From the NCBI GenBank assembly GCA_029556545.1, contig JAKQEQ010000065.1:1-48616 (forward strand): a stretch of 48,616 nucleotides of DNA, read 5' to 3'. The notes beneath the pieces were generated by a model. That model was given only the letters and a program-made list of their open reading frames with translations. It was not told the DNA's origin and did no database searches. This DNA is from Candidatus Hydrogenedentota bacterium (GTDB lineage Bacteria > Hydrogenedentota > Hydrogenedentia > Hydrogenedentales > JAGMZX01). The position numbers were made by a program, and so were the translations under genes. Every line of letters starts with the position of its first letter. Position 1 is the stretch's first letter. Positions 1 to 48,616 of this stretch are shown here, piece by piece.

Positions 1-1
1 C

Positions 2-3000
2 GGCGGCGGATCGGCGGCTCTCGGGACGGAGCGTGGCGGCCACGGCGGCACTGGCGGCAGTTCCGGCGGCGGCGGCGCGGGTTCACACGGCGGCGCGGGC
101 GGCAACGGCGGCGCAGGCGGCAAGGGCGGCAACGGCGGTGGCGCGGTCGTTTTGTCGGCGCGCGGCTTGCTTCAGGTCACGGAAGCGTTGCAGGTCGATG
201 TTTCGGCGGGCGCCATTGGCGCGGGAGTGTCCGGCGCCGCGGGATCTACCCCCAGTGGCTTCAACACCGGCAGTAGTGGAAGTCCGGGACAGCCCGGCGG
301 CAACGGCGGGTGCTTCAGCTACATTTTTGGATCGTGCTGCGGTGGCCGCGGCGGCAACGGCGGGCTGGGCGGTAACGGCGGGCACGGCGGCGGCGGGGCC
401 CCGGGCGGCCAGGGCGGCCAGGGCGGCAACGGCGGCTACGGCACGCCGGGCATGGTCAAGTTGCACGGCTCGATCCTGCTGGTGCGCGACATGACGGTCC
501 GCGCCTTGAACCAGCGGCCGGGTGAGGACCCCGAAGCCAACGGTCGCCTGACGCTGATTTCGAACATGAGCAACGCGGCGTACCTCGTGAACCAGCCGTC
601 CACGTTGCAGCCCGCGACCATCGTGAGCGCCCGGACGCAAAATCCCGATATTCGTGGCGGCACGGTATTCGACACGTGGCCGGACCATCCGTATCTGCCG
701 AATCTTGTTACCGGGGCGGGCACGGAAGGGTTGGTTCGCGTCGGCGATGCGCGTATTCCAGATTACTACCAGCGCAGCATAGTGGAAGACCCGGGAAATC
801 CGGTGGACTTCCAACTGGGCGACGGATCGCTGGGGATCGTCGGGCAGCGCATCACGGGCACGGACAACGCATTTGACCTCTATGAGCAGATTTTCGTATT
901 GAACACGAGCGGCGTGGATGTGGACAATCTGTTTCTCCAGGTGGGCAGCGGCACGCCGGTCAAGATCAATGGCCAGAGCGGCGTGTTGGGCGCGGGGCAA
1001 ATCTGGACGACGACCGTGCGGTCCGGCGCGACGGTGCGCATCCTCCAGACGCCTATTATTATTACGCAGCCGCAAAACGTGACGGAGTTCCCCGGCGCGA
1101 GCCCGTACATGAACGTGGTCGTTGTGGACAACAGCGGCACGCCTATCGTGTATCAGTGGGAGACGAGCATCGGCGGCGTTTGGCAGCCGGTGGTTGACGA
1201 TCCGCGGCCGGTTAACGGGATTACCGGCGCGACCACGGACATACTCTTGTTCTCGAATATTCAGTTCCCGCCGCCGTTCGACTTGCAGGGCGATTACCGG
1301 GTTCGCATCACGAACGACACGGGACCGTCGAACAGCGTGGTTTCGCAGACGGCGCGCATGCAGATTTGGCCCCCGCCGGAGATCATCCAGCACCCGGTGA
1401 GCGTATTGAAATACCCGCATTCCACGCACGTGTTCAACGTGGTGGCGACGGGCTTCGCCCTGAACTACGAGTGGTTCTACGCTCCCGAAATCGCGCCGAA
1501 TACGCCGGGCACGTTCGTGTCGATAGCGAACGCGGTGCCGCCGCTGCCCGCGGCGTTCAAGAACTTCGTGGCGAACGAGCTTTCGCCGTCGCTGTTCTTC
1601 ACCGACATCGGGATCGCTCATGAGGGCTATTACCGGTGCCGGGTCTCGAACCTGAGCGGCGAGGCGACTTCGAATCACGCGCGGCTCGGGGTCGAGCGGG
1701 CGCCTGAAATCACGCGCCAGCCCGACAGTCTGTCGGTGCCCGCGGGGTTCGATGCGACCTTCTTCCTGGAGGCCAGCGGCACGATTTGGTCGTACACCTG
1801 GGAGGTGTCGCTGGATCCGGAGGATCCGTTCGGCTGGAGCATCGTCAGTTCGTCGACCATCGATCCGAACCTGGAAATTCTGGGCGCGCAGGCCGGACTG
1901 TATCCGGCGGGCGACGAAGGGTATTACCGGTGCGAGGTCTCCGGTGCGGGGTATTTCGTGTACTCCCGCGTGGTCACGCTGACGGTGACCGACCCGGGTA
2001 TTGTGAAGCAACCCCAGTCGCGGTCGGTGAACCCCGGGGTGACCTTGAATCCGGCGTTCACCGTGGAGGCGGTGACGGCGTACCCGCCGCTGTCGTACAC
2101 GTGGTATCACGACGGGGTGCCGTTGGCCGCGCCGAATTCGCCCAATCTTGCGCTCAGCGCCATTGCGGAGGAAGACGAGGGCGAGTATTGGGTCGTTGTG
2201 ACCAACAGCAACGTTCCCGCGGGTACGGCGCAGTCCGAAGTAGCGTACCTGACGGTCAATGATCCGCCGGTGATCCGCAACCATCCGGAGGACGTGACCA
2301 CGGACGTGGGCACGGGCGTGCAGTTGTTTGTCACCGCGTCGTGCGACTTCCCGATGAGCTTCCAGTGGTATCGTCAACCGCTGGATGAATCGCTGCCCAT
2401 GGAACCGATCCTCGACAGCGACGGGTTGCGCATAAGCGGATACACGGAATCGGCGCCGCCGGGCGTTCACACGCGGTTCCTGGAGATATTCCCCTCGATC
2501 CAGAGCGATGAGGGGTACTATCAGGTGGAAGTGAACTCGCTCGATATCGGCAGCGTGATTTCGAATCGCGCGCGGGTGATTCTCGGACGTCTCCTTGTCT
2601 GCGGCGTGGAGAACCCGCCGTTGCCGTGCCTGACGCCGCTGGGCGACACGCGCGTGTATGTCAATCACACGCTACAGCGGTTCACCATGTCCACCACGGG
2701 CGGCAGCGGCACGCGCTTCTACCAGTGGATGATCGACCGCGAGGACGGCAACGGCTTCGTGCCGGCCCGTCCGGTGATATCGAGCAACGCCGATCCGTTT
2801 ACGGCGCAATACGACATCATCGGCGTGCAGTTCAGCCACGCGGGCATCTACCGCTGCGACGCGACCGACAATAGGCCGTTTGTGGTCAGCACCCCCGAGG
2901 TCGGGCTGGATGTGTTCTCGCACCTGAGCCAGGCCGTCCTGGCGAACGGCGAGCCGGTCGTGATCGTCACGGAAGAGGGTTTCTTCCTCTTCGAAGTCGG

Positions 3001-3298
3001 CGTGTCAGGCGGCATGCCGCCGCTCGAGTACCAGTGGGAGAAGGAAACGGGCGCGAAGGCGTGGGAAGTCCTTGCGATCACGACCGTACCGTCGTTCCTG
3101 CTCGAAGACATTCAGATGAGCGACGAGGGCAACTACCGCGTCGTAGTCACGGACGACGGCACGGACGTGCGCACCTCGAACGCGGTCTACCTGGATGTCA
3201 AACACGGCGTGCCTGCGGTGTCGCTGCTCAGCCTCGGCCTCGCGGCCGGGCTGACGGCCCTTGCCGGCGCGGCGTCGTTGCGTCGCAGAAGGAAGTAG
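2..3298 (+). CDS. Gly-rich, multi-Ig-domain surface protein (5' end outside window)
   Basis: The reading frame is open from the first bases of the window, so the N-terminus and any signal peptide are missing; an ATG at 152 exists but lies inside the Gly-rich part. The first ~145 codons are dominated by GGNGG/GGxGG runs broken by one hydrophobic segment. After a ~220-residue region of unclear fold there are seven Ig-like repeats, each with a core Trp (YQWE, YEWF, YTWE, YTWYH, FQWYR, YQWM, YQWE) and a closing D/E-G-x-Y-x-C/V motif such as EGYYRCRV. The C-terminus is a hydrophobic stretch starting VPAVSLLSLGL and ending LRRRRK, the layout of bacterial C-terminal sorting or anchoring tails. The protein is probably surface-exposed with a structural or adhesive role. 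The Gly-rich part could form polyglycine-II-type helices (inference). A strong hairpin follows the stop. Confidence 0.85.
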   Translation, partial: GGGSAALGTERGGHGGTGGSSGGGGAGSHGGAGGNGGAGGKGGNGGGAVVLSARGLLQVTEALQVDVSAGAIGAGVSGAAGSTPSGFNTGSSGSPGQPGGNGGCFSYIFGSCCGGRGGNGGLGGNGGHGGGGAPGGQGGQGGNGGYGTPGMVKLHGSILLVRDMTVRALNQRPGEDPEANGRLTLISNMSNAAYLVNQPSTLQPATIVSARTQNPDIRGGTVFDTWPDHPYLPNLVTGAGTEGLVRVGDARIPDYYQRSIVEDPGNPVDFQLGDGSLGIVGQRITGTDNAFDLYEQIFVLNTSGVDVDNLFLQVGSGTPVKINGQSGVLGAGQIWTTTVRSGATVRILQTPIIITQPQNVTEFPGASPYMNVVVVDNSGTPIVYQWETSIGGVWQPVVDDPRPVNGITGATTDILLFSNIQFPPPFDLQGDYRVRITNDTGPSNSVVSQTARMQIWPPPEIIQHPVSVLKYPHSTHVFNVVATGFALNYEWFYAPEIAPNTPGTFVSIANAVPPLPAAFKNFVANELSPSLFFTDIGIAHEGYYRCRVSNLSGEATSNHARLGVERAPEITRQPDSLSVPAGFDATFFLEASGTIWSYTWEVSLDPEDPFGWSIVSSSTIDPNLEILGAQAGLYPAGDEGYYRCEVSGAGYFVYSRVVTLTVTDPGIVKQPQSRSVNPGVTLNPAFTVEAVTAYPPLSYTWYHDGVPLAAPNSPNLALSAIAEEDEGEYWVVVTNSNVPAGTAQSEVAYLTVNDPPVIRNHPEDVTTDVGTGVQLFVTASCDFPMSFQWYRQPLDESLPMEPILDSDGLRISGYTESAPPGVHTRFLEIFPSIQSDEGYYQVEVNSLDIGSVISNRARVILGRLLVCGVENPPLPCLTPLGDTRVYVNHTLQRFTMSTTGGSGTRFYQWMIDREDGNGFVPARPVISSNADPFTAQYDIIGVQFSHAGIYRCDATDNRPFVVSTPEVGLDVFSHLSQAVLANGEPVVIVTEEGFFLFEVGVSGGMPPLEYQWEKETGAKAWEVLAITTVPSFLLEDIQMSDEGNYRVVVTDDGTDVRTSNAVYLDVKHGVPAVSLLSLGLAAGLTALAGAASLRRRRK

Positions 3299-3324
3299 CA
3301 GGCGGAGTAGGTCAATTGACTTGC

Positions 3325-3360
3325 ACGGGGCCGGACGCGCCAGGCGTTCGGCCCCGTTTA
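3325..3360 (+). terminator. Intrinsic-terminator-like hairpin after the Ig protein
   Basis: A 14-bp stem (left arm 3325-3338, right arm 3344-3357) with a 5-nt loop and a single G-T wobble starts 26 bases after the stop of the Ig protein. Only a short T run (TTTA) follows, so it may act as a terminator or as a 3'-end stabiliser. Confidence 0.7.
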
Positions 3361-3385
3361 CTATGCGCGGCCGTAGGCGACGCCT

Positions 3386-3431
3386 GTCTTGTCGGACTGG
3401 TCCGACCGGTCTGACAAAACCGATCGGCCTG
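3386..3431. repeat. Degenerate 9-bp tandem repeat, site a
   Basis: Successive 9-bp units GACTGGTCC, GACCGGTCT, GACAAAACC and GATCGGCCT keep the G-A-C/T spacing of the perfect repeats at 16890, 24748 and 41046 but have drifted. The stretch sits just upstream of the aminotransferase. Read in that frame it gives a spurious SDWSDRSDKTDR N-terminus, which is why the aminotransferase start is placed at 3458. Confidence 0.6.
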
Positions 3432-3457
3432 CGCCGCCGCCTTTGGGAGACCTCACC

Positions 3458-4657
3458 ATGATCGACAAACAAGAACGCCGCGCCTTTCTTGAGCGCGGGA
3501 GGGCGCGCGTACGCTGGGAGGGCGAGCCGCTGCTGGGCAGCGTCTACGGCGAGGAGGAAGTCGAGGCGGCGGTCGCCGCGATTCGCCGCGCGATGACGAT
3601 CAGCGAGGGCTTCGGCTTTTCCGGCGAACCGATCCCGACCTTCGAGCGGGAATTCGCCGCCTACATCGGCGCGAAGCACGGGATCGCGGTCAACAGCGCC
3701 GGGCCGGGCCTCGACATGGCGATGCGCTACCTGCGCCTCGAACCCGGCGACGAGGTGATTGTGCCCGCGGTCAATTTCGTGGCCGCGCCGCTGGCGGTTG
3801 TGGGCGCGGGCGGGACCATCGTGTGGGGCGAGGTCGACCCGAGCACCTTCCAACTCGACCCGGACGACGTCGCGCGGAAGATCACGCCGCGGACGCGCGC
3901 CATTTTCTCCGTGCACATGAACGGGCTCGGCGCGGCGATGGACGACCTGATCGAGGTCGCGCGCCGGCATCCGCACGAGCGATACGGGCCGTTGCCCGTG
4001 GTCGAAGACGTGGCGCGGGCGTGCGGCGGCGTGTCGCGGGGCCGCAAGCTGGGCAGCCAAGGGTTCTGCGGCGTCTTCTCGTTCCACACGATGAAAAACA
4101 TGGCGACCCTCGGCGAAGGAGGGATGATCACGACGAATGACGACGATTTCGCGGCGTTCTGCCGATCGACCCGCTTCTATGGCATGACGACGGACTGCTG
4201 GGGGACCTCGAACGTCATGACCACGGTCCAGGCCGCGGTCGGGCGCGTGCAATTGCGGAAGTTGGACGACTTCATCGCGGCGCGGCGGCGCCTGGCGCAC
4301 CGCCGCCACGAGATGCTGGCCGACGTGCCGGAGATCACGCCGCCTTACGAGCCGCCGGACCGGCTGCACACGTTCTACCTGTACACGTGCCTGATCGCGC
4401 CCGAGTGGGCGGGGGAAAAGCGGGACCGGCTTATCCGCATGATGGACGAGGAGTACGGCGTGAAGTTCATCGTCGCGAACGCGCCCGCGTACCTCAACCG
4501 GAAGATTTTGCAGGAGCATTCCCGCGGCTGGCCGCTGGCGCAGTCCGAGGACATCGGGCGTCGGCTCTTCTGCGTCCCCATTCACCCCGCCATGTCCGAC
4601 GAGGACAACGAGTTTATCTGCGCGGCGCTTATCGAGTGCATCGACCGGCTGCGATGA
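3458..4657 (+). CDS. DegT/DnrJ/EryC1/StrS family PLP aminotransferase
   Basis: This is a fold-type I PLP enzyme of the sugar aminotransferase family, which usually aminates nucleotide-linked keto-sugars; some members are dehydratases. The family signature FSFHTMKNMATLGEGGM is present and Lys213 is the expected Schiff-base lysine. An upstream VNSAGPGLDMA segment matches the PLP-phosphate region, and VVEDVARACGG supplies the Asp contacting the pyridine nitrogen. The length, 399 residues, is normal. The start at 3458 is chosen because GGGAGA lies 7 bases upstream; an in-frame ATG at 3389 would only add translated tandem repeat. No other nucleotide-sugar genes are adjacent, so the substrate cannot be named. 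The gene ends one base before the convergent membrane-protein gene. Confidence 0.88.
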   Translation: MIDKQERRAFLERGRARVRWEGEPLLGSVYGEEEVEAAVAAIRRAMTISEGFGFSGEPIPTFEREFAAYIGAKHGIAVNSAGPGLDMAMRYLRLEPGDEVIVPAVNFVAAPLAVVGAGGTIVWGEVDPSTFQLDPDDVARKITPRTRAIFSVHMNGLGAAMDDLIEVARRHPHERYGPLPVVEDVARACGGVSRGRKLGSQGFCGVFSFHTMKNMATLGEGGMITTNDDDFAAFCRSTRFYGMTTDCWGTSNVMTTVQAAVGRVQLRKLDDFIAARRRLAHRRHEMLADVPEITPPYEPPDRLHTFYLYTCLIAPEWAGEKRDRLIRMMDEEYGVKFIVANAPAYLNRKILQEHSRGWPLAQSEDIGRRLFCVPIHPAMSDEDNEFICAALIECIDRLR

Positions 4658-4658
4658 G

Positions 4659-5213
4659 TCAGGTATCGCTTCCCGTGCGCCGCCACCGCCGCCAATAGGC
4701 GATCACGTCCTCGAAGCGGAAGAAGAGATACGCGCCGAGCGCGAGCATGACGATGGGCGACGCCAGTTGCCGCAGCCACTCCCGCGAGGGAACGCGCAAC
4801 CCGAATGCTTCTTGCGCGTGCGCCGTAACCCAGATGCCGGCGAGGCCCTGCGCGAGCCCGGCCGCGCCGCGGCAAAGGAGCCAGAGCCCAAGGACCGAGA
4901 ACGCGATCCCCTGGATTTCCAAAGCCGTCAGGTTGTTCGCGGTCGGCGCGGCGCCACCGCCGTCGGGAAAGGTCCACGCCGCCAGACGCCGGCTGTGCAC
5001 GAAGCAGGCTATGCCGCCGCCGATAACAAGCAATGGCAACACAATCATGAGCAAGACCGGCAGCAAGGGGCTTTCGTTGAGTCCCTCGACCTTCGAGTCC
5101 GTGATCAGAAATGCACCGCTGGAAATCCCCGTGATGAACGGCTGCATAGCCTCGACGATGACGTAGATGCCCGTGATGCGGAACGCGAGCGTCGCTACTT
5201 CTTGCCCGGTCAT
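4659..5213 (-). CDS. Small multi-pass membrane protein, unknown function
   Basis: The protein has 184 residues. Hydrophobic segments lie at about 8-30 (amphipathic, with ITGIYVIVEAMQPF), 50-70 (LLPVLLMIVLPLLVIGGGIACF), 95-120 and 145-165, suggesting three or four membrane spans. The tail WRRWRRTGSDT is basic and likely cytoplasmic. No catalytic motif is visible and I do not recognise the family. A strong ribosome site (GGAAGGAGT) precedes the start. It lies 42 bases downstream of the aldo/keto reductase on the same strand, so the two are probably co-transcribed. Confidence 0.7.
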   Translation of the reverse strand: MTGQEVATLAFRITGIYVIVEAMQPFITGISSGAFLITDSKVEGLNESPLLPVLLMIVLPLLVIGGGIACFVHSRRLAAWTFPDGGGAAPTANNLTALEIQGIAFSVLGLWLLCRGAAGLAQGLAGIWVTAHAQEAFGLRVPSREWLRQLASPIVMLALGAYLFFRFEDVIAYWRRWRRTGSDT

Positions 5214-5255
5214 CTCAAGACTCCTTCCCGCGTTATGGCGGCATTTGTCCGAGCC

Positions 5256-6212
5256 CTACTTGCCCGCCAGCGCCTCCCGCTTCGCCTCCGCGATAATGTG
5301 CGCGGCCTCGTGCCAGTCTTCGGCGGGCAGCACGCCCGCTGCCGCGGGCGCTATCGACGCGATGTGCTCGGGGGTCTTGATGCCGACGATGGCGCTCGTG
5401 ACGGCGGGGTGCGTCAGCAGCCAGCGAATCGAGAACTGCGCGACGGTGAGGCCGTGCATTTCGGCGATGGGCCGCAGCGCATCGAGCCCGGCCAACATGC
5501 GCTGGAACGCTTCGCCTTGGTAAAGGGGCAGGTTCTTCCGGTCGTCCTCGAAGACGTGGTCGCGCTCGTACTTGCCGGTCAGCAGGCCGCGATGGAGCGG
5601 CGAATAGGGGATGACACCAATCTGTTCGCGGAGACAATAGGGCAGTTCGCGCGCCTCGACCTCGCGGTCGATCAGGTTGTAGAGCGGCTGCAGCGACGCC
5701 ACGTCGATATATCGCTGGTACAGTGCTACTTGGTCCGCGTTGAGGTTGCTCGCGCCGAAAAAGCGCACCTTGCCCTCCTGTTTCAGCCGCCCCAACGCGG
5801 CGGCCACCTCGTCGGGGCGCGTCAACGGGTCCCACGCATGCACCTGGAACAGGTCGATGCGGTCCGTCTTCAGTCGCCGCAGGGCGTCCTCGCACTCCTG
5901 AATGATGAACGCATACGACGTGTCCGGATGCCGCTTCGGCTTCTTGAAGGTCCAGTAGAATTTCGTCGCGAGGATGAAATGGTCTCGATTCCCCGAATCC
6001 TGGAAGTAGTTGCCGAGCATTTCCTCGGCGTAGCCCTCGCCGTACGCTCCCGCCGTATCGACGAAGTTCACGCCCAGTTCGACAGCCTTGTCGAGGGCCT
6101 TGCGCCAAGGCGCGATCGGCACCTCGCCCCAGAAGCGCGGGGAAAGCTGCCAACAGCCGAAGCAGATGCGGGAGACAAGAAGTCCCGATTTGCCGAGTTG
6201 CGCGTATTGCAT
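5256..6212 (-). CDS. Aldo/keto reductase
   Basis: This is a 318-residue NAD(P)H-dependent carbonyl reductase of the AKR superfamily with a TIM barrel fold. The catalytic tetrad is readable: Asp52 and Tyr57 (VDTAGAYGEG), Lys84 (ILATKF) and His125 (FQVHAWDPLT). A C-terminal IVGIKTPEH segment matches the NADPH 2'-phosphate-binding loop of this family. The start at 6212 is supported by AGGAGG about 10 bases upstream; the frame is open further upstream, but that part covers the intergenic repeat region. The nearest relatives are AKRs acting on sugar or xenobiotic aldehydes. The substrate is unknown. Confidence 0.9.
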   Translation of the reverse strand: MQYAQLGKSGLLVSRICFGCWQLSPRFWGEVPIAPWRKALDKAVELGVNFVDTAGAYGEGYAEEMLGNYFQDSGNRDHFILATKFYWTFKKPKRHPDTSYAFIIQECEDALRRLKTDRIDLFQVHAWDPLTRPDEVAAALGRLKQEGKVRFFGASNLNADQVALYQRYIDVASLQPLYNLIDREVEARELPYCLREQIGVIPYSPLHRGLLTGKYERDHVFEDDRKNLPLYQGEAFQRMLAGLDALRPIAEMHGLTVAQFSIRWLLTHPAVTSAIVGIKTPEHIASIAPAAAGVLPAEDWHEAAHIIAEAKREALAGK

Positions 6213-6266
6213 GATGTCGTTCCTCCTGGCTCGCGCGGTCCTTGTTGAAAGGACTGACACGGACGA

Positions 6267-6283
6267 ACACGGACAATCCGTGT
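6267..6283. repeat. Small inverted repeat between divergent genes
   Basis: ACACGGA, a 3-nt loop and TCCGTGT form a perfect 7-bp stem upstream of the aldo/keto reductase. A nearby partial copy (GACACGGACGA) gives it a repeat-like look. It could be an operator or an interspersed repeat. Confidence 0.45.
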
Positions 6284-6432
6284 AATCCATTCGGGCGCAT
6301 GTATCCCCGATCCACCTGAGCAGTCTAGGACATGTTCTTGGCGAGGTCAAACATCTCCACGGGGTCTTCGTTGGCATGATCAACGCCGCGTGCGTATGAT
6401 GGCGGAGCCGGGGATGGGGAAAGTGCGGTGTT

Positions 6433-6466
6433 ATGCCCAATTCGCGCTTGCGCGGGAATGACGGAG
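6433..6466. repeat. REP-like interspersed palindrome fragment
   Basis: The stretch with AATTCGCGCTTGCGCGGGAA followed by TGACGG matches the common bacterial REP-type sequence whose chance translation contains NSRLRGNDG. GCGC arms make it partly self-complementary. It lies in the 289-bp gap between the reductase and the next gene. It creates a false in-frame start for that gene at 6433, which I reject in favour of 6502. Confidence 0.55.
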
Positions 6467-6501
6467 AGATTCTGACTCAGGATCAACGTGAGGACAAGCC
6501 G

Positions 6502-7767
6502 ATGCACGACGAAACACATTACGGCTACTATGTGAGAACTCCTTACCTCCGTGCTTCTTCCGCGCGGACGCGCCAGTCCTTGATGGCAATCGTGCTCCTG
6601 ATCGCCGTGTCGGCCGCCGCGGTCGCGGAATCCGCGGCGGACGCCGAGGCGTCCTACGAGCGCGCGTTTCTCGAGCGTTTTTCAAAGGCGGACGCCGCGG
6701 TTCCCCTCGAAGAATATGCCTCCGCCGCGCGGTATGACGCGCTCTACCTGGGCGACGATCTCGACGCGGCGTTGAGCACGGTCAACAACGATCAGGGCGG
6801 GCTCGCGTGGGGTTTGTCTTACCGCATGATGTCGCTTAACGGTATGTACCGGGCTACGGGCGACGCGAAGTACCTCGAAGCCAATGTGCGCTGTATTCGG
6901 GCCTCCCTCGGGGCCACCGACGACAAGCGCGGCAAGGCGCTCTGGACCGGGCGCATCGTGCCCGCGTGGGGGTGCGACAAGTATGCCCAGCGCGGGCGCG
7001 CCGTCTTCGCCGTGCACACCGGCATCATCACCGCGCCGATCTTCGATTGCCTGCTCCTCGTGAAGGAGAACGCCGCCTTGTCGGCATCGCTGGGGGCCGA
7101 ACGCGACGCCATCCGCGACGGGGCGCGCGCGGCCTTGGCGGTCCACGATCGCCAGTGGCGGGACGGGCCCGAAGCGGAAGCGGGCCATTACATCGGCTTG
7201 GACCAGGAGGACGTTTGCGAAAACAAGCCGCTGCCGGGAAACCGGATCAGTGCGATGGGGTGGGCGCTCTGGTTGTCCGCGAAGATCGACGGGGACGCCA
7301 CGCATCGCGCCCGGGCCCTCGCCATCGGACGCTACATCAAGAATCGGCTGACCCCGACGCCCGAGGGCGACGCCTGTTTCTGGCCTTATTGGCTGCCGGA
7401 GGCGCCGGTCACGGACGCAGCGCCGCGCACGGCGGTCTCGGGGGAGGACACGTCGCACGCGGGCCTGACGATGGCCCTGCCGCTGGCGCTCGGCCTGGAT
7501 GGCCACGTGTTCGACCACGCGGATATGAAGCGCTTCGCGAACACCGTGACGCAGGGCTTCGCCCGGCGCGAGGACGGGGTCCTCTACGGCAAGATCACGG
7601 GCACGCCGGACATCGGTCCGGAGTACGTGGCGCTGCCCTGCCGCTGGATCCCGCTGGCCCGGTACGAGCCGGGCGTGCGGCCTCGCATCCTCGCCTTCTA
7701 TCTCGGCTATCAGAAGCGGCCCGGTCCGCTGGATATCGCGGACCTCCTGCTCTGGGGGCGACCGTAA
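6502..7767 (+). CDS. Secreted protein of unknown function, probably helical-barrel fold
   Basis: The protein has 421 residues. A long n-region is followed by a hydrophobic core (LMAIVLLIAVSAAAVA) and an AES-type cleavage site, so it is exported. The mature part is rich in helix-forming repeats such as SYRMMSLNGMYRATGDAKYLEANVRCI and MGWALWLSAKI, spaced as in (alpha/alpha)-barrel proteins that bind or cleave polysaccharides. I cannot assign a named family. The start at 6502 has GTGAGGA 7 bases upstream. Genes for glycan-active proteins nearby make a polysaccharide-related role plausible, but this is inference. Confidence 0.75.
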   Translation: MHDETHYGYYVRTPYLRASSARTRQSLMAIVLLIAVSAAAVAESAADAEASYERAFLERFSKADAAVPLEEYASAARYDALYLGDDLDAALSTVNNDQGGLAWGLSYRMMSLNGMYRATGDAKYLEANVRCIRASLGATDDKRGKALWTGRIVPAWGCDKYAQRGRAVFAVHTGIITAPIFDCLLLVKENAALSASLGAERDAIRDGARAALAVHDRQWRDGPEAEAGHYIGLDQEDVCENKPLPGNRISAMGWALWLSAKIDGDATHRARALAIGRYIKNRLTPTPEGDACFWPYWLPEAPVTDAAPRTAVSGEDTSHAGLTMALPLALGLDGHVFDHADMKRFANTVTQGFARREDGVLYGKITGTPDIGPEYVALPCRWIPLARYEPGVRPRILAFYLGYQKRPGPLDIADLLLWGRP

Positions 7768-7820
7768 AGGGGGTATATACCGCGACGCGGGCCGTAGGCC
7801 CGTAGGATGACGGTCCGGGG

Positions 7821-7930
7821 CAAGGCTCTGGGAAGCCCTGTTTCGCCCTTTCAGGGCTTCACATTTCTTTGCATTTCTTTTCCCAGGGCGTTGCCCTGGG
7901 CTGTCATGTCGGCGCCCCTTCGGGGCTGCA
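7821..7930. repeat. Triple-hairpin interspersed repeat
   Basis: Three consecutive hairpins occupy the gap before ppk: GCCCT-TTC-AGGGC (7845-7857), CCCAGGGC-GTT-GCCCTGGG (7882-7900, perfect 8-bp stem) and GCCCC-TTC-GGGGC (7914-7926). An AAGCCCT at 7833 can also pair with AGGGCTT at 7853. The arrangement resembles dispersed palindromic elements found between genes of many environmental bacteria. It lies downstream of the secreted protein, where it could also stop transcription. Confidence 0.65.
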
Positions 7931-8038
7931 ACACTGCCGGGAACCGTATGGACCGCAGAGGGCGGTCCATGGACCCGCCGCCGCGCGGTGTTCGGATCAT
8001 GGCTTTGCATACCGCCGTCTGCTATATTGGACGGTCCC

Positions 8039-10030
8039 ATGAAAAACCTGCACCAGATTCGGGAAATCAGCACCCTTTCCTTCAATGAGCGGGTCTTGCA
8101 GGAGGCCGAAGACGCGCGAAACCCGCTCATGGAGCGCCTGCGTTTCCTGGGTATCTTCTCCTCGAACATGGACGAATTCTTCAAGGTGCGCGTCGCGAGC
8201 ATCCACCGGCGCATCGAAATCGGCAAGAAGGGCATGGACGAGGTCATCGAGGTCGTCAGCACGAAGGCCCAGGAACTCGAGGAGCGGTTCCAGGCGGCCT
8301 ACGCCGAAATCACGGCGGCGCTCGCGGGCGAAGGCATTCGCATCCTCACCGAGCACGACGTCAACAGCCAGCCTCCGGCGCTCTCGGCGTGGCTGCGCGA
8401 GTACTTCAACAACGAAGTACTGCCCCACCTCGTGCCGATCATCCTTCGCAAGGGCCGGCCTTTTCCGCAGTTGACGGACGGGGCGCTGTACTTCGGCGTG
8501 AAGATGTGGGGCGAGACCTCGCGTTACGCCATACTTGAAATCCCGGCGCAGTTGCCGCGTTTCGTTCAGTTGCCGAACGGCGACATCATGTATATCGACG
8601 ATGTAATTCGTTATATGTTAAACGAGGTTTTTTACATTTTTCAGTACGATGAGATTGGGGCCTACGAATTCAAGATATCCCGGGACGCGGAGTTGGATAT
8701 CGATAACGATTTTACGGAAGGCTACGTGCGGAAGATGGAGCGGGTGCTGCGGCAGCGGAAGGGGGGACGCCCGGTCCGCTTCGTATACGACGAGTCGATC
8801 CCCTCGGGATTGCGCGACATTTTGCTCAAGGAGTTGAAGGCCGGGAGGGACGACACGCTCATCGAGGGCGGGCGTTATCACAACATGCGTGACCTGATGC
8901 GGTTCCCGAGCCGCCGCGCCGATCTGTCCTTCGAGAAGCAGGAACCGGCGAAGCATCCGATCCTGTCCGAAAACCGCGCCCCCATGTTTGAGATTATGGA
9001 TCAGCAGGACCTGCTCGTGACCTATCCGTATCAGTCTTTCGACCACGTGGTGCGCGTGCTGCGCGAGGCGGCCATCGACCCGCGCGTCACGTCCATCAAG
9101 ATGACGCTGTATCGCGTGGCGCGGACGTCGCAGATCGTGAACGCGCTCGTGAACGCCGCACGCAACGGCAAGCAGGTCACCGTCTCGATCGAGTTGCTCG
9201 CCCGCTTCGACGAGGAGAACAACATCCGCATTTCGGAACGCCTCCTTGAGGTGGGGGCCACCGTGCTCTACGGCGTGCCGCCGATGAAGGTCCACTCGAA
9301 GCTCTTGCTTATCACGCGGGAAGACAAGCGCTACGCGGGGTTGTCCACGGGCAACTTCAACGAAACGACGGGCAAGCTATACGTGGACAGTTGCCTGCTC
9401 ACGGCGGACAAGCGGCTGACCAGCGACGTGGCTTTGGTCTTCGAGTTTCTGGAACAGGCGTCGAAGATGCGGGCGCTTACCCCGCCGAAGTTCAAGCATC
9501 TGCTCGTGTCGCCATACAATACCCGCAAGCTGCTGAAGAAATACATTGCGCGGGAGACCGCCAAGGGCCGCGACGGCTATATCTTCATCAAGGTTAATCA
9601 CTTGACCGACGACAAGGTTATCGAGTCGCTTACCGCGGCGGCGGACGCGGGCGTGCGCATGGACCTCGTGGTGCGCACGACCTACGCGATGCTTCCGCAT
9701 AAGAACATCCGGGCCATCTCGATCCTGGACCGCTATTTGGAACACCAGCGCGTATTCATGTTCGGCTCGGGCTCGGACCGGGCGGTGTTCATGAGTTCGG
9801 CGGACCTGATGGAACGCAATCTGGACTGGCGCGTCGAGGTCGCCTTCCCGGTCTATGACAAGAAGCTGAAGCGCGAGGTGGCGGAGGTTATGAATCTGCA
9901 GCTTGAGGATAGCTGCAAGGCGCGGGTCCTCGACGCCGTACAGTCAAACCAATACAAATCGGACGGCGCGGACGGCAAACGCGCGCAGTACGCCACGTAT
10001 GACTACTACAGAACGAAATGGGGACAATGA
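8039..10030 (+). CDS. ppk1: Polyphosphate kinase 1
   Basis: PPK1 reversibly transfers the gamma-phosphate of ATP onto polyphosphate and is usually membrane-associated. The N-terminal domain starts with LSFNERVLQEAED and FLGIFSSNMDEFFKVRVA, both family hallmarks. The phosphorylated histidine is His419 in KVHSKLLLI, followed by STGNFNE. The second catalytic histidine is His569 in RYLEHQRVFMFG. The length, 663 residues, is close to the usual ~690. The ATG at 8039 gives the canonical N-terminus; the upstream ATG at 7988 would add unrelated residues. The ribosome site is weak (GGACGG). No ppx is next to it. Confidence 0.96.
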   Translation: MKNLHQIREISTLSFNERVLQEAEDARNPLMERLRFLGIFSSNMDEFFKVRVASIHRRIEIGKKGMDEVIEVVSTKAQELEERFQAAYAEITAALAGEGIRILTEHDVNSQPPALSAWLREYFNNEVLPHLVPIILRKGRPFPQLTDGALYFGVKMWGETSRYAILEIPAQLPRFVQLPNGDIMYIDDVIRYMLNEVFYIFQYDEIGAYEFKISRDAELDIDNDFTEGYVRKMERVLRQRKGGRPVRFVYDESIPSGLRDILLKELKAGRDDTLIEGGRYHNMRDLMRFPSRRADLSFEKQEPAKHPILSENRAPMFEIMDQQDLLVTYPYQSFDHVVRVLREAAIDPRVTSIKMTLYRVARTSQIVNALVNAARNGKQVTVSIELLARFDEENNIRISERLLEVGATVLYGVPPMKVHSKLLLITREDKRYAGLSTGNFNETTGKLYVDSCLLTADKRLTSDVALVFEFLEQASKMRALTPPKFKHLLVSPYNTRKLLKKYIARETAKGRDGYIFIKVNHLTDDKVIESLTAAADAGVRMDLVVRTTYAMLPHKNIRAISILDRYLEHQRVFMFGSGSDRAVFMSSADLMERNLDWRVEVAFPVYDKKLKREVAEVMNLQLEDSCKARVLDAVQSNQYKSDGADGKRAQYATYDYYRTKWGQ

Positions 10031-10127
10031 CCGCCCATTCCGCGCGGCTATGCGGAACGACCAGGGGCTAGAGCCGATTGCGCACGGAAGATAGGCGGCT
10101 AACCGCATCTTAATGGGAGACTCGTTC

Positions 10128-13100
10128 ATGCTGAGCGCTTTGCTGATATTCTTTGTCGCGCCTGTCGCCGCGGCCAATCCCTGCACCAACGGATCCTTCG
10201 AGGCGGTCGCGCCCGACGGGCGCCCCGTGGATTGGGAAATCCTGAATCAGGGCGAGATCATCACGACGGACGCGCACACGGGCAAGCGCGCGCTGCGCCT
10301 CGTGCGTGTCGCGGACGACCCGATCCCCGAGACGGGGCTGAACCGGCGCTGGCAGCCGCGCAGCGGCGAGCAAGGCGCGATGATCGATCGTCTCGGGGGC
10401 GGCATCGAGTTCTGGTACAAGGCGGTGGCGGCGACGCATTCGAACCTGCACATACAGGTCATCCCGATGGATGAAACGGCTTTCGAGACGGGGCCGTATC
10501 GCGCGGAATTCACCGTCCCGACGGCGCACGTCGGCGACGGCGCGTGGCATCGGGGGCGGCTGAAATACGACTACTCGGCGTATCCCGAGGTCAAGTGGGT
10601 GCATTTTGCGGCGCGCATCCTCGGCGGCGCGGGGGAAATGCTGCTCGACGATTTCGCATACGTCGAGACGGTCGGGCCGATCCTCGAAGTGGTCGGGCTG
10701 CGCTTCGAGGAGTGCGAGGACGCGCCCGGCGAATGCGGGACGCTTTTCGCCAAGGTCTCGAATAGGGGCGACCAGCCCACGGACGCCGTTACGGTGCGTC
10801 TCCTCGCGCCCGAATCGTTGCGCATCGAGCCCGACGACGCCACCCTTGAAGCCCTTGGCCCCGACGAGGCGCACAGGCTTTCCTGGCGCGTGATCGGCAG
10901 ACGGGAAACCGCCGGGGTCCTGACCATCGAGGCGGCGGCGGGCGAAGAACAATGCGCCGCCTCGTTTGATTTCGCGCCGAAACTCGTGGTCGAACGCTAC
11001 GGGCCGGAGTCGCCGGTCCTGCTGCAGGGCAATGACGCGACATTCGCTTGCACGGTTCGCAATGACGGCCACGCGTTCGCCGTGACGCCGCAGGCCCGTT
11101 TCGTGTTTCCTGACGGCGCGACGGAAGTCCTGCGGCCCGACCTTGCGCCGGGCGCGCGCGCCACGTTCAGCGTCTCGACCGGCGAGACGGAGCTGCGGGA
11201 CTGCGAACTGCGGGCGCACAACGTCGAGCCGACGATGTTGGGGCCGGCGTCTCCCGTTGTTGTGTCGCCATTTACGATGGCGGCGCCTTCCGCCGGGCCG
11301 CGCGCCGCGGCGTCGCGCAACGGGGCGGTGATCGAGAACCGGCACGTGCGCTCCGAGTTCTACCGGGCCGACGATGGCTTCGGTGCGGTGCGGCTCGCGG
11401 CGAAGGAGGGGGACGAGCAACGAACGCTCGGCTGGCTGCCGTGCCTGAGCACGCTGGTCTATCGGGATTCAGCGGGCGCGAGACAGGAGGTCCGCGTGCG
11501 GGTCGATGTGCCGCCGAAGGCGGACAACGGCGACAGGGCCGCGCTGACCTTCGATTGGCGTCATACGGATGGCGACGGTATCGAATGGCATGCGGAACTG
11601 GTTTACAGCCTCTCGCGCGATGCGCGCATGATCGAGGCGACCTATAGCCTCGGGGCGAGCGGCCACCGGGAATTGGTCCGCTTCGACGGGCCGATGGTCT
11701 ACGCGATCGAACGGGAGGAGGCGGTGTTCCCCGGCCTGGAATGGCTCGTGGACGACGAGGTCTCGTCGGGCACGCTCGACATCGAGGAAGGCCACCCGGA
11801 CCAGGTGCGCTATGTGCCGCACCCGAACATGATCACCATTCCCGCCATGGGCGTGCAGGGGCCGGGCGGCGCGATCGGGCTCCTATGGAACCCGCGCGAG
11901 GCGTGGGACGGCGTCCGCGACCGTCCCGCCGCCGTTTTCGCATCGCCGGACCGCTTCAACAATCAGCGCGCCCATCTCATGGGGCTGCAACTGCCCTCCG
12001 TGCCCGAGTTCCTCGACCGCAACGCCCGCGAAGCGGCGCGGCCCTACCCGCTGCGGGCGGGGCAAACCGTGAAACTTGGCTGTGCGATCCTCGTGGACGG
12101 AACGGCGCGCGACGCGCTCGCGGCGATGGACGCTTGGTTCAGCCGGTACGGCGTGCCGTCGCCCGCGCCGCTGCCGCGCGGGAGTTATGAGGCGGAGATC
12201 GCCTTCTCGATGCGGGCGTATCTGGAATCGTTGTGGGACGCGGAAACGCGGCAATGGTGGTTCACGAAGAATGGCCCGCGACAACTGTCGTATCTCACGC
12301 GGCCCGCGGATTACGTGGCCGACCTGATCCTCGGCGCGCAGGTGAGTCCCGATGCGGCGCTGCGCGAGGCATGCGTCGAACGCGCGCGGGAAGTGGCGGC
12401 GCTTATCGAGAAACCGGCGCGCATCGACGCGTTGCGTCGAAACGGCGGCATGGACTTCGGCGCGTCGAATCCGGCGCATATCGAGCAACTGTTGGCGCAG
12501 CGCGACGAACGCGGCCTCTGGTTCTTCGACGCGGACCACGAGGACCAGGGCATCTTCAAGGGCTTCGACTACCATATTCTCGGTCCGGACAACGCCGTCG
12601 CGACGGGCACCTGCGCGCAACCCGCCACGCAGGTGCTGCGGTTCGCGCGCGTCGCGGGCGACTGGCCCGCCTATGCGTCCGTGCGCAACGTGCTCGAATT
12701 CATGGCGACGGAGCGCGTGCCGCGCGCGGCGCAGGTGTGGGAGGTCCCGTTCCACAGCCCGGACGTGCTGGCCGCGGCGCAGGCGGTCGAGGCATACCTC
12801 GAAGCGTACCGGTTCACGGGCGAAACGCTCTGGCTCGATTCCGCCGTGTACTGGGCGCGGCGCGGCCTGCCGTTCATCTACTTCTGGGACGATCCGGAAC
12901 AGCCGTTCCTGATCGGCGCAAGTATCCCGGTGCTTGGGGCGTCCCTGATGAAACACTCGTGGTTCGGGCGGCCCGTCCAGTGGAACGGGTTATGCCTCGC
13001 GGAGGCGCTGCTGGATCTCGCCCGGCACGACCAGAGTTATCCTTGGCGGCGCATCGCGGAGTTGATCATCCATAGCGCCATTCAGCAGCAGGCCGCCGAG

Positions 13101-13562
13101 GGCGAGGACGCGGCGCTGTGGCCGGACTCGATCGGCGCCATCGACGGCGACAAGTCGGCCTGGGTCTTCGCGCCGCGCCAGATTTTGCGGTGCGTGGCGA
13201 AGCTGTTGGGCTGCGACGAGTCGCCGCGGACGGTTATCCTTGGCGCGGGGACCGAGCGCATTCACATAACCGCCGTGGCGGACGTGGACGGCGCGGTATG
13301 GTCCGGGGACACGGTCGCGTTCAGCGTCACCTATCCCGAGGGCGAACAGGGCACGGTGGTCGTCGCGAATATCTCGCGGCCCGAACAGGTGATCCTGGAC
13401 GGCGTCGCCATCACGCCGCGCGACGCGCTGTCGGACGCGCCGGACGCGGCATGGACCTACGACGAAGCCCGCGCGCTGCTGATCGTGCGCGTGCCGAAGG
13501 AGGGGGCAAGCACGTTGCGGATCGAAGGCGCGACGTACCGCCTGCGGGACGTCAATCCGTAG
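10128..13562 (+). CDS. Large secreted multidomain protein, probably carbohydrate-active
   Basis: The protein has 1144 residues with a clear signal peptide (MLSALLIFFVAPVAAA). Residues ~20-190 resemble a carbohydrate-binding beta-sandwich (NGSFEAVAPDGRPVDW near the start and LLDDFAYVE near its end, a layout common in CBM-like modules). Two CARDB-like beta domains follow (to ~390), then a large beta-sandwich, then a C-terminal alpha-helical region (~690-1040) rich in Trp and Asp (WFFDADHEDQGIFKGFDYHI), and a short beta tail. The arrangement resembles glycoside hydrolases or polysaccharide lyases with an alpha/alpha barrel, but no catalytic signature can be named. GGGAGA lies 7 bases before ATG 10128; the ATG at 10113 overlaps that site and is less likely. 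No anchor tail is visible. Confidence 0.75.
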   Translation: MLSALLIFFVAPVAAANPCTNGSFEAVAPDGRPVDWEILNQGEIITTDAHTGKRALRLVRVADDPIPETGLNRRWQPRSGEQGAMIDRLGGGIEFWYKAVAATHSNLHIQVIPMDETAFETGPYRAEFTVPTAHVGDGAWHRGRLKYDYSAYPEVKWVHFAARILGGAGEMLLDDFAYVETVGPILEVVGLRFEECEDAPGECGTLFAKVSNRGDQPTDAVTVRLLAPESLRIEPDDATLEALGPDEAHRLSWRVIGRRETAGVLTIEAAAGEEQCAASFDFAPKLVVERYGPESPVLLQGNDATFACTVRNDGHAFAVTPQARFVFPDGATEVLRPDLAPGARATFSVSTGETELRDCELRAHNVEPTMLGPASPVVVSPFTMAAPSAGPRAAASRNGAVIENRHVRSEFYRADDGFGAVRLAAKEGDEQRTLGWLPCLSTLVYRDSAGARQEVRVRVDVPPKADNGDRAALTFDWRHTDGDGIEWHAELVYSLSRDARMIEATYSLGASGHRELVRFDGPMVYAIEREEAVFPGLEWLVDDEVSSGTLDIEEGHPDQVRYVPHPNMITIPAMGVQGPGGAIGLLWNPREAWDGVRDRPAAVFASPDRFNNQRAHLMGLQLPSVPEFLDRNAREAARPYPLRAGQTVKLGCAILVDGTARDALAAMDAWFSRYGVPSPAPLPRGSYEAEIAFSMRAYLESLWDAETRQWWFTKNGPRQLSYLTRPADYVADLILGAQVSPDAALREACVERAREVAALIEKPARIDALRRNGGMDFGASNPAHIEQLLAQRDERGLWFFDADHEDQGIFKGFDYHILGPDNAVATGTCAQPATQVLRFARVAGDWPAYASVRNVLEFMATERVPRAAQVWEVPFHSPDVLAAAQAVEAYLEAYRFTGETLWLDSAVYWARRGLPFIYFWDDPEQPFLIGASIPVLGASLMKHSWFGRPVQWNGLCLAEALLDLARHDQSYPWRRIAELIIHSAIQQQAAEGEDAALWPDSIGAIDGDKSAWVFAPRQILRCVAKLLGCDESPRTVILGAGTERIHITAVADVDGAVWSGDTVAFSVTYPEGEQGTVVVANISRPEQVILDGVAITPRDALSDAPDAAWTYDEARALLIVRVPKEGASTLRIEGATYRLRDVNP

Positions 13563-13622
13563 CGTTTGTGAGGGAGTTTGCGGCGTCCGCATATTGATTT
13601 GAACACGAGACGCCGGCTGCAC

Positions 13623-14795
13623 TCACTCCCCCTCCCGGACCCAGGCCTCGTTGAAGCGTGCGTACTTGATGGTCTTGGTGTTGAGCGAATAGGTGGCGTG
13701 GAGGGCGCCGTCCGGGGTTTGGACGAGCGAGGGGTAATCGAAGCGCTTGCCGGGGGCGTTCTCGATGTGGCGGGTCCAGCGCCAAGTTTGCCCGCGGTCC
13801 TCCGAGATCGAAACGGCCAGCCGGTCGCGCTCCTCTTCGGAATCGTTGTAGATCATGGCGAGTGCGCCGCTTCGGAGCACGATGGCCTCGATGCCCGCGT
13901 TGGGATGGGGGAGCTCGGTCGGGGTGACGGGGCCCCACGTCACGCCGCCGTCCGTCGAGTCGCTGCGCACGATCCGTTTCTGGGGACGGTCATTGCGGAA
14001 GAAGGCCGTCATCGCGCCGTCGGGAAACTCGACTACGGACGGCTGTTCGAGGCCGAGGCCGGGCACGGCGCGGGAGAAGGTCCAGGTTTCGCCCGCGTCA
14101 CGCGTGAAGGCCATGGCCGCAATGGTAAAATTCTCGTTGGCCAGCGGGAGCAGGAGGGCGCCGTCCGCTTGGATGAGCGGATGGGCGCGGGGCATCCAGC
14201 CGAGGCGGCGCTTGAAGGGGTCCTTGAGCCAGCCCCGCATGAGGTTCAGCCCCTTCCGCAACTGCGGGTCGGCGTGTTCGGCCTCCGCGGGGTCCTCGAA
14301 CTCAGCGAGATGCACGACGAGCGCGCTTTCCCGGTCCCATCGCGGCGGGCCGGGCCGCGCGTAATCGGAGGCGATGCGGTACTGGAGAAGGGCGCTGCCC
14401 CATGAACTCTCCGGCACGCCGAGGAGTATGGCGTGAAAGAGCCAGAGCCGGTCTTCGTTGTCGACAACCATGCACGGGTTGTTGTCCGACACGCCGAAGG
14501 TGTCCACCATGACGAACGGGGACTCCCACGCATCCGCGCCCGCGGGCTTGCGACTGCCCGCGATACGCACGTCGGCGCTCTTGTCCTTTTCCTTGTCGAA
14601 GTAGGGCGGCGGCAGCGCGGGGCCATTCTCGTACCAGACGACGCGGAGATCGCCGTTCGGGCACGCGACGATACACGAGGCGTGGACGTGGCCCCGGTCG
14701 TCCTGTTCCGGGTCGAAGATCAGCGCGGTTTCGAGGAAAGGTTGGTCCGCGGCGGCGAACGCCGCCAGGATGCACCATGCCGCTGTCATGATCAT
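13623..14795 (-). CDS. Secreted BNR/sialidase-like six-bladed propeller protein
   Basis: The protein has 390 residues with an N-terminal hydrophobic signal (TAAWCILAAFAAA). It carries three Asp-box motifs, S/T-x-D-x-G-x-T-W: 231-239 (TRDAGETWT), 280-287 (STDGGVTW) and 331-339 (SEDRGQTWR). LEQPSVVEFPDGAM and DYPSLVQTPDGALHATYS fit the BNR_2 exo-sialidase-like family. These proteins remove terminal sialic acid or bind related glycans; many members have lost catalysis and I cannot confirm the arginine triad. Its ATG overlaps the TGA of the upstream gene by 4 bases (ATGA), so the two are translationally coupled. Confidence 0.82.
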   Translation of the reverse strand: MIMTAAWCILAAFAAADQPFLETALIFDPEQDDRGHVHASCIVACPNGDLRVVWYENGPALPPPYFDKEKDKSADVRIAGSRKPAGADAWESPFVMVDTFGVSDNNPCMVVDNEDRLWLFHAILLGVPESSWGSALLQYRIASDYARPGPPRWDRESALVVHLAEFEDPAEAEHADPQLRKGLNLMRGWLKDPFKRRLGWMPRAHPLIQADGALLLPLANENFTIAAMAFTRDAGETWTFSRAVPGLGLEQPSVVEFPDGAMTAFFRNDRPQKRIVRSDSTDGGVTWGPVTPTELPHPNAGIEAIVLRSGALAMIYNDSEEERDRLAVSISEDRGQTWRWTRHIENAPGKRFDYPSLVQTPDGALHATYSLNTKTIKYARFNEAWVREGE

Positions 14796-16798
14796 TGTTC
14801 TTGTCCTTCCATTGCCCGCAGCAGTCGCGGGTCGACTTCGCCCCAACGGTCGCGGAGCTTCTCGACGACGTTGCGGGCCCGGTCTCGTTGGCCGTCGCGC
14901 AGGTACACGACGGCGAGATTCTCGTGGGCCTGCCGGTCCGTGGGCGCCAATTCGATGACCCGCTCGAAATGGGCGGCGGCCTCGCGGTGGCGGCGTTGCC
15001 TGGCGAAAGCGAGGCCGTACCGGTTCAGGATCGGCGTGGCGGTGATATTCACGGGCGGCGCACACGGCCAAAGGCCGTCATCATACGGTTGCGCGTCGTC
15101 CTGGCGGCTCTTCTTGTAGAGGCGGTACTGGACGTCGATGTTGGTCTCGATCCAGCGCATCTTCTTCGCCGCCTCGGGGTCGATCAGGAACGCCTTCACC
15201 GGATGATAGTCCCGGCGAATCCACGATGTGTCCTTGAAACTATAGAGCACCTCGACGTCCCGCAGGAAGAGGTATTCCGGGCGCAGGTCGCGCAGCATGT
15301 TTTCGAGCGAGCGCTTGCCAGGATTGGCGCGGCTCCACGCGACGACCGCGCGGCTGTCGAGCCCTGGCCAGTCGTACACGTTGCCTCGCGAGTAATACCC
15401 CATATAGCCGAGCGGCTCGCCGCCCACCGCTTCGTCCGGCTGCATCCGGTCCCGCAAATACAGCCCCGCCTCCTTGCGGAGCGCGTCCTCGACGTGGCGC
15501 TGCACTTGGCGGTCGGTGGCGAAGGTGATCGGCAGGACGGCGACGAACAGGCCGACGTATGCGACGGCCAGCGCCGTCTGCAGGATTGCGCGCGGGCGAT
15601 CGCGCAGCCATGCCGTCGCGCCGGCGACGCCGCGTGCCCCGAGGAAGACCAGGGCGGCCAGGAGCGGCATCTTGTACCATCCGAAGATTATCGGAACCGC
15701 GTAGACGTAGTAGACGAGGTACACGAGGGCGAAGCCGACGAGGGGCCAGAGCGGCCACTGACGCCCAAGAACAATCACAATCATACCTATAACAACAAAT
15801 ACAGATATAAAGATACCAACAGGGCTGAGGTAGCCGCTGGAGAAGAAGACGTTGACCGTCGCGCCGTGGCCGCAATACGAGGGGCCGAGCATGGACTGGA
15901 ATTGCGCGGCCGCGCGCATCCACGAGTAGTCGAAGATTTTACGCCACGTCATCAGGCCCACCTGGTCGATGAACTTCGGATAGCCCAGGCCCTTGGCGAT
16001 GATGGTGTGGGGAACCGGGGAACCGTAGTAGAGGAACGTGAAAATGACCCACGGCAGATATAGCGCCAGCGCGACGGGGACCACGCGGAGCAGTAATTGC
16101 CGGGGAGCGCGAAACAGCCCGTAGATGCCGACGATGATGGTCCAGAAGGCGAAATCCGGTCGGGCGAGCATGCACAGTCCCAGGCTTATTCCTAAAGGCA
16201 GAGGTTGCCATGCAATCGCGTAATACAGCGACATGACGAACGTGAGGACAACGAATTGCGTCTCCATGCCGCTCGCGGCCCAGAGAATCTGGCTGTGCTC
16301 GAGCGCGACGTACCCCATGACCAGGCCGATCAGCGGTCCCGGCAACCGCACGCGCGGATGCAGCCCGATGGCGAGGACGTACAGAACCGTGAGGGCCGCT
16401 GCGGGCAACGACACGATTTTGATGAAGTCGACGCCGAACCCCACGCGGACAAGGTCGCCGATGAGCGGCACGAGTACGCTGAGCGGGCTCGTGAACCCGT
16501 GCAGGGGCGGCTCGCCGGGGCGGACGTGGGTGAGGCCGAGGCCGCCGACGAGGTTCTCGGTGTGGAGGCAGGTGATGAGCGCGTCTTCCCAATACCGGAG
16601 GGCGTATGCCATGTGCACGGCGCGGACCGCCATGGCCGCGAAGGCCAGGATCAGTCCAGCGCGGATGACGGCGCGGTCTTCCGCGGCGTCCAGGCCGTCG
16701 ATGCGCAGCAGTGCGCCGGCCCGCTCGGCGAACTTGTCCAGAAACGCCGGGACGAAGCTCGGCCCGCTTTCCCGGCGCGCGGATGTACTTCCTCGCAT
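14792..16798 (-). CDS. Multi-pass GT-C-like membrane protein with C-terminal TPR
   Basis: The protein has 668 residues. About 10-11 membrane spans fill residues ~45-440. The first extracytoplasmic loop has RYWEDALITCLHTENL with acidic residues, as in the GT-C glycosyltransferases that use lipid-linked sugar donors. A soluble region with DVEVLYSFKDTSWIRRDYHPVKAF follows. The C-terminus holds a TPR-like pair (NRYGLAFARQRRHREAAAHF and HENLAVVYLRDGQRDRARNVV). A role in transferring sugars to surface polymers or proteins is inferred from fold only. The start at 16798 is chosen because longer frames run antisense through the Tat protein gene. The ribosome site is weak. It is coupled to the downstream sialidase-like gene. 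Confidence 0.75.
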   Translation of the reverse strand: MRGSTSARRESGPSFVPAFLDKFAERAGALLRIDGLDAAEDRAVIRAGLILAFAAMAVRAVHMAYALRYWEDALITCLHTENLVGGLGLTHVRPGEPPLHGFTSPLSVLVPLIGDLVRVGFGVDFIKIVSLPAAALTVLYVLAIGLHPRVRLPGPLIGLVMGYVALEHSQILWAASGMETQFVVLTFVMSLYYAIAWQPLPLGISLGLCMLARPDFAFWTIIVGIYGLFRAPRQLLLRVVPVALALYLPWVIFTFLYYGSPVPHTIIAKGLGYPKFIDQVGLMTWRKIFDYSWMRAAAQFQSMLGPSYCGHGATVNVFFSSGYLSPVGIFISVFVVIGMIVIVLGRQWPLWPLVGFALVYLVYYVYAVPIIFGWYKMPLLAALVFLGARGVAGATAWLRDRPRAILQTALAVAYVGLFVAVLPITFATDRQVQRHVEDALRKEAGLYLRDRMQPDEAVGGEPLGYMGYYSRGNVYDWPGLDSRAVVAWSRANPGKRSLENMLRDLRPEYLFLRDVEVLYSFKDTSWIRRDYHPVKAFLIDPEAAKKMRWIETNIDVQYRLYKKSRQDDAQPYDDGLWPCAPPVNITATPILNRYGLAFARQRRHREAAAHFERVIELAPTDRQAHENLAVVYLRDGQRDRARNVVEKLRDRWGEVDPRLLRAMEGQEQ

Positions 16799-16889
16799 TT
16801 TGGCATCGTACAAGAGGCCGCGACGGTGCGTCAATGAAACGGCGTTCGGTTGATTCGCGGCGGTGCGAGCCATGCGACTCATACTATCT

Positions 16890-16934
16890 ATCGGACGGAT
16901 CGGACGGATCGGACGGATCGGACGGATCGGACCT
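16890..16934. repeat. 9-bp tandem repeat, site b (ATCGGACGG)
   Basis: Four perfect copies of ATCGGACGG (16890-16925) plus a partial copy lie in the 283-bp gap between divergent genes. Nothing else recognisable fills this gap beyond the ribosome site of the gene at 17082. Confidence 0.9.
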
Positions 16935-17081
16935 ATATGGCCCATAGGCCCCATCGTTCTTCCGACACCCTGCGAGAATCGCGCGGCGTTGGGAAGCCGT
17001 TTGGAAACCGCGTATACTACATCGGCGGCCGCGTGGGGCGCGGACGCCGCGAAGCAAGAGCGGAGAGGAGAGCAAGGCACA

Positions 17082-18023
17082 ATGATTACAGACCATGAAG
17101 TGACACGACGCCGTTTTCTTGGGAACGCGGCGCTTGCCGGGGCGGCCGCGGCGGTGCTGCCGGTTGCGCGCGGGCGCGCGGAACAGCAGGCGTCCCCGGC
17201 GGCGGGGTGGCGGATCGGTTTCTTCACGCGCCCGTGGGACCAGTATGACTACCGCGCAGCCCTGGACGCGATAGTCGAGGCGGGGAGTAGGCACGCGGGC
17301 TTGATGACGACGAACTCGCCGTCGCACCTGGTGATCTCGGTGCAGACGACGCCGGACGAGGCCCACGCCGTCGCGGACGAGTGCCGGCAACGCAGCCTAA
17401 CGATTCCGTCGGTATACGGGGGGCACTTCCCGGTCGAGCAGTCGCTCGAAGCGGGTATCGACGGGCTGAAGACGCTCATCGACCATTGCGCGACCGTGGG
17501 CGCGGAGGACCTGATGTTGGGCGGCGTGGGGGACCCGGCGATTCAAGGGCCGTATTACGAGGCGGTGGCGGCGTGTTGCGACTACGCCGCCGAAAAGGGC
17601 GTCGGGATCAGCGTCAAGCCGCACGGGGGGCTGAACGCCACCGGCCCGCAGTGCCGGGCAATCATTGAAGGGGTGGGGTGCAAGAATTTCCGGCTGTGGT
17701 ACGACCCGGGCAACATCTTCTACTACTCGGACGGGCAATTGGACCCGGTGGACGACGCGGCCACGGTGGACGGATTGGTGGTCGGGATGTCGGTGAAGGA
17801 CTTTCGATTGCCGAAGGACGTGATGGTGACGCCGGGGACGGGCCAGGTGGATTTCGTGAAGGTGTTGTCGCGGCTTCGGCAGGGCGGATTCAGCACGGGC
17901 GCGTTGCTGGTGGAGTGTCTGGCGCCGGGGGAGTTGCCCCAGCTTCTGGAGGAGGCGCGCAAGGCGCGCGTGTTCCTGGAGGAGATCGTGGCGCGGCTAA
18001 CGCTGCCGGGGAAAGTGGATTAG
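17082..18023 (+). CDS. Tat-exported sugar isomerase/epimerase-like TIM barrel protein
   Basis: The protein has 313 residues. The N-terminus TRRRFLGNAALAGAAAAVLP is a Tat signal with its twin arginines at 9-11. The mature domain has the xylose isomerase-like TIM barrel pattern: AALDAIVEAGSRHAGL, TLIDHCATVGAEDLML, GISVKPHGG (His), LWYDPGNIFY (Asp) and LVVGMSVKDF. These metal-binding strands suggest isomerisation or epimerisation of a keto-sugar in the periplasm, where the metal would be loaded before export. The start at 17082 has AGGAGA about 10 bases upstream; the long frame above it is translated 9-bp repeat. The substrate is unknown. Confidence 0.85.
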   Translation: MITDHEVTRRRFLGNAALAGAAAAVLPVARGRAEQQASPAAGWRIGFFTRPWDQYDYRAALDAIVEAGSRHAGLMTTNSPSHLVISVQTTPDEAHAVADECRQRSLTIPSVYGGHFPVEQSLEAGIDGLKTLIDHCATVGAEDLMLGGVGDPAIQGPYYEAVAACCDYAAEKGVGISVKPHGGLNATGPQCRAIIEGVGCKNFRLWYDPGNIFYYSDGQLDPVDDAATVDGLVVGMSVKDFRLPKDVMVTPGTGQVDFVKVLSRLRQGGFSTGALLVECLAPGELPQLLEEARKARVFLEEIVARLTLPGKVD

Positions 18024-18040
18024 GCGAGGCGGGCCGGCTG

Positions 18041-18090
18041 GACGATATGGACGATATGGACGATATGGACGGAATGGACGGAATGGACAG
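18041..18090. repeat. 9-bp tandem repeat, site c (GACGATATG / GACGGAATG)
   Basis: Three copies of GACGATATG are followed by two of GACGGAATG and a partial unit. The period matches site b and the unit shares the GGACG core. It begins 18 bases after the stop of the Tat TIM barrel gene. The rest of the gap to 18189 shows nothing recognisable. Confidence 0.9.
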
Positions 18091-18188
18091 GCGCGTTGTC
18101 CCCGGTGAGAGGAGGCCGGGGGGCCGCCAAGGCTATGGGTCTCCCTTACCCGGAGGGAGGGGATGCGATAAGATAAGGGCTTTCGCGG

Positions 18189-18863
18189 ATGCCAAAAGAC
18201 CACCGACGACGACAGGAAAAACTGCTTAAGAAACGGCGCAAGGAAAAGGCCAAGAAGAAGCGCATGCACATCGCGACGTCGGCGAGTTTTGAACGCCGCT
18301 TGCTGCGCGATGCGCGCGACTACCCGATCCTCGAATGCTTCGTCAACAAGGAGTGGCGGGAGCAGGGGATAGCGAATGTTGTGGTAGCTCGCGCCCAGTC
18401 GGAACACCTGACCCTGTTCGGCGTGTTCCTTGTTGATCTCGGCTGTCTCGGCGTCAAAAATGCGTTTTGTAACGTGAGCGTCACGCGCTCGGATTACGGG
18501 GAGTTCAAGGAAAATTTTCGGGAAGGCAACGAAGGCTTGTCCATCTGCTCCGTTTCGTTGGCGCATGAGATCGTCTACGGCGGCTTGGACTACGCGAAGG
18601 CCATCGGGTTCCGCCCGCACAAAGACTTCGCGCTTGCCCAACTAATCCTCGAACCGCGCGAGGCGATCACGTTCGATAACGGGGTGGAATTCGGAAAAGA
18701 CGGAAAGCCCTTCTATTGCAGCGGCCCGAATGATAACGTCGATCGGATCATGAATCACCTGACGAAGACGCTCGGCCCCGACAACTTTCACTATATCGTG
18801 CACGTGGCGACAGAAGACTTCGAGTACGAGATAGATGATGAACTGGGGGAGACCGAGGAGTGA
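18189..18863 (+). CDS. Conserved hypothetical protein with basic N-terminus
   Basis: The protein has 224 residues. The first 25 are strongly basic (MPKDHRRRQEKLLKKRRKEK and onward), then comes a folded region with IANVVVARAQ, LFGVFLVDLGCLGVKNAF and HEIVYGGLDYAKAIGF. The tail is very acidic (YEIDDELGETEE). I associate this pattern with a conserved cytoplasmic family sometimes found with SEC-C zinc motifs, but no SEC-C motif is present here. The basic start could bind nucleic acid or ribosomes (inference). The function is unknown. Confidence 0.7.
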   Translation: MPKDHRRRQEKLLKKRRKEKAKKKRMHIATSASFERRLLRDARDYPILECFVNKEWREQGIANVVVARAQSEHLTLFGVFLVDLGCLGVKNAFCNVSVTRSDYGEFKENFREGNEGLSICSVSLAHEIVYGGLDYAKAIGFRPHKDFALAQLILEPREAITFDNGVEFGKDGKPFYCSGPNDNVDRIMNHLTKTLGPDNFHYIVHVATEDFEYEIDDELGETEE

Positions 18864-19053
18864 GGCGCGGAGTCTGCCGTGGCGCCTTCTCGCAGGTGCT
18901 TGTCGCGGCGGGTAGATGCGCATAATGAGAAAGGCTTGATCAGCCCCGGTTTTCTTGCATTTTCGGTCTTTGCCGGGTACACTTACGGTGTAGCTTGGGT
19001 ATTATGGTGGGCTAACCTTATTGAGGCATTATAAGCTTGGAATGTGAGGCGTT

Positions 19054-19482
19054 ATGGAAGCAGTTGCGGGACGGGAGCATGACGGGAACGTTAAACAAAA
19101 CGGGAAACGGGAGCGGCGTCGCATAATCCGGCAGCAGTGCCGGGTACACATCGAGATGATCGTGCGCTGTTCGGCGGGGGCGACGAACGACTGGAGCGTC
19201 AACACGATCGACGTGAAGGGTAAGTTGCTCGATCTGAGCGACGAGGGCGCGATGCTTTTCACCAAGCAGGCGTTCATGGAAGAACAGGCGCTGCGCCTCA
19301 CCATTTACCTTCCGGATGAGGCGCCGGTCGCGACGATTGTGAACGTGCGCTGGTGCAAGGCGCTGGAGGACAAAGGCGGCAATGCGTCCGGGGTGCGATT
19401 CCGCAAGGTATCGCCGGAAGCCCTGACCGCGATCAAGCACTTTCTGACCCGCCTGCAATCCGGCGAATTCAACGGAGAGTAG
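19054..19482 (+). CDS. PilZ domain protein
   Basis: The protein has 142 residues. PilZ domains bind cyclic di-GMP through an RxxxR motif followed by a D/NxSxxG motif. Here ERRRIIRQQCR supplies the arginines and LLDLSDEGAML the second motif; VNVRWCK and SGVRFRKVS match the rest of the barrel. It is a stand-alone PilZ domain without an attached enzyme, so it likely acts as an adaptor that reads cyclic di-GMP. No diguanylate cyclase or phosphodiesterase is in the window. The 190-bp upstream gap is relatively AT-rich and may hold a promoter, but I cannot fix its elements. The gene converges with the epimerase, 13 bases apart. Confidence 0.85.
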   Translation: MEAVAGREHDGNVKQNGKRERRRIIRQQCRVHIEMIVRCSAGATNDWSVNTIDVKGKLLDLSDEGAMLFTKQAFMEEQALRLTIYLPDEAPVATIVNVRWCKALEDKGGNASGVRFRKVSPEALTAIKHFLTRLQSGEFNGE

Positions 19483-19495
19483 GTCGGCGCGGGTC

Positions 19496-20392
19496 TCAAG
19501 CGAGCAGCGCGCGAAGTGCGCCTTCAATGTGGGGGTGTCGAAACACAAAGTCGGAGTCCAGCAGCCGCTTTGGCGTTGCGCGGGTACTGGTCAGCAGCAG
19601 GGCGATTCCCATCTCGCCGAGGGCCAATCGCACCGCGAACGCGGGCATGGGCAGCAGCGTGGGGCGGCGCATGACCTTGCCCAGCGCCTTGGTGAATTCG
19701 CGGTTGGTCACGGGGTTCGGCGCCATAGCATTGACGGGTCCGACCAGCGTGTCACAGGCAATGCAGTGATCGATGGCGGTGACTAGATCGTCGATGGCAA
19801 TCCAGCTCATGTATTGGCGTCCGTTGCCGACCACGCCGCCGAGTCCCAGCTTGAAGGGCGTCACCATGCGCGCGAGCGCGCCGCCCTTGGCGCTGAGGAC
19901 CGCGCCGATGCGCAGGTGAACCACGCGGATACCCGCCTCGACGGCCGGCGCGGTAGCCGCTTCCCACGCCTTGCAGACCTCGGCAAGGAAGTCATCCGCG
20001 GGCGGACTCGTCTCGTCGAGGAGTTCCTCGCCGCGATCGCCGTAGTAACCGATGGCCGAGGCCGAAATCAGCACCGGCGGCGGTTGCTTCGTCTTCGCCA
20101 GGGCTTCGCACAACAATCGCGTTCCGCCTACCCGGCTTTCGCGAATACGGGCCTTTCTTTCCGCCGTCCATCGCCCGGAGGCGATGTTTTCCCCCGCGAG
20201 ATGCACCACGGCGTCCAGCCCCTCGATACCGTCAACGTCGATGTTTCCGCGCGCCGGGTCCCATTGGGCGGTGGTTTCGGCAAAGGGGCCGTCGCCGCGC
20301 ACGAGCCGCACCGGGACGTCGCCGCGAGCGTGTAGCCGCGCAACCACCGCTTCACCGACCAAGCCCGTGGAGCCTGTCACGAGGATTCGCAT
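19496..20392 (-). CDS. TIGR01777 family NAD-dependent epimerase (YfcH-like)
   Basis: This is a 298-residue short-chain dehydrogenase-type protein. The Rossmann motif is at the N-terminus (MRILVTGSTGLVGEAVV). DAVVHLAGENIASGRW and LISASAIGYYGDRGEELLDE are signatures of the TIGR01777 family, and YMSWIAIDDLV and GPVNAMAPNPVTNREF follow in the usual order. The molecular substrate of this family is not established. The start at 20392 is preceded by GGGAGAG, similar to several other genes here. The length is normal. Confidence 0.92.
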   Translation of the reverse strand: MRILVTGSTGLVGEAVVARLHARGDVPVRLVRGDGPFAETTAQWDPARGNIDVDGIEGLDAVVHLAGENIASGRWTAERKARIRESRVGGTRLLCEALAKTKQPPPVLISASAIGYYGDRGEELLDETSPPADDFLAEVCKAWEAATAPAVEAGIRVVHLRIGAVLSAKGGALARMVTPFKLGLGGVVGNGRQYMSWIAIDDLVTAIDHCIACDTLVGPVNAMAPNPVTNREFTKALGKVMRRPTLLPMPAFAVRLALGEMGIALLLTSTRATPKRLLDSDFVFRHPHIEGALRALLA

Positions 20393-20484
20393 CGGAGTCT
20401 CTCCCGTGTTGCGTGCCGCGACAGGAGCATATCGCGCGGTCGCTCGACGGTCAATAGCCGCTCTTTGCTCAGAGATCGGGGACA

Positions 20485-20565
20485 GGCATCCCGCGAAGCG
20501 CGGGACGCGGCGCGGGGTCGCTTGTGCCAGTTCCCGGGGGAGCGCTTGTGCCAGTCCCCGTCGAT
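20485..20565. repeat. Intergenic hairpin plus short direct repeats
   Basis: A perfect hairpin, TCCCGCG-AAG-CGCGGGA, at 20489-20505 is followed by two near-identical copies of GCTTGTGCCAGTYCCC (20520-20535 and 20544-20559). The block lies between the divergent epimerase and MarR genes. It looks like a dispersed element of the kind with alternating CCAGTCCCC and hairpin parts. It could also provide operator half-sites for the MarR regulator. Confidence 0.5.
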
Positions 20566-20659
20566 ACTCGTAATCGCCGCTCGCTCTCTGTCGCGGCACA
20601 CTGCTTGACTTCTAACAATAACAAGACTTACAATGAGGGCGGGATTACGGAATTGCGCC

Positions 20660-21145
20660 ATGGCCAAACCAAGACGGTCCTCCATCAGTCGCGAGTTGGA
20701 ACTCGAACACCCCATCGAGGATATACGGCACGAAGCCGTGCTGAACGTTATCCGCACGGCGAACGTGTTGTCCCTGCAGGGGGCCGCGCTATTTCGGCGG
20801 TTCGGACTGACGGAAGCCCAGTTCAACGTGCTGTTCGCGCTGAAATATAAGAAGCAGGCGTGGACGCAGTCGGACCTCGGCAAGCGGCTTGTGGTGACGC
20901 GGGCCAGCATTACGTCGGTGTTGGACAAGCTGGAGCGGAAGAAGCTGGTGCTGCGCGCGTCCGTACCCGGCAACCGCCGCATCCACCACGTCGAATTGAC
21001 GGCGAAGGGCCGCGTCCTGGTGGATGAAGTGGAGGCCGTGTACCGCGCCAGCATTCACCGGGCGCTGGCGGCGTTTTCGGAGGCGCAATGCCGCCGGTTG
21101 ATCGGCGGCCTGGAGCGGCTGCGCGAAGGCGCGGCGCGGCTCTGA
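20660..21145 (+). CDS. MarR-family transcriptional regulator
   Basis: The protein has 161 residues. The winged-helix core is clear: LTEAQFNVLFALKYKKQAWTQ, DLGKRLVVTRASITSVLDKLE (recognition helix) and the wing LVLRASVPGNRRIHHVELTAKG. MarR proteins bind DNA as dimers and often respond to small aromatic or lipid-like ligands. It is 56 bases upstream of the large acyl-lipid fusion gene on the same strand, so it probably regulates that gene and itself. An alternative start at 20633 would add nine residues; 20660 is preferred on family length. Confidence 0.88.
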   Translation: MAKPRRSSISRELELEHPIEDIRHEAVLNVIRTANVLSLQGAALFRRFGLTEAQFNVLFALKYKKQAWTQSDLGKRLVVTRASITSVLDKLERKKLVLRASVPGNRRIHHVELTAKGRVLVDEVEAVYRASIHRALAAFSEAQCRRLIGGLERLREGAARL

Positions 21146-21201
21146 AGTCTCGAGAGGCATCGAGAAGGCCCGGAGGTGTCCGGGTCGGAGGAAACGCAAG
21201 C

Positions 21202-24200
21202 ATGGAAAGCGTACAGCGTGCCCACGGGCCGAGCGGCGGCCAGTTCAACCGCGGCGGTTTCTGGGCGCTAATCGTCACGCAGTTTCAGGGCGCGTTCAAC
21301 GACAATCTGTATCAGTTCGTGATCATCTTCTTTCTGTTGTCGCTGGCGACCTCGACGCCGGTCGAGGCGACCGACTGGTACGGGAAGCTGGTGGGTCTGT
21401 TCGGCACGAAAGACTTCGTCTACGCCTTCGCGTCGTTCATATTCGCGGTGCCGTTCATCATATTTCCGGCGCTATTCGGGGCGCTTGCGGACCGGTACAG
21501 CAAGCAGCGGGTGGCGTTGGCGACGAAGTATCTGGAAATCGGCATCATGGCGCTGGGCGGTCTGGCATTCGTGAGCGGCCAACCGGCGTTCTGCTGGTTT
21601 GTCCTCTTTTGTATGGCCACGCAGAGCGCCATTTTCAGTCCGGCCAAGTACGGGATCATTCCGGAGATTATGCCGGAGCCGCGGCTGTCCTGGGCGAACG
21701 GCATTCTGCAAATGGGGACCATCATCGCCATCATCGCGGGGACCGGGATGGCGGGCGCGATATCGGACGTGTTCCGGGGCCGTACGTACGTCGTATCGCT
21801 GATCCTGGTGGTGCTTTCCGTTCTCGGCACGGTCTCGGCGCACTTTATCACGAAGCCGCCGGCCGCCAATCCGTCGCAGCGGATTCCGAAGAACCCGCTG
21901 CTTCCGTGGGCGGGTATGGGCCGGTACTTTCGCGCCATCTGGAGCGAACGTCTCCTGTTCAACGTGGTCCTCGGGTACGTGTACTTCTGGTTCGGCGGCG
22001 CGCTGGTGCGTCAGAGCGTGCTCAAGTTCGGCAATTCGTCGCTGGCGCTCTCGGATGCGATGACGGGCTACCTCGTGGCGATGATGGGCATCGGCATCGG
22101 TGTGGGCGCGGTCTCGGCGGGGTATCTGTCGCGCGAGAAGATCGAGACGGGCATCGTGCCGGTCGGGGCGATCGGCATGGGGTTTTTCTCGCTGATCCTT
22201 GCGGTGACGGGATGGAGTCTGGGCGACACGGGCGGGTTCGATGCGGCGTCGGCGGGTATCGCGATTAGCGGGGTCATGTACGTTTTTGTCATGGTCGTGA
22301 TGTTCTGTTTGGGTTTCTTCGCGGGGTTCTTCGACGTGCCGTTGGCCGCGGCGATTCAGGCGCGCGCGCCGCTGGACATCCGCGGCGGGGTGATCGCCAC
22401 GACGAACATGCTGACTTTTGTGGGTATTGCTTTCGCGAGCATTCTTTTCTACGGTCTGAGCGTCGCGGGTCTCAGCCCGAGCGGCATCTTCTTCGTTTGC
22501 GCACTCATGTCCGCGGGAATGGGCCTGTACATCTGTTTCCGTATACCGTCCATTCTGCTTCGGGCTGTGCTCTGGTTGCTCGCGAACAGCCTTTACCGCA
22601 TCCGTGTGCTTGGGCGGGACAATGTACCGGAGCAAGGCGGGGCGCTGCTGGCCGCGAACCATTTGTCCTTCCTGGACGCGCTGGCGTTGATGGCGTCCAC
22701 GGACCGCGACATTCACTTTCTCATGGGAAAAGAGGTCTATGAGGCCCCGGTTATCCGGCGTCTGGCGCGCCTGCTCAACATCGTTGCTCTCGATCCCCAC
22801 GGCTCGGACGCGCACGTGCGGGAAACGATGGCCGCCATGCGGCGCCTTGTGGCGGCGGGCGAGGTGGTTTGCGTTCCCGTCGAGTGGCGCTTCGCGCGGG
22901 ACGGCGTGATCATGCCGTATCACGACGATTATCGGGCGATCCTGGGCGAAGTGGAAGCGCCTATCGTGCCCGTGCATCTCTCGCATCTTTGGGGAGCAAT
23001 CTACAGCATGGAGAACGGGCGCTTTCAAGCGATTCGCCCGCCGCGGATTCCCCACAACATCATGGTGCACTACGGTCCCGAAGCGCCCCGCACGGCGGCG
23101 GCCGTCGATATTCGAACGGCTATCCAGCGGCTGGGCACGGAATCGTACACGCGACGCCCCCTGGCGCATACGCTGTTGCATCGGGGCTTCATCAAGGTGG
23201 CGCGCCAGCATAAGCGCCGCCTGGCGATCGCGGACGCCGTCACGGGCGAACTCAGCTTCTTCAAGACGCTGGTGGGGAGCATCGTGTTCGCGCGCAAGCT
23301 GCGCCGTATCCTCGATGATCAGCCGATGGTCGGCGTGCTGGTGCCGCCGTCCGTTGGCGGCGCGCTCACGAACATCGCGCTCCAGATCATGGGTCGCGTG
23401 CCCGTCAACTTGAATTACTCCGCGTCGAAGGAAGCGATGGCTTCCGCGGCGCGCCAGTGCGGCATTACGCAGGCGCTCACGTCGAAGCGGTTCCTCGAAC
23501 GGCTGCCGCTCGAAGTGCCTGGCGAGGCCATCTACCTTGAGGATATTCGCGCAACGATCACCGCCATGGACCGCATTGTGGGCATGCTGTACGCGCTGTT
23601 CGCGCCCGCGTGGCTGATCGAGCGCGCCGCGGGATCGCCGCGCGGGCGGACGCCCGACGATCTGGCCACCATCATCTTTTCGAGCGGCAGCGAGGGTGAG
23701 CCGAAAGGGGTCATGCTCACGCAACGCAACATTTTGTCGAACATCGAGGCGGGTCTCGAAACCTTCCCGCACGGTCCGCACGACCGCATGATGGCGTTCC
23801 TGCCGTTCTTCCATTCCTTCGGCTTCACGGTCGCGCTCTGGCTGATGCTTCACTCGCGCTGCGGGGTCGTGTACCACGCGAACCCGCTCGAACCGCGCGT
23901 CATCGGCGGGCTCGTGCACAAGTACGAATGCACGTTTCTCGTGGGCACGCCCACGTTCCTTCACGGCTTTATTCGCCGTTGCGACGCGGAACAACTCAAG
24001 AGCCTGTCGTGGGTGGTCTGCGGCGCGGAGAAGCTGCCCGAGCGCATTCGCGAGGCGTACCGGGAGAAATTCGGCACGACCCCGATGGAGGGATACGGCT
24101 GCACGGAGTGCGCGCCCGCGGTATCGACGAATACGCCGGATTACGAATCGCCGGGGTTCTTCGCGCGCGGGGTGAAGCACGGGAGCATCGGTCGTCCGTT

Positions 24201-24744
24201 GCCCGGACTGAGCATCCGCATCGTGGACCCGGAGACGGGCGCGGACCTGCCGCCCGGCGAGGCGGGGCTCATGCTCGTGAAGGGCGTCAATATCATGAAG
24301 GGCTACCTGGGCATGCCCGAGAAGACCGCCGCCGTGCTGCGCGACGGCTGGTATGAGACGGGGGACATCGCGTCGGTGGACGAGGACGGCTTCATCACGA
24401 TCACGGACCGGCTGGCGCGGTTCAGCAAGATTGGCGGCGAGATGGTTCCGCACGCGAAGATCGAGGACACGCTGCACCAGTTGCTCGAACTTACGGAGCA
24501 GGCGATCGCGGTGACGAGTCTCGCGGACCCCCGCAAGGGCGAGCGCCTGGTGGTGTTGCACACGCTCGATGAGTCCCAGGTCGGGGAACTTCTGGCGAAA
24601 CTGCCGGAGTCGGGCTTGCCGAACCTGTGGCGGCCCCGCCCGAGCGCGTTTCACCGGATAGACGCACTGCCAGTCCTCGGCACCGGCAAGATGGACATCC
24701 GGGGCATCCGCGCCATGGCCCAGGAACTCGATACCGAGGAGTGA
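21202..24744 (+). CDS. LplT-like transporter / PlsC acyltransferase / acyl-activating enzyme fusion (Aas-like)
   Basis: The protein has 1180 residues in three parts. Residues ~15-455 form a 12-span MFS module resembling the lysophospholipid flippase LplT (FQGAFNDNLYQFVIIFF). Residues ~460-660 form a PlsC-type acyltransferase with the HX4D motif His487-Asp492. Residues ~700-1180 form an AMP-forming acyl-activating domain with IIFSSGSEGEPKG (824-836), YGCTE (965-969) and YETGDIASVDEDGF. In E. coli lplT and aas are separate genes that import and re-acylate lysophospholipids; here they are one chain. GGAGG lies 11 bases before ATG 21202. No acyl carrier domain is seen. Likely role: membrane phospholipid repair, under the adjacent MarR regulator. 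Confidence 0.92.
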   Translation: MESVQRAHGPSGGQFNRGGFWALIVTQFQGAFNDNLYQFVIIFFLLSLATSTPVEATDWYGKLVGLFGTKDFVYAFASFIFAVPFIIFPALFGALADRYSKQRVALATKYLEIGIMALGGLAFVSGQPAFCWFVLFCMATQSAIFSPAKYGIIPEIMPEPRLSWANGILQMGTIIAIIAGTGMAGAISDVFRGRTYVVSLILVVLSVLGTVSAHFITKPPAANPSQRIPKNPLLPWAGMGRYFRAIWSERLLFNVVLGYVYFWFGGALVRQSVLKFGNSSLALSDAMTGYLVAMMGIGIGVGAVSAGYLSREKIETGIVPVGAIGMGFFSLILAVTGWSLGDTGGFDAASAGIAISGVMYVFVMVVMFCLGFFAGFFDVPLAAAIQARAPLDIRGGVIATTNMLTFVGIAFASILFYGLSVAGLSPSGIFFVCALMSAGMGLYICFRIPSILLRAVLWLLANSLYRIRVLGRDNVPEQGGALLAANHLSFLDALALMASTDRDIHFLMGKEVYEAPVIRRLARLLNIVALDPHGSDAHVRETMAAMRRLVAAGEVVCVPVEWRFARDGVIMPYHDDYRAILGEVEAPIVPVHLSHLWGAIYSMENGRFQAIRPPRIPHNIMVHYGPEAPRTAAAVDIRTAIQRLGTESYTRRPLAHTLLHRGFIKVARQHKRRLAIADAVTGELSFFKTLVGSIVFARKLRRILDDQPMVGVLVPPSVGGALTNIALQIMGRVPVNLNYSASKEAMASAARQCGITQALTSKRFLERLPLEVPGEAIYLEDIRATITAMDRIVGMLYALFAPAWLIERAAGSPRGRTPDDLATIIFSSGSEGEPKGVMLTQRNILSNIEAGLETFPHGPHDRMMAFLPFFHSFGFTVALWLMLHSRCGVVYHANPLEPRVIGGLVHKYECTFLVGTPTFLHGFIRRCDAEQLKSLSWVVCGAEKLPERIREAYREKFGTTPMEGYGCTECAPAVSTNTPDYESPGFFARGVKHGSIGRPLPGLSIRIVDPETGADLPPGEAGLMLVKGVNIMKGYLGMPEKTAAVLRDGWYETGDIASVDEDGFITITDRLARFSKIGGEMVPHAKIEDTLHQLLELTEQAIAVTSLADPRKGERLVVLHTLDESQVGELLAKLPESGLPNLWRPRPSAFHRIDALPVLGTGKMDIRGIRAMAQELDTEE

Positions 24745-24747
24745 CTG

Positions 24748-24792
24748 ATCCGACGGATCGGACGGATCGGAAAGATCGGGCGGATCGGGCGG
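24748..24792. repeat. 9-bp tandem repeat, site d (GATCGGACG)
   Basis: Five 9-bp units, GATCCGACG, GATCGGACG, GATCGGAAA, GATCGGGCG and GATCGGGCG, start 4 bases after the stop of the fusion gene. They fill most of the gap before the convergent superoxide dismutase gene. No conventional terminator is seen here. Confidence 0.85.
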
Positions 24793-24810
24793 GCGCGATG
24801 ACTCGACGCC

Positions 24811-25425
24811 CTACTTTCGCGCCGCCGCGTAGAAGTCGGCCACTTTGTCCCAGCGGACGACGTTCCAGAACGCGGCCACGTAATCCGGGCGGCGATTCTG
24901 GTATTTCAAGTAGTAGGCGTGCTCCCAGACATCGAGGCCGAGAACGGGGGTATGTCCCTGCATGAGGGGGGAATCCTGGTTCGCCGTGCTGTAGACATCG
25001 AGTTTTCCGTCGCCGTTCACGACCAGCCAGGCCCAACCGCTGCCGAATCGGGTCGCCGCCGCCTTGCCGAACGTGTCCTTGAGCCCGTCAAACGCGCCGA
25101 ATGTGCCGTTGATGGCGTCCGCGAGGTCGCCCGTGGGATCGCCGCCGCCGTTCGGGCCCATGATTTGCCAGAACAGCGTGTGATTCGCGTGGCCGCCGCC
25201 GTTGTTGATGACGGCTTGGCGCTTTGCATCGGGCACGTCCTGGATGCCGCGCAAGAGGTCCTCGACGCTCTTCGCCGCGAGGGCGTCCAGACCTTCGAGG
25301 GCCGCGTTGACGTTGTTGATGTACGCCTGATGATGCTTGCCGTGGTGGATTTCCATCGTGCGCGCGTCGATGTGCGGCTCGAGCGCGTCGAACGCGTAAG
25401 GCAACGGGGGTAGTGTGTAGGCCAT
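24811..25425 (-). CDS. sodA: Superoxide dismutase, Mn type
   Basis: The enzyme converts superoxide to hydrogen peroxide and oxygen. It has 204 residues, a normal length, and lacks a signal peptide, so it is cytoplasmic. Metal ligands are His27 (MEIHHGKHH), His82 (HANHTLFW), Asp165 and His169 (LDVWEHAYY). GPNGGG at 90-95 and the outer-sphere Gln150 in NQD point to manganese rather than iron. Two ATG codons lie close together; 25425 is preferred because AAGGAGA is directly in front of the other (25431), leaving no spacing. The adjacent aerobic respiration cluster fits. Confidence 0.95.
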
Positions 25426-25637
25426 TGTCATTCTCCTTCGTATGCTGTGTTCCGCCCGCCGGCATTCGTCCCCGTTCTTGCTCCGTGGCATAACGCAATC
25501 ACGAGCCGTTTCGGTTCACGAGGCGAGCAAGGCTTGTTTCTGGTTTCAATAGTTATGAAACGGATTCGCGTCCGTGAAAATTCCTCGTGTCGTTCCCCCG
25601 CTTGGGTGTCGATACGTACCTGGCCGCAGGCCTCGCT
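25426..25637. other. Intergenic stretch without recognised gene
   Basis: This 212-bp stretch lies upstream of the superoxide dismutase start and of the riboswitch promoter. It should contain the minus-strand sod promoter, but I cannot pick out elements. No reading frame in it looks real. Confidence 0.5.
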
Positions 25638-25667
25638 TTGACACGCCGCGAGGCGCGGGCATATACT
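25638..25667 (+). promoter_or_regulatory. Sigma70-type promoter of the riboswitch transcript
   Basis: TTGACA (25638-25643) and TATACT (25662-25667) are separated by 18 bp. The -35 box is a perfect consensus and the -10 box matches at five of six positions. Predicted transcription start is near 25674, just before the first riboswitch helix. It is the best promoter match I noticed in the window. Confidence 0.8.
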
Positions 25668-25674
25668 GCGCCCG

Positions 25675-25911
25675 AACGTAAACGCCGCACGTGGCGGCGC
25701 CGGGATTCGGCGCGGGGAAGCACGGTGAGAGTCCGTCGCAGACGCGCTGCTGTAACCGGGGACGAAAGCCACAGTTTAGCCACTGTCCGCAAAGGAGCGG
25801 GCATCTTGGCCCCGAAGCGTGGGGCGGGACGCCCCGCCTCCTGAGGATGGGAAGGCGTGGCGAGTAGGGTGATCCGGGAGCCAGAAGACCTGACCGAGAC
25901 CCGATGCGTTC
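25675..25911 (+). ncRNA. Cobalamin riboswitch
   Basis: The conserved cobalamin aptamer blocks appear in order: GGGGAAGCACGGTGAGAGTCC (25713 on), GCTGCTGTAACC, GAAAGCCAC, a GCCACTGT element, GGGAAGGCG, and the B12 box GAGCCAGAAGACCTG at 25878-25892. A strong variable hairpin (GGGGCGGGACGCCCC) sits between the GCCACTGT and GGGAAGG elements, where insertions are usual. Such RNAs bind adenosyl- or related cobalamins and turn off the downstream gene when B12 is plentiful. It is on the strand of, and 120 bases upstream of, the secreted protein at 26031. Confidence 0.93.
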
Positions 25912-25937
25912 TTGCAGCAACTCGCGGAAAAGTTGCC

Positions 25938-26027
25938 GCAGGAAAAGGGTCTTTTCCTTCCTGCCTGCTTTTCCCCCAGTAACGGTGTCTGGGCGTGTAT
26001 GCGCCCGCAACATTGGAAAGGGGAAAA
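25938..26027 (+). promoter_or_regulatory. Riboswitch expression platform, ribosome-site sequestration
   Basis: GGAAAAG (25941-25947) can pair with CTTTTCC (25951-25957). The next CTTTTCCCC (25968-25976) can instead pair with GGGGAAAA (26020-26027), which holds the ribosome site of the gene at 26031. A small stem GGGCG/CGCCC (25991-26006) lies inside that loop. GGAAAAG can also reach the later CTTTTCC copy, so at least two exclusive folds exist. The lack of a long U run argues for translational control. This is a pairing proposal by eye. Confidence 0.55.
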
Positions 26028-26030
26028 CCC

Positions 26031-27401
26031 ATGACCTTGCTTGCTTCCTCGCGCAAACCATTCTTTTTTCTCGCGGTATTTGTCATCCTCGCCGCCGGAA
26101 CGGCCTGGGCGGTGACTATAACGCCGCTGGCGGACTTCCCGGCGCCCGCGCCCGGCGCATATGTCGTGACCGGCGCCGCTTTGGGCGATGGGCGTTACCT
26201 GATCTGGGACGGGGACGCGGTGTATATCGAATCGGCGACCGGGACGGGCGGGTTCGCGCCTGTGGCGGACGGCTACGCCGGCGACCCGGGGTTTGCGGCC
26301 GTGGCGGAAGACGGCCATACGGCGGTGCTCGGCGGGGGATTCAACGGCAATTTGTATCTCTTTGACGCCGACCAGCCCGAGGACTTTGCGCCGGAAAGCA
26401 TTGTCGCGAACCGACCGCACTTTACCGGGGCTTTCCTGACGGACACCTTGGTGATCGTGGACGCGGCCAAGCCCGATTTCTCGGGGAGTGAACTGGCCAT
26501 TGTCGATCTTGCGGCGAAAGGGGGGAGCGCGGTGGCCGTCGTGACGAAATCCGCGCGTTACGCCTTGCCGAAGACGGTGGTAATTGAAAAGCCGCCCTTT
26601 TCCTATTCAAGCGCGATTACCGTGGATACGGTTCGCGGCGTGGTCTATGCGATGGACGGCAACACGCGCGAATTGCGGCAGTTTTCCGTGAGCGCGATCA
26701 TCGCGGCGTACACGGGAAGCAACGTGCTCGACTGGGAGACGGACGGCGCGCTGGTGGGGCAGGCAGGGATGTACTACACGGGCGGGGTGAGCGGGATCAC
26801 GTCAGAAGGTTTTCTCGTTATCGGCGGCTCGGAGGGCTACCTGCTGCCGGGCGGCATTCAATTCGTCGCGCTCGTCTCCGGCGACGTCGTGGCGCTGATC
26901 GACCCGACGGGCAACCGGGATTTCTATTCCGTCGTCTTCAATCCGGTGGCGCAGACGCTGCTGGCGCTGGTCGAGGGCGCGTGGCAGGGGCAAGCGTACG
27001 CGGTGGATTTGGCCTGTGTGAACAATCCCGAGGGCTGCGCGCAGCCTCACGGCGGGCTCTACCGCGTCGGCGACGAACTGTGCCTGAGCGTTCCGTGCCC
27101 TGTGTCGTTGGGCAGCGGCTTCGACTGGCGAAAGAACGGCGCGCCGTTGAGCGACGGCGGGCGGGTCAGCGGCGTGACTACGCGGACGTTGCGGGTCATG
27201 GCGCTGCAAGTGGCGGACAGCGGAACGTATACGTGTGCCTACGAAGACGGCGCGAAGGCGCAACAGACCTTCGTGGCGCAGGTTCAGGTGGGCCAGGCGG
27301 TGCCAGTCGCCAATGGTGCGCTCTTGATCAGCCTCACTGTGTTGCTCGGCCTCTCGACCGCTGTGGCAGCGAAGCTGCTCAGTCGATCCACTACTCGGTA
27401 A
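26031..27401 (+). CDS. Secreted propeller/Ig protein under cobalamin riboswitch control
   Basis: The protein has 456 residues. A signal peptide (KPFFFLAVFVILAAGTAWA) is followed by ~300 residues of repeated beta strands that look like a propeller (YLIWDGDAVYIES, NLYLFDADQPEDFAPES, VVYAMDGNTRELRQFS, VALIDPTGNRDFYSVVFNP). Next comes an Ig-like domain at ~335-425 with paired cysteines and the closing motif DSGTYTCAYEDG. The tail VPVANGALLISLTVLLG plus basic residues matches the anchor layout of the Ig protein at 2-3298. No known cobalamin-binding motif is seen. Control by B12 suggests a role in capturing or handling cobalamin or a corrinoid at the surface (inference). It overlaps the convergent L,D-transpeptidase gene by 11 bases. 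Confidence 0.82.
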   Translation: MTLLASSRKPFFFLAVFVILAAGTAWAVTITPLADFPAPAPGAYVVTGAALGDGRYLIWDGDAVYIESATGTGGFAPVADGYAGDPGFAAVAEDGHTAVLGGGFNGNLYLFDADQPEDFAPESIVANRPHFTGAFLTDTLVIVDAAKPDFSGSELAIVDLAAKGGSAVAVVTKSARYALPKTVVIEKPPFSYSSAITVDTVRGVVYAMDGNTRELRQFSVSAIIAAYTGSNVLDWETDGALVGQAGMYYTGGVSGITSEGFLVIGGSEGYLLPGGIQFVALVSGDVVALIDPTGNRDFYSVVFNPVAQTLLALVEGAWQGQAYAVDLACVNNPEGCAQPHGGLYRVGDELCLSVPCPVSLGSGFDWRKNGAPLSDGGRVSGVTTRTLRVMALQVADSGTYTCAYEDGAKAQQTFVAQVQVGQAVPVANGALLISLTVLLGLSTAVAAKLLSRSTTR

Positions 27402-28191
27402 TCAGCACCAGCGTGCCCTTGGCGATGAGGTCGAAGGCCGTGATCATGTCGTCATTGGTGAGGCGGACGCAGCCGTGGGAGGCGGGAGTTCCGATGAGCG
27501 CCTCGCCGTTGGTGCCGTGGATGTAGATGCCGCGGGTGGTCGAGTCGACACAGACGCCCGCGGCATTGTGCCCGCGGTTCTGTCCAGGTTCGAGTCCCTC
27601 GAGGACGAGGATGCGCGTGAGCACCATGTCCTCGGGTGATTCGTCGCCGGGTTTCCAGATGGTGCGGGTGGGCCGGCGGCTCTTGAATTCCTGTCCCCAA
27701 GGGGCGCCGTCACCGACCTTCTGCATTACACGGTGCCAGCCGAGGGGTGTCTTGAAACTTTCGAATTCCGAGCCGACCCCGTTTGCGGCGGTCGAGCACG
27801 CGGCCTGCCAGATGATGAGGTTGTCCTCGATGAGGTAGAGCATCTGCCGCGCCACGGAAACCCATACGGCGCAGCCCTCGGCGACCCGGTCGGACCAGCC
27901 GAATTGTTCGAGCCGCGTCCGATCGTCTTTTTCGAGGCGCGGCTGATGACGGAATTCACTTGTAGTCATGGCGATAACCGATCCTTCTGATTCCACGACC
28001 GCGTCTTCCGGCATTTCGACCTCTGTGGGTTCCCCTTGAACGACCGTTTCGGACTCGCGGACGAGGCGGGAGGTCTCCGCGACTTCGATGCCGGCATCGC
28101 GCGCGCGCTGCGCGCCGGCGAAGATGGCGCCGGTGGCGATGGCGCAAACGAGCAGCGTTGTTCCCAGCAGGCGGAGATGCCAAGGCGTCAT
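27391..28191 (-). CDS. L,D-transpeptidase (YkuD domain)
   Basis: The protein has 266 residues. An N-terminal membrane segment (LLGTTLLVCAIATGAIFAGA) anchors or exports it. The YkuD domain (~105-266) carries the catalytic motif: His225 (IYIHGTNGE), then SHGCVRLTNDDM with His239 and nucleophile Cys241. Such enzymes make 3-3 peptidoglycan cross-links or attach proteins to peptidoglycan. Between the anchor and the domain is an acidic linker. It starts 9 bases after the MetXW fusion gene and is probably in the same operon, although the functional link is not obvious. Confidence 0.92.
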   Translation of the reverse strand: MTPWHLRLLGTTLLVCAIATGAIFAGAQRARDAGIEVAETSRLVRESETVVQGEPTEVEMPEDAVVESEGSVIAMTTSEFRHQPRLEKDDRTRLEQFGWSDRVAEGCAVWVSVARQMLYLIEDNLIIWQAACSTAANGVGSEFESFKTPLGWHRVMQKVGDGAPWGQEFKSRRPTRTIWKPGDESPEDMVLTRILVLEGLEPGQNRGHNAAGVCVDSTTRGIYIHGTNGEALIGTPASHGCVRLTNDDMITAFDLIAKGTLVLITE

Positions 28192-28200
28192 GAGGCGTTC

Positions 28201-30003
28201 CTATGTTGCGGAAATGACATAGAGCGCCTCGTCCGCCAGGAGGTTTGGCCAGATACGCCAGACGCCGCGGTTGCTCAGCGCGATTTCCTGTTCGACGCGG
28301 ATGTTGCGCTCGCGGCAGAAGGCGCGGAAGTCGCGAATGGAGAGGACGTGCCGGTTGGGCGAATCGTACCATGAGTAGGGCAGGCTGCGCGTGACCGGGG
28401 CGCGGCCGTTGATGAGCATCTTGGCGCGGACTTTCCAGTAGGAGAAGTTTGGGAAGCTGATGATGCACTTGCGTCCGACGCGCAGCATTTCGCGCAGCAC
28501 GAGATCGGGGTTCTCGATGACTTGGAGGGTCATGCTCAGGATGACCCAATCGAAACTTTGGTCGGGCAGCGCGCCGAGGCCCTTGTCCGCGTTGGCCTGG
28601 ATCACGGAGACGCCGCGTCGCACGCAGGAGATGACGTTGCCTTGGGCGAGTTCGATGCCGACGCCTTTCACGCTCCGCTTGCGGATGAGGTCGCACAGCA
28701 GGGCGCCGTCGCCGCAGCCGATATCGAGCACGCGGCTGCCCTCGTCGACGAGGTTGCAGATCATCTCATAGTCGACGCGATGGCCTTCATAGATGCTCGA
28801 AGACGCGGCGGCGGGCGGGCCCAGGTCCGTCTCGGAGGAATCGAGCGGTTCCGGCGCGCCGATTCGCTCGGGATGCAGGGTGTTTTCGAGAAATCCCGCG
28901 ACGAGCTTGGCGAGCACCTCGAATTCGAGGAGAAAGGCGTCGTGCCCGGCGTCGGTCTGGATGCAGCAGTAGGAAACGTCCTTCTCTTGCCGGGCGAGGG
29001 CGTAGACGATTTCCTCGGACTGATACGGCGGATAAAGCCAGTCGGAGGTGAAGGAAATTACGAGCATGCGCCCTTGCACGCGCTTCATGGCCTCGTCGAG
29101 GCTTCCGTAGCGCGCGGACACATCGAAGTAGTCCATCGCCTTCGTGATGTAGAGATAGGTATTCGGGTCGAAGCGATTGACGAACTGCTCGCCCTGATAG
29201 TCGAGATAGGTCTCGACCGAGAATTCGCTCTGGAAGTCGTAGCTGAGCCGGTCGCGATGTCGCAGCCGCCGCCCGAACTTGTTTCGCATGGACATATCCG
29301 AAAGATAGGTGATGTGCGCGAGCATGCGCGCGATGGCGAGTCCCTTGGACGGCATATCGGCGTCGTAGTAGTCGCCGTCGCGGAAACGGGGGTCGCCCAT
29401 GATTGCGTTGCGGCCCACGGCGTCGAAGGCGATTTGCTGCGCGCCGCTGAAGTGGGTGGTGGCGATGGGTATGGCGGAGCGGACCATCTCGGGATAGCGG
29501 GTAGCCCACTCGAGGGCCTGCATGCCGCCCATGGAGCCGCCGGTGACGGTGAGGAGTTTCTCGATTCCGAGATGACGCAGGAGTTCCCGCTGCGTCTGCA
29601 CCATGTCGCCGACGGTGATGATGGGAAAACTCAGGCCGTAAGGCTGACCCGTGGCCGGATTGATGGACGAGGGTCCGGTCGACCCCATACAGCCGCCGAT
29701 GACGTTTGAGCAGATGACGAAATACTTGTTGGTGTCGAAGCCCTTGCCTGGCCCGACCATTGAATCCCACCATCCCGGCTTCGCGTCCTGGGCGTGGTGG
29801 ATTCCGGCGACGTGGGCGTCCCCCGAGAGCGCGTGAACGATGAGAATGGCGTTCGAGCGGTCTTCGTTGAGTTCACCGTACGTTTCGTAGGCGAGCGTGA
29901 TCGGGCCGAGTTTCTGCCCGCCCTCGAGGACCATTTCGTTCGGCGGTTCCGCGAAGGTGAAGTATTTTGTGTAGACAATACCGACGGAGGTCTCAACCGA
30001 CAT
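28201..30003 (-). CDS. metXW: MetX-MetW fusion: homoserine O-acyltransferase plus methyltransferase-like MetW
   Basis: The protein has 600 residues. Residues 1-380 are an alpha/beta hydrolase of the homoserine O-acyltransferase family. The nucleophile is Ser157 (GGSMGGMQ), with Asp321 (SFTSDWLYPP) and His354 (DAGHDAF) completing the triad; GGCMGSTGPSS is a family hallmark. Residues ~405-600 are MetW, with the SAM-type motif VLDIGCGDG (425-433) and SFPNFSYWKVR. MetX activates homoserine for methionine synthesis and MetW assists in many bacteria where the two are separate adjacent genes. The start at 30003 has AGAGGA upstream and gives the normal MetX N-terminus. Acetyl versus succinyl specificity cannot be read safely. 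Confidence 0.93.
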   Translation of the reverse strand: MSVETSVGIVYTKYFTFAEPPNEMVLEGGQKLGPITLAYETYGELNEDRSNAILIVHALSGDAHVAGIHHAQDAKPGWWDSMVGPGKGFDTNKYFVICSNVIGGCMGSTGPSSINPATGQPYGLSFPIITVGDMVQTQRELLRHLGIEKLLTVTGGSMGGMQALEWATRYPEMVRSAIPIATTHFSGAQQIAFDAVGRNAIMGDPRFRDGDYYDADMPSKGLAIARMLAHITYLSDMSMRNKFGRRLRHRDRLSYDFQSEFSVETYLDYQGEQFVNRFDPNTYLYITKAMDYFDVSARYGSLDEAMKRVQGRMLVISFTSDWLYPPYQSEEIVYALARQEKDVSYCCIQTDAGHDAFLLEFEVLAKLVAGFLENTLHPERIGAPEPLDSSETDLGPPAAASSSIYEGHRVDYEMICNLVDEGSRVLDIGCGDGALLCDLIRKRSVKGVGIELAQGNVISCVRRGVSVIQANADKGLGALPDQSFDWVILSMTLQVIENPDLVLREMLRVGRKCIISFPNFSYWKVRAKMLINGRAPVTRSLPYSWYDSPNRHVLSIRDFRAFCRERNIRVEQEIALSNRGVWRIWPNLLADEALYVISAT

Positions 30004-30254
30004 CCGGGCGCATCCTCTGTTTACGCTGAACACGGCGCGGGCGGGATACCCATGCCACGGGATCAAAAAGGCGGCGTCGTTCACGTGTCGGGAACTGCGC
30101 GCCACCTCGATGCCGCCCCGATCATATCACCTGGCATGCGCACGGGCCAAGATCGGCGCCTTGTGCGGGCGGCGCGCTTGCGGTATGCTCGTTGCGTTTG
30201 CGGGAGTATCAGCGGTCTTACCCTGGATGAAACAGCGCGAAGGGGACATACGCC

Positions 30255-31208
30255 ATGCATAAGATGATTACGCTCTATCATTCGCTCGTAGCGGCGCTGC
30301 TGGGGCTGTATGTGGGCGCGGCCTGGCTGTTGCTGGGCCTTTTCGGGAGGGGCGTCGGTCTTGGCCGTACGCTTTCGCTGGGGCCGATGTATCTTTCGAT
30401 GACGCTGCTGATCGCCTTGACCATCCTGTTCCTCCCGGCAATTGTCTTCTGCGGCATGCGCGCGTGGCAGCGTTCGTCAAGGAATCCGGACCGGTTCCGC
30501 CGCTTCGTCAGTCTGCCGACGCTCGCCCGCGTATTTTCGTTGCAAGGGGTGCTCTTTTTCGCATTGTTGCTCGGTCTGGAGACGCCTTGGGCGCGCATCC
30601 TCAAGACGGACTGGAAGGCGGTGGCCCGGGGCCTGGTGACGACGCCGGCACCGCGCGCGCTACCCTCCGATGACAGTATCGGGTTCCCCGAATTGCCTTT
30701 GTCGTCCCGGGACCCGTTCGCGTGGACCGTCACTGATCTCGACGGCAACGCGACGCCGATGGCGTCGCTCGTTGGCAAACCGCTGTTTGTAAACTTCTGG
30801 GCGACTTGGTGCCCGCCCTGCCGCGCCGAATTGCCGAATATCCAGCGGTTGTATGAGAGTCTCACGGACGCGGACGCCGCCGTGCTGCTGATCTCGAACG
30901 AGGAACCGGAAACCGTAAAGCCGTTTCTTGACGAGAACGGATACACGTTTCCGTGTTACCTTAGCGAGGACGACCCGCCCTTCCCCTTCGCCGTGAGCAG
31001 TATCCCCGCCACGTTCATCGTCGCCCCAGACGGCGCGATCGCGTTCCATCACGTGGGGCCGGTGGCCTGGGACGGCGGGCGCACCCGCGAATTCCTGATC
31101 GGGCTCGCCGGTGCGGCGGAGGTCGCGCCCGCGCCGGACGCGTCCGTGGCTGAACCCGTGATCCCGGCACCAAGTACGGCGGAACTGGCGGTCAGTCCAA
31201 ATTCTTAG
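30255..31208 (+). CDS. Membrane-anchored TlpA/ResA-like thiol-disulfide protein
   Basis: The protein has 317 residues. Residues ~1-110 hold three hydrophobic spans. The thioredoxin-like domain (~150-280) starts LDGNATPMASLVGKPLFVNFWATWCPPC with active-site Cys186 and Cys189, then the cis-Pro region SIPATFIVAPDG. Such proteins reduce disulfides outside the cytoplasm, often for cytochrome c or copper-site maturation, which suits the caa3 cluster further along although the genes are distant. The tail (~285-317) is rich in Ala and Pro. The last codon overlaps the convergent sulfatase gene by 4 bases. Confidence 0.9.
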   Translation: MHKMITLYHSLVAALLGLYVGAAWLLLGLFGRGVGLGRTLSLGPMYLSMTLLIALTILFLPAIVFCGMRAWQRSSRNPDRFRRFVSLPTLARVFSLQGVLFFALLLGLETPWARILKTDWKAVARGLVTTPAPRALPSDDSIGFPELPLSSRDPFAWTVTDLDGNATPMASLVGKPLFVNFWATWCPPCRAELPNIQRLYESLTDADAAVLLISNEEPETVKPFLDENGYTFPCYLSEDDPPFPFAVSSIPATFIVAPDGAIAFHHVGPVAWDGGRTREFLIGLAGAAEVAPAPDASVAEPVIPAPSTAELAVSPNS

Positions 31209-32638
31209 TCCCTGCCTTTGCCGGAGGCGCGGGCGGGGATGTAGTCTGGGTTCAAGGCCATTTCCTGGGCATTGACGGCGCGGCGCCACGCCACGAGCTT
31301 GCCGTGTAGTTCCCGGGCAAGTTCGGGCATTTCAGCGGCGAGATTGCGCGTCTCGCCGAGGTCGGTCTCGAGATCATAGAGTTCGAGCGCGCCAGGGGCG
31401 TCGGGTGCGGTTACCGAATGCTCGAACCACTCGATGAGCTTGTAGCGCCCCTGGCGGATCGCGCCGCTCGGGCCGAGGCCGATGCTGTGGTAGTGGGGGA
31501 AATGCCAATACAGGGTATCGCGGTCCAGGGACGCGGCCCCCTTGAGCGCAGGCGTAAAGCTGATGCCGTCCACCGCCGCGCCGGGATCGGGCGCGCCCGC
31601 AATCTCCGCGAAGGTGGGGAAGAAGTCGTTGCTGTGGACCATGGCATCGCTGACGGAGCTGGCCCGCACGACACCGGGCCAGCGCACGATAAGGGGCATG
31701 CGGATGCCGCCCTCGTAGAGGTCCGCCTTCGCGCCGTAGAGGGGCTTGCGTCCGAAGCGGCCATAGAGGTCGCCGTTGTCCGAGAAGAAGACGACGATGG
31801 TGTTGTCGGCGATGCCGAGTTCGTCAAGCGTATCGAGGACACGCCCGACATTCGTGTCCAGGGTTTCCATCATTGCGGCGAGGACGGGGTTATTGCCCAC
31901 CTCGTTACAGGCCTCGGGCTTTACGGCGTACTTGAGGATGCGCGGGGCGTACTCCATCTCGGGGCGGTGCACGGCGCTGTAAGCCATGTAGCAAAAGAAC
32001 GGCTTGTCGTGGTTCTTGCGCATGAAGGCGATGCCGCGGTCCGTGATTTCGCGCGTGTGGTGTGCGTCATAATCCGGGTCCGCGCCTGCGGCTGCGGCCT
32101 CGCTCGATTCCGGTTTGTCCAGCGCCAGCACGTCCTCGAAGCCTTGCGTGTCGGGGTCCCCGGGGCGGCCCGGCCGGTACAACTTGTCCACGCTCAGGTG
32201 CCACTTGCCGAAATGGCCGCAGGCGTAGCCGGCGTCCCGGAGCATTTCGGCGATAGTCGTCTCTTCGACGGGCAGATGCTTCGTCCAGTCGGGTGTCTTC
32301 AACTTCGCGTTGGGAAAAGGGCTTCCCGGTATGAAATCCGTGAGGTGCAGGCGTGCCGGATACTTTCCCGTCATGATGCTCGCGCGTGTCGGCGAACAAA
32401 CCGGCGCGGCGGCGTAGGCGTTCATGAATCGCATACCTTCGGAGGCGAGGCGGTCCACGTTGGGCGTCTCGTAGAACGGATTCCCGTAGCACGCCGTCTG
32501 ATGGCGGCCCAGGTCGTCCGCGAGCATGAAGACGATGTTCGGCCTCGTCTGGGCGGCTTGGGCGCGGCGGGGCCACGCCGCGGCAAGCGCGCCCGCGCCA
32601 AGCAGTGATAAGAACGTGCGACGGTCCAATGAACTCAT
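31205..32638 (-). CDS. Tat-exported sulfatase (Cys-type, FGly-dependent)
   Basis: The protein has 477 residues. The Tat signal DRRTFLSLLGAGALAAAW precedes the arylsulfatase fold. NIVFMLADDLG provides the two metal-binding Asp (41, 42), and CSPTRASIMTGKYPAR provides Cys81 in the C-x-P-x-R motif that a formylglycine-generating enzyme converts to the catalytic residue. NDFFPTFAEIAGAPDP is another family marker. It hydrolyses sulfate esters, most likely on polysaccharides. It starts one base after the DJ-1/PfpI gene stop, so the pair is translationally coupled. No maturase gene is in the window. Confidence 0.94.
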   Translation of the reverse strand: MSSLDRRTFLSLLGAGALAAAWPRRAQAAQTRPNIVFMLADDLGRHQTACYGNPFYETPNVDRLASEGMRFMNAYAAAPVCSPTRASIMTGKYPARLHLTDFIPGSPFPNAKLKTPDWTKHLPVEETTIAEMLRDAGYACGHFGKWHLSVDKLYRPGRPGDPDTQGFEDVLALDKPESSEAAAAGADPDYDAHHTREITDRGIAFMRKNHDKPFFCYMAYSAVHRPEMEYAPRILKYAVKPEACNEVGNNPVLAAMMETLDTNVGRVLDTLDELGIADNTIVVFFSDNGDLYGRFGRKPLYGAKADLYEGGIRMPLIVRWPGVVRASSVSDAMVHSNDFFPTFAEIAGAPDPGAAVDGISFTPALKGAASLDRDTLYWHFPHYHSIGLGPSGAIRQGRYKLIEWFEHSVTAPDAPGALELYDLETDLGETRNLAAEMPELARELHGKLVAWRRAVNAQEMALNPDYIPARASGKGRD

Positions 32639-32639
32639 G

Positions 32640-33215
32640 TCAACGGTCTCCTCGATTGGAACTTGTTATGGAGTTGTGCAAGGTGTTCGTAAACGCCTTC
32701 ATCCATGCGGAGCACTCCCGCTTGAAGCGGCAGCAATAGAGGTTGCCCGAGACCACCAGCGGCTCATCCACGTACACGGCCCCGACCACCTCGGCGTCGA
32801 AGCGGCAGCGCGGTATGGTGGTCACGCGCACGCCGCGAATGAGGTCGGCGGTGGCGAGAATCTCGATCCCGTGGCAAATGGATGCGACGGGCTTCTGTTT
32901 CGCGAAGAAGTCCTTGACGATGCGGATGAGGTGCGGGTCATAACGCAGGAACTCGGGCGCGCGGCCGCCCGGCAGGACGAGGCCGATGTAGTCGTCGGGG
33001 TTTACGTCGCGGAAGGCTATTTCCGCGTTGATCTTGTATCCCGGCGACTCGATGGTGATGTCCCAGGCCGGGTCGTGTTCGTGTTGGACCAGGTGATACG
33101 CCCGTTTCTCCGGGGCGGCGACGACGACCTGGAAATCCTCGCCGAGGCGGTAGTAGGGGACCATTGTGTCGATGACTTCGCCGCCGTCGCCGACGACCAG
33201 CAAGACCTTATGCAT
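32640..33215 (-). CDS. DJ-1/PfpI family protein
   Basis: The protein has 191 residues. The fold is the glutamine-amidotransferase-like DJ-1/PfpI type: LLVVGDGGEVIDT at the start, DDYIGLVLPGGRAPEFLR, and the nucleophile elbow ASICHG with Cys114 followed by His115. Family members act as proteases, glyoxalases, deglycases or chaperones, and the activity here cannot be chosen. The C-terminal stretch YCCRFKREC has three cysteines, which is unusual for the family and could reflect redox sensitivity. The gene lies between the dehydrogenase and the sulfatase on the same strand. GAGGAGA inside its end is the ribosome site for the sulfatase. Confidence 0.85.
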   Translation of the reverse strand: MHKVLLVVGDGGEVIDTMVPYYRLGEDFQVVVAAPEKRAYHLVQHEHDPAWDITIESPGYKINAEIAFRDVNPDDYIGLVLPGGRAPEFLRYDPHLIRIVKDFFAKQKPVASICHGIEILATADLIRGVRVTTIPRCRFDAEVVGAVYVDEPLVVSGNLYCCRFKRECSAWMKAFTNTLHNSITSSNRGDR

Positions 33216-33230
33216 TGGCGCGATCCTCGT

Positions 33231-34091
33231 CTATTGCCTGTAGGCCTCGAAGATGGCCGCATTATCGCATTCGCCCGCGCCGCGGTCCACGACTTCCTGA
33301 AGCAGTCGGGCGTGGAGTTCCGATACGGGCGCGCGCGCGCCGATGGTCCGCGCGAATTCGAGGATCAGCCGCACGTCCTTCGCATGCTGGGCGAGCCGCG
33401 CGACCGGCGGATCGTAGCGGCGTGCAATCATCTTCGGTCCTTTCGTGTCCATGGCGACGGAGTACGTCTCTCCCGCCTTCAAGACGTCGAGCACCGTGGC
33501 AAGGTCGAACCCGGCTTTCGCGGCGACGCCGAGTGCCTCGGCGAGCACCAGCCGGTTCAGGCCGAAGACCATATTGACGATCAGCTTCATCCGGTTGCCC
33601 TGGCCGGGGAGATCGAAGAAGTACTGCGCCTTCGTGAAAGCCGCCAGCAGTTCCCGATACGAGGCGTCCGCCTCGCGGTCGCCCACGAGCGCGAGGGCCT
33701 CGCCCCTCGAGATCACTTCGCTGGAGCCGGACAGGCATACGTCGATCAGGCGCGCCCCTTGCTGGGCCAGCCGCGCATGGTCCACCTCGATGTCCTCCGG
33801 GCGCGCCGTCGTAATGTCCAGGAGCAGCGCCCCCTCTTGCAGCGCCTGTGCCATGGCCTGCCTGCCCCATAGCAGCGCCCGCCGGTCCTCGGAGGTCATC
33901 AGGCACAGGAAGAGGGTCGAAGCGGCGGCGGCGACATCACGCGCCTCGGGAAGCACCCTGACGCCGAGGGTGGCGGCGGCCTGACAGGCTTGCAGCGCGA
34001 TATCGCAGCCGCAGACGGCGTGCCCCGCGGCGAGGAGCCGCGCGGCCATCGCCTTGCCCACCAGGCCGAGACCGACGATGCCGACGTCCAT
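33231..34091 (-). CDS. 3-hydroxyisobutyrate dehydrogenase-family oxidoreductase
   Basis: The protein has 286 residues. The Rossmann motif GIVGLGLVGKAMA lies at 4-16. LIDVCLSGSSEVISRGEALALVG is the beta-hydroxyacid dehydrogenase substrate-binding signature, slightly divergent, and GQGNRMKLIVNM carries the catalytic Lys169. Such enzymes oxidise or reduce beta-hydroxyacids such as hydroxyisobutyrate, tartronate semialdehyde or sulfolactaldehyde-type substrates using NAD(P). It lies 15 bases upstream of the DJ-1/PfpI gene and downstream of the DUF6807 gene, suggesting one operon ending with the sulfatase. The specific substrate is unknown; a catabolic sugar acid is a reasonable guess. Confidence 0.9.
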   Translation of the reverse strand: MDVGIVGLGLVGKAMAARLLAAGHAVCGCDIALQACQAAATLGVRVLPEARDVAAAASTLFLCLMTSEDRRALLWGRQAMAQALQEGALLLDITTARPEDIEVDHARLAQQGARLIDVCLSGSSEVISRGEALALVGDREADASYRELLAAFTKAQYFFDLPGQGNRMKLIVNMVFGLNRLVLAEALGVAAKAGFDLATVLDVLKAGETYSVAMDTKGPKMIARRYDPPVARLAQHAKDVRLILEFARTIGARAPVSELHARLLQEVVDRGAGECDNAAIFEAYRQ

Positions 34092-34110
34092 GGTACGATC
34101 CTCGATGCCG

Positions 34111-35094
34111 TTACCGGTCCGGCGTCAGCGCGCCAAGCGCCGAGCGGTATTCCGCGTACAATGCATCATAATCGGGATGGGCCTCGGAGTCTCCCCCGGA
34201 TACGCAGGCGGCGAACCCGAATACGAACGGCGCGTCCCTGTCGACCGGCGTGGCGTCGGGAGGGACCGCGTCGTCCTTGGGGCCGGTCATGGACTTCTTT
34301 CCAAACGGATTGACGACCATGACGCCGTAGTCCCGATTATGGAACCACGACGGGCGGAAATTGTTCGGATTCGCCGCGAGCAGGATTCCCGCGCGGCGCC
34401 CATCCACGATCCCGGAGAAAGCGCACCAATCCGCCTGCCTGCCCCAGGTCCCGGCCTCGTTCTTCCCGCCGAGATTGTTGAGGATGTTGCCGGAACCGTG
34501 CTTGACCGTGAGGGGCGTGGCGAGGCGGACGCCGAAACCCATCTCTTCCTGGTCGCCGAATGCGACGTTTTCGGCGACGGCGCGGAACCGGGATTCCGCG
34601 ATAAGCCAGCAGGCGTCTTGCGAGGCGCGGACGGAGTACGCGCAGATTTCTTCGGCAATCAGGCGCGGCGGCGTATCGAGGGTTTCATAGGCGTTCACCA
34701 CGGCAAACGTTCCGACCGCGCCGTCGCGGGGCGCTTGATCGAAACGCACGTGACGCACGCGCGCCTTGTTCCGCCAGAAGTCCGCGCCGCCGAGGTCGCC
34801 GAAAGCGAGCCAGATGCCGGGGTGAAAAGTGGGGTGATCGAGATTCCCCTCGTCCTGCGCCGGGTCCGGCGGCTGATTCCGGGTGACCTGGACGCCGTTT
34901 GGGGCCATGACACGGCAGAAGTAGGGGCGCGGAATCTCCGGGTCTTCGTAGACATAGGTCGCGAACGGCTTGCCGTGTACAAGGATATCGAGGTTTCCAC
35001 GAACTTCGTGGAACGTGATGCCCGGCGAATCTTCCCGCGCTACGGCGGGGAGCGATGCCAGACCGACCAGCGCGAACAGAAGACACAGGCGCAT
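34111..35094 (-). CDS. Secreted DUF6807 (PmoA-like) family protein
   Basis: The protein has 327 residues with a signal peptide (MRLCLLFALVGLASLPAVA). The sequence LVHGKPFATYVYEDPEIPRPYFCRV, the run DHPTFHPGIWLAFGDLGGADFW and NPFGKKSM match the DUF6807 family (often annotated PmoA family because one member sits near methane monooxygenase genes). HPTFHPG gives conserved histidines. These proteins are common in glycan-degrading gene sets of planctomycete-like bacteria; their activity is not established. A strong ribosome site, GGGAGGA, lies 6 bases before the start. It is first in the minus-strand operon reaching the sulfatase. Confidence 0.88.
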   Translation of the reverse strand: MRLCLLFALVGLASLPAVAREDSPGITFHEVRGNLDILVHGKPFATYVYEDPEIPRPYFCRVMAPNGVQVTRNQPPDPAQDEGNLDHPTFHPGIWLAFGDLGGADFWRNKARVRHVRFDQAPRDGAVGTFAVVNAYETLDTPPRLIAEEICAYSVRASQDACWLIAESRFRAVAENVAFGDQEEMGFGVRLATPLTVKHGSGNILNNLGGKNEAGTWGRQADWCAFSGIVDGRRAGILLAANPNNFRPSWFHNRDYGVMVVNPFGKKSMTGPKDDAVPPDATPVDRDAPFVFGFAACVSGGDSEAHPDYDALYAEYRSALGALTPDR

Positions 35095-35221
35095 TGCAGG
35101 TCCTCCCGGCGGCGAGTGGGGAACAGGATCGTTGATTTCGTAGAATATGATAGAGTCGCGGCTGACGGCTTTGCAATGACGGGAGGACGGGGACGTCAGA
35201 CAATCCATGGAGTACACCGCC

Positions 35222-36079
35222 ATGAGACCTTGTGTCATTGTTGCCTTGATGTTGCTACTGGCGACTGCATCCCTCTTCGCGTCCGAAGCGGCGCCCGAGT
35301 CGAGGCCGCAGGCGACCGCAGGCGACGTCGTGCAGGCGCAAGTGGTGTTGACCGTATCGGAAAGCAAGCGGCTCATAGCGAAGGCGGTCGCGCGGATGCC
35401 GGTAGTGGAACGCGCGCTCAGAGACGGAGTGGTCATCGTGGCGAAAGGGACCACGAACACTTACGTGGCGGAGGAGCTGGCGGGCGAGCCGGTTCCTCGG
35501 GGCGCTTTCGTTTACGGACGAACCTATCCGGCCAAAGGCGGCAAGGCGCTGCCCGAGGTCGAGGCCGTGAGCGAGGTCATCTTCGTCAACGGCGAACGAC
35601 GGCGGGACCTCTCTTTGGACGAGGCGCTCGATAAGCTTGAGCCGGGCGACGTGGTGATCAAGGGCGCGAACGCGCTCGATTATCAGAACAAGACGGCGGG
35701 CGTGCTCACAGGAAGCCCGACCGGTGGCACCTCCGGTAAGGTCCTACCCTATGTCGTTGCCCGCAAGGCGCACCTGATCATTCCGGTGGGGCTCGAAAAG
35801 CAGACGGCCTTCCCCGTGATGGACATCGCGGCCAGGATGCGCGAGCCGGTCGAGAGCCTCAACGATATCCCGTCGATGTTCCTGCTGACCGGCGAGATCT
35901 TCACGGAGATCGAGGCGTTGCGGCTCTTGGCGGGAGTTTCGGTCTTCCAGGCGGCGTCCGGCGGTATCGGCGGCGCGGAGGGCGCGGTCCGGCTGGTGCT
36001 TCGCGGCACGCGCAATCAGGTCGAGGCGGCGCTGCGACTTGTCGAGGGCATTCAGGGCGAACCGCCCTTTGTGGAGTGA
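35222..36079 (+). CDS. Conserved protein of unknown function with a signal peptide
   Basis: The protein has 285 residues. The N-terminus MRPCVIVALMLLLATASLFA is a signal peptide. The mature part reads like a globular enzyme: VSESKRLIAKAVARMPVVERAL, GVVIVAKGTTNTYVAEEL, LEPGDVVIKGANALDY, LTGSPTGGTSGKVLPYVVA and LAGVSVFQAASGGIGGAEGAV. The Gly/Thr-rich GTTN and GGTSGK segments look like ligand-binding loops. I associate this pattern with a conserved uncharacterised family whose usual members, as far as I recall, lack a signal. The start at 35222 has GGAG 9 bases upstream. It is 57 bases before the MFS gene. Confidence 0.75.
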   Translation: MRPCVIVALMLLLATASLFASEAAPESRPQATAGDVVQAQVVLTVSESKRLIAKAVARMPVVERALRDGVVIVAKGTTNTYVAEELAGEPVPRGAFVYGRTYPAKGGKALPEVEAVSEVIFVNGERRRDLSLDEALDKLEPGDVVIKGANALDYQNKTAGVLTGSPTGGTSGKVLPYVVARKAHLIIPVGLEKQTAFPVMDIAARMREPVESLNDIPSMFLLTGEIFTEIEALRLLAGVSVFQAASGGIGGAEGAVRLVLRGTRNQVEAALRLVEGIQGEPPFVE

Positions 36080-36136
36080 GGCTGTCCTCCGGGCCGGCAA
36101 GGGCGTCCGGGGACAGGAAGACGAGAGGGGCCGCAC

Positions 36137-37393
36137 ATGCGTGAAGACAGCGAGAGGCGGGGCGCCAAGCACTTGGCGCTCGGGGGAGCGTTTCTGGGCT
36201 GGTTGTTCGCCGGGGTGCAACTGGGCTTGATGCCCCTGGCGTCGCTGTCCGTGTCCAAGGACCTCATGGGCGAGGCATTCAACCCTACGGCGGCGGGTTC
36301 CTGGTTCGCGAACTACACGGCGGCGCTGATGTTCGGCGCGGCCATCGGCGGCATCCTGCTGGGCAATTTCGGGGATCGCTTTGGCCGGGTGCGCGGCATG
36401 GCGTTGAGCATTTTCTGTTACGCGGGTTTCGGCGCGGCGGGCTATTTCGTACGCACCCAGGAGCAACTCCTGGTGCTGCGCTTCCTGACCGGGCTCGGCG
36501 TGGGGGGCATCTGGCCGAACGGCGTGTCGATCATCGCGGAATTCTGGTCCGATGTGTCGCGGCCCATGCTGGCGGGCATGATGGGCACGGCGGCGAATCT
36601 CGGTATCCTGGTGATGTCGCAGTTCGGCACGCTGCATAAGGTGACGCCGGACTCATGGCGCTGGCTGATGCTCACGGCGGCGGCGGCCCCCGCATTACTC
36701 GCGGTGCTGGTCTGGGCGTTGGCCCCGGAGTCCCCGAAGTGGCTCCAGAGCCGGGTGGCAGGGACGCTTGCTCCGGCGAAGGCCCCTATTCGAGAGCTGT
36801 TTCGCCCGCCGCTGCTGGGGGTGACGCTGGTGGGCATCTGCCTGGGCGCGATCCCGCTGGTGGGAGCGTGGGCGTCGAGCAAGTGGATGATCCCGTGGGC
36901 CGATGAGATGGGCGGGCTGGCGAACCCTGGGTACAAGGCGACGACGCAGGCGTATTGGTCGGTGGGCGCGGCGATTGGGGGGCTCGTGGGCGGTTACGTG
37001 GGCAGCTTGTTGGGGCGGCGCTGGTCTTATTTTACTATCAGCCTGTTCACTTCCGTGATTACCATCGGCATCTTTGTCTTCCTCGAACCGCTGCAACGCG
37101 GTTTCCTGCCGGTGGTGTTCGTGCAGGGCGTGATCGCCACGATGTTCTTCGGCTGGCTTCCGCTTTATCTGCCGGAGTTGTTCCCGACGCGTGTGCGCGC
37201 CACGGGCACGGGCATAACGTACAATTCGGGGCGCTTCATTTCGGCGGCGGGCGTGCTGTTCGCCGGGGTGCTCGTGCGGTTCTTCGAGGGGGATTACGCG
37301 CGGGTGGGCGCGATTACGGGACTGGTGTATGCGCTGGGCATGTTCGTCATCTGGTGGGCTCCGGAGACGAAGGGGAAAGAACTGAAGGCGTAG
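36137..37393 (+). CDS. MFS transporter
   Basis: The protein has 418 residues with 12 predicted spans. Motif A is present between spans 2 and 3 (GNFGDRFGRVRG), and PELFPTRVRATGTG in the second half is characteristic of the sugar/aromatic-acid MFS branches. MWLGVGG-type glycine packing (FLTGLGVGGIWPNG) lies in span 4. It carries an organic acid or sugar by proton coupling, with direction and substrate unknown. It sits between the signal-peptide protein and the PA14/sialidase-like gene on the same strand, so it may import the sugar they release. Confidence 0.9.
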   Translation: MREDSERRGAKHLALGGAFLGWLFAGVQLGLMPLASLSVSKDLMGEAFNPTAAGSWFANYTAALMFGAAIGGILLGNFGDRFGRVRGMALSIFCYAGFGAAGYFVRTQEQLLVLRFLTGLGVGGIWPNGVSIIAEFWSDVSRPMLAGMMGTAANLGILVMSQFGTLHKVTPDSWRWLMLTAAAAPALLAVLVWALAPESPKWLQSRVAGTLAPAKAPIRELFRPPLLGVTLVGICLGAIPLVGAWASSKWMIPWADEMGGLANPGYKATTQAYWSVGAAIGGLVGGYVGSLLGRRWSYFTISLFTSVITIGIFVFLEPLQRGFLPVVFVQGVIATMFFGWLPLYLPELFPTRVRATGTGITYNSGRFISAAGVLFAGVLVRFFEGDYARVGAITGLVYALGMFVIWWAPETKGKELKA

Positions 37394-37450
37394 CGGCGCG
37401 GGCTTCCTGTCCGTGACGGAGCAAGGGCGCGGAGCAAAAGGACGTATACC

Positions 37451-39151
37451 ATGCAAGGAAGGCTTCTGGGGATCGTCATCGCGATATGCTTGGCGGGCAC
37501 GACGGTCGCGGAGGAGGAACTGCCCGGTCTGGTCGGCCCTTATTATGGCAATGCGGACCTGACGGTATTGAACGGGGGCGCCATCCTTGAATCTCTGAAC
37601 GTTGCGTGGGACGCCAACACAGGCCGCGGCATGGAGTGGTCGGGCTGGTGGGAGGGGTGCGTGCGCGGGCCGGTCACGGGTACGGTGCACTTCGGTATTG
37701 AAAGCGCCAAGAGCGCGTTGATCGAGATTGACGGGGTGAAGGTGGGGGAGGTGCGTAATGGCCGCGTCCTGTCGGGCGGAGACGTGTCGATGGTGAAAGA
37801 CCGCCGATATCCGGTCCGCGTTACCTACTGGCATACGGGCGGCACCGCGTCGTTCCTGCGGGCGACGTGGTCCTGGGAAGGGACGGCGGCGCACGCGGTC
37901 CCGGCGGCGTTCTTGACGCACACGGCGGCACAGGAAGAGGAGCACGAGTATGTTCCGTTGACCTCGACGCGGGAACAGATAGCCGCGTTGGACCGAAGCC
38001 GGTTCGCGACGGTGGATGCGCGGCATTTCACGGTTTTTCGCGAGCCGGGCCGCTTCGCGGGGTGGCCGGCGAACCGGGGCATATGGCAATGGGGCGACGA
38101 AATCCTGGTGGCGTTCTCGGTGGGGGAGTACAAGGAGTTCCTGGAGGGGCATTCGGTGGACCACGAGAAGCCGATTTACCTTACGTTGGCGCGGAGCAGG
38201 GACGGGGGCAAGACGTGGTCCGTGGAAGAGCCGGTGAATCTCGGCAAGCAGCGGAATGCGACGACGGGAGGCATGGCACGCGACGAGTTTCTCACGCCAG
38301 AGCCGGTGAATCTCGACAAGAAACGGAAGGCGACGGCACAGTGCCCGGGCGGCATCGACTTCGAGCATCCCGATTTCGGGCTATACGTTAACCGGGACGA
38401 GTTTTCGGTGACGTACGACCGGGGCGCGTCGTGGGAGGGGCCCTATGCGCTGCCCAATTTTGGATTGGAGGAACTGACGGCGCGGACGGACTACATCGTC
38501 GATGGTCCGCGATCCTGTTGGCTGTTTCTGTCGGCGAAAGACGCTACGGTGCAGTCGGGACTGGCGGATCGGGCGTTTTGCGCTAAGACCACCGACGGCG
38601 GACAAACGTTCGAGCTGTTGTCGTGGATTAGCACGGACGCCTACCGGTCGGTCATGCCCGCGACGGCGCGGTGCGCGGAGAACCACCTCGTTACGGCGCT
38701 TCGCCGCCGCGTGGACGGTGTTGTGGACAGCAAGAAGCGGGTCTCGAATTGGATTGACGTGTTTGAATCGATGGACGGCGGGCGGGAGTGGCGCTTCCTG
38801 AGCAAGGTCGCGGACACGGATGCGGGCCGACGCAACGGCAATCCGCCGAGTATGGTCCGGTTGCGCGATGGGAGACTTTGCGTGGCCTACGGGTACCGCG
38901 CGTTTCCGTTCGGGATGCGGGCGAAACTCAGCGAGGACAACGGCGGGACGTGGGGCGAGGAGATTCATTTGCGGGATGACGCGCGGATGGGCGATATCGG
39001 ATATTCGCGCACGGTGCAACGCATGGACGGCAAAGTCGTCACGGTCTATTACTACACGACCCACGACGCGCCCGAGCAGCATATCGTGGCCACGGTATGG
39101 GAACCGCCGGCGCCCTCTTCGCGCGGTGAGTCACGCCGGATTGCCGAGTAG
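37451..39151 (+). CDS. Secreted PA14-like plus BNR/sialidase-like protein
   Basis: The protein has 566 residues. A signal peptide (LLGIVIAICLAGTTVA) is followed by a PA14-like sugar-binding domain (~25-150; GLVGPYYGNADL, WSGWWEGCVRGP, VRVTYWHTGGTASFLRATW). The rest is a sialidase-type propeller with Asp boxes SRDGGKTW, TYDRGASW, TTDGGQTF, SMDGGREW and SEDNGGTW. A 72-bp offset in-frame duplication (38229 and 38301) repeats EPVNLxKxRxAT inside one blade. The product likely binds or trims terminal sugars on host or algal glycans. AAGGACG lies upstream of the ATG at 37451. Confidence 0.85.
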   Translation: MQGRLLGIVIAICLAGTTVAEEELPGLVGPYYGNADLTVLNGGAILESLNVAWDANTGRGMEWSGWWEGCVRGPVTGTVHFGIESAKSALIEIDGVKVGEVRNGRVLSGGDVSMVKDRRYPVRVTYWHTGGTASFLRATWSWEGTAAHAVPAAFLTHTAAQEEEHEYVPLTSTREQIAALDRSRFATVDARHFTVFREPGRFAGWPANRGIWQWGDEILVAFSVGEYKEFLEGHSVDHEKPIYLTLARSRDGGKTWSVEEPVNLGKQRNATTGGMARDEFLTPEPVNLDKKRKATAQCPGGIDFEHPDFGLYVNRDEFSVTYDRGASWEGPYALPNFGLEELTARTDYIVDGPRSCWLFLSAKDATVQSGLADRAFCAKTTDGGQTFELLSWISTDAYRSVMPATARCAENHLVTALRRRVDGVVDSKKRVSNWIDVFESMDGGREWRFLSKVADTDAGRRNGNPPSMVRLRDGRLCVAYGYRAFPFGMRAKLSEDNGGTWGEEIHLRDDARMGDIGYSRTVQRMDGKVVTVYYYTTHDAPEQHIVATVWEPPAPSSRGESRRIAE

Positions 39152-39202
39152 CGGCGCACTTGCCGACGGCAACCGAATTCTCAACGGGTTCGTGGATCAC
39201 CG

Positions 39203-39706
39203 TCACGGCTTGGGCGCGGCAGGGTCAACGGATAGCTGCCTGAGTTCGGGAAACTGATCCCGGAACCGGGTGATCGCAAGGAGACTTGGCGCGGGGTTCT
39301 CGTCCATCATGCGCTTGAGCGCATCGAGCATCTCGCGCTCGTTGGGCGCAACCGCGCCGTCCTCGAAGACCACGCGCAGCACCGCCGACACCGCCGTGAC
39401 GCCGAAAACGCCGGCTTCCGGGCCGAGCGCGACCTCCGCGAGTCCCTCCACGAGGGCGCGATCTGCCTCGGGTATCTTGCCGGCGTCTTGAAGCGCCGCG
39501 TATTCGAGGGCGAAGCGCTCCTGCACGGCCGCGCGGGCCTCGGTCAACTGCGACACGGCGCGGCGATAGACCACAGCCCCGACGACCAGTGCGAGGCACG
39601 CCACAATCAGGCAGCCGACGGCGCAGCCGCGCACCCCTCGTGAACTGCTGTTCTGGCCGGTCTCCTGACCGCGCCACTCCCGCGACCGAAGGTCTCCGAA
39701 ATGCAC
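39203..39706 (-). CDS. Small single-span membrane protein coupled to the Memo gene
   Basis: The protein has 167 residues, starting at GTG 39706 with GGAG 6 bases upstream. It begins one base after the stop of the Memo-family gene, indicating translational coupling. One transmembrane segment (CAVGCLIVACLALVVGAVVY) is at ~28-47; the rest is helical and polar (AVQERFALEYAALQDAGKIPEADRAL; DALKRMMDENPAPSLLAI). I do not recognise the family. An upstream GTG is also possible. Coupling suggests that it works with the Memo protein at the membrane. Confidence 0.65.
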   Translation of the reverse strand: MHFGDLRSREWRGQETGQNSSSRGVRGCAVGCLIVACLALVVGAVVYRRAVSQLTEARAAVQERFALEYAALQDAGKIPEADRALVEGLAEVALGPEAGVFGVTAVSAVLRVVFEDGAVAPNEREMLDALKRMMDENPAPSLLAITRFRDQFPELRQLSVDPAAPKP

Positions 39707-39707
39707 C

Positions 39708-40964
39708 CTAGTCTCCACCTTCTCTTGCGTACACGCTGAATCCCACACTCGCGAACGACACGATGCCGCCGACGGGGTCGGGCGCGTAATCGTAGTGCAA
39801 GACCTTGCCTGCCGCGCGGCCATCCAGTGTCTTGAGCGCCGCGTAGATACAGCCGAGCCCGCACACCTTGCGCGTGTTGCCGTCGCGCATGACGGAGGCG
39901 TACCAGCGTTCAGGGTCGCATGCCGTGGCGTGGGCGAGGTCCTCGGTGTCGCGGGCGCGCACGGCGGCCACGACGCCGTCGTCGATGTCGAAGGGGTCGC
40001 CGAATCGTTTGCCCACGTGGGCGAGGTCCGCCGCGGCGATCACGGTGACACGGCGATCGGGCGGCGCGGCGTAGGCGCGGCACGCTTCAAGGAACGCGGC
40101 GACGCGCTTGATGCGCGACGGGTCCGTCAGTTCGGGATCATCCGAAAACGGAGCGCAAAGGATGGGCACGATCCTGACGGCGGTCCCATAGAGATAGCCG
40201 AGCATGACCGCCTGGAATTCGATGGAATGCTCCTTCCGATGCGCGAGTTCGTCGGCGAATATGTCCCAGTCGCATGCCGCGGCGATATGGTCTACGGCGT
40301 CCTGGTCCGTTTCGAGGACGCCAAAGGGCGTCTCGAACGATTTTCTGGTCGCGATGAAGGGTGTCGCGCCGCCGCAATGGGCCACGCCGAAGATGAACGC
40401 CGTGCGCGGCGGACCGGCCTCGTGTAGGTGCTTGTAGCTGTGCGCATAGGCCGCGGCACCGCGCAAGAAGTCGATGTGCGGCGCGATCAGGCCGTCGAGC
40501 GGTGGCGCGTCGGCGTCGCCGGGGGTGCCCAGGGCGCCGGGTCCGGCGTCGGCGGTGAAGAACCCGTCGATGTACGCCCGGAGTTCGTCGGGATTGTCGG
40601 GATACGATCGGCCCGCATGCGCGGCGACGCGCGTGGGCGCGTCGTGGAAGGCGTTCTGGATGCGATCTCGCAGTTCGAGGAAACGGGGCGTAAGAAGAAA
40701 GCCGCACTGGTCAAGATACGCGACGACTTGCAGGATCTGATCTTCGGGCACGTGGACGCCGCCGCACTGCTCGGCGAAGATGGCCTGTACCGCCGCCGCG
40801 TCGTTCGCGCCGTCGAGGCAACTGGCCACGAGAAAGGCGTGGGGCGACAGGAGCAGTTGCTCGTCGACGTAGCCCGAGGCGTCCTGGAGACAGAAATGGG
40901 GTTTGCCCTCATGCTCGATGAGGATGGTCTCGATCGCGCGCAACGCCGGCAAGGGTGTGCTCAT
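39708..40964 (-). CDS. Memo-family protein (AmmeMemoRadiSam system B) with N-terminal extra domain
   Basis: The protein has 418 residues. Residues ~110-418 form the Memo domain, with the metal-site-type residues His163 (IAPHIDFLRG), His196 (GVAHCGG) and a Cys in KVCGLGCIYAAL, plus EHSIEFQ. In bacteria Memo often occurs with AMMECR1 and a radical SAM enzyme. Residues ~1-100 form a small separate domain (HFCLQDASGYVDEQLLLSPHAFLVA) that may resemble PqqD-like peptide-binding modules. No AMMECR1 or radical SAM partner is in the window; instead a small membrane protein follows directly. The function of Memo proteins in bacteria is unresolved. Confidence 0.88.
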   Translation of the reverse strand: MSTPLPALRAIETILIEHEGKPHFCLQDASGYVDEQLLLSPHAFLVASCLDGANDAAAVQAIFAEQCGGVHVPEDQILQVVAYLDQCGFLLTPRFLELRDRIQNAFHDAPTRVAAHAGRSYPDNPDELRAYIDGFFTADAGPGALGTPGDADAPPLDGLIAPHIDFLRGAAAYAHSYKHLHEAGPPRTAFIFGVAHCGGATPFIATRKSFETPFGVLETDQDAVDHIAAACDWDIFADELAHRKEHSIEFQAVMLGYLYGTAVRIVPILCAPFSDDPELTDPSRIKRVAAFLEACRAYAAPPDRRVTVIAAADLAHVGKRFGDPFDIDDGVVAAVRARDTEDLAHATACDPERWYASVMRDGNTRKVCGLGCIYAALKTLDGRAAGKVLHYDYAPDPVGGIVSFASVGFSVYAREGGD

Positions 40965-41026
40965 AGCCGCTTACACTATAGGTCCGTGGGGGCGGGATGC
41001 AACGCGGGCGAGATGCCCCCGCTCCT

Positions 41027-41106
41027 GTGCGCGCGGGGAGAGGGGGACGGATCGGACGGATCGGACGGATCGGACCATCCCGGTCGTGTGCGCGCGGGGA
41101 GAGGGG
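41027..41106. repeat. Duplicated 19-bp leader with 9-bp tandem repeat, site e
   Basis: GTGCGCGCGGGGAGAGGGG occurs identically at 41027-41045 and 41088-41106. The first copy is followed by 9-bp ATCGGACGG repeats (about 41046-41077, two full units with flanking partial units). The second is followed by the hexanucleotide array at 41110. The block is within the 273-bp gap between the divergent Memo and CopD-like genes; no other feature is visible in that gap. Confidence 0.85.
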
Positions 41107-41109
41107 ATC

Positions 41110-41163
41110 GATTACGATTACGATTACGATTACGATTACGAGGACGAGTATGGGGACGAGGAA
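41110..41163. repeat. GATTAC hexanucleotide microsatellite
   Basis: Five perfect copies of GATTAC (41110-41139) are followed by four degenerate 6-bp units (GAGGAC, GAGTAT, GGGGAC, GAGGAA). The repeat directly follows the second copy of the 19-bp leader and differs in period from the 9-bp family. Confidence 0.9.
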
Positions 41164-41237
41164 TAGGCGTGGTGGCTTCGGGGGTTCCGCTTGAGGGTGG
41201 GCAATCGACCCACGTGAGCCGGAAAGGGGCCTTTATC

Positions 41238-41777
41238 ATGGCAAAACGGAATCTATATCAAACCGTGTTACCGGGGCTGGCGCTGCTTGCGTTCTCCGCA
41301 AGCGCCGCCGCCGGGGAAAGCACCGGAGCGGGCGGCATGGCGGCCGCGGCCGTGGCGTCCCGTTGGGCGCATATCCTCGCGGCGATCGTCATGCTCGGCG
41401 GCTCGGTCTTCCTGCGGTTTATCCTGATGCCGTCGGTTTCGGAGGCGTTCGGGCAAGAAGGACACGCCCGGCTGCGTCCGGTCCTGATGCGGCGATGGCG
41501 GCGCGTGGTGCACACGTGTATCGCGCTGTTCCTCGCCAGCGGCCTCTACAATTACTTCATGGTGACCGCGCCGCGTCATGCGGGTCAGCCCGCGTATCAC
41601 GCGCTGTTTGGAATCAAGTTTTTGCTTGCGTTGGCCGTGTTTGCGCTGGCGAGTATTCTGGTCTCGGGCCGGGAACGGCCCTCGCCGGTCCGCGCGAACA
41701 CGCCGCTCTGGCTCGGGGTTACGGTGGGGCTCGCGGTCGCGACGGTGCTCATCGGGGGAATCATGAAGTTCATGTAG
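41238..41777 (+). CDS. CopD-like integral membrane protein
   Basis: The protein has 179 residues. An N-terminal hydrophobic segment (LYQTVLPGLALLAFSASAAAG) may be a signal or first span; SRWAHILAAIVMLGGSVFLRF begins the core of three further spans, and LYNYFMVT with HALFGIKFLLALAVFAL completes it. Spacing of the histidines in the spans is like that of CopD/DUF2269 membrane proteins, which are linked to copper transport or quinone-associated cytochromes. GGAAAGGGG precedes the ATG at 41238. Proximity to copper-containing oxidase genes fits a copper role, but direct evidence is lacking. Confidence 0.75.
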   Translation: MAKRNLYQTVLPGLALLAFSASAAAGESTGAGGMAAAAVASRWAHILAAIVMLGGSVFLRFILMPSVSEAFGQEGHARLRPVLMRRWRRVVHTCIALFLASGLYNYFMVTAPRHAGQPAYHALFGIKFLLALAVFALASILVSGRERPSPVRANTPLWLGVTVGLAVATVLIGGIMKFM

Positions 41778-41822
41778 GCGAGGGGGGCGCTTCCCGCGAT
41801 TTGCGATCATGGCGTCGTCATG

Positions 41823-41885
41823 ATGGACGGTATGGACGGTATGGACGGTATGGACGGTGTGGACGGTGTGGACGGTGTGGACGCG
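41823..41885. repeat. 9-bp tandem repeat, site f (ATGGACGGT / GTGGACGGT)
   Basis: Four ATGGACGGT units followed by two GTGGACGGT units and a partial unit lie between the convergent CopD-like and caa3 subunit IV genes. The GGACGG core is shared with sites b, d and e. Confidence 0.9.
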
Positions 41886-41902
41886 CGCGGGATGTGCGCG
41901 TG

Positions 41903-42208
41903 TCAGCCGGTGAAGGGGGAGTGCCAGCCGCGGCTGAGGTAGTCGGCGGTGGTCAATGCGACCATGATGATGAACCAGAAGAAGCCCGCCCCCACGAATA
42001 CCCATGTCAGATGCGAACTGTACTTCACGTGCATGAAGAAGAGCACGATGAGGACCGCTTTGGTGACGGCGATAGCGAGGGCGATCATGAGGTTGAATGG
42101 CTCGCCGAAGTGGACTTCCGCGGCGGCGATGGTCAGGACCATGAGCACGGCGAGGGCGATGAGGACCTTGAGGTAGGTTGCCGGGGTGACGATGTGATGC
42201 TCGGACAT
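41903..42208 (-). CDS. ctaF: Cytochrome c oxidase subunit IV, caa3 type
   Basis: The protein has 101 residues with three hydrophobic spans (YLKVLIALAVLMVLTIAAA, LMIALAIAVTKAVLIVLFFMHV and WVFVGAGFFWFIIMVAL). VKAVLIxxFFMHVKYSS-like content is the signature of the small bacterial subunit IV. AGGAG lies upstream of its ATG. It is the last gene of the oxidase operon, 11 bases after subunit III. Three of the four oxidase subunits carry no cofactor site and only stabilise the complex; this is one of them. Confidence 0.9.
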   Translation of the reverse strand: MSEHHIVTPATYLKVLIALAVLMVLTIAAAEVHFGEPFNLMIALAIAVTKAVLIVLFFMHVKYSSHLTWVFVGAGFFWFIIMVALTTADYLSRGWHSPFTG

Positions 42209-42219
42209 GAAGCGAACTC

Positions 42220-42892
42220 CTACCGCACAAGATAGAACATGGGGAAAAGGAAGACCCAGACGATATCGACGAAGTGCCAGTACAGGCCGAAGTTCTCGAC
42301 GGCCATGTAGCGTTGCGGGCCGAACGTGTTCTTCCGCGCGAGGACCATGAGCACGACCATGATGCCGAAACCGATGATCATGTGCAGCGCGTGCATGCCG
42401 GTCATGATGTAATACAGCACGAAATACATCTGGAGCCCACCCTGATTGGCGACGTCGGCGAGATGGCCGTAATGGTGGCCGTAGGGGCCCCAGTTCGCGC
42501 CGGGGAAGACGCCCTCTCGGTATTTCGGGAGGTACTCGAACTGGAGTTTGATCGCGATGAACAGCAAGCCGAGGGCGAGGGTTGCGACGAGCGCCTGGAA
42601 GAGGCGGCGGTTGTCGCCCGTTTGCGCGAAGTACACGCCGAGCGCCATCGTGAAGCTGCTGCACAGCAGCACGGTCGTGTTGACGCCGCCGACGAAGACG
42701 CTGAGCGACGCGCTGCCGGCGAGCCAGGCATCGGGGTTCAGAAGCCGGTACACCGCGTAAACGCAGAAGAGGCCGCCGAAGAACATGACCTCCTGCGCCA
42801 GAAACAGCCACATCCCGAGCGTGCCGGCCTCCTTCTGCTGTTCCGCGCTGTGAAAGTGGTGCGCGACGTAGGCGTGTTCCGCGTGCGACGTG

Positions 42893-42900
<8 letters not shown>
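42220..42900 (-). CDS. ctaE: Cytochrome c oxidase subunit III
   Basis: The protein has 226 residues with about five to seven spans. [29 protein letters not shown] and [22 protein letters not shown] (near the C-terminus) are subunit III signatures. A subunit III without cofactors guides proton uptake and stabilises subunit I. The ATG overlaps the end of the subunit I gene by 8 bases, showing tight coupling. Confidence 0.95.
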
Positions 42901-44524
<1,624 letters not shown>

Positions 44525-44525
44525 C

Positions 44526-45488
44526 TTACTTCACCTCGGCGATCGCCACTTGCTGCTTGGGCAGCGACTTGATGTACGCGATCAGGTTCATCAGTTCCTC
44601 GTCCTCGAGCTGGTTCTTGTAGCTCGGCATCAGCGGCGCGTAGCCTTTGACGACCCGGTACGACGGGTTCAGTATCGACTCGCGCAGGTATTCATCGTTG
44701 ACCACGACCGTCTCGCCGGTGGTCATCTCGACGGTCGTGCCGTGGATGCCCTCGAGCAACGGCCCGCGGTTCTCGACGCCCGCCGTGTGGCAGGCGGCGC
44801 AGCCCAGCCGGTCGTAGAGCCGCCGGCCCGCGGCCAGCACGTCGTCCGGCGCTTCGCCGCCGCCTTCGCCGCGCAGCCACGCGGCATAGGCCTCCGGTTC
44901 CATGACGAACACGCGGCCGCCCATGGTCGAGTGCTCCGTGCCGCAATACTCGGCGCAGAAGAGGGGGTACTCGCCGGTCTTTGTGGCTTTGAACCACATC
45001 GTCGTGTATTTCGCGGGTAACACGTCCTGCTTCAGACGGAACGCGGGGATGAAGAAGCTGTGGATGACGTCCTGAGAGGTCATGGTCAGCCTCACCGGCG
45101 TATCCACCGGCACGTGCAGTTCGTTCGTCTCGCGCATCCCGTTCGGATGCCGGATTTTCCACATCCACTGCTTACCCATGACGCTTATTTCGAGTGCGTC
45201 GTCGGGCGCGTCATAAGCGCGGAAGAAGAGCACCGAGCCCCAGACGAAAATGCCCAAGGCAATGATCACCAGAACCACGGTCCATGCTATTTCGAGCTTG
45301 ATCGCGTGCGGGTGATACGAGGGCCGGTCCTCCTCGGGGCGCTGGCGATACTTCACGCCCCAATACAGGACCACGGCGCAGACCACGAGGAAGAACCCGC
45401 CCACGAAGAGGATCAGGAACCAATACAGCGGGTCCACGCTTTCCGCGAAGGTTGACGCCTTTTCGGGCAATACTCGGAAATCAATCAT
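44526..45488 (-). CDS. ctaC: Cytochrome c oxidase subunit II with fused cytochrome c domain
   Basis: The protein has 320 residues. Two N-terminal spans (~22-48 and ~66-90) are followed by the CuA cupredoxin domain with ligands His143, Cys178, Glu180, Cys182, His186 and Met189 ([12 protein letters not shown]). A C-terminal cytochrome c domain has a single CAACH heme site (230-234) and a distal Met probably in MPSYKNQL. The fusion defines the caa3 oxidase, which takes electrons through its own c domain. Next to ACIII this is the known respiratory supercomplex arrangement. Confidence 0.96.
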
Positions 45489-45512
45489 CGTTGCTATCCA
45501 ACCACCTGATGC

Positions 45513-46448
45513 TCATGACGAAGTCCGCTCCGTTCCCAAGGGCGCGTTGACGTGTTCCGCGCGGGCGGCGCGCCGGACGCGCAGGTAGTGCAATAACCAG
45601 AACAGCAGGAGCGCCGCGACCACCGCGACGCCCATGAGCCGCAGCGCGTACATGATGTAGAAGCCGTATGCGCCCTTCGACGGGTCGTAGGCGTAGCACA
45701 GCAGCGTGAGCCGGTCGATAAGCGAGCCGATGCGGCCCTCGCCCGCGGCCACCAGCGCCATGCGCAGACTGCGCGGCAGGTATTCGAGGCCGAACATGTA
45801 GCTCGATACCCTGCCGCCGGGCGTCAGGATCATGATGCCCGCGGCGTGCGCGTATTGGTCCGTCGCCTGATCGTAGTAGTAGCGGAACCCGACGACCTCC
45901 GCGAGTTCCTCGATTTCCGGATCGCCGCCGGTGAGGAAATGCCAGCCCGCCTCGCCGCCCTCGCCGCCGTATTGCGCCAGGTAGTTCTGTTTCTTCTTCG
46001 CGGCAAGCTCCGATCCCTCGCGCGGGTCGATGCTGACCGTGACGACCGAGTAATCCCTGCCCAGCTTCAGCCCGAGCCCGCCCGCGTCGAATGCCTGGAC
46101 CATGCCATCGAGCACGCGCGTGCAGAGCATGGGGCACTCGAAGTACACGAGCGCGAGCACGGCCGGCTTGTCGTTCAGGAGGTCGCGAAGCCGCACGCGC
46201 CGGCCCGCCTCGTCGTTGAATTCAAGGTCCAGCGGGACCTGGGCGTCGAGCTTCTGCTCGATGTAGATGTCTTGATACTGCTCGGCGGGGTCGGGCCCCT
46301 TGAATGAGAAGGGGTCCACCTGCACGCCGGGCATCTGGCCGCGGCCCGATCCTTGCGCCCAGCCGGTTCCAGCCAACGACGCGATGCACAGCGCCGCGGC
46401 GAGCACGCCGGCGAAGGCGCGCGCGTTCCCGTGTGGTACGTGCTTCAT
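45513..46448 (-). CDS. SCO1/SenC-family copper chaperone with C-terminal membrane anchor
   Basis: The protein has 311 residues. A signal segment (VLAAALCIASLAGTGWA) is followed by a thioredoxin-like SCO domain. The copper ligands are Cys105 and Cys109 (ECPMLC, Cys-x3-Cys) and His201 (QYAHAAGIM). It delivers copper to the CuA site of subunit II. A membrane span near 265-285 (LRLMGVAVVAALLLFWLLHYL) is C-terminal, a feature of this branch. It is between the 147-residue protein and subunit II, in the expected assembly position. Confidence 0.93.
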   Translation of the reverse strand: MKHVPHGNARAFAGVLAAALCIASLAGTGWAQGSGRGQMPGVQVDPFSFKGPDPAEQYQDIYIEQKLDAQVPLDLEFNDEAGRRVRLRDLLNDKPAVLALVYFECPMLCTRVLDGMVQAFDAGGLGLKLGRDYSVVTVSIDPREGSELAAKKKQNYLAQYGGEGGEAGWHFLTGGDPEIEELAEVVGFRYYYDQATDQYAHAAGIMILTPGGRVSSYMFGLEYLPRSLRMALVAAGEGRIGSLIDRLTLLCYAYDPSKGAYGFYIMYALRLMGVAVVAALLLFWLLHYLRVRRAARAEHVNAPLGTERTSS

Positions 46449-46888
46449 CGCGCCGCGTCTCCCGAGGTCGTGGGCATTTCACCGAGCAGGGGTACGTCCA
46501 CCGCTTCCGCGCCTGAACGCTTGTACGGCACGCGGCCCGAGGCGATAAGGTCGATGGCCTCGTCAATCGGGATATGCACCCGTCTCGGCGCCTCCGCGAC
46601 GGAACCGTAACCGTTCAACCGTTGCCGTGCCGGCACGAGCACCGCGTCGCGCTCGGCCTCGGGATTGCGTTCGAGTTCCGGTCCGCGCACGACGGTGGTC
46701 CGGGGCAATTCGATGGCCGACGGCGCCTCGGCGCTTCGGCGGCGCTCGAAACCGCGCACAATGAAGAGGGTGACCACCAGGGCGGCGACCGTCAGCAGCA
46801 TTACCGCGACGGCGAACAGCGCGATGGCGTTGGGGTTCAGGTCCCGCTTCTCGTAGCCGTCGCCGGGATGTTGGTTTTTTTCATGCAT
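46445..46888 (-). CDS. Single-span protein of the ACIII/oxidase cluster, unknown function
   Basis: The protein has 147 residues. The first 20 are polar, then one membrane span (AIALFAVAVMLLTVAALVVT). Its soluble part contains LNGYGSVAEAPRRVHIPIDEAIDLIA (91-116), which resembles a motif of the form L..YG...VxIPIxxA seen in uncharacterised proteins encoded next to SCO and oxidase genes. The ATG lies inside the end of the ActF gene (8-base overlap), and the stop overlaps the SCO start by 4 bases. A role in oxidase or ACIII assembly is inferred from position. Confidence 0.75.
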   Translation of the reverse strand: MHEKNQHPGDGYEKRDLNPNAIALFAVAVMLLTVAALVVTLFIVRGFERRRSAEAPSAIELPRTTVVRGPELERNPEAERDAVLVPARQRLNGYGSVAEAPRRVHIPIDEAIDLIASGRVPYKRSGAEAVDVPLLGEMPTTSGDAAR

Positions 46889-48089
46889 GGCCGTGGGCCT
46901 CACGGGTTTCTTTCAGGAGCAACATTTCGGCGCGCGGATCGTTGACCGGCAAGAGGGGCCGCTTCAGGAGTTCGCCGAGGAAATGCCAGAGCCACAGGCC
47001 GCCCAACGCGGCCACGGCGGCGATCACGAACAGGGTCGTCGACAAGTCGATCCGGTTGGCGTGCCCCGCGAACGAAGGGACCAGATTCCAGTACACGTCC
47101 ACTACGCGCATGACGAGCAGCAGATACGCGATCCGCCGCAGTTCCAAGACGCCTTCCTTCGTCTGTCGAAACAGGAGGACGATCATCGGAACCAGAAAGT
47201 GGAACAGCGACAGAATCACCGTGATTCCCGTGAGACCGCCGCCGTCGCGCTTCAGGTACCAGCCGATTTCCTCGGGCAGATTGCCCGACCAGATGATCAG
47301 GTATTGGCTGAAGGAGATGTAGCTCCATAGCACCGTAAACGCGAGCAGGAGGTTGCCCAGATTGAGATACTGGCGGTGGTTCATCGCCTGCGCCAGCGGC
47401 GGCTCGCTGTCCATGTACGTGATTGCGATGATGCACAAGGCGAGGATGCTGAGCCCCTGACTCACGATCCACAGCGGCCCGTAAATGGTCGAGAACCATT
47501 CCGGCTCGGTGGACATGCCCCAGTCCGTCGCCGCCAGCGTCATCGTCAGGAACATGACGATCATGGCGGGCGCGCTGAGCCGCCGCATCCACACGGCGTA
47601 CCGCGCGTCGCCGGTCGCGTCGAGGCGCGCCGACCAATGGCTGCAGACCCACGCGAGCGCGCCCCAGACCGCGAAGTACACCACAAAACGCGCGAGGAAG
47701 AACGGCGTGTTCAGGTAGGCCGTCTTGTTCGCGACGACGTGATGGTCCGCGACGTAGGCGGGGTCGGTCCAGGGATAGAGATAATTCTTGCCGAGCAGGA
47801 ACAGCAGCAGGAACAGGGGGGCGAAAACCCACAAGGTGCGCGACGCCGCCTCGCACAGCCGCTGTATCACGACGCTCCACGCGCCGCCCGCCAGGTGCCG
47901 CAGCAGCACGCCGAAGAGGCCGCCCGCCGCCAGACCGAATACAAGCACATACGCGACCAGCCAGGACTGGAAGAATCGCGCGGGCGAAAACACGAGCGCC
48001 AACAAACTGAAGAGCAACCCGGCGACGCCGATCAACAGCGCCGTCCGCCGGACGTCGTTGATGCCGCCTTTCAGCGTGTCAGTGAACAT
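46881..48089 (-). CDS. actF: Alternative complex III subunit ActF (NrfD-like quinone-site protein)
   Basis: The protein has 402 residues with about ten spans. This is the second NrfD-like membrane subunit of alternative complex III, a quinol:cytochrome c oxidoreductase. Typical segments are HHVVANKTAYLNTPFFLARFVVYF, LAATDWGMSTEPEWFSTIYG, YISFSQYLIIWSGNLPEE and VDVYWNLVPSF. It is followed by the small protein and SCO, the order seen in ACIII clusters of Bacteroidota-like and planctomycete-like bacteria. It starts 11 bases inside the end of the ActE gene. Confidence 0.92.
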   Translation of the reverse strand: MFTDTLKGGINDVRRTALLIGVAGLLFSLLALVFSPARFFQSWLVAYVLVFGLAAGGLFGVLLRHLAGGAWSVVIQRLCEAASRTLWVFAPLFLLLFLLGKNYLYPWTDPAYVADHHVVANKTAYLNTPFFLARFVVYFAVWGALAWVCSHWSARLDATGDARYAVWMRRLSAPAMIVMFLTMTLAATDWGMSTEPEWFSTIYGPLWIVSQGLSILALCIIAITYMDSEPPLAQAMNHRQYLNLGNLLLAFTVLWSYISFSQYLIIWSGNLPEEIGWYLKRDGGGLTGITVILSLFHFLVPMIVLLFRQTKEGVLELRRIAYLLLVMRVVDVYWNLVPSFAGHANRIDLSTTLFVIAAVAALGGLWLWHFLGELLKRPLLPVNDPRAEMLLLKETREAHGHA

Positions 48090-48615
48090 GGCTTGCCTCT
48101 TCCCGTTGTGATGCTGCTTGCACGGCTTCCTGGATGCGTTGCCGTTCGGCGGCAGGCAGCGATTCGAGATTGACGTTCTGGCTTAATTGCAGCGCGCGAA
48201 TATAGGCCGCGATGGCCCAGCGGTCCTCGGGGGCGACCCGCGAGGCGTAACTGTACATGCGCCCGAACCCGCGTGTGATTACGTCGAAAAAGTGGCCCTC
48301 CTCGACCTCGAGCAGCCGCGGAATGTGATACGAGGGCGGCTGGGGAAATCCGCGCCGCACCACCACGCCGTCGCCGTTGCCCAGGAGACCGTGGCACGGC
48401 ATGCAGTTCACCTCGAACCGGTCGCGGCCGCGCTCGATCAGCGCCTTTGAGATGGGGAAGTAGTTGGCGTCCAAGAGCGCGTCGCCGACTTTCCCCGTGT
48501 GGAACCGGTCATCGGTGACGACGGGCGCCTGATCCGTGCCGGTGATTTCCGCGAAGACCGGCGAGGTCCATTCCCGGCGCTTGTTCTCGTAAGGGACGGT
48601 CCCCTGGATGGCCGG
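48079..48615 (-). CDS. actE: Alternative complex III monoheme cytochrome c subunit ActE (5' end outside window)
   Basis: The frame stays open to the window end, where it reads PAIQGTVPYENK, so the N-terminus and the lipid or signal part are missing. A TTG at 48474 would only be an internal codon. The domain has one heme-binding motif, CMPCH, preceded by ERGRDRFEVN and followed by GNGDGVVVRRGF. A DRWAIAAYIRALQLSQN helix closes the cytochrome c fold. It takes electrons from ActA/ActB and passes them to the oxidase. It belongs to the same operon as actF. Confidence 0.9.
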   Translation of the reverse strand, partial: PAIQGTVPYENKRREWTSPVFAEITGTDQAPVVTDDRFHTGKVGDALLDANYFPISKALIERGRDRFEVNCMPCHGLLGNGDGVVVRRGFPQPPSYHIPRLLEVEEGHFFDVITRGFGRMYSYASRVAPEDRWAIAAYIRALQLSQNVNLESLPAAERQRIQEAVQAASQREEASHVH

Positions 48616-48616
48616 G

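Follow-up and report, generated by a model that had tools for sequence, protein, structure and literature searches.

The window analysed here is a 48,616-nucleotide stretch from a Candidatus Hydrogenedentota MAG (6.1 Mb, 96% complete), and at positions 25638-27401 of its forward strand it carries a promoter, a cobalamin riboswitch and a 456-codon gene. The upstream neighbour of this gene encodes an Fe/Mn superoxide dismutase and the downstream neighbour a YkuD L,D-transpeptidase; both lie on the opposite strand, which leaves the gene by itself behind its riboswitch. The features of the locus are as follows.

25638-25667, + strand: sigma-70-like promoter, TTGACA-18-TATACT, 11 of 12 consensus bases
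25715-25890, + strand: cobalamin riboswitch aptamer (Rfam RF00174; 67.2 bits, E 1.5e-14)
25914-25939, + strand: putative P13-like regulatory hairpin with an invariant CGCG loop (25-locus alignment)
25968-25976, + strand: CU-rich tract CUUUUCCCC, candidate anti-Shine-Dalgarno sequence (sequence and folds)
26015-26027, + strand: ribosome-binding region GGAAAGGGGAAAA (sequence)
26031-27401, + strand: gene for a secreted, membrane-tailed propeller protein of 456 amino acids (ORF list with the start moved to the ATG at 26031; family alignment)
26031-26108, + strand: signal peptide without a lipobox cysteine (sequence and hydropathy; helix 9-21 in the model)
26112-27011, + strand: predicted beta-propeller domain, residues about 28-327 (AlphaFold2 model, Foldseek propeller matches)
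27048-27284, + strand: Ig-like domain, residues about 340-418 (weak Pfam Ig matches, E 2e-4, below cut-off)
27309-27395, + strand: C-terminal VPxx-TM-basic tail (terminal helix 427-455 in the model; tails alike in other proteins of the same genome)

Two composite frames lie elsewhere in the window: near the B12-switched gene, one ORF (28201-30105, - strand) is a fusion of a homoserine O-acetyltransferase-like alpha/beta hydrolase with MetW, and a 1218-aa ORF (21088-24744, + strand) joins an MFS transporter, an acyltransferase and an AMP-binding ligase.

The initial annotation had described a near-consensus promoter and a complete cobalamin aptamer upstream of the gene, and both descriptions hold. 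A single promoter-type match is present in the real sequence, against 0.4 +/- 0.7 in shuffled sequences. The aptamer exceeds the RF00174 gathering score of 31.5 and so qualifies as a member of that family, and chance does not explain it, since only two RF00174 matches occur in the entire 6.1 Mb genome. Its match spans model positions 46-168 of 189; in a genome of the same genus (G001) the match at the corresponding site runs over the whole model, 1-189, and the window aptamer is therefore complete or nearly so. The conserved core is that of an RF00174 riboswitch; the regulated gene belongs to a family that has no Pfam or NCBIfam name, and the expression platform looks translational.

Downstream of the core, where the riboswitch class has its regulatory hairpin, the P13-like hairpin has two-sided changes in 7 of 9 pairs over 25 aligned loci, and 87.9% of its cells are paired compared with 80.3% after shuffling, with all shifted controls worse. 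The hairpin, with its CGCG loop, fits a P13/L13 element; in known cobalamin riboswitches L13 pairs with L5. By sequence and folding, the CU-rich tract CUUUUCCCC could pair with the hairpin, through GGAAAAG, or alternatively with the ribosome site, through GGGGAAAA. Complementarity between leader and ribosome site is greater than in shuffles over the 25 loci (Fisher p 5e-7, with loci treated as unrelated) and fails to reach significance when the window is taken by itself (p 0.24), so that an anti-Shine-Dalgarno role for this tract is suggested at most. A consensus scan revealed no transcription terminator, which leads us to prefer translational control, and repression of translation by B12 is the mode that we consider probable.

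The best start of the gene is the ATG at 26031, with GGAAAGGGG upstream of it, and the stop is at 27401. The signal peptide, propeller-like repeats, Ig-like domain and anchor-type tail that had been proposed for the product are all borne out by sequence, hydropathy, Pfam and AlphaFold2. Residues about 10-30 are hydrophobic, as is a second stretch at residues 423-450. The AlphaFold2 model (25 sequences) has a mean pLDDT of 81 over the whole chain, with most core blocks at 82-98; the strand count of the model indicates that the propeller probably has six blades, and Foldseek searches with it returned propellers of many generic kinds, including enzymes such as lactonases. The core is acidic (33 D/E against 12 K/R) and matches no propeller family in Pfam or NCBIfam; the lone exception is one family member with a marginal NHL-repeat match (E 0.0086). 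The Ig region is common to other large proteins of the window genome, with up to 54% identity confined to that region. At least five further large proteins of this genome (L004, L005, L006, L007, L008) contain this Ig module; the majority carry a VPxxG-type tail, in some cases behind a long EGEGEG linker. We considered sorting of the window protein by a PEP-CTERM/exosortase system and rejected it for this genome, as NCBIfam CTERM models do not match the protein and a PF09721 search found no exosortase in the genome.

A search of 60 related genomes placed the propeller in 26 of them, and a wider profile search raised this to 31 of 68 Hydrogenedentota genomes. In named genomes, a search of contigs with a single sequence gave no match and one with a 10-row alignment did; the relatives it brought up are mostly titled Candidatus Hydrogenedentota or Hydrogenedentes, with four titled only "uncultured bacterium" and one Nitrospiraceae, and tblastn against plasmids with the propeller or with the BtuH domain (below) gave no match. 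In 26 loci from the 60 relatives, the propeller gene is preceded at a distance of 100-320 bases by a riboswitch of the same orientation, and the wider search added five more loci with a riboswitch (L217, L218, L219, L220 and L223, the last counted as paired though a contig end cuts its aptamer). Thus a cobalamin riboswitch lies directly upstream of the propeller gene in 31 of the 32 loci with readable upstream DNA, and the pairing seen in the window is kept in relatives. The sole exception is a divergent propeller copy without a riboswitch (L222); L221, which runs off its contig, was left out of the count. Throughout the family alignment the propeller core is constant, while the Ig domain is variable and is absent in many members.

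We sorted 80 riboswitch loci of the phylum by the genes behind the switch. The propeller lies behind 26 of them, a protein that starts with a DPWAD domain behind 25, an H-X9-DG pseudopilin behind nine, another propeller-Ig-anchor protein behind eight (all in genome family f10) and BtuF-BtuD-BtuC behind five (L081, L144, L148, L153 and L156); one has a PEP-CTERM protein with a pseudopilin, one a tandem riboswitch with a pseudopilin, four are cut by contig ends and one is unclear. In seven loci (L087, L092, L094, L096, L097, L098 and L099) a propeller gene and a DPWAD gene stand one after the other behind a single riboswitch. A DPWAD-domain profile matched only two PDB chains, 8blw_B (E 1.9e-18) and 7biz_A (E 7.2e-15), which are the BtuH part of BtuG1 and BtuH2, respectively, and 8blw and 7biz were also the only Foldseek matches below E 0.001 for a DPWAD-domain model of moderate confidence (mean pLDDT 66). 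By profile and predicted fold, then, the DPWAD domain is the BtuH B12-binding domain. The second and only other riboswitch of the window genome controls a protein (L073:8659-11733) with such a domain at its N-terminus, fused to a pseudopilin. Since the co-regulated genes include BtuH-domain proteins, the regulatory neighbours point to B12 capture; the switch also stands beside other genes, mostly ones linked to B12 capture or transport, so the uncoupling of switch and protein that the initial annotation would have taken as contrary evidence is not what the relatives show.

Several arrangements among these loci merit description. In L073:8659-11733, L087, L105, L107 and L108 the BtuH-domain protein runs in frame into an H-X9-DG-type pseudopilin, with the methylation motif in mid-protein, and in L096 and L104 the two genes are separate and overlap. 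Two tandem cobalamin riboswitches precede the pseudopilin gene of L142 (G048:C11:52302-52814), and the PEP-CTERM protein behind the riboswitch of L111 does not match the BtuH profile. In genome family f10, which is without the window's propeller, the riboswitch controls another propeller-Ig-anchor family, A4 (L130, L132, L135, L137, L139, L140, L166 and L167). When the profiles of the two propeller families are compared, they align only in part (probability 88, E 3.2e-6), so a common origin is possible; immunoglobulin-type chains are among the PDB matches listed for the f10 profile, via its Ig domain.

CbiC catalyses a step of corrin-ring synthesis. It is absent in all 40 genomes searched, compared with 7 positives among 14 control genomes, and B12-binding domains are present in 20 of the 20 genomes tested (in the window genome, within a 1244-aa open frame of MetH size); these bacteria thus appear to need B12 without synthesizing the corrin ring. 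Omp85 is present in 19 of 20 genomes, so an outer membrane exists, and the TonB-receptor plug is absent in the window genome, where neither PF07715 (plug) nor PF00593 (barrel) has a match, and in 31 of 40 genomes. Gaps in a single MAG might conceal a receptor, but this is hard to suppose for 31 of them. Where TonB receptors do occur in the phylum they are on contigs other than those with riboswitches, and among the 80 sorted loci no TonB receptor was recognised downstream of the switch. At G000:C145 the window genome has importer genes of its own that lack a riboswitch: an ABC ATPase frame flanked by the genes for a BtuF-like protein and a FecCD-type permease. A CbiX/SirB-like chelatase, identified by eye, is encoded near the genome's own BtuFDC-type operon (L191, 3116-3517, + strand).

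A close parallel is known from Bacteroides, where BtuG and BtuH are riboswitch-controlled B12 binders (PMC10404256, PMC8941943). There, positively charged corrinoids dock onto the negatively charged propeller face of BtuG2, and BtuG1 combines a propeller and a BtuH domain in one chain (PMC10404256). BtuH2 binds B12 and aids its transport; proteins of the BtuH type are located at the cell surface in Bacteroides, and homologues have also been noted in three Firmicutes (PMC8941943). Like BtuG (BtuG2, or the G domain of BtuG1/BtuGH, of Bacteroides thetaiotaomicron), the window protein is an exported, acidic, predicted beta-propeller under a cobalamin riboswitch and is associated with BtuH, which is fused to the propeller in BtuG1 and encoded by an adjacent gene or a second riboswitch locus in Hydrogenedentota. 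It differs in that it has a C-terminal membrane tail in place of a lipid anchor, there being no lipobox cysteine for a surface lipoprotein, in a strand count that suggests six blades rather than seven, and in having neither a BtuB partner nor a TonB-receptor plug in its genome. Moreover, a search of the PDB with the family profile (E up to 10) matched no BtuG or other solved B12 binder, and PF16819 matched none of 25 family members at E up to 0.01. Lacking sequence similarity, lipid anchor and BtuB partner, the window protein was not assigned as a BtuG. Nor is it itself a BtuH; the domain homologous to BtuH (7biz) is in the protein behind the second riboswitch, where, in contrast to BtuH, it is N-terminal, with more repeats and a membrane tail after it, and in Hydrogenedentota the BtuH-domain protein is often fused or adjacent to a pseudopilin. 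DUF4465 (BtuJ) proteins are B12-binding surface proteins known outside Bacteroidota (PMC13398666, PMC12751083); they too are secreted, and some have C-terminal sorting tails and lie near transport genes (PMC12751083, PMC13398666), but theirs is a jelly-roll fold, while the window protein is a predicted propeller without a DUF4465 match.

We consider it likely that the window protein captures corrinoids outside the cytoplasm in the manner of BtuG and is made only under B12 scarcity, in B12 auxotrophs without a recognisable BtuB. When cytoplasmic B12 is plentiful the riboswitch would fold and the P13-like hairpin form, and CUUUUCCCC would then pair with the ribosome site and block translation; under scarcity the protein would be made and exported by way of its signal peptide. 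The C-terminal tail would hold it in the membrane with the Ig domain as a spacer, and the propeller would bind cobamides and, with the BtuH-domain protein, pass them on to the BtuFDC importer. The direction of the switch and the hand-over to BtuFDC are, like corrinoid binding by the propeller, what we infer from this arrangement; exposure at the surface is suggested by other large proteins of this genome, which carry an Ig domain and tail of the same type. The initial annotation had proposed a surface protein that captures or handles corrinoids, and conservation of the riboswitch-protein pair, co-regulation with BtuH and BtuFDC and the use of B12 without CbiC all support that proposal, of which binding and an outward orientation are the conjectural parts.

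Several observations count against capture: the propeller has no sequence similarity to BtuG or any solved B12 binder; the Foldseek matches are generic propellers, and propellers are versatile folds; the tail could sit in the inner membrane and face the periplasm; the genome has no identified exosortase; the divergent copy in L222 is without a riboswitch; and the anti-Shine-Dalgarno pairing lacks significance in the window itself. The protein might instead be an adhesin made during B12 starvation, with the propeller, the Ig-like domain and the pseudopilins attaching the cell to B12-producing neighbours or particles and no corrinoid being bound. Propellers and Ig domains are frequent in adhesins, other proteins of the window genome that look surface-type have this Ig domain and tail too, and an H-X9-DG-type pseudopilin lies behind the same riboswitch in many relatives; however, the propeller core is constant while the Ig module is missing in many members, and the co-regulated partner bears the B12-binding BtuH domain, so we regard an adhesin as unlikely. 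It is also quite improbable, in our estimation, that the protein is an inner-membrane-anchored periplasmic factor that handles B12 beside BtuF as a chaperone or as a cobamide-trimming or -converting enzyme. A single C-terminal membrane helix with a basic end, no exosortase in the genome, no lipobox and the lactonase-type propeller enzymes among the fold matches would suit such a location, but similar tails occur on other large Ig-bearing proteins that look surface-type, and homologues of the BtuH partner are at the cell surface in Bacteroides (PMC8941943).

The pairing could, finally, reflect an unrelated B12-repressed envelope function, for instance a stand-in for a B12-dependent step. It is established that cobalamin riboswitches control B12-independent isozymes in other bacteria, but those known are cytoplasmic whereas the window protein is exported, and the genes co-regulated with it include B12 binders and importers; we find this reading very hard to credit. 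Returning to capture, we tentatively raise the doubtful idea of an outer-membrane B12 uptake route without BtuB or TonB, in which propeller and BtuH-domain proteins would capture corrinoids outside and the riboswitch-controlled pseudopilin, often fused to the BtuH-domain protein, would help the bound vitamin across the envelope to BtuFDC.

In the literature accessible to us, subscription papers being outside the search, we found no paper on cobalamin riboswitches in Hydrogenedentota, no title on B12 uptake among works naming both the phylum and cobalamin, and no link between B12 riboswitches and PEP-CTERM proteins. What is new is the propeller family with its strict riboswitch pairing, together with the BtuH partner, a pseudopilin regulated alongside them and the lack of TonB receptors. 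An unannotated protein family thereby gains a proposed function, and the findings indicate that riboswitch-controlled B12 capture of the propeller/BtuH type, so far found mainly in gut Bacteroidetes together with BtuB, is probably also present in an uncultured phylum whose genomes are mostly without TonB-dependent receptors. They also make testable the question of how a double-membrane auxotroph without BtuB imports a molecule as large as B12, a process in which the co-regulated pseudopilin may play a part.
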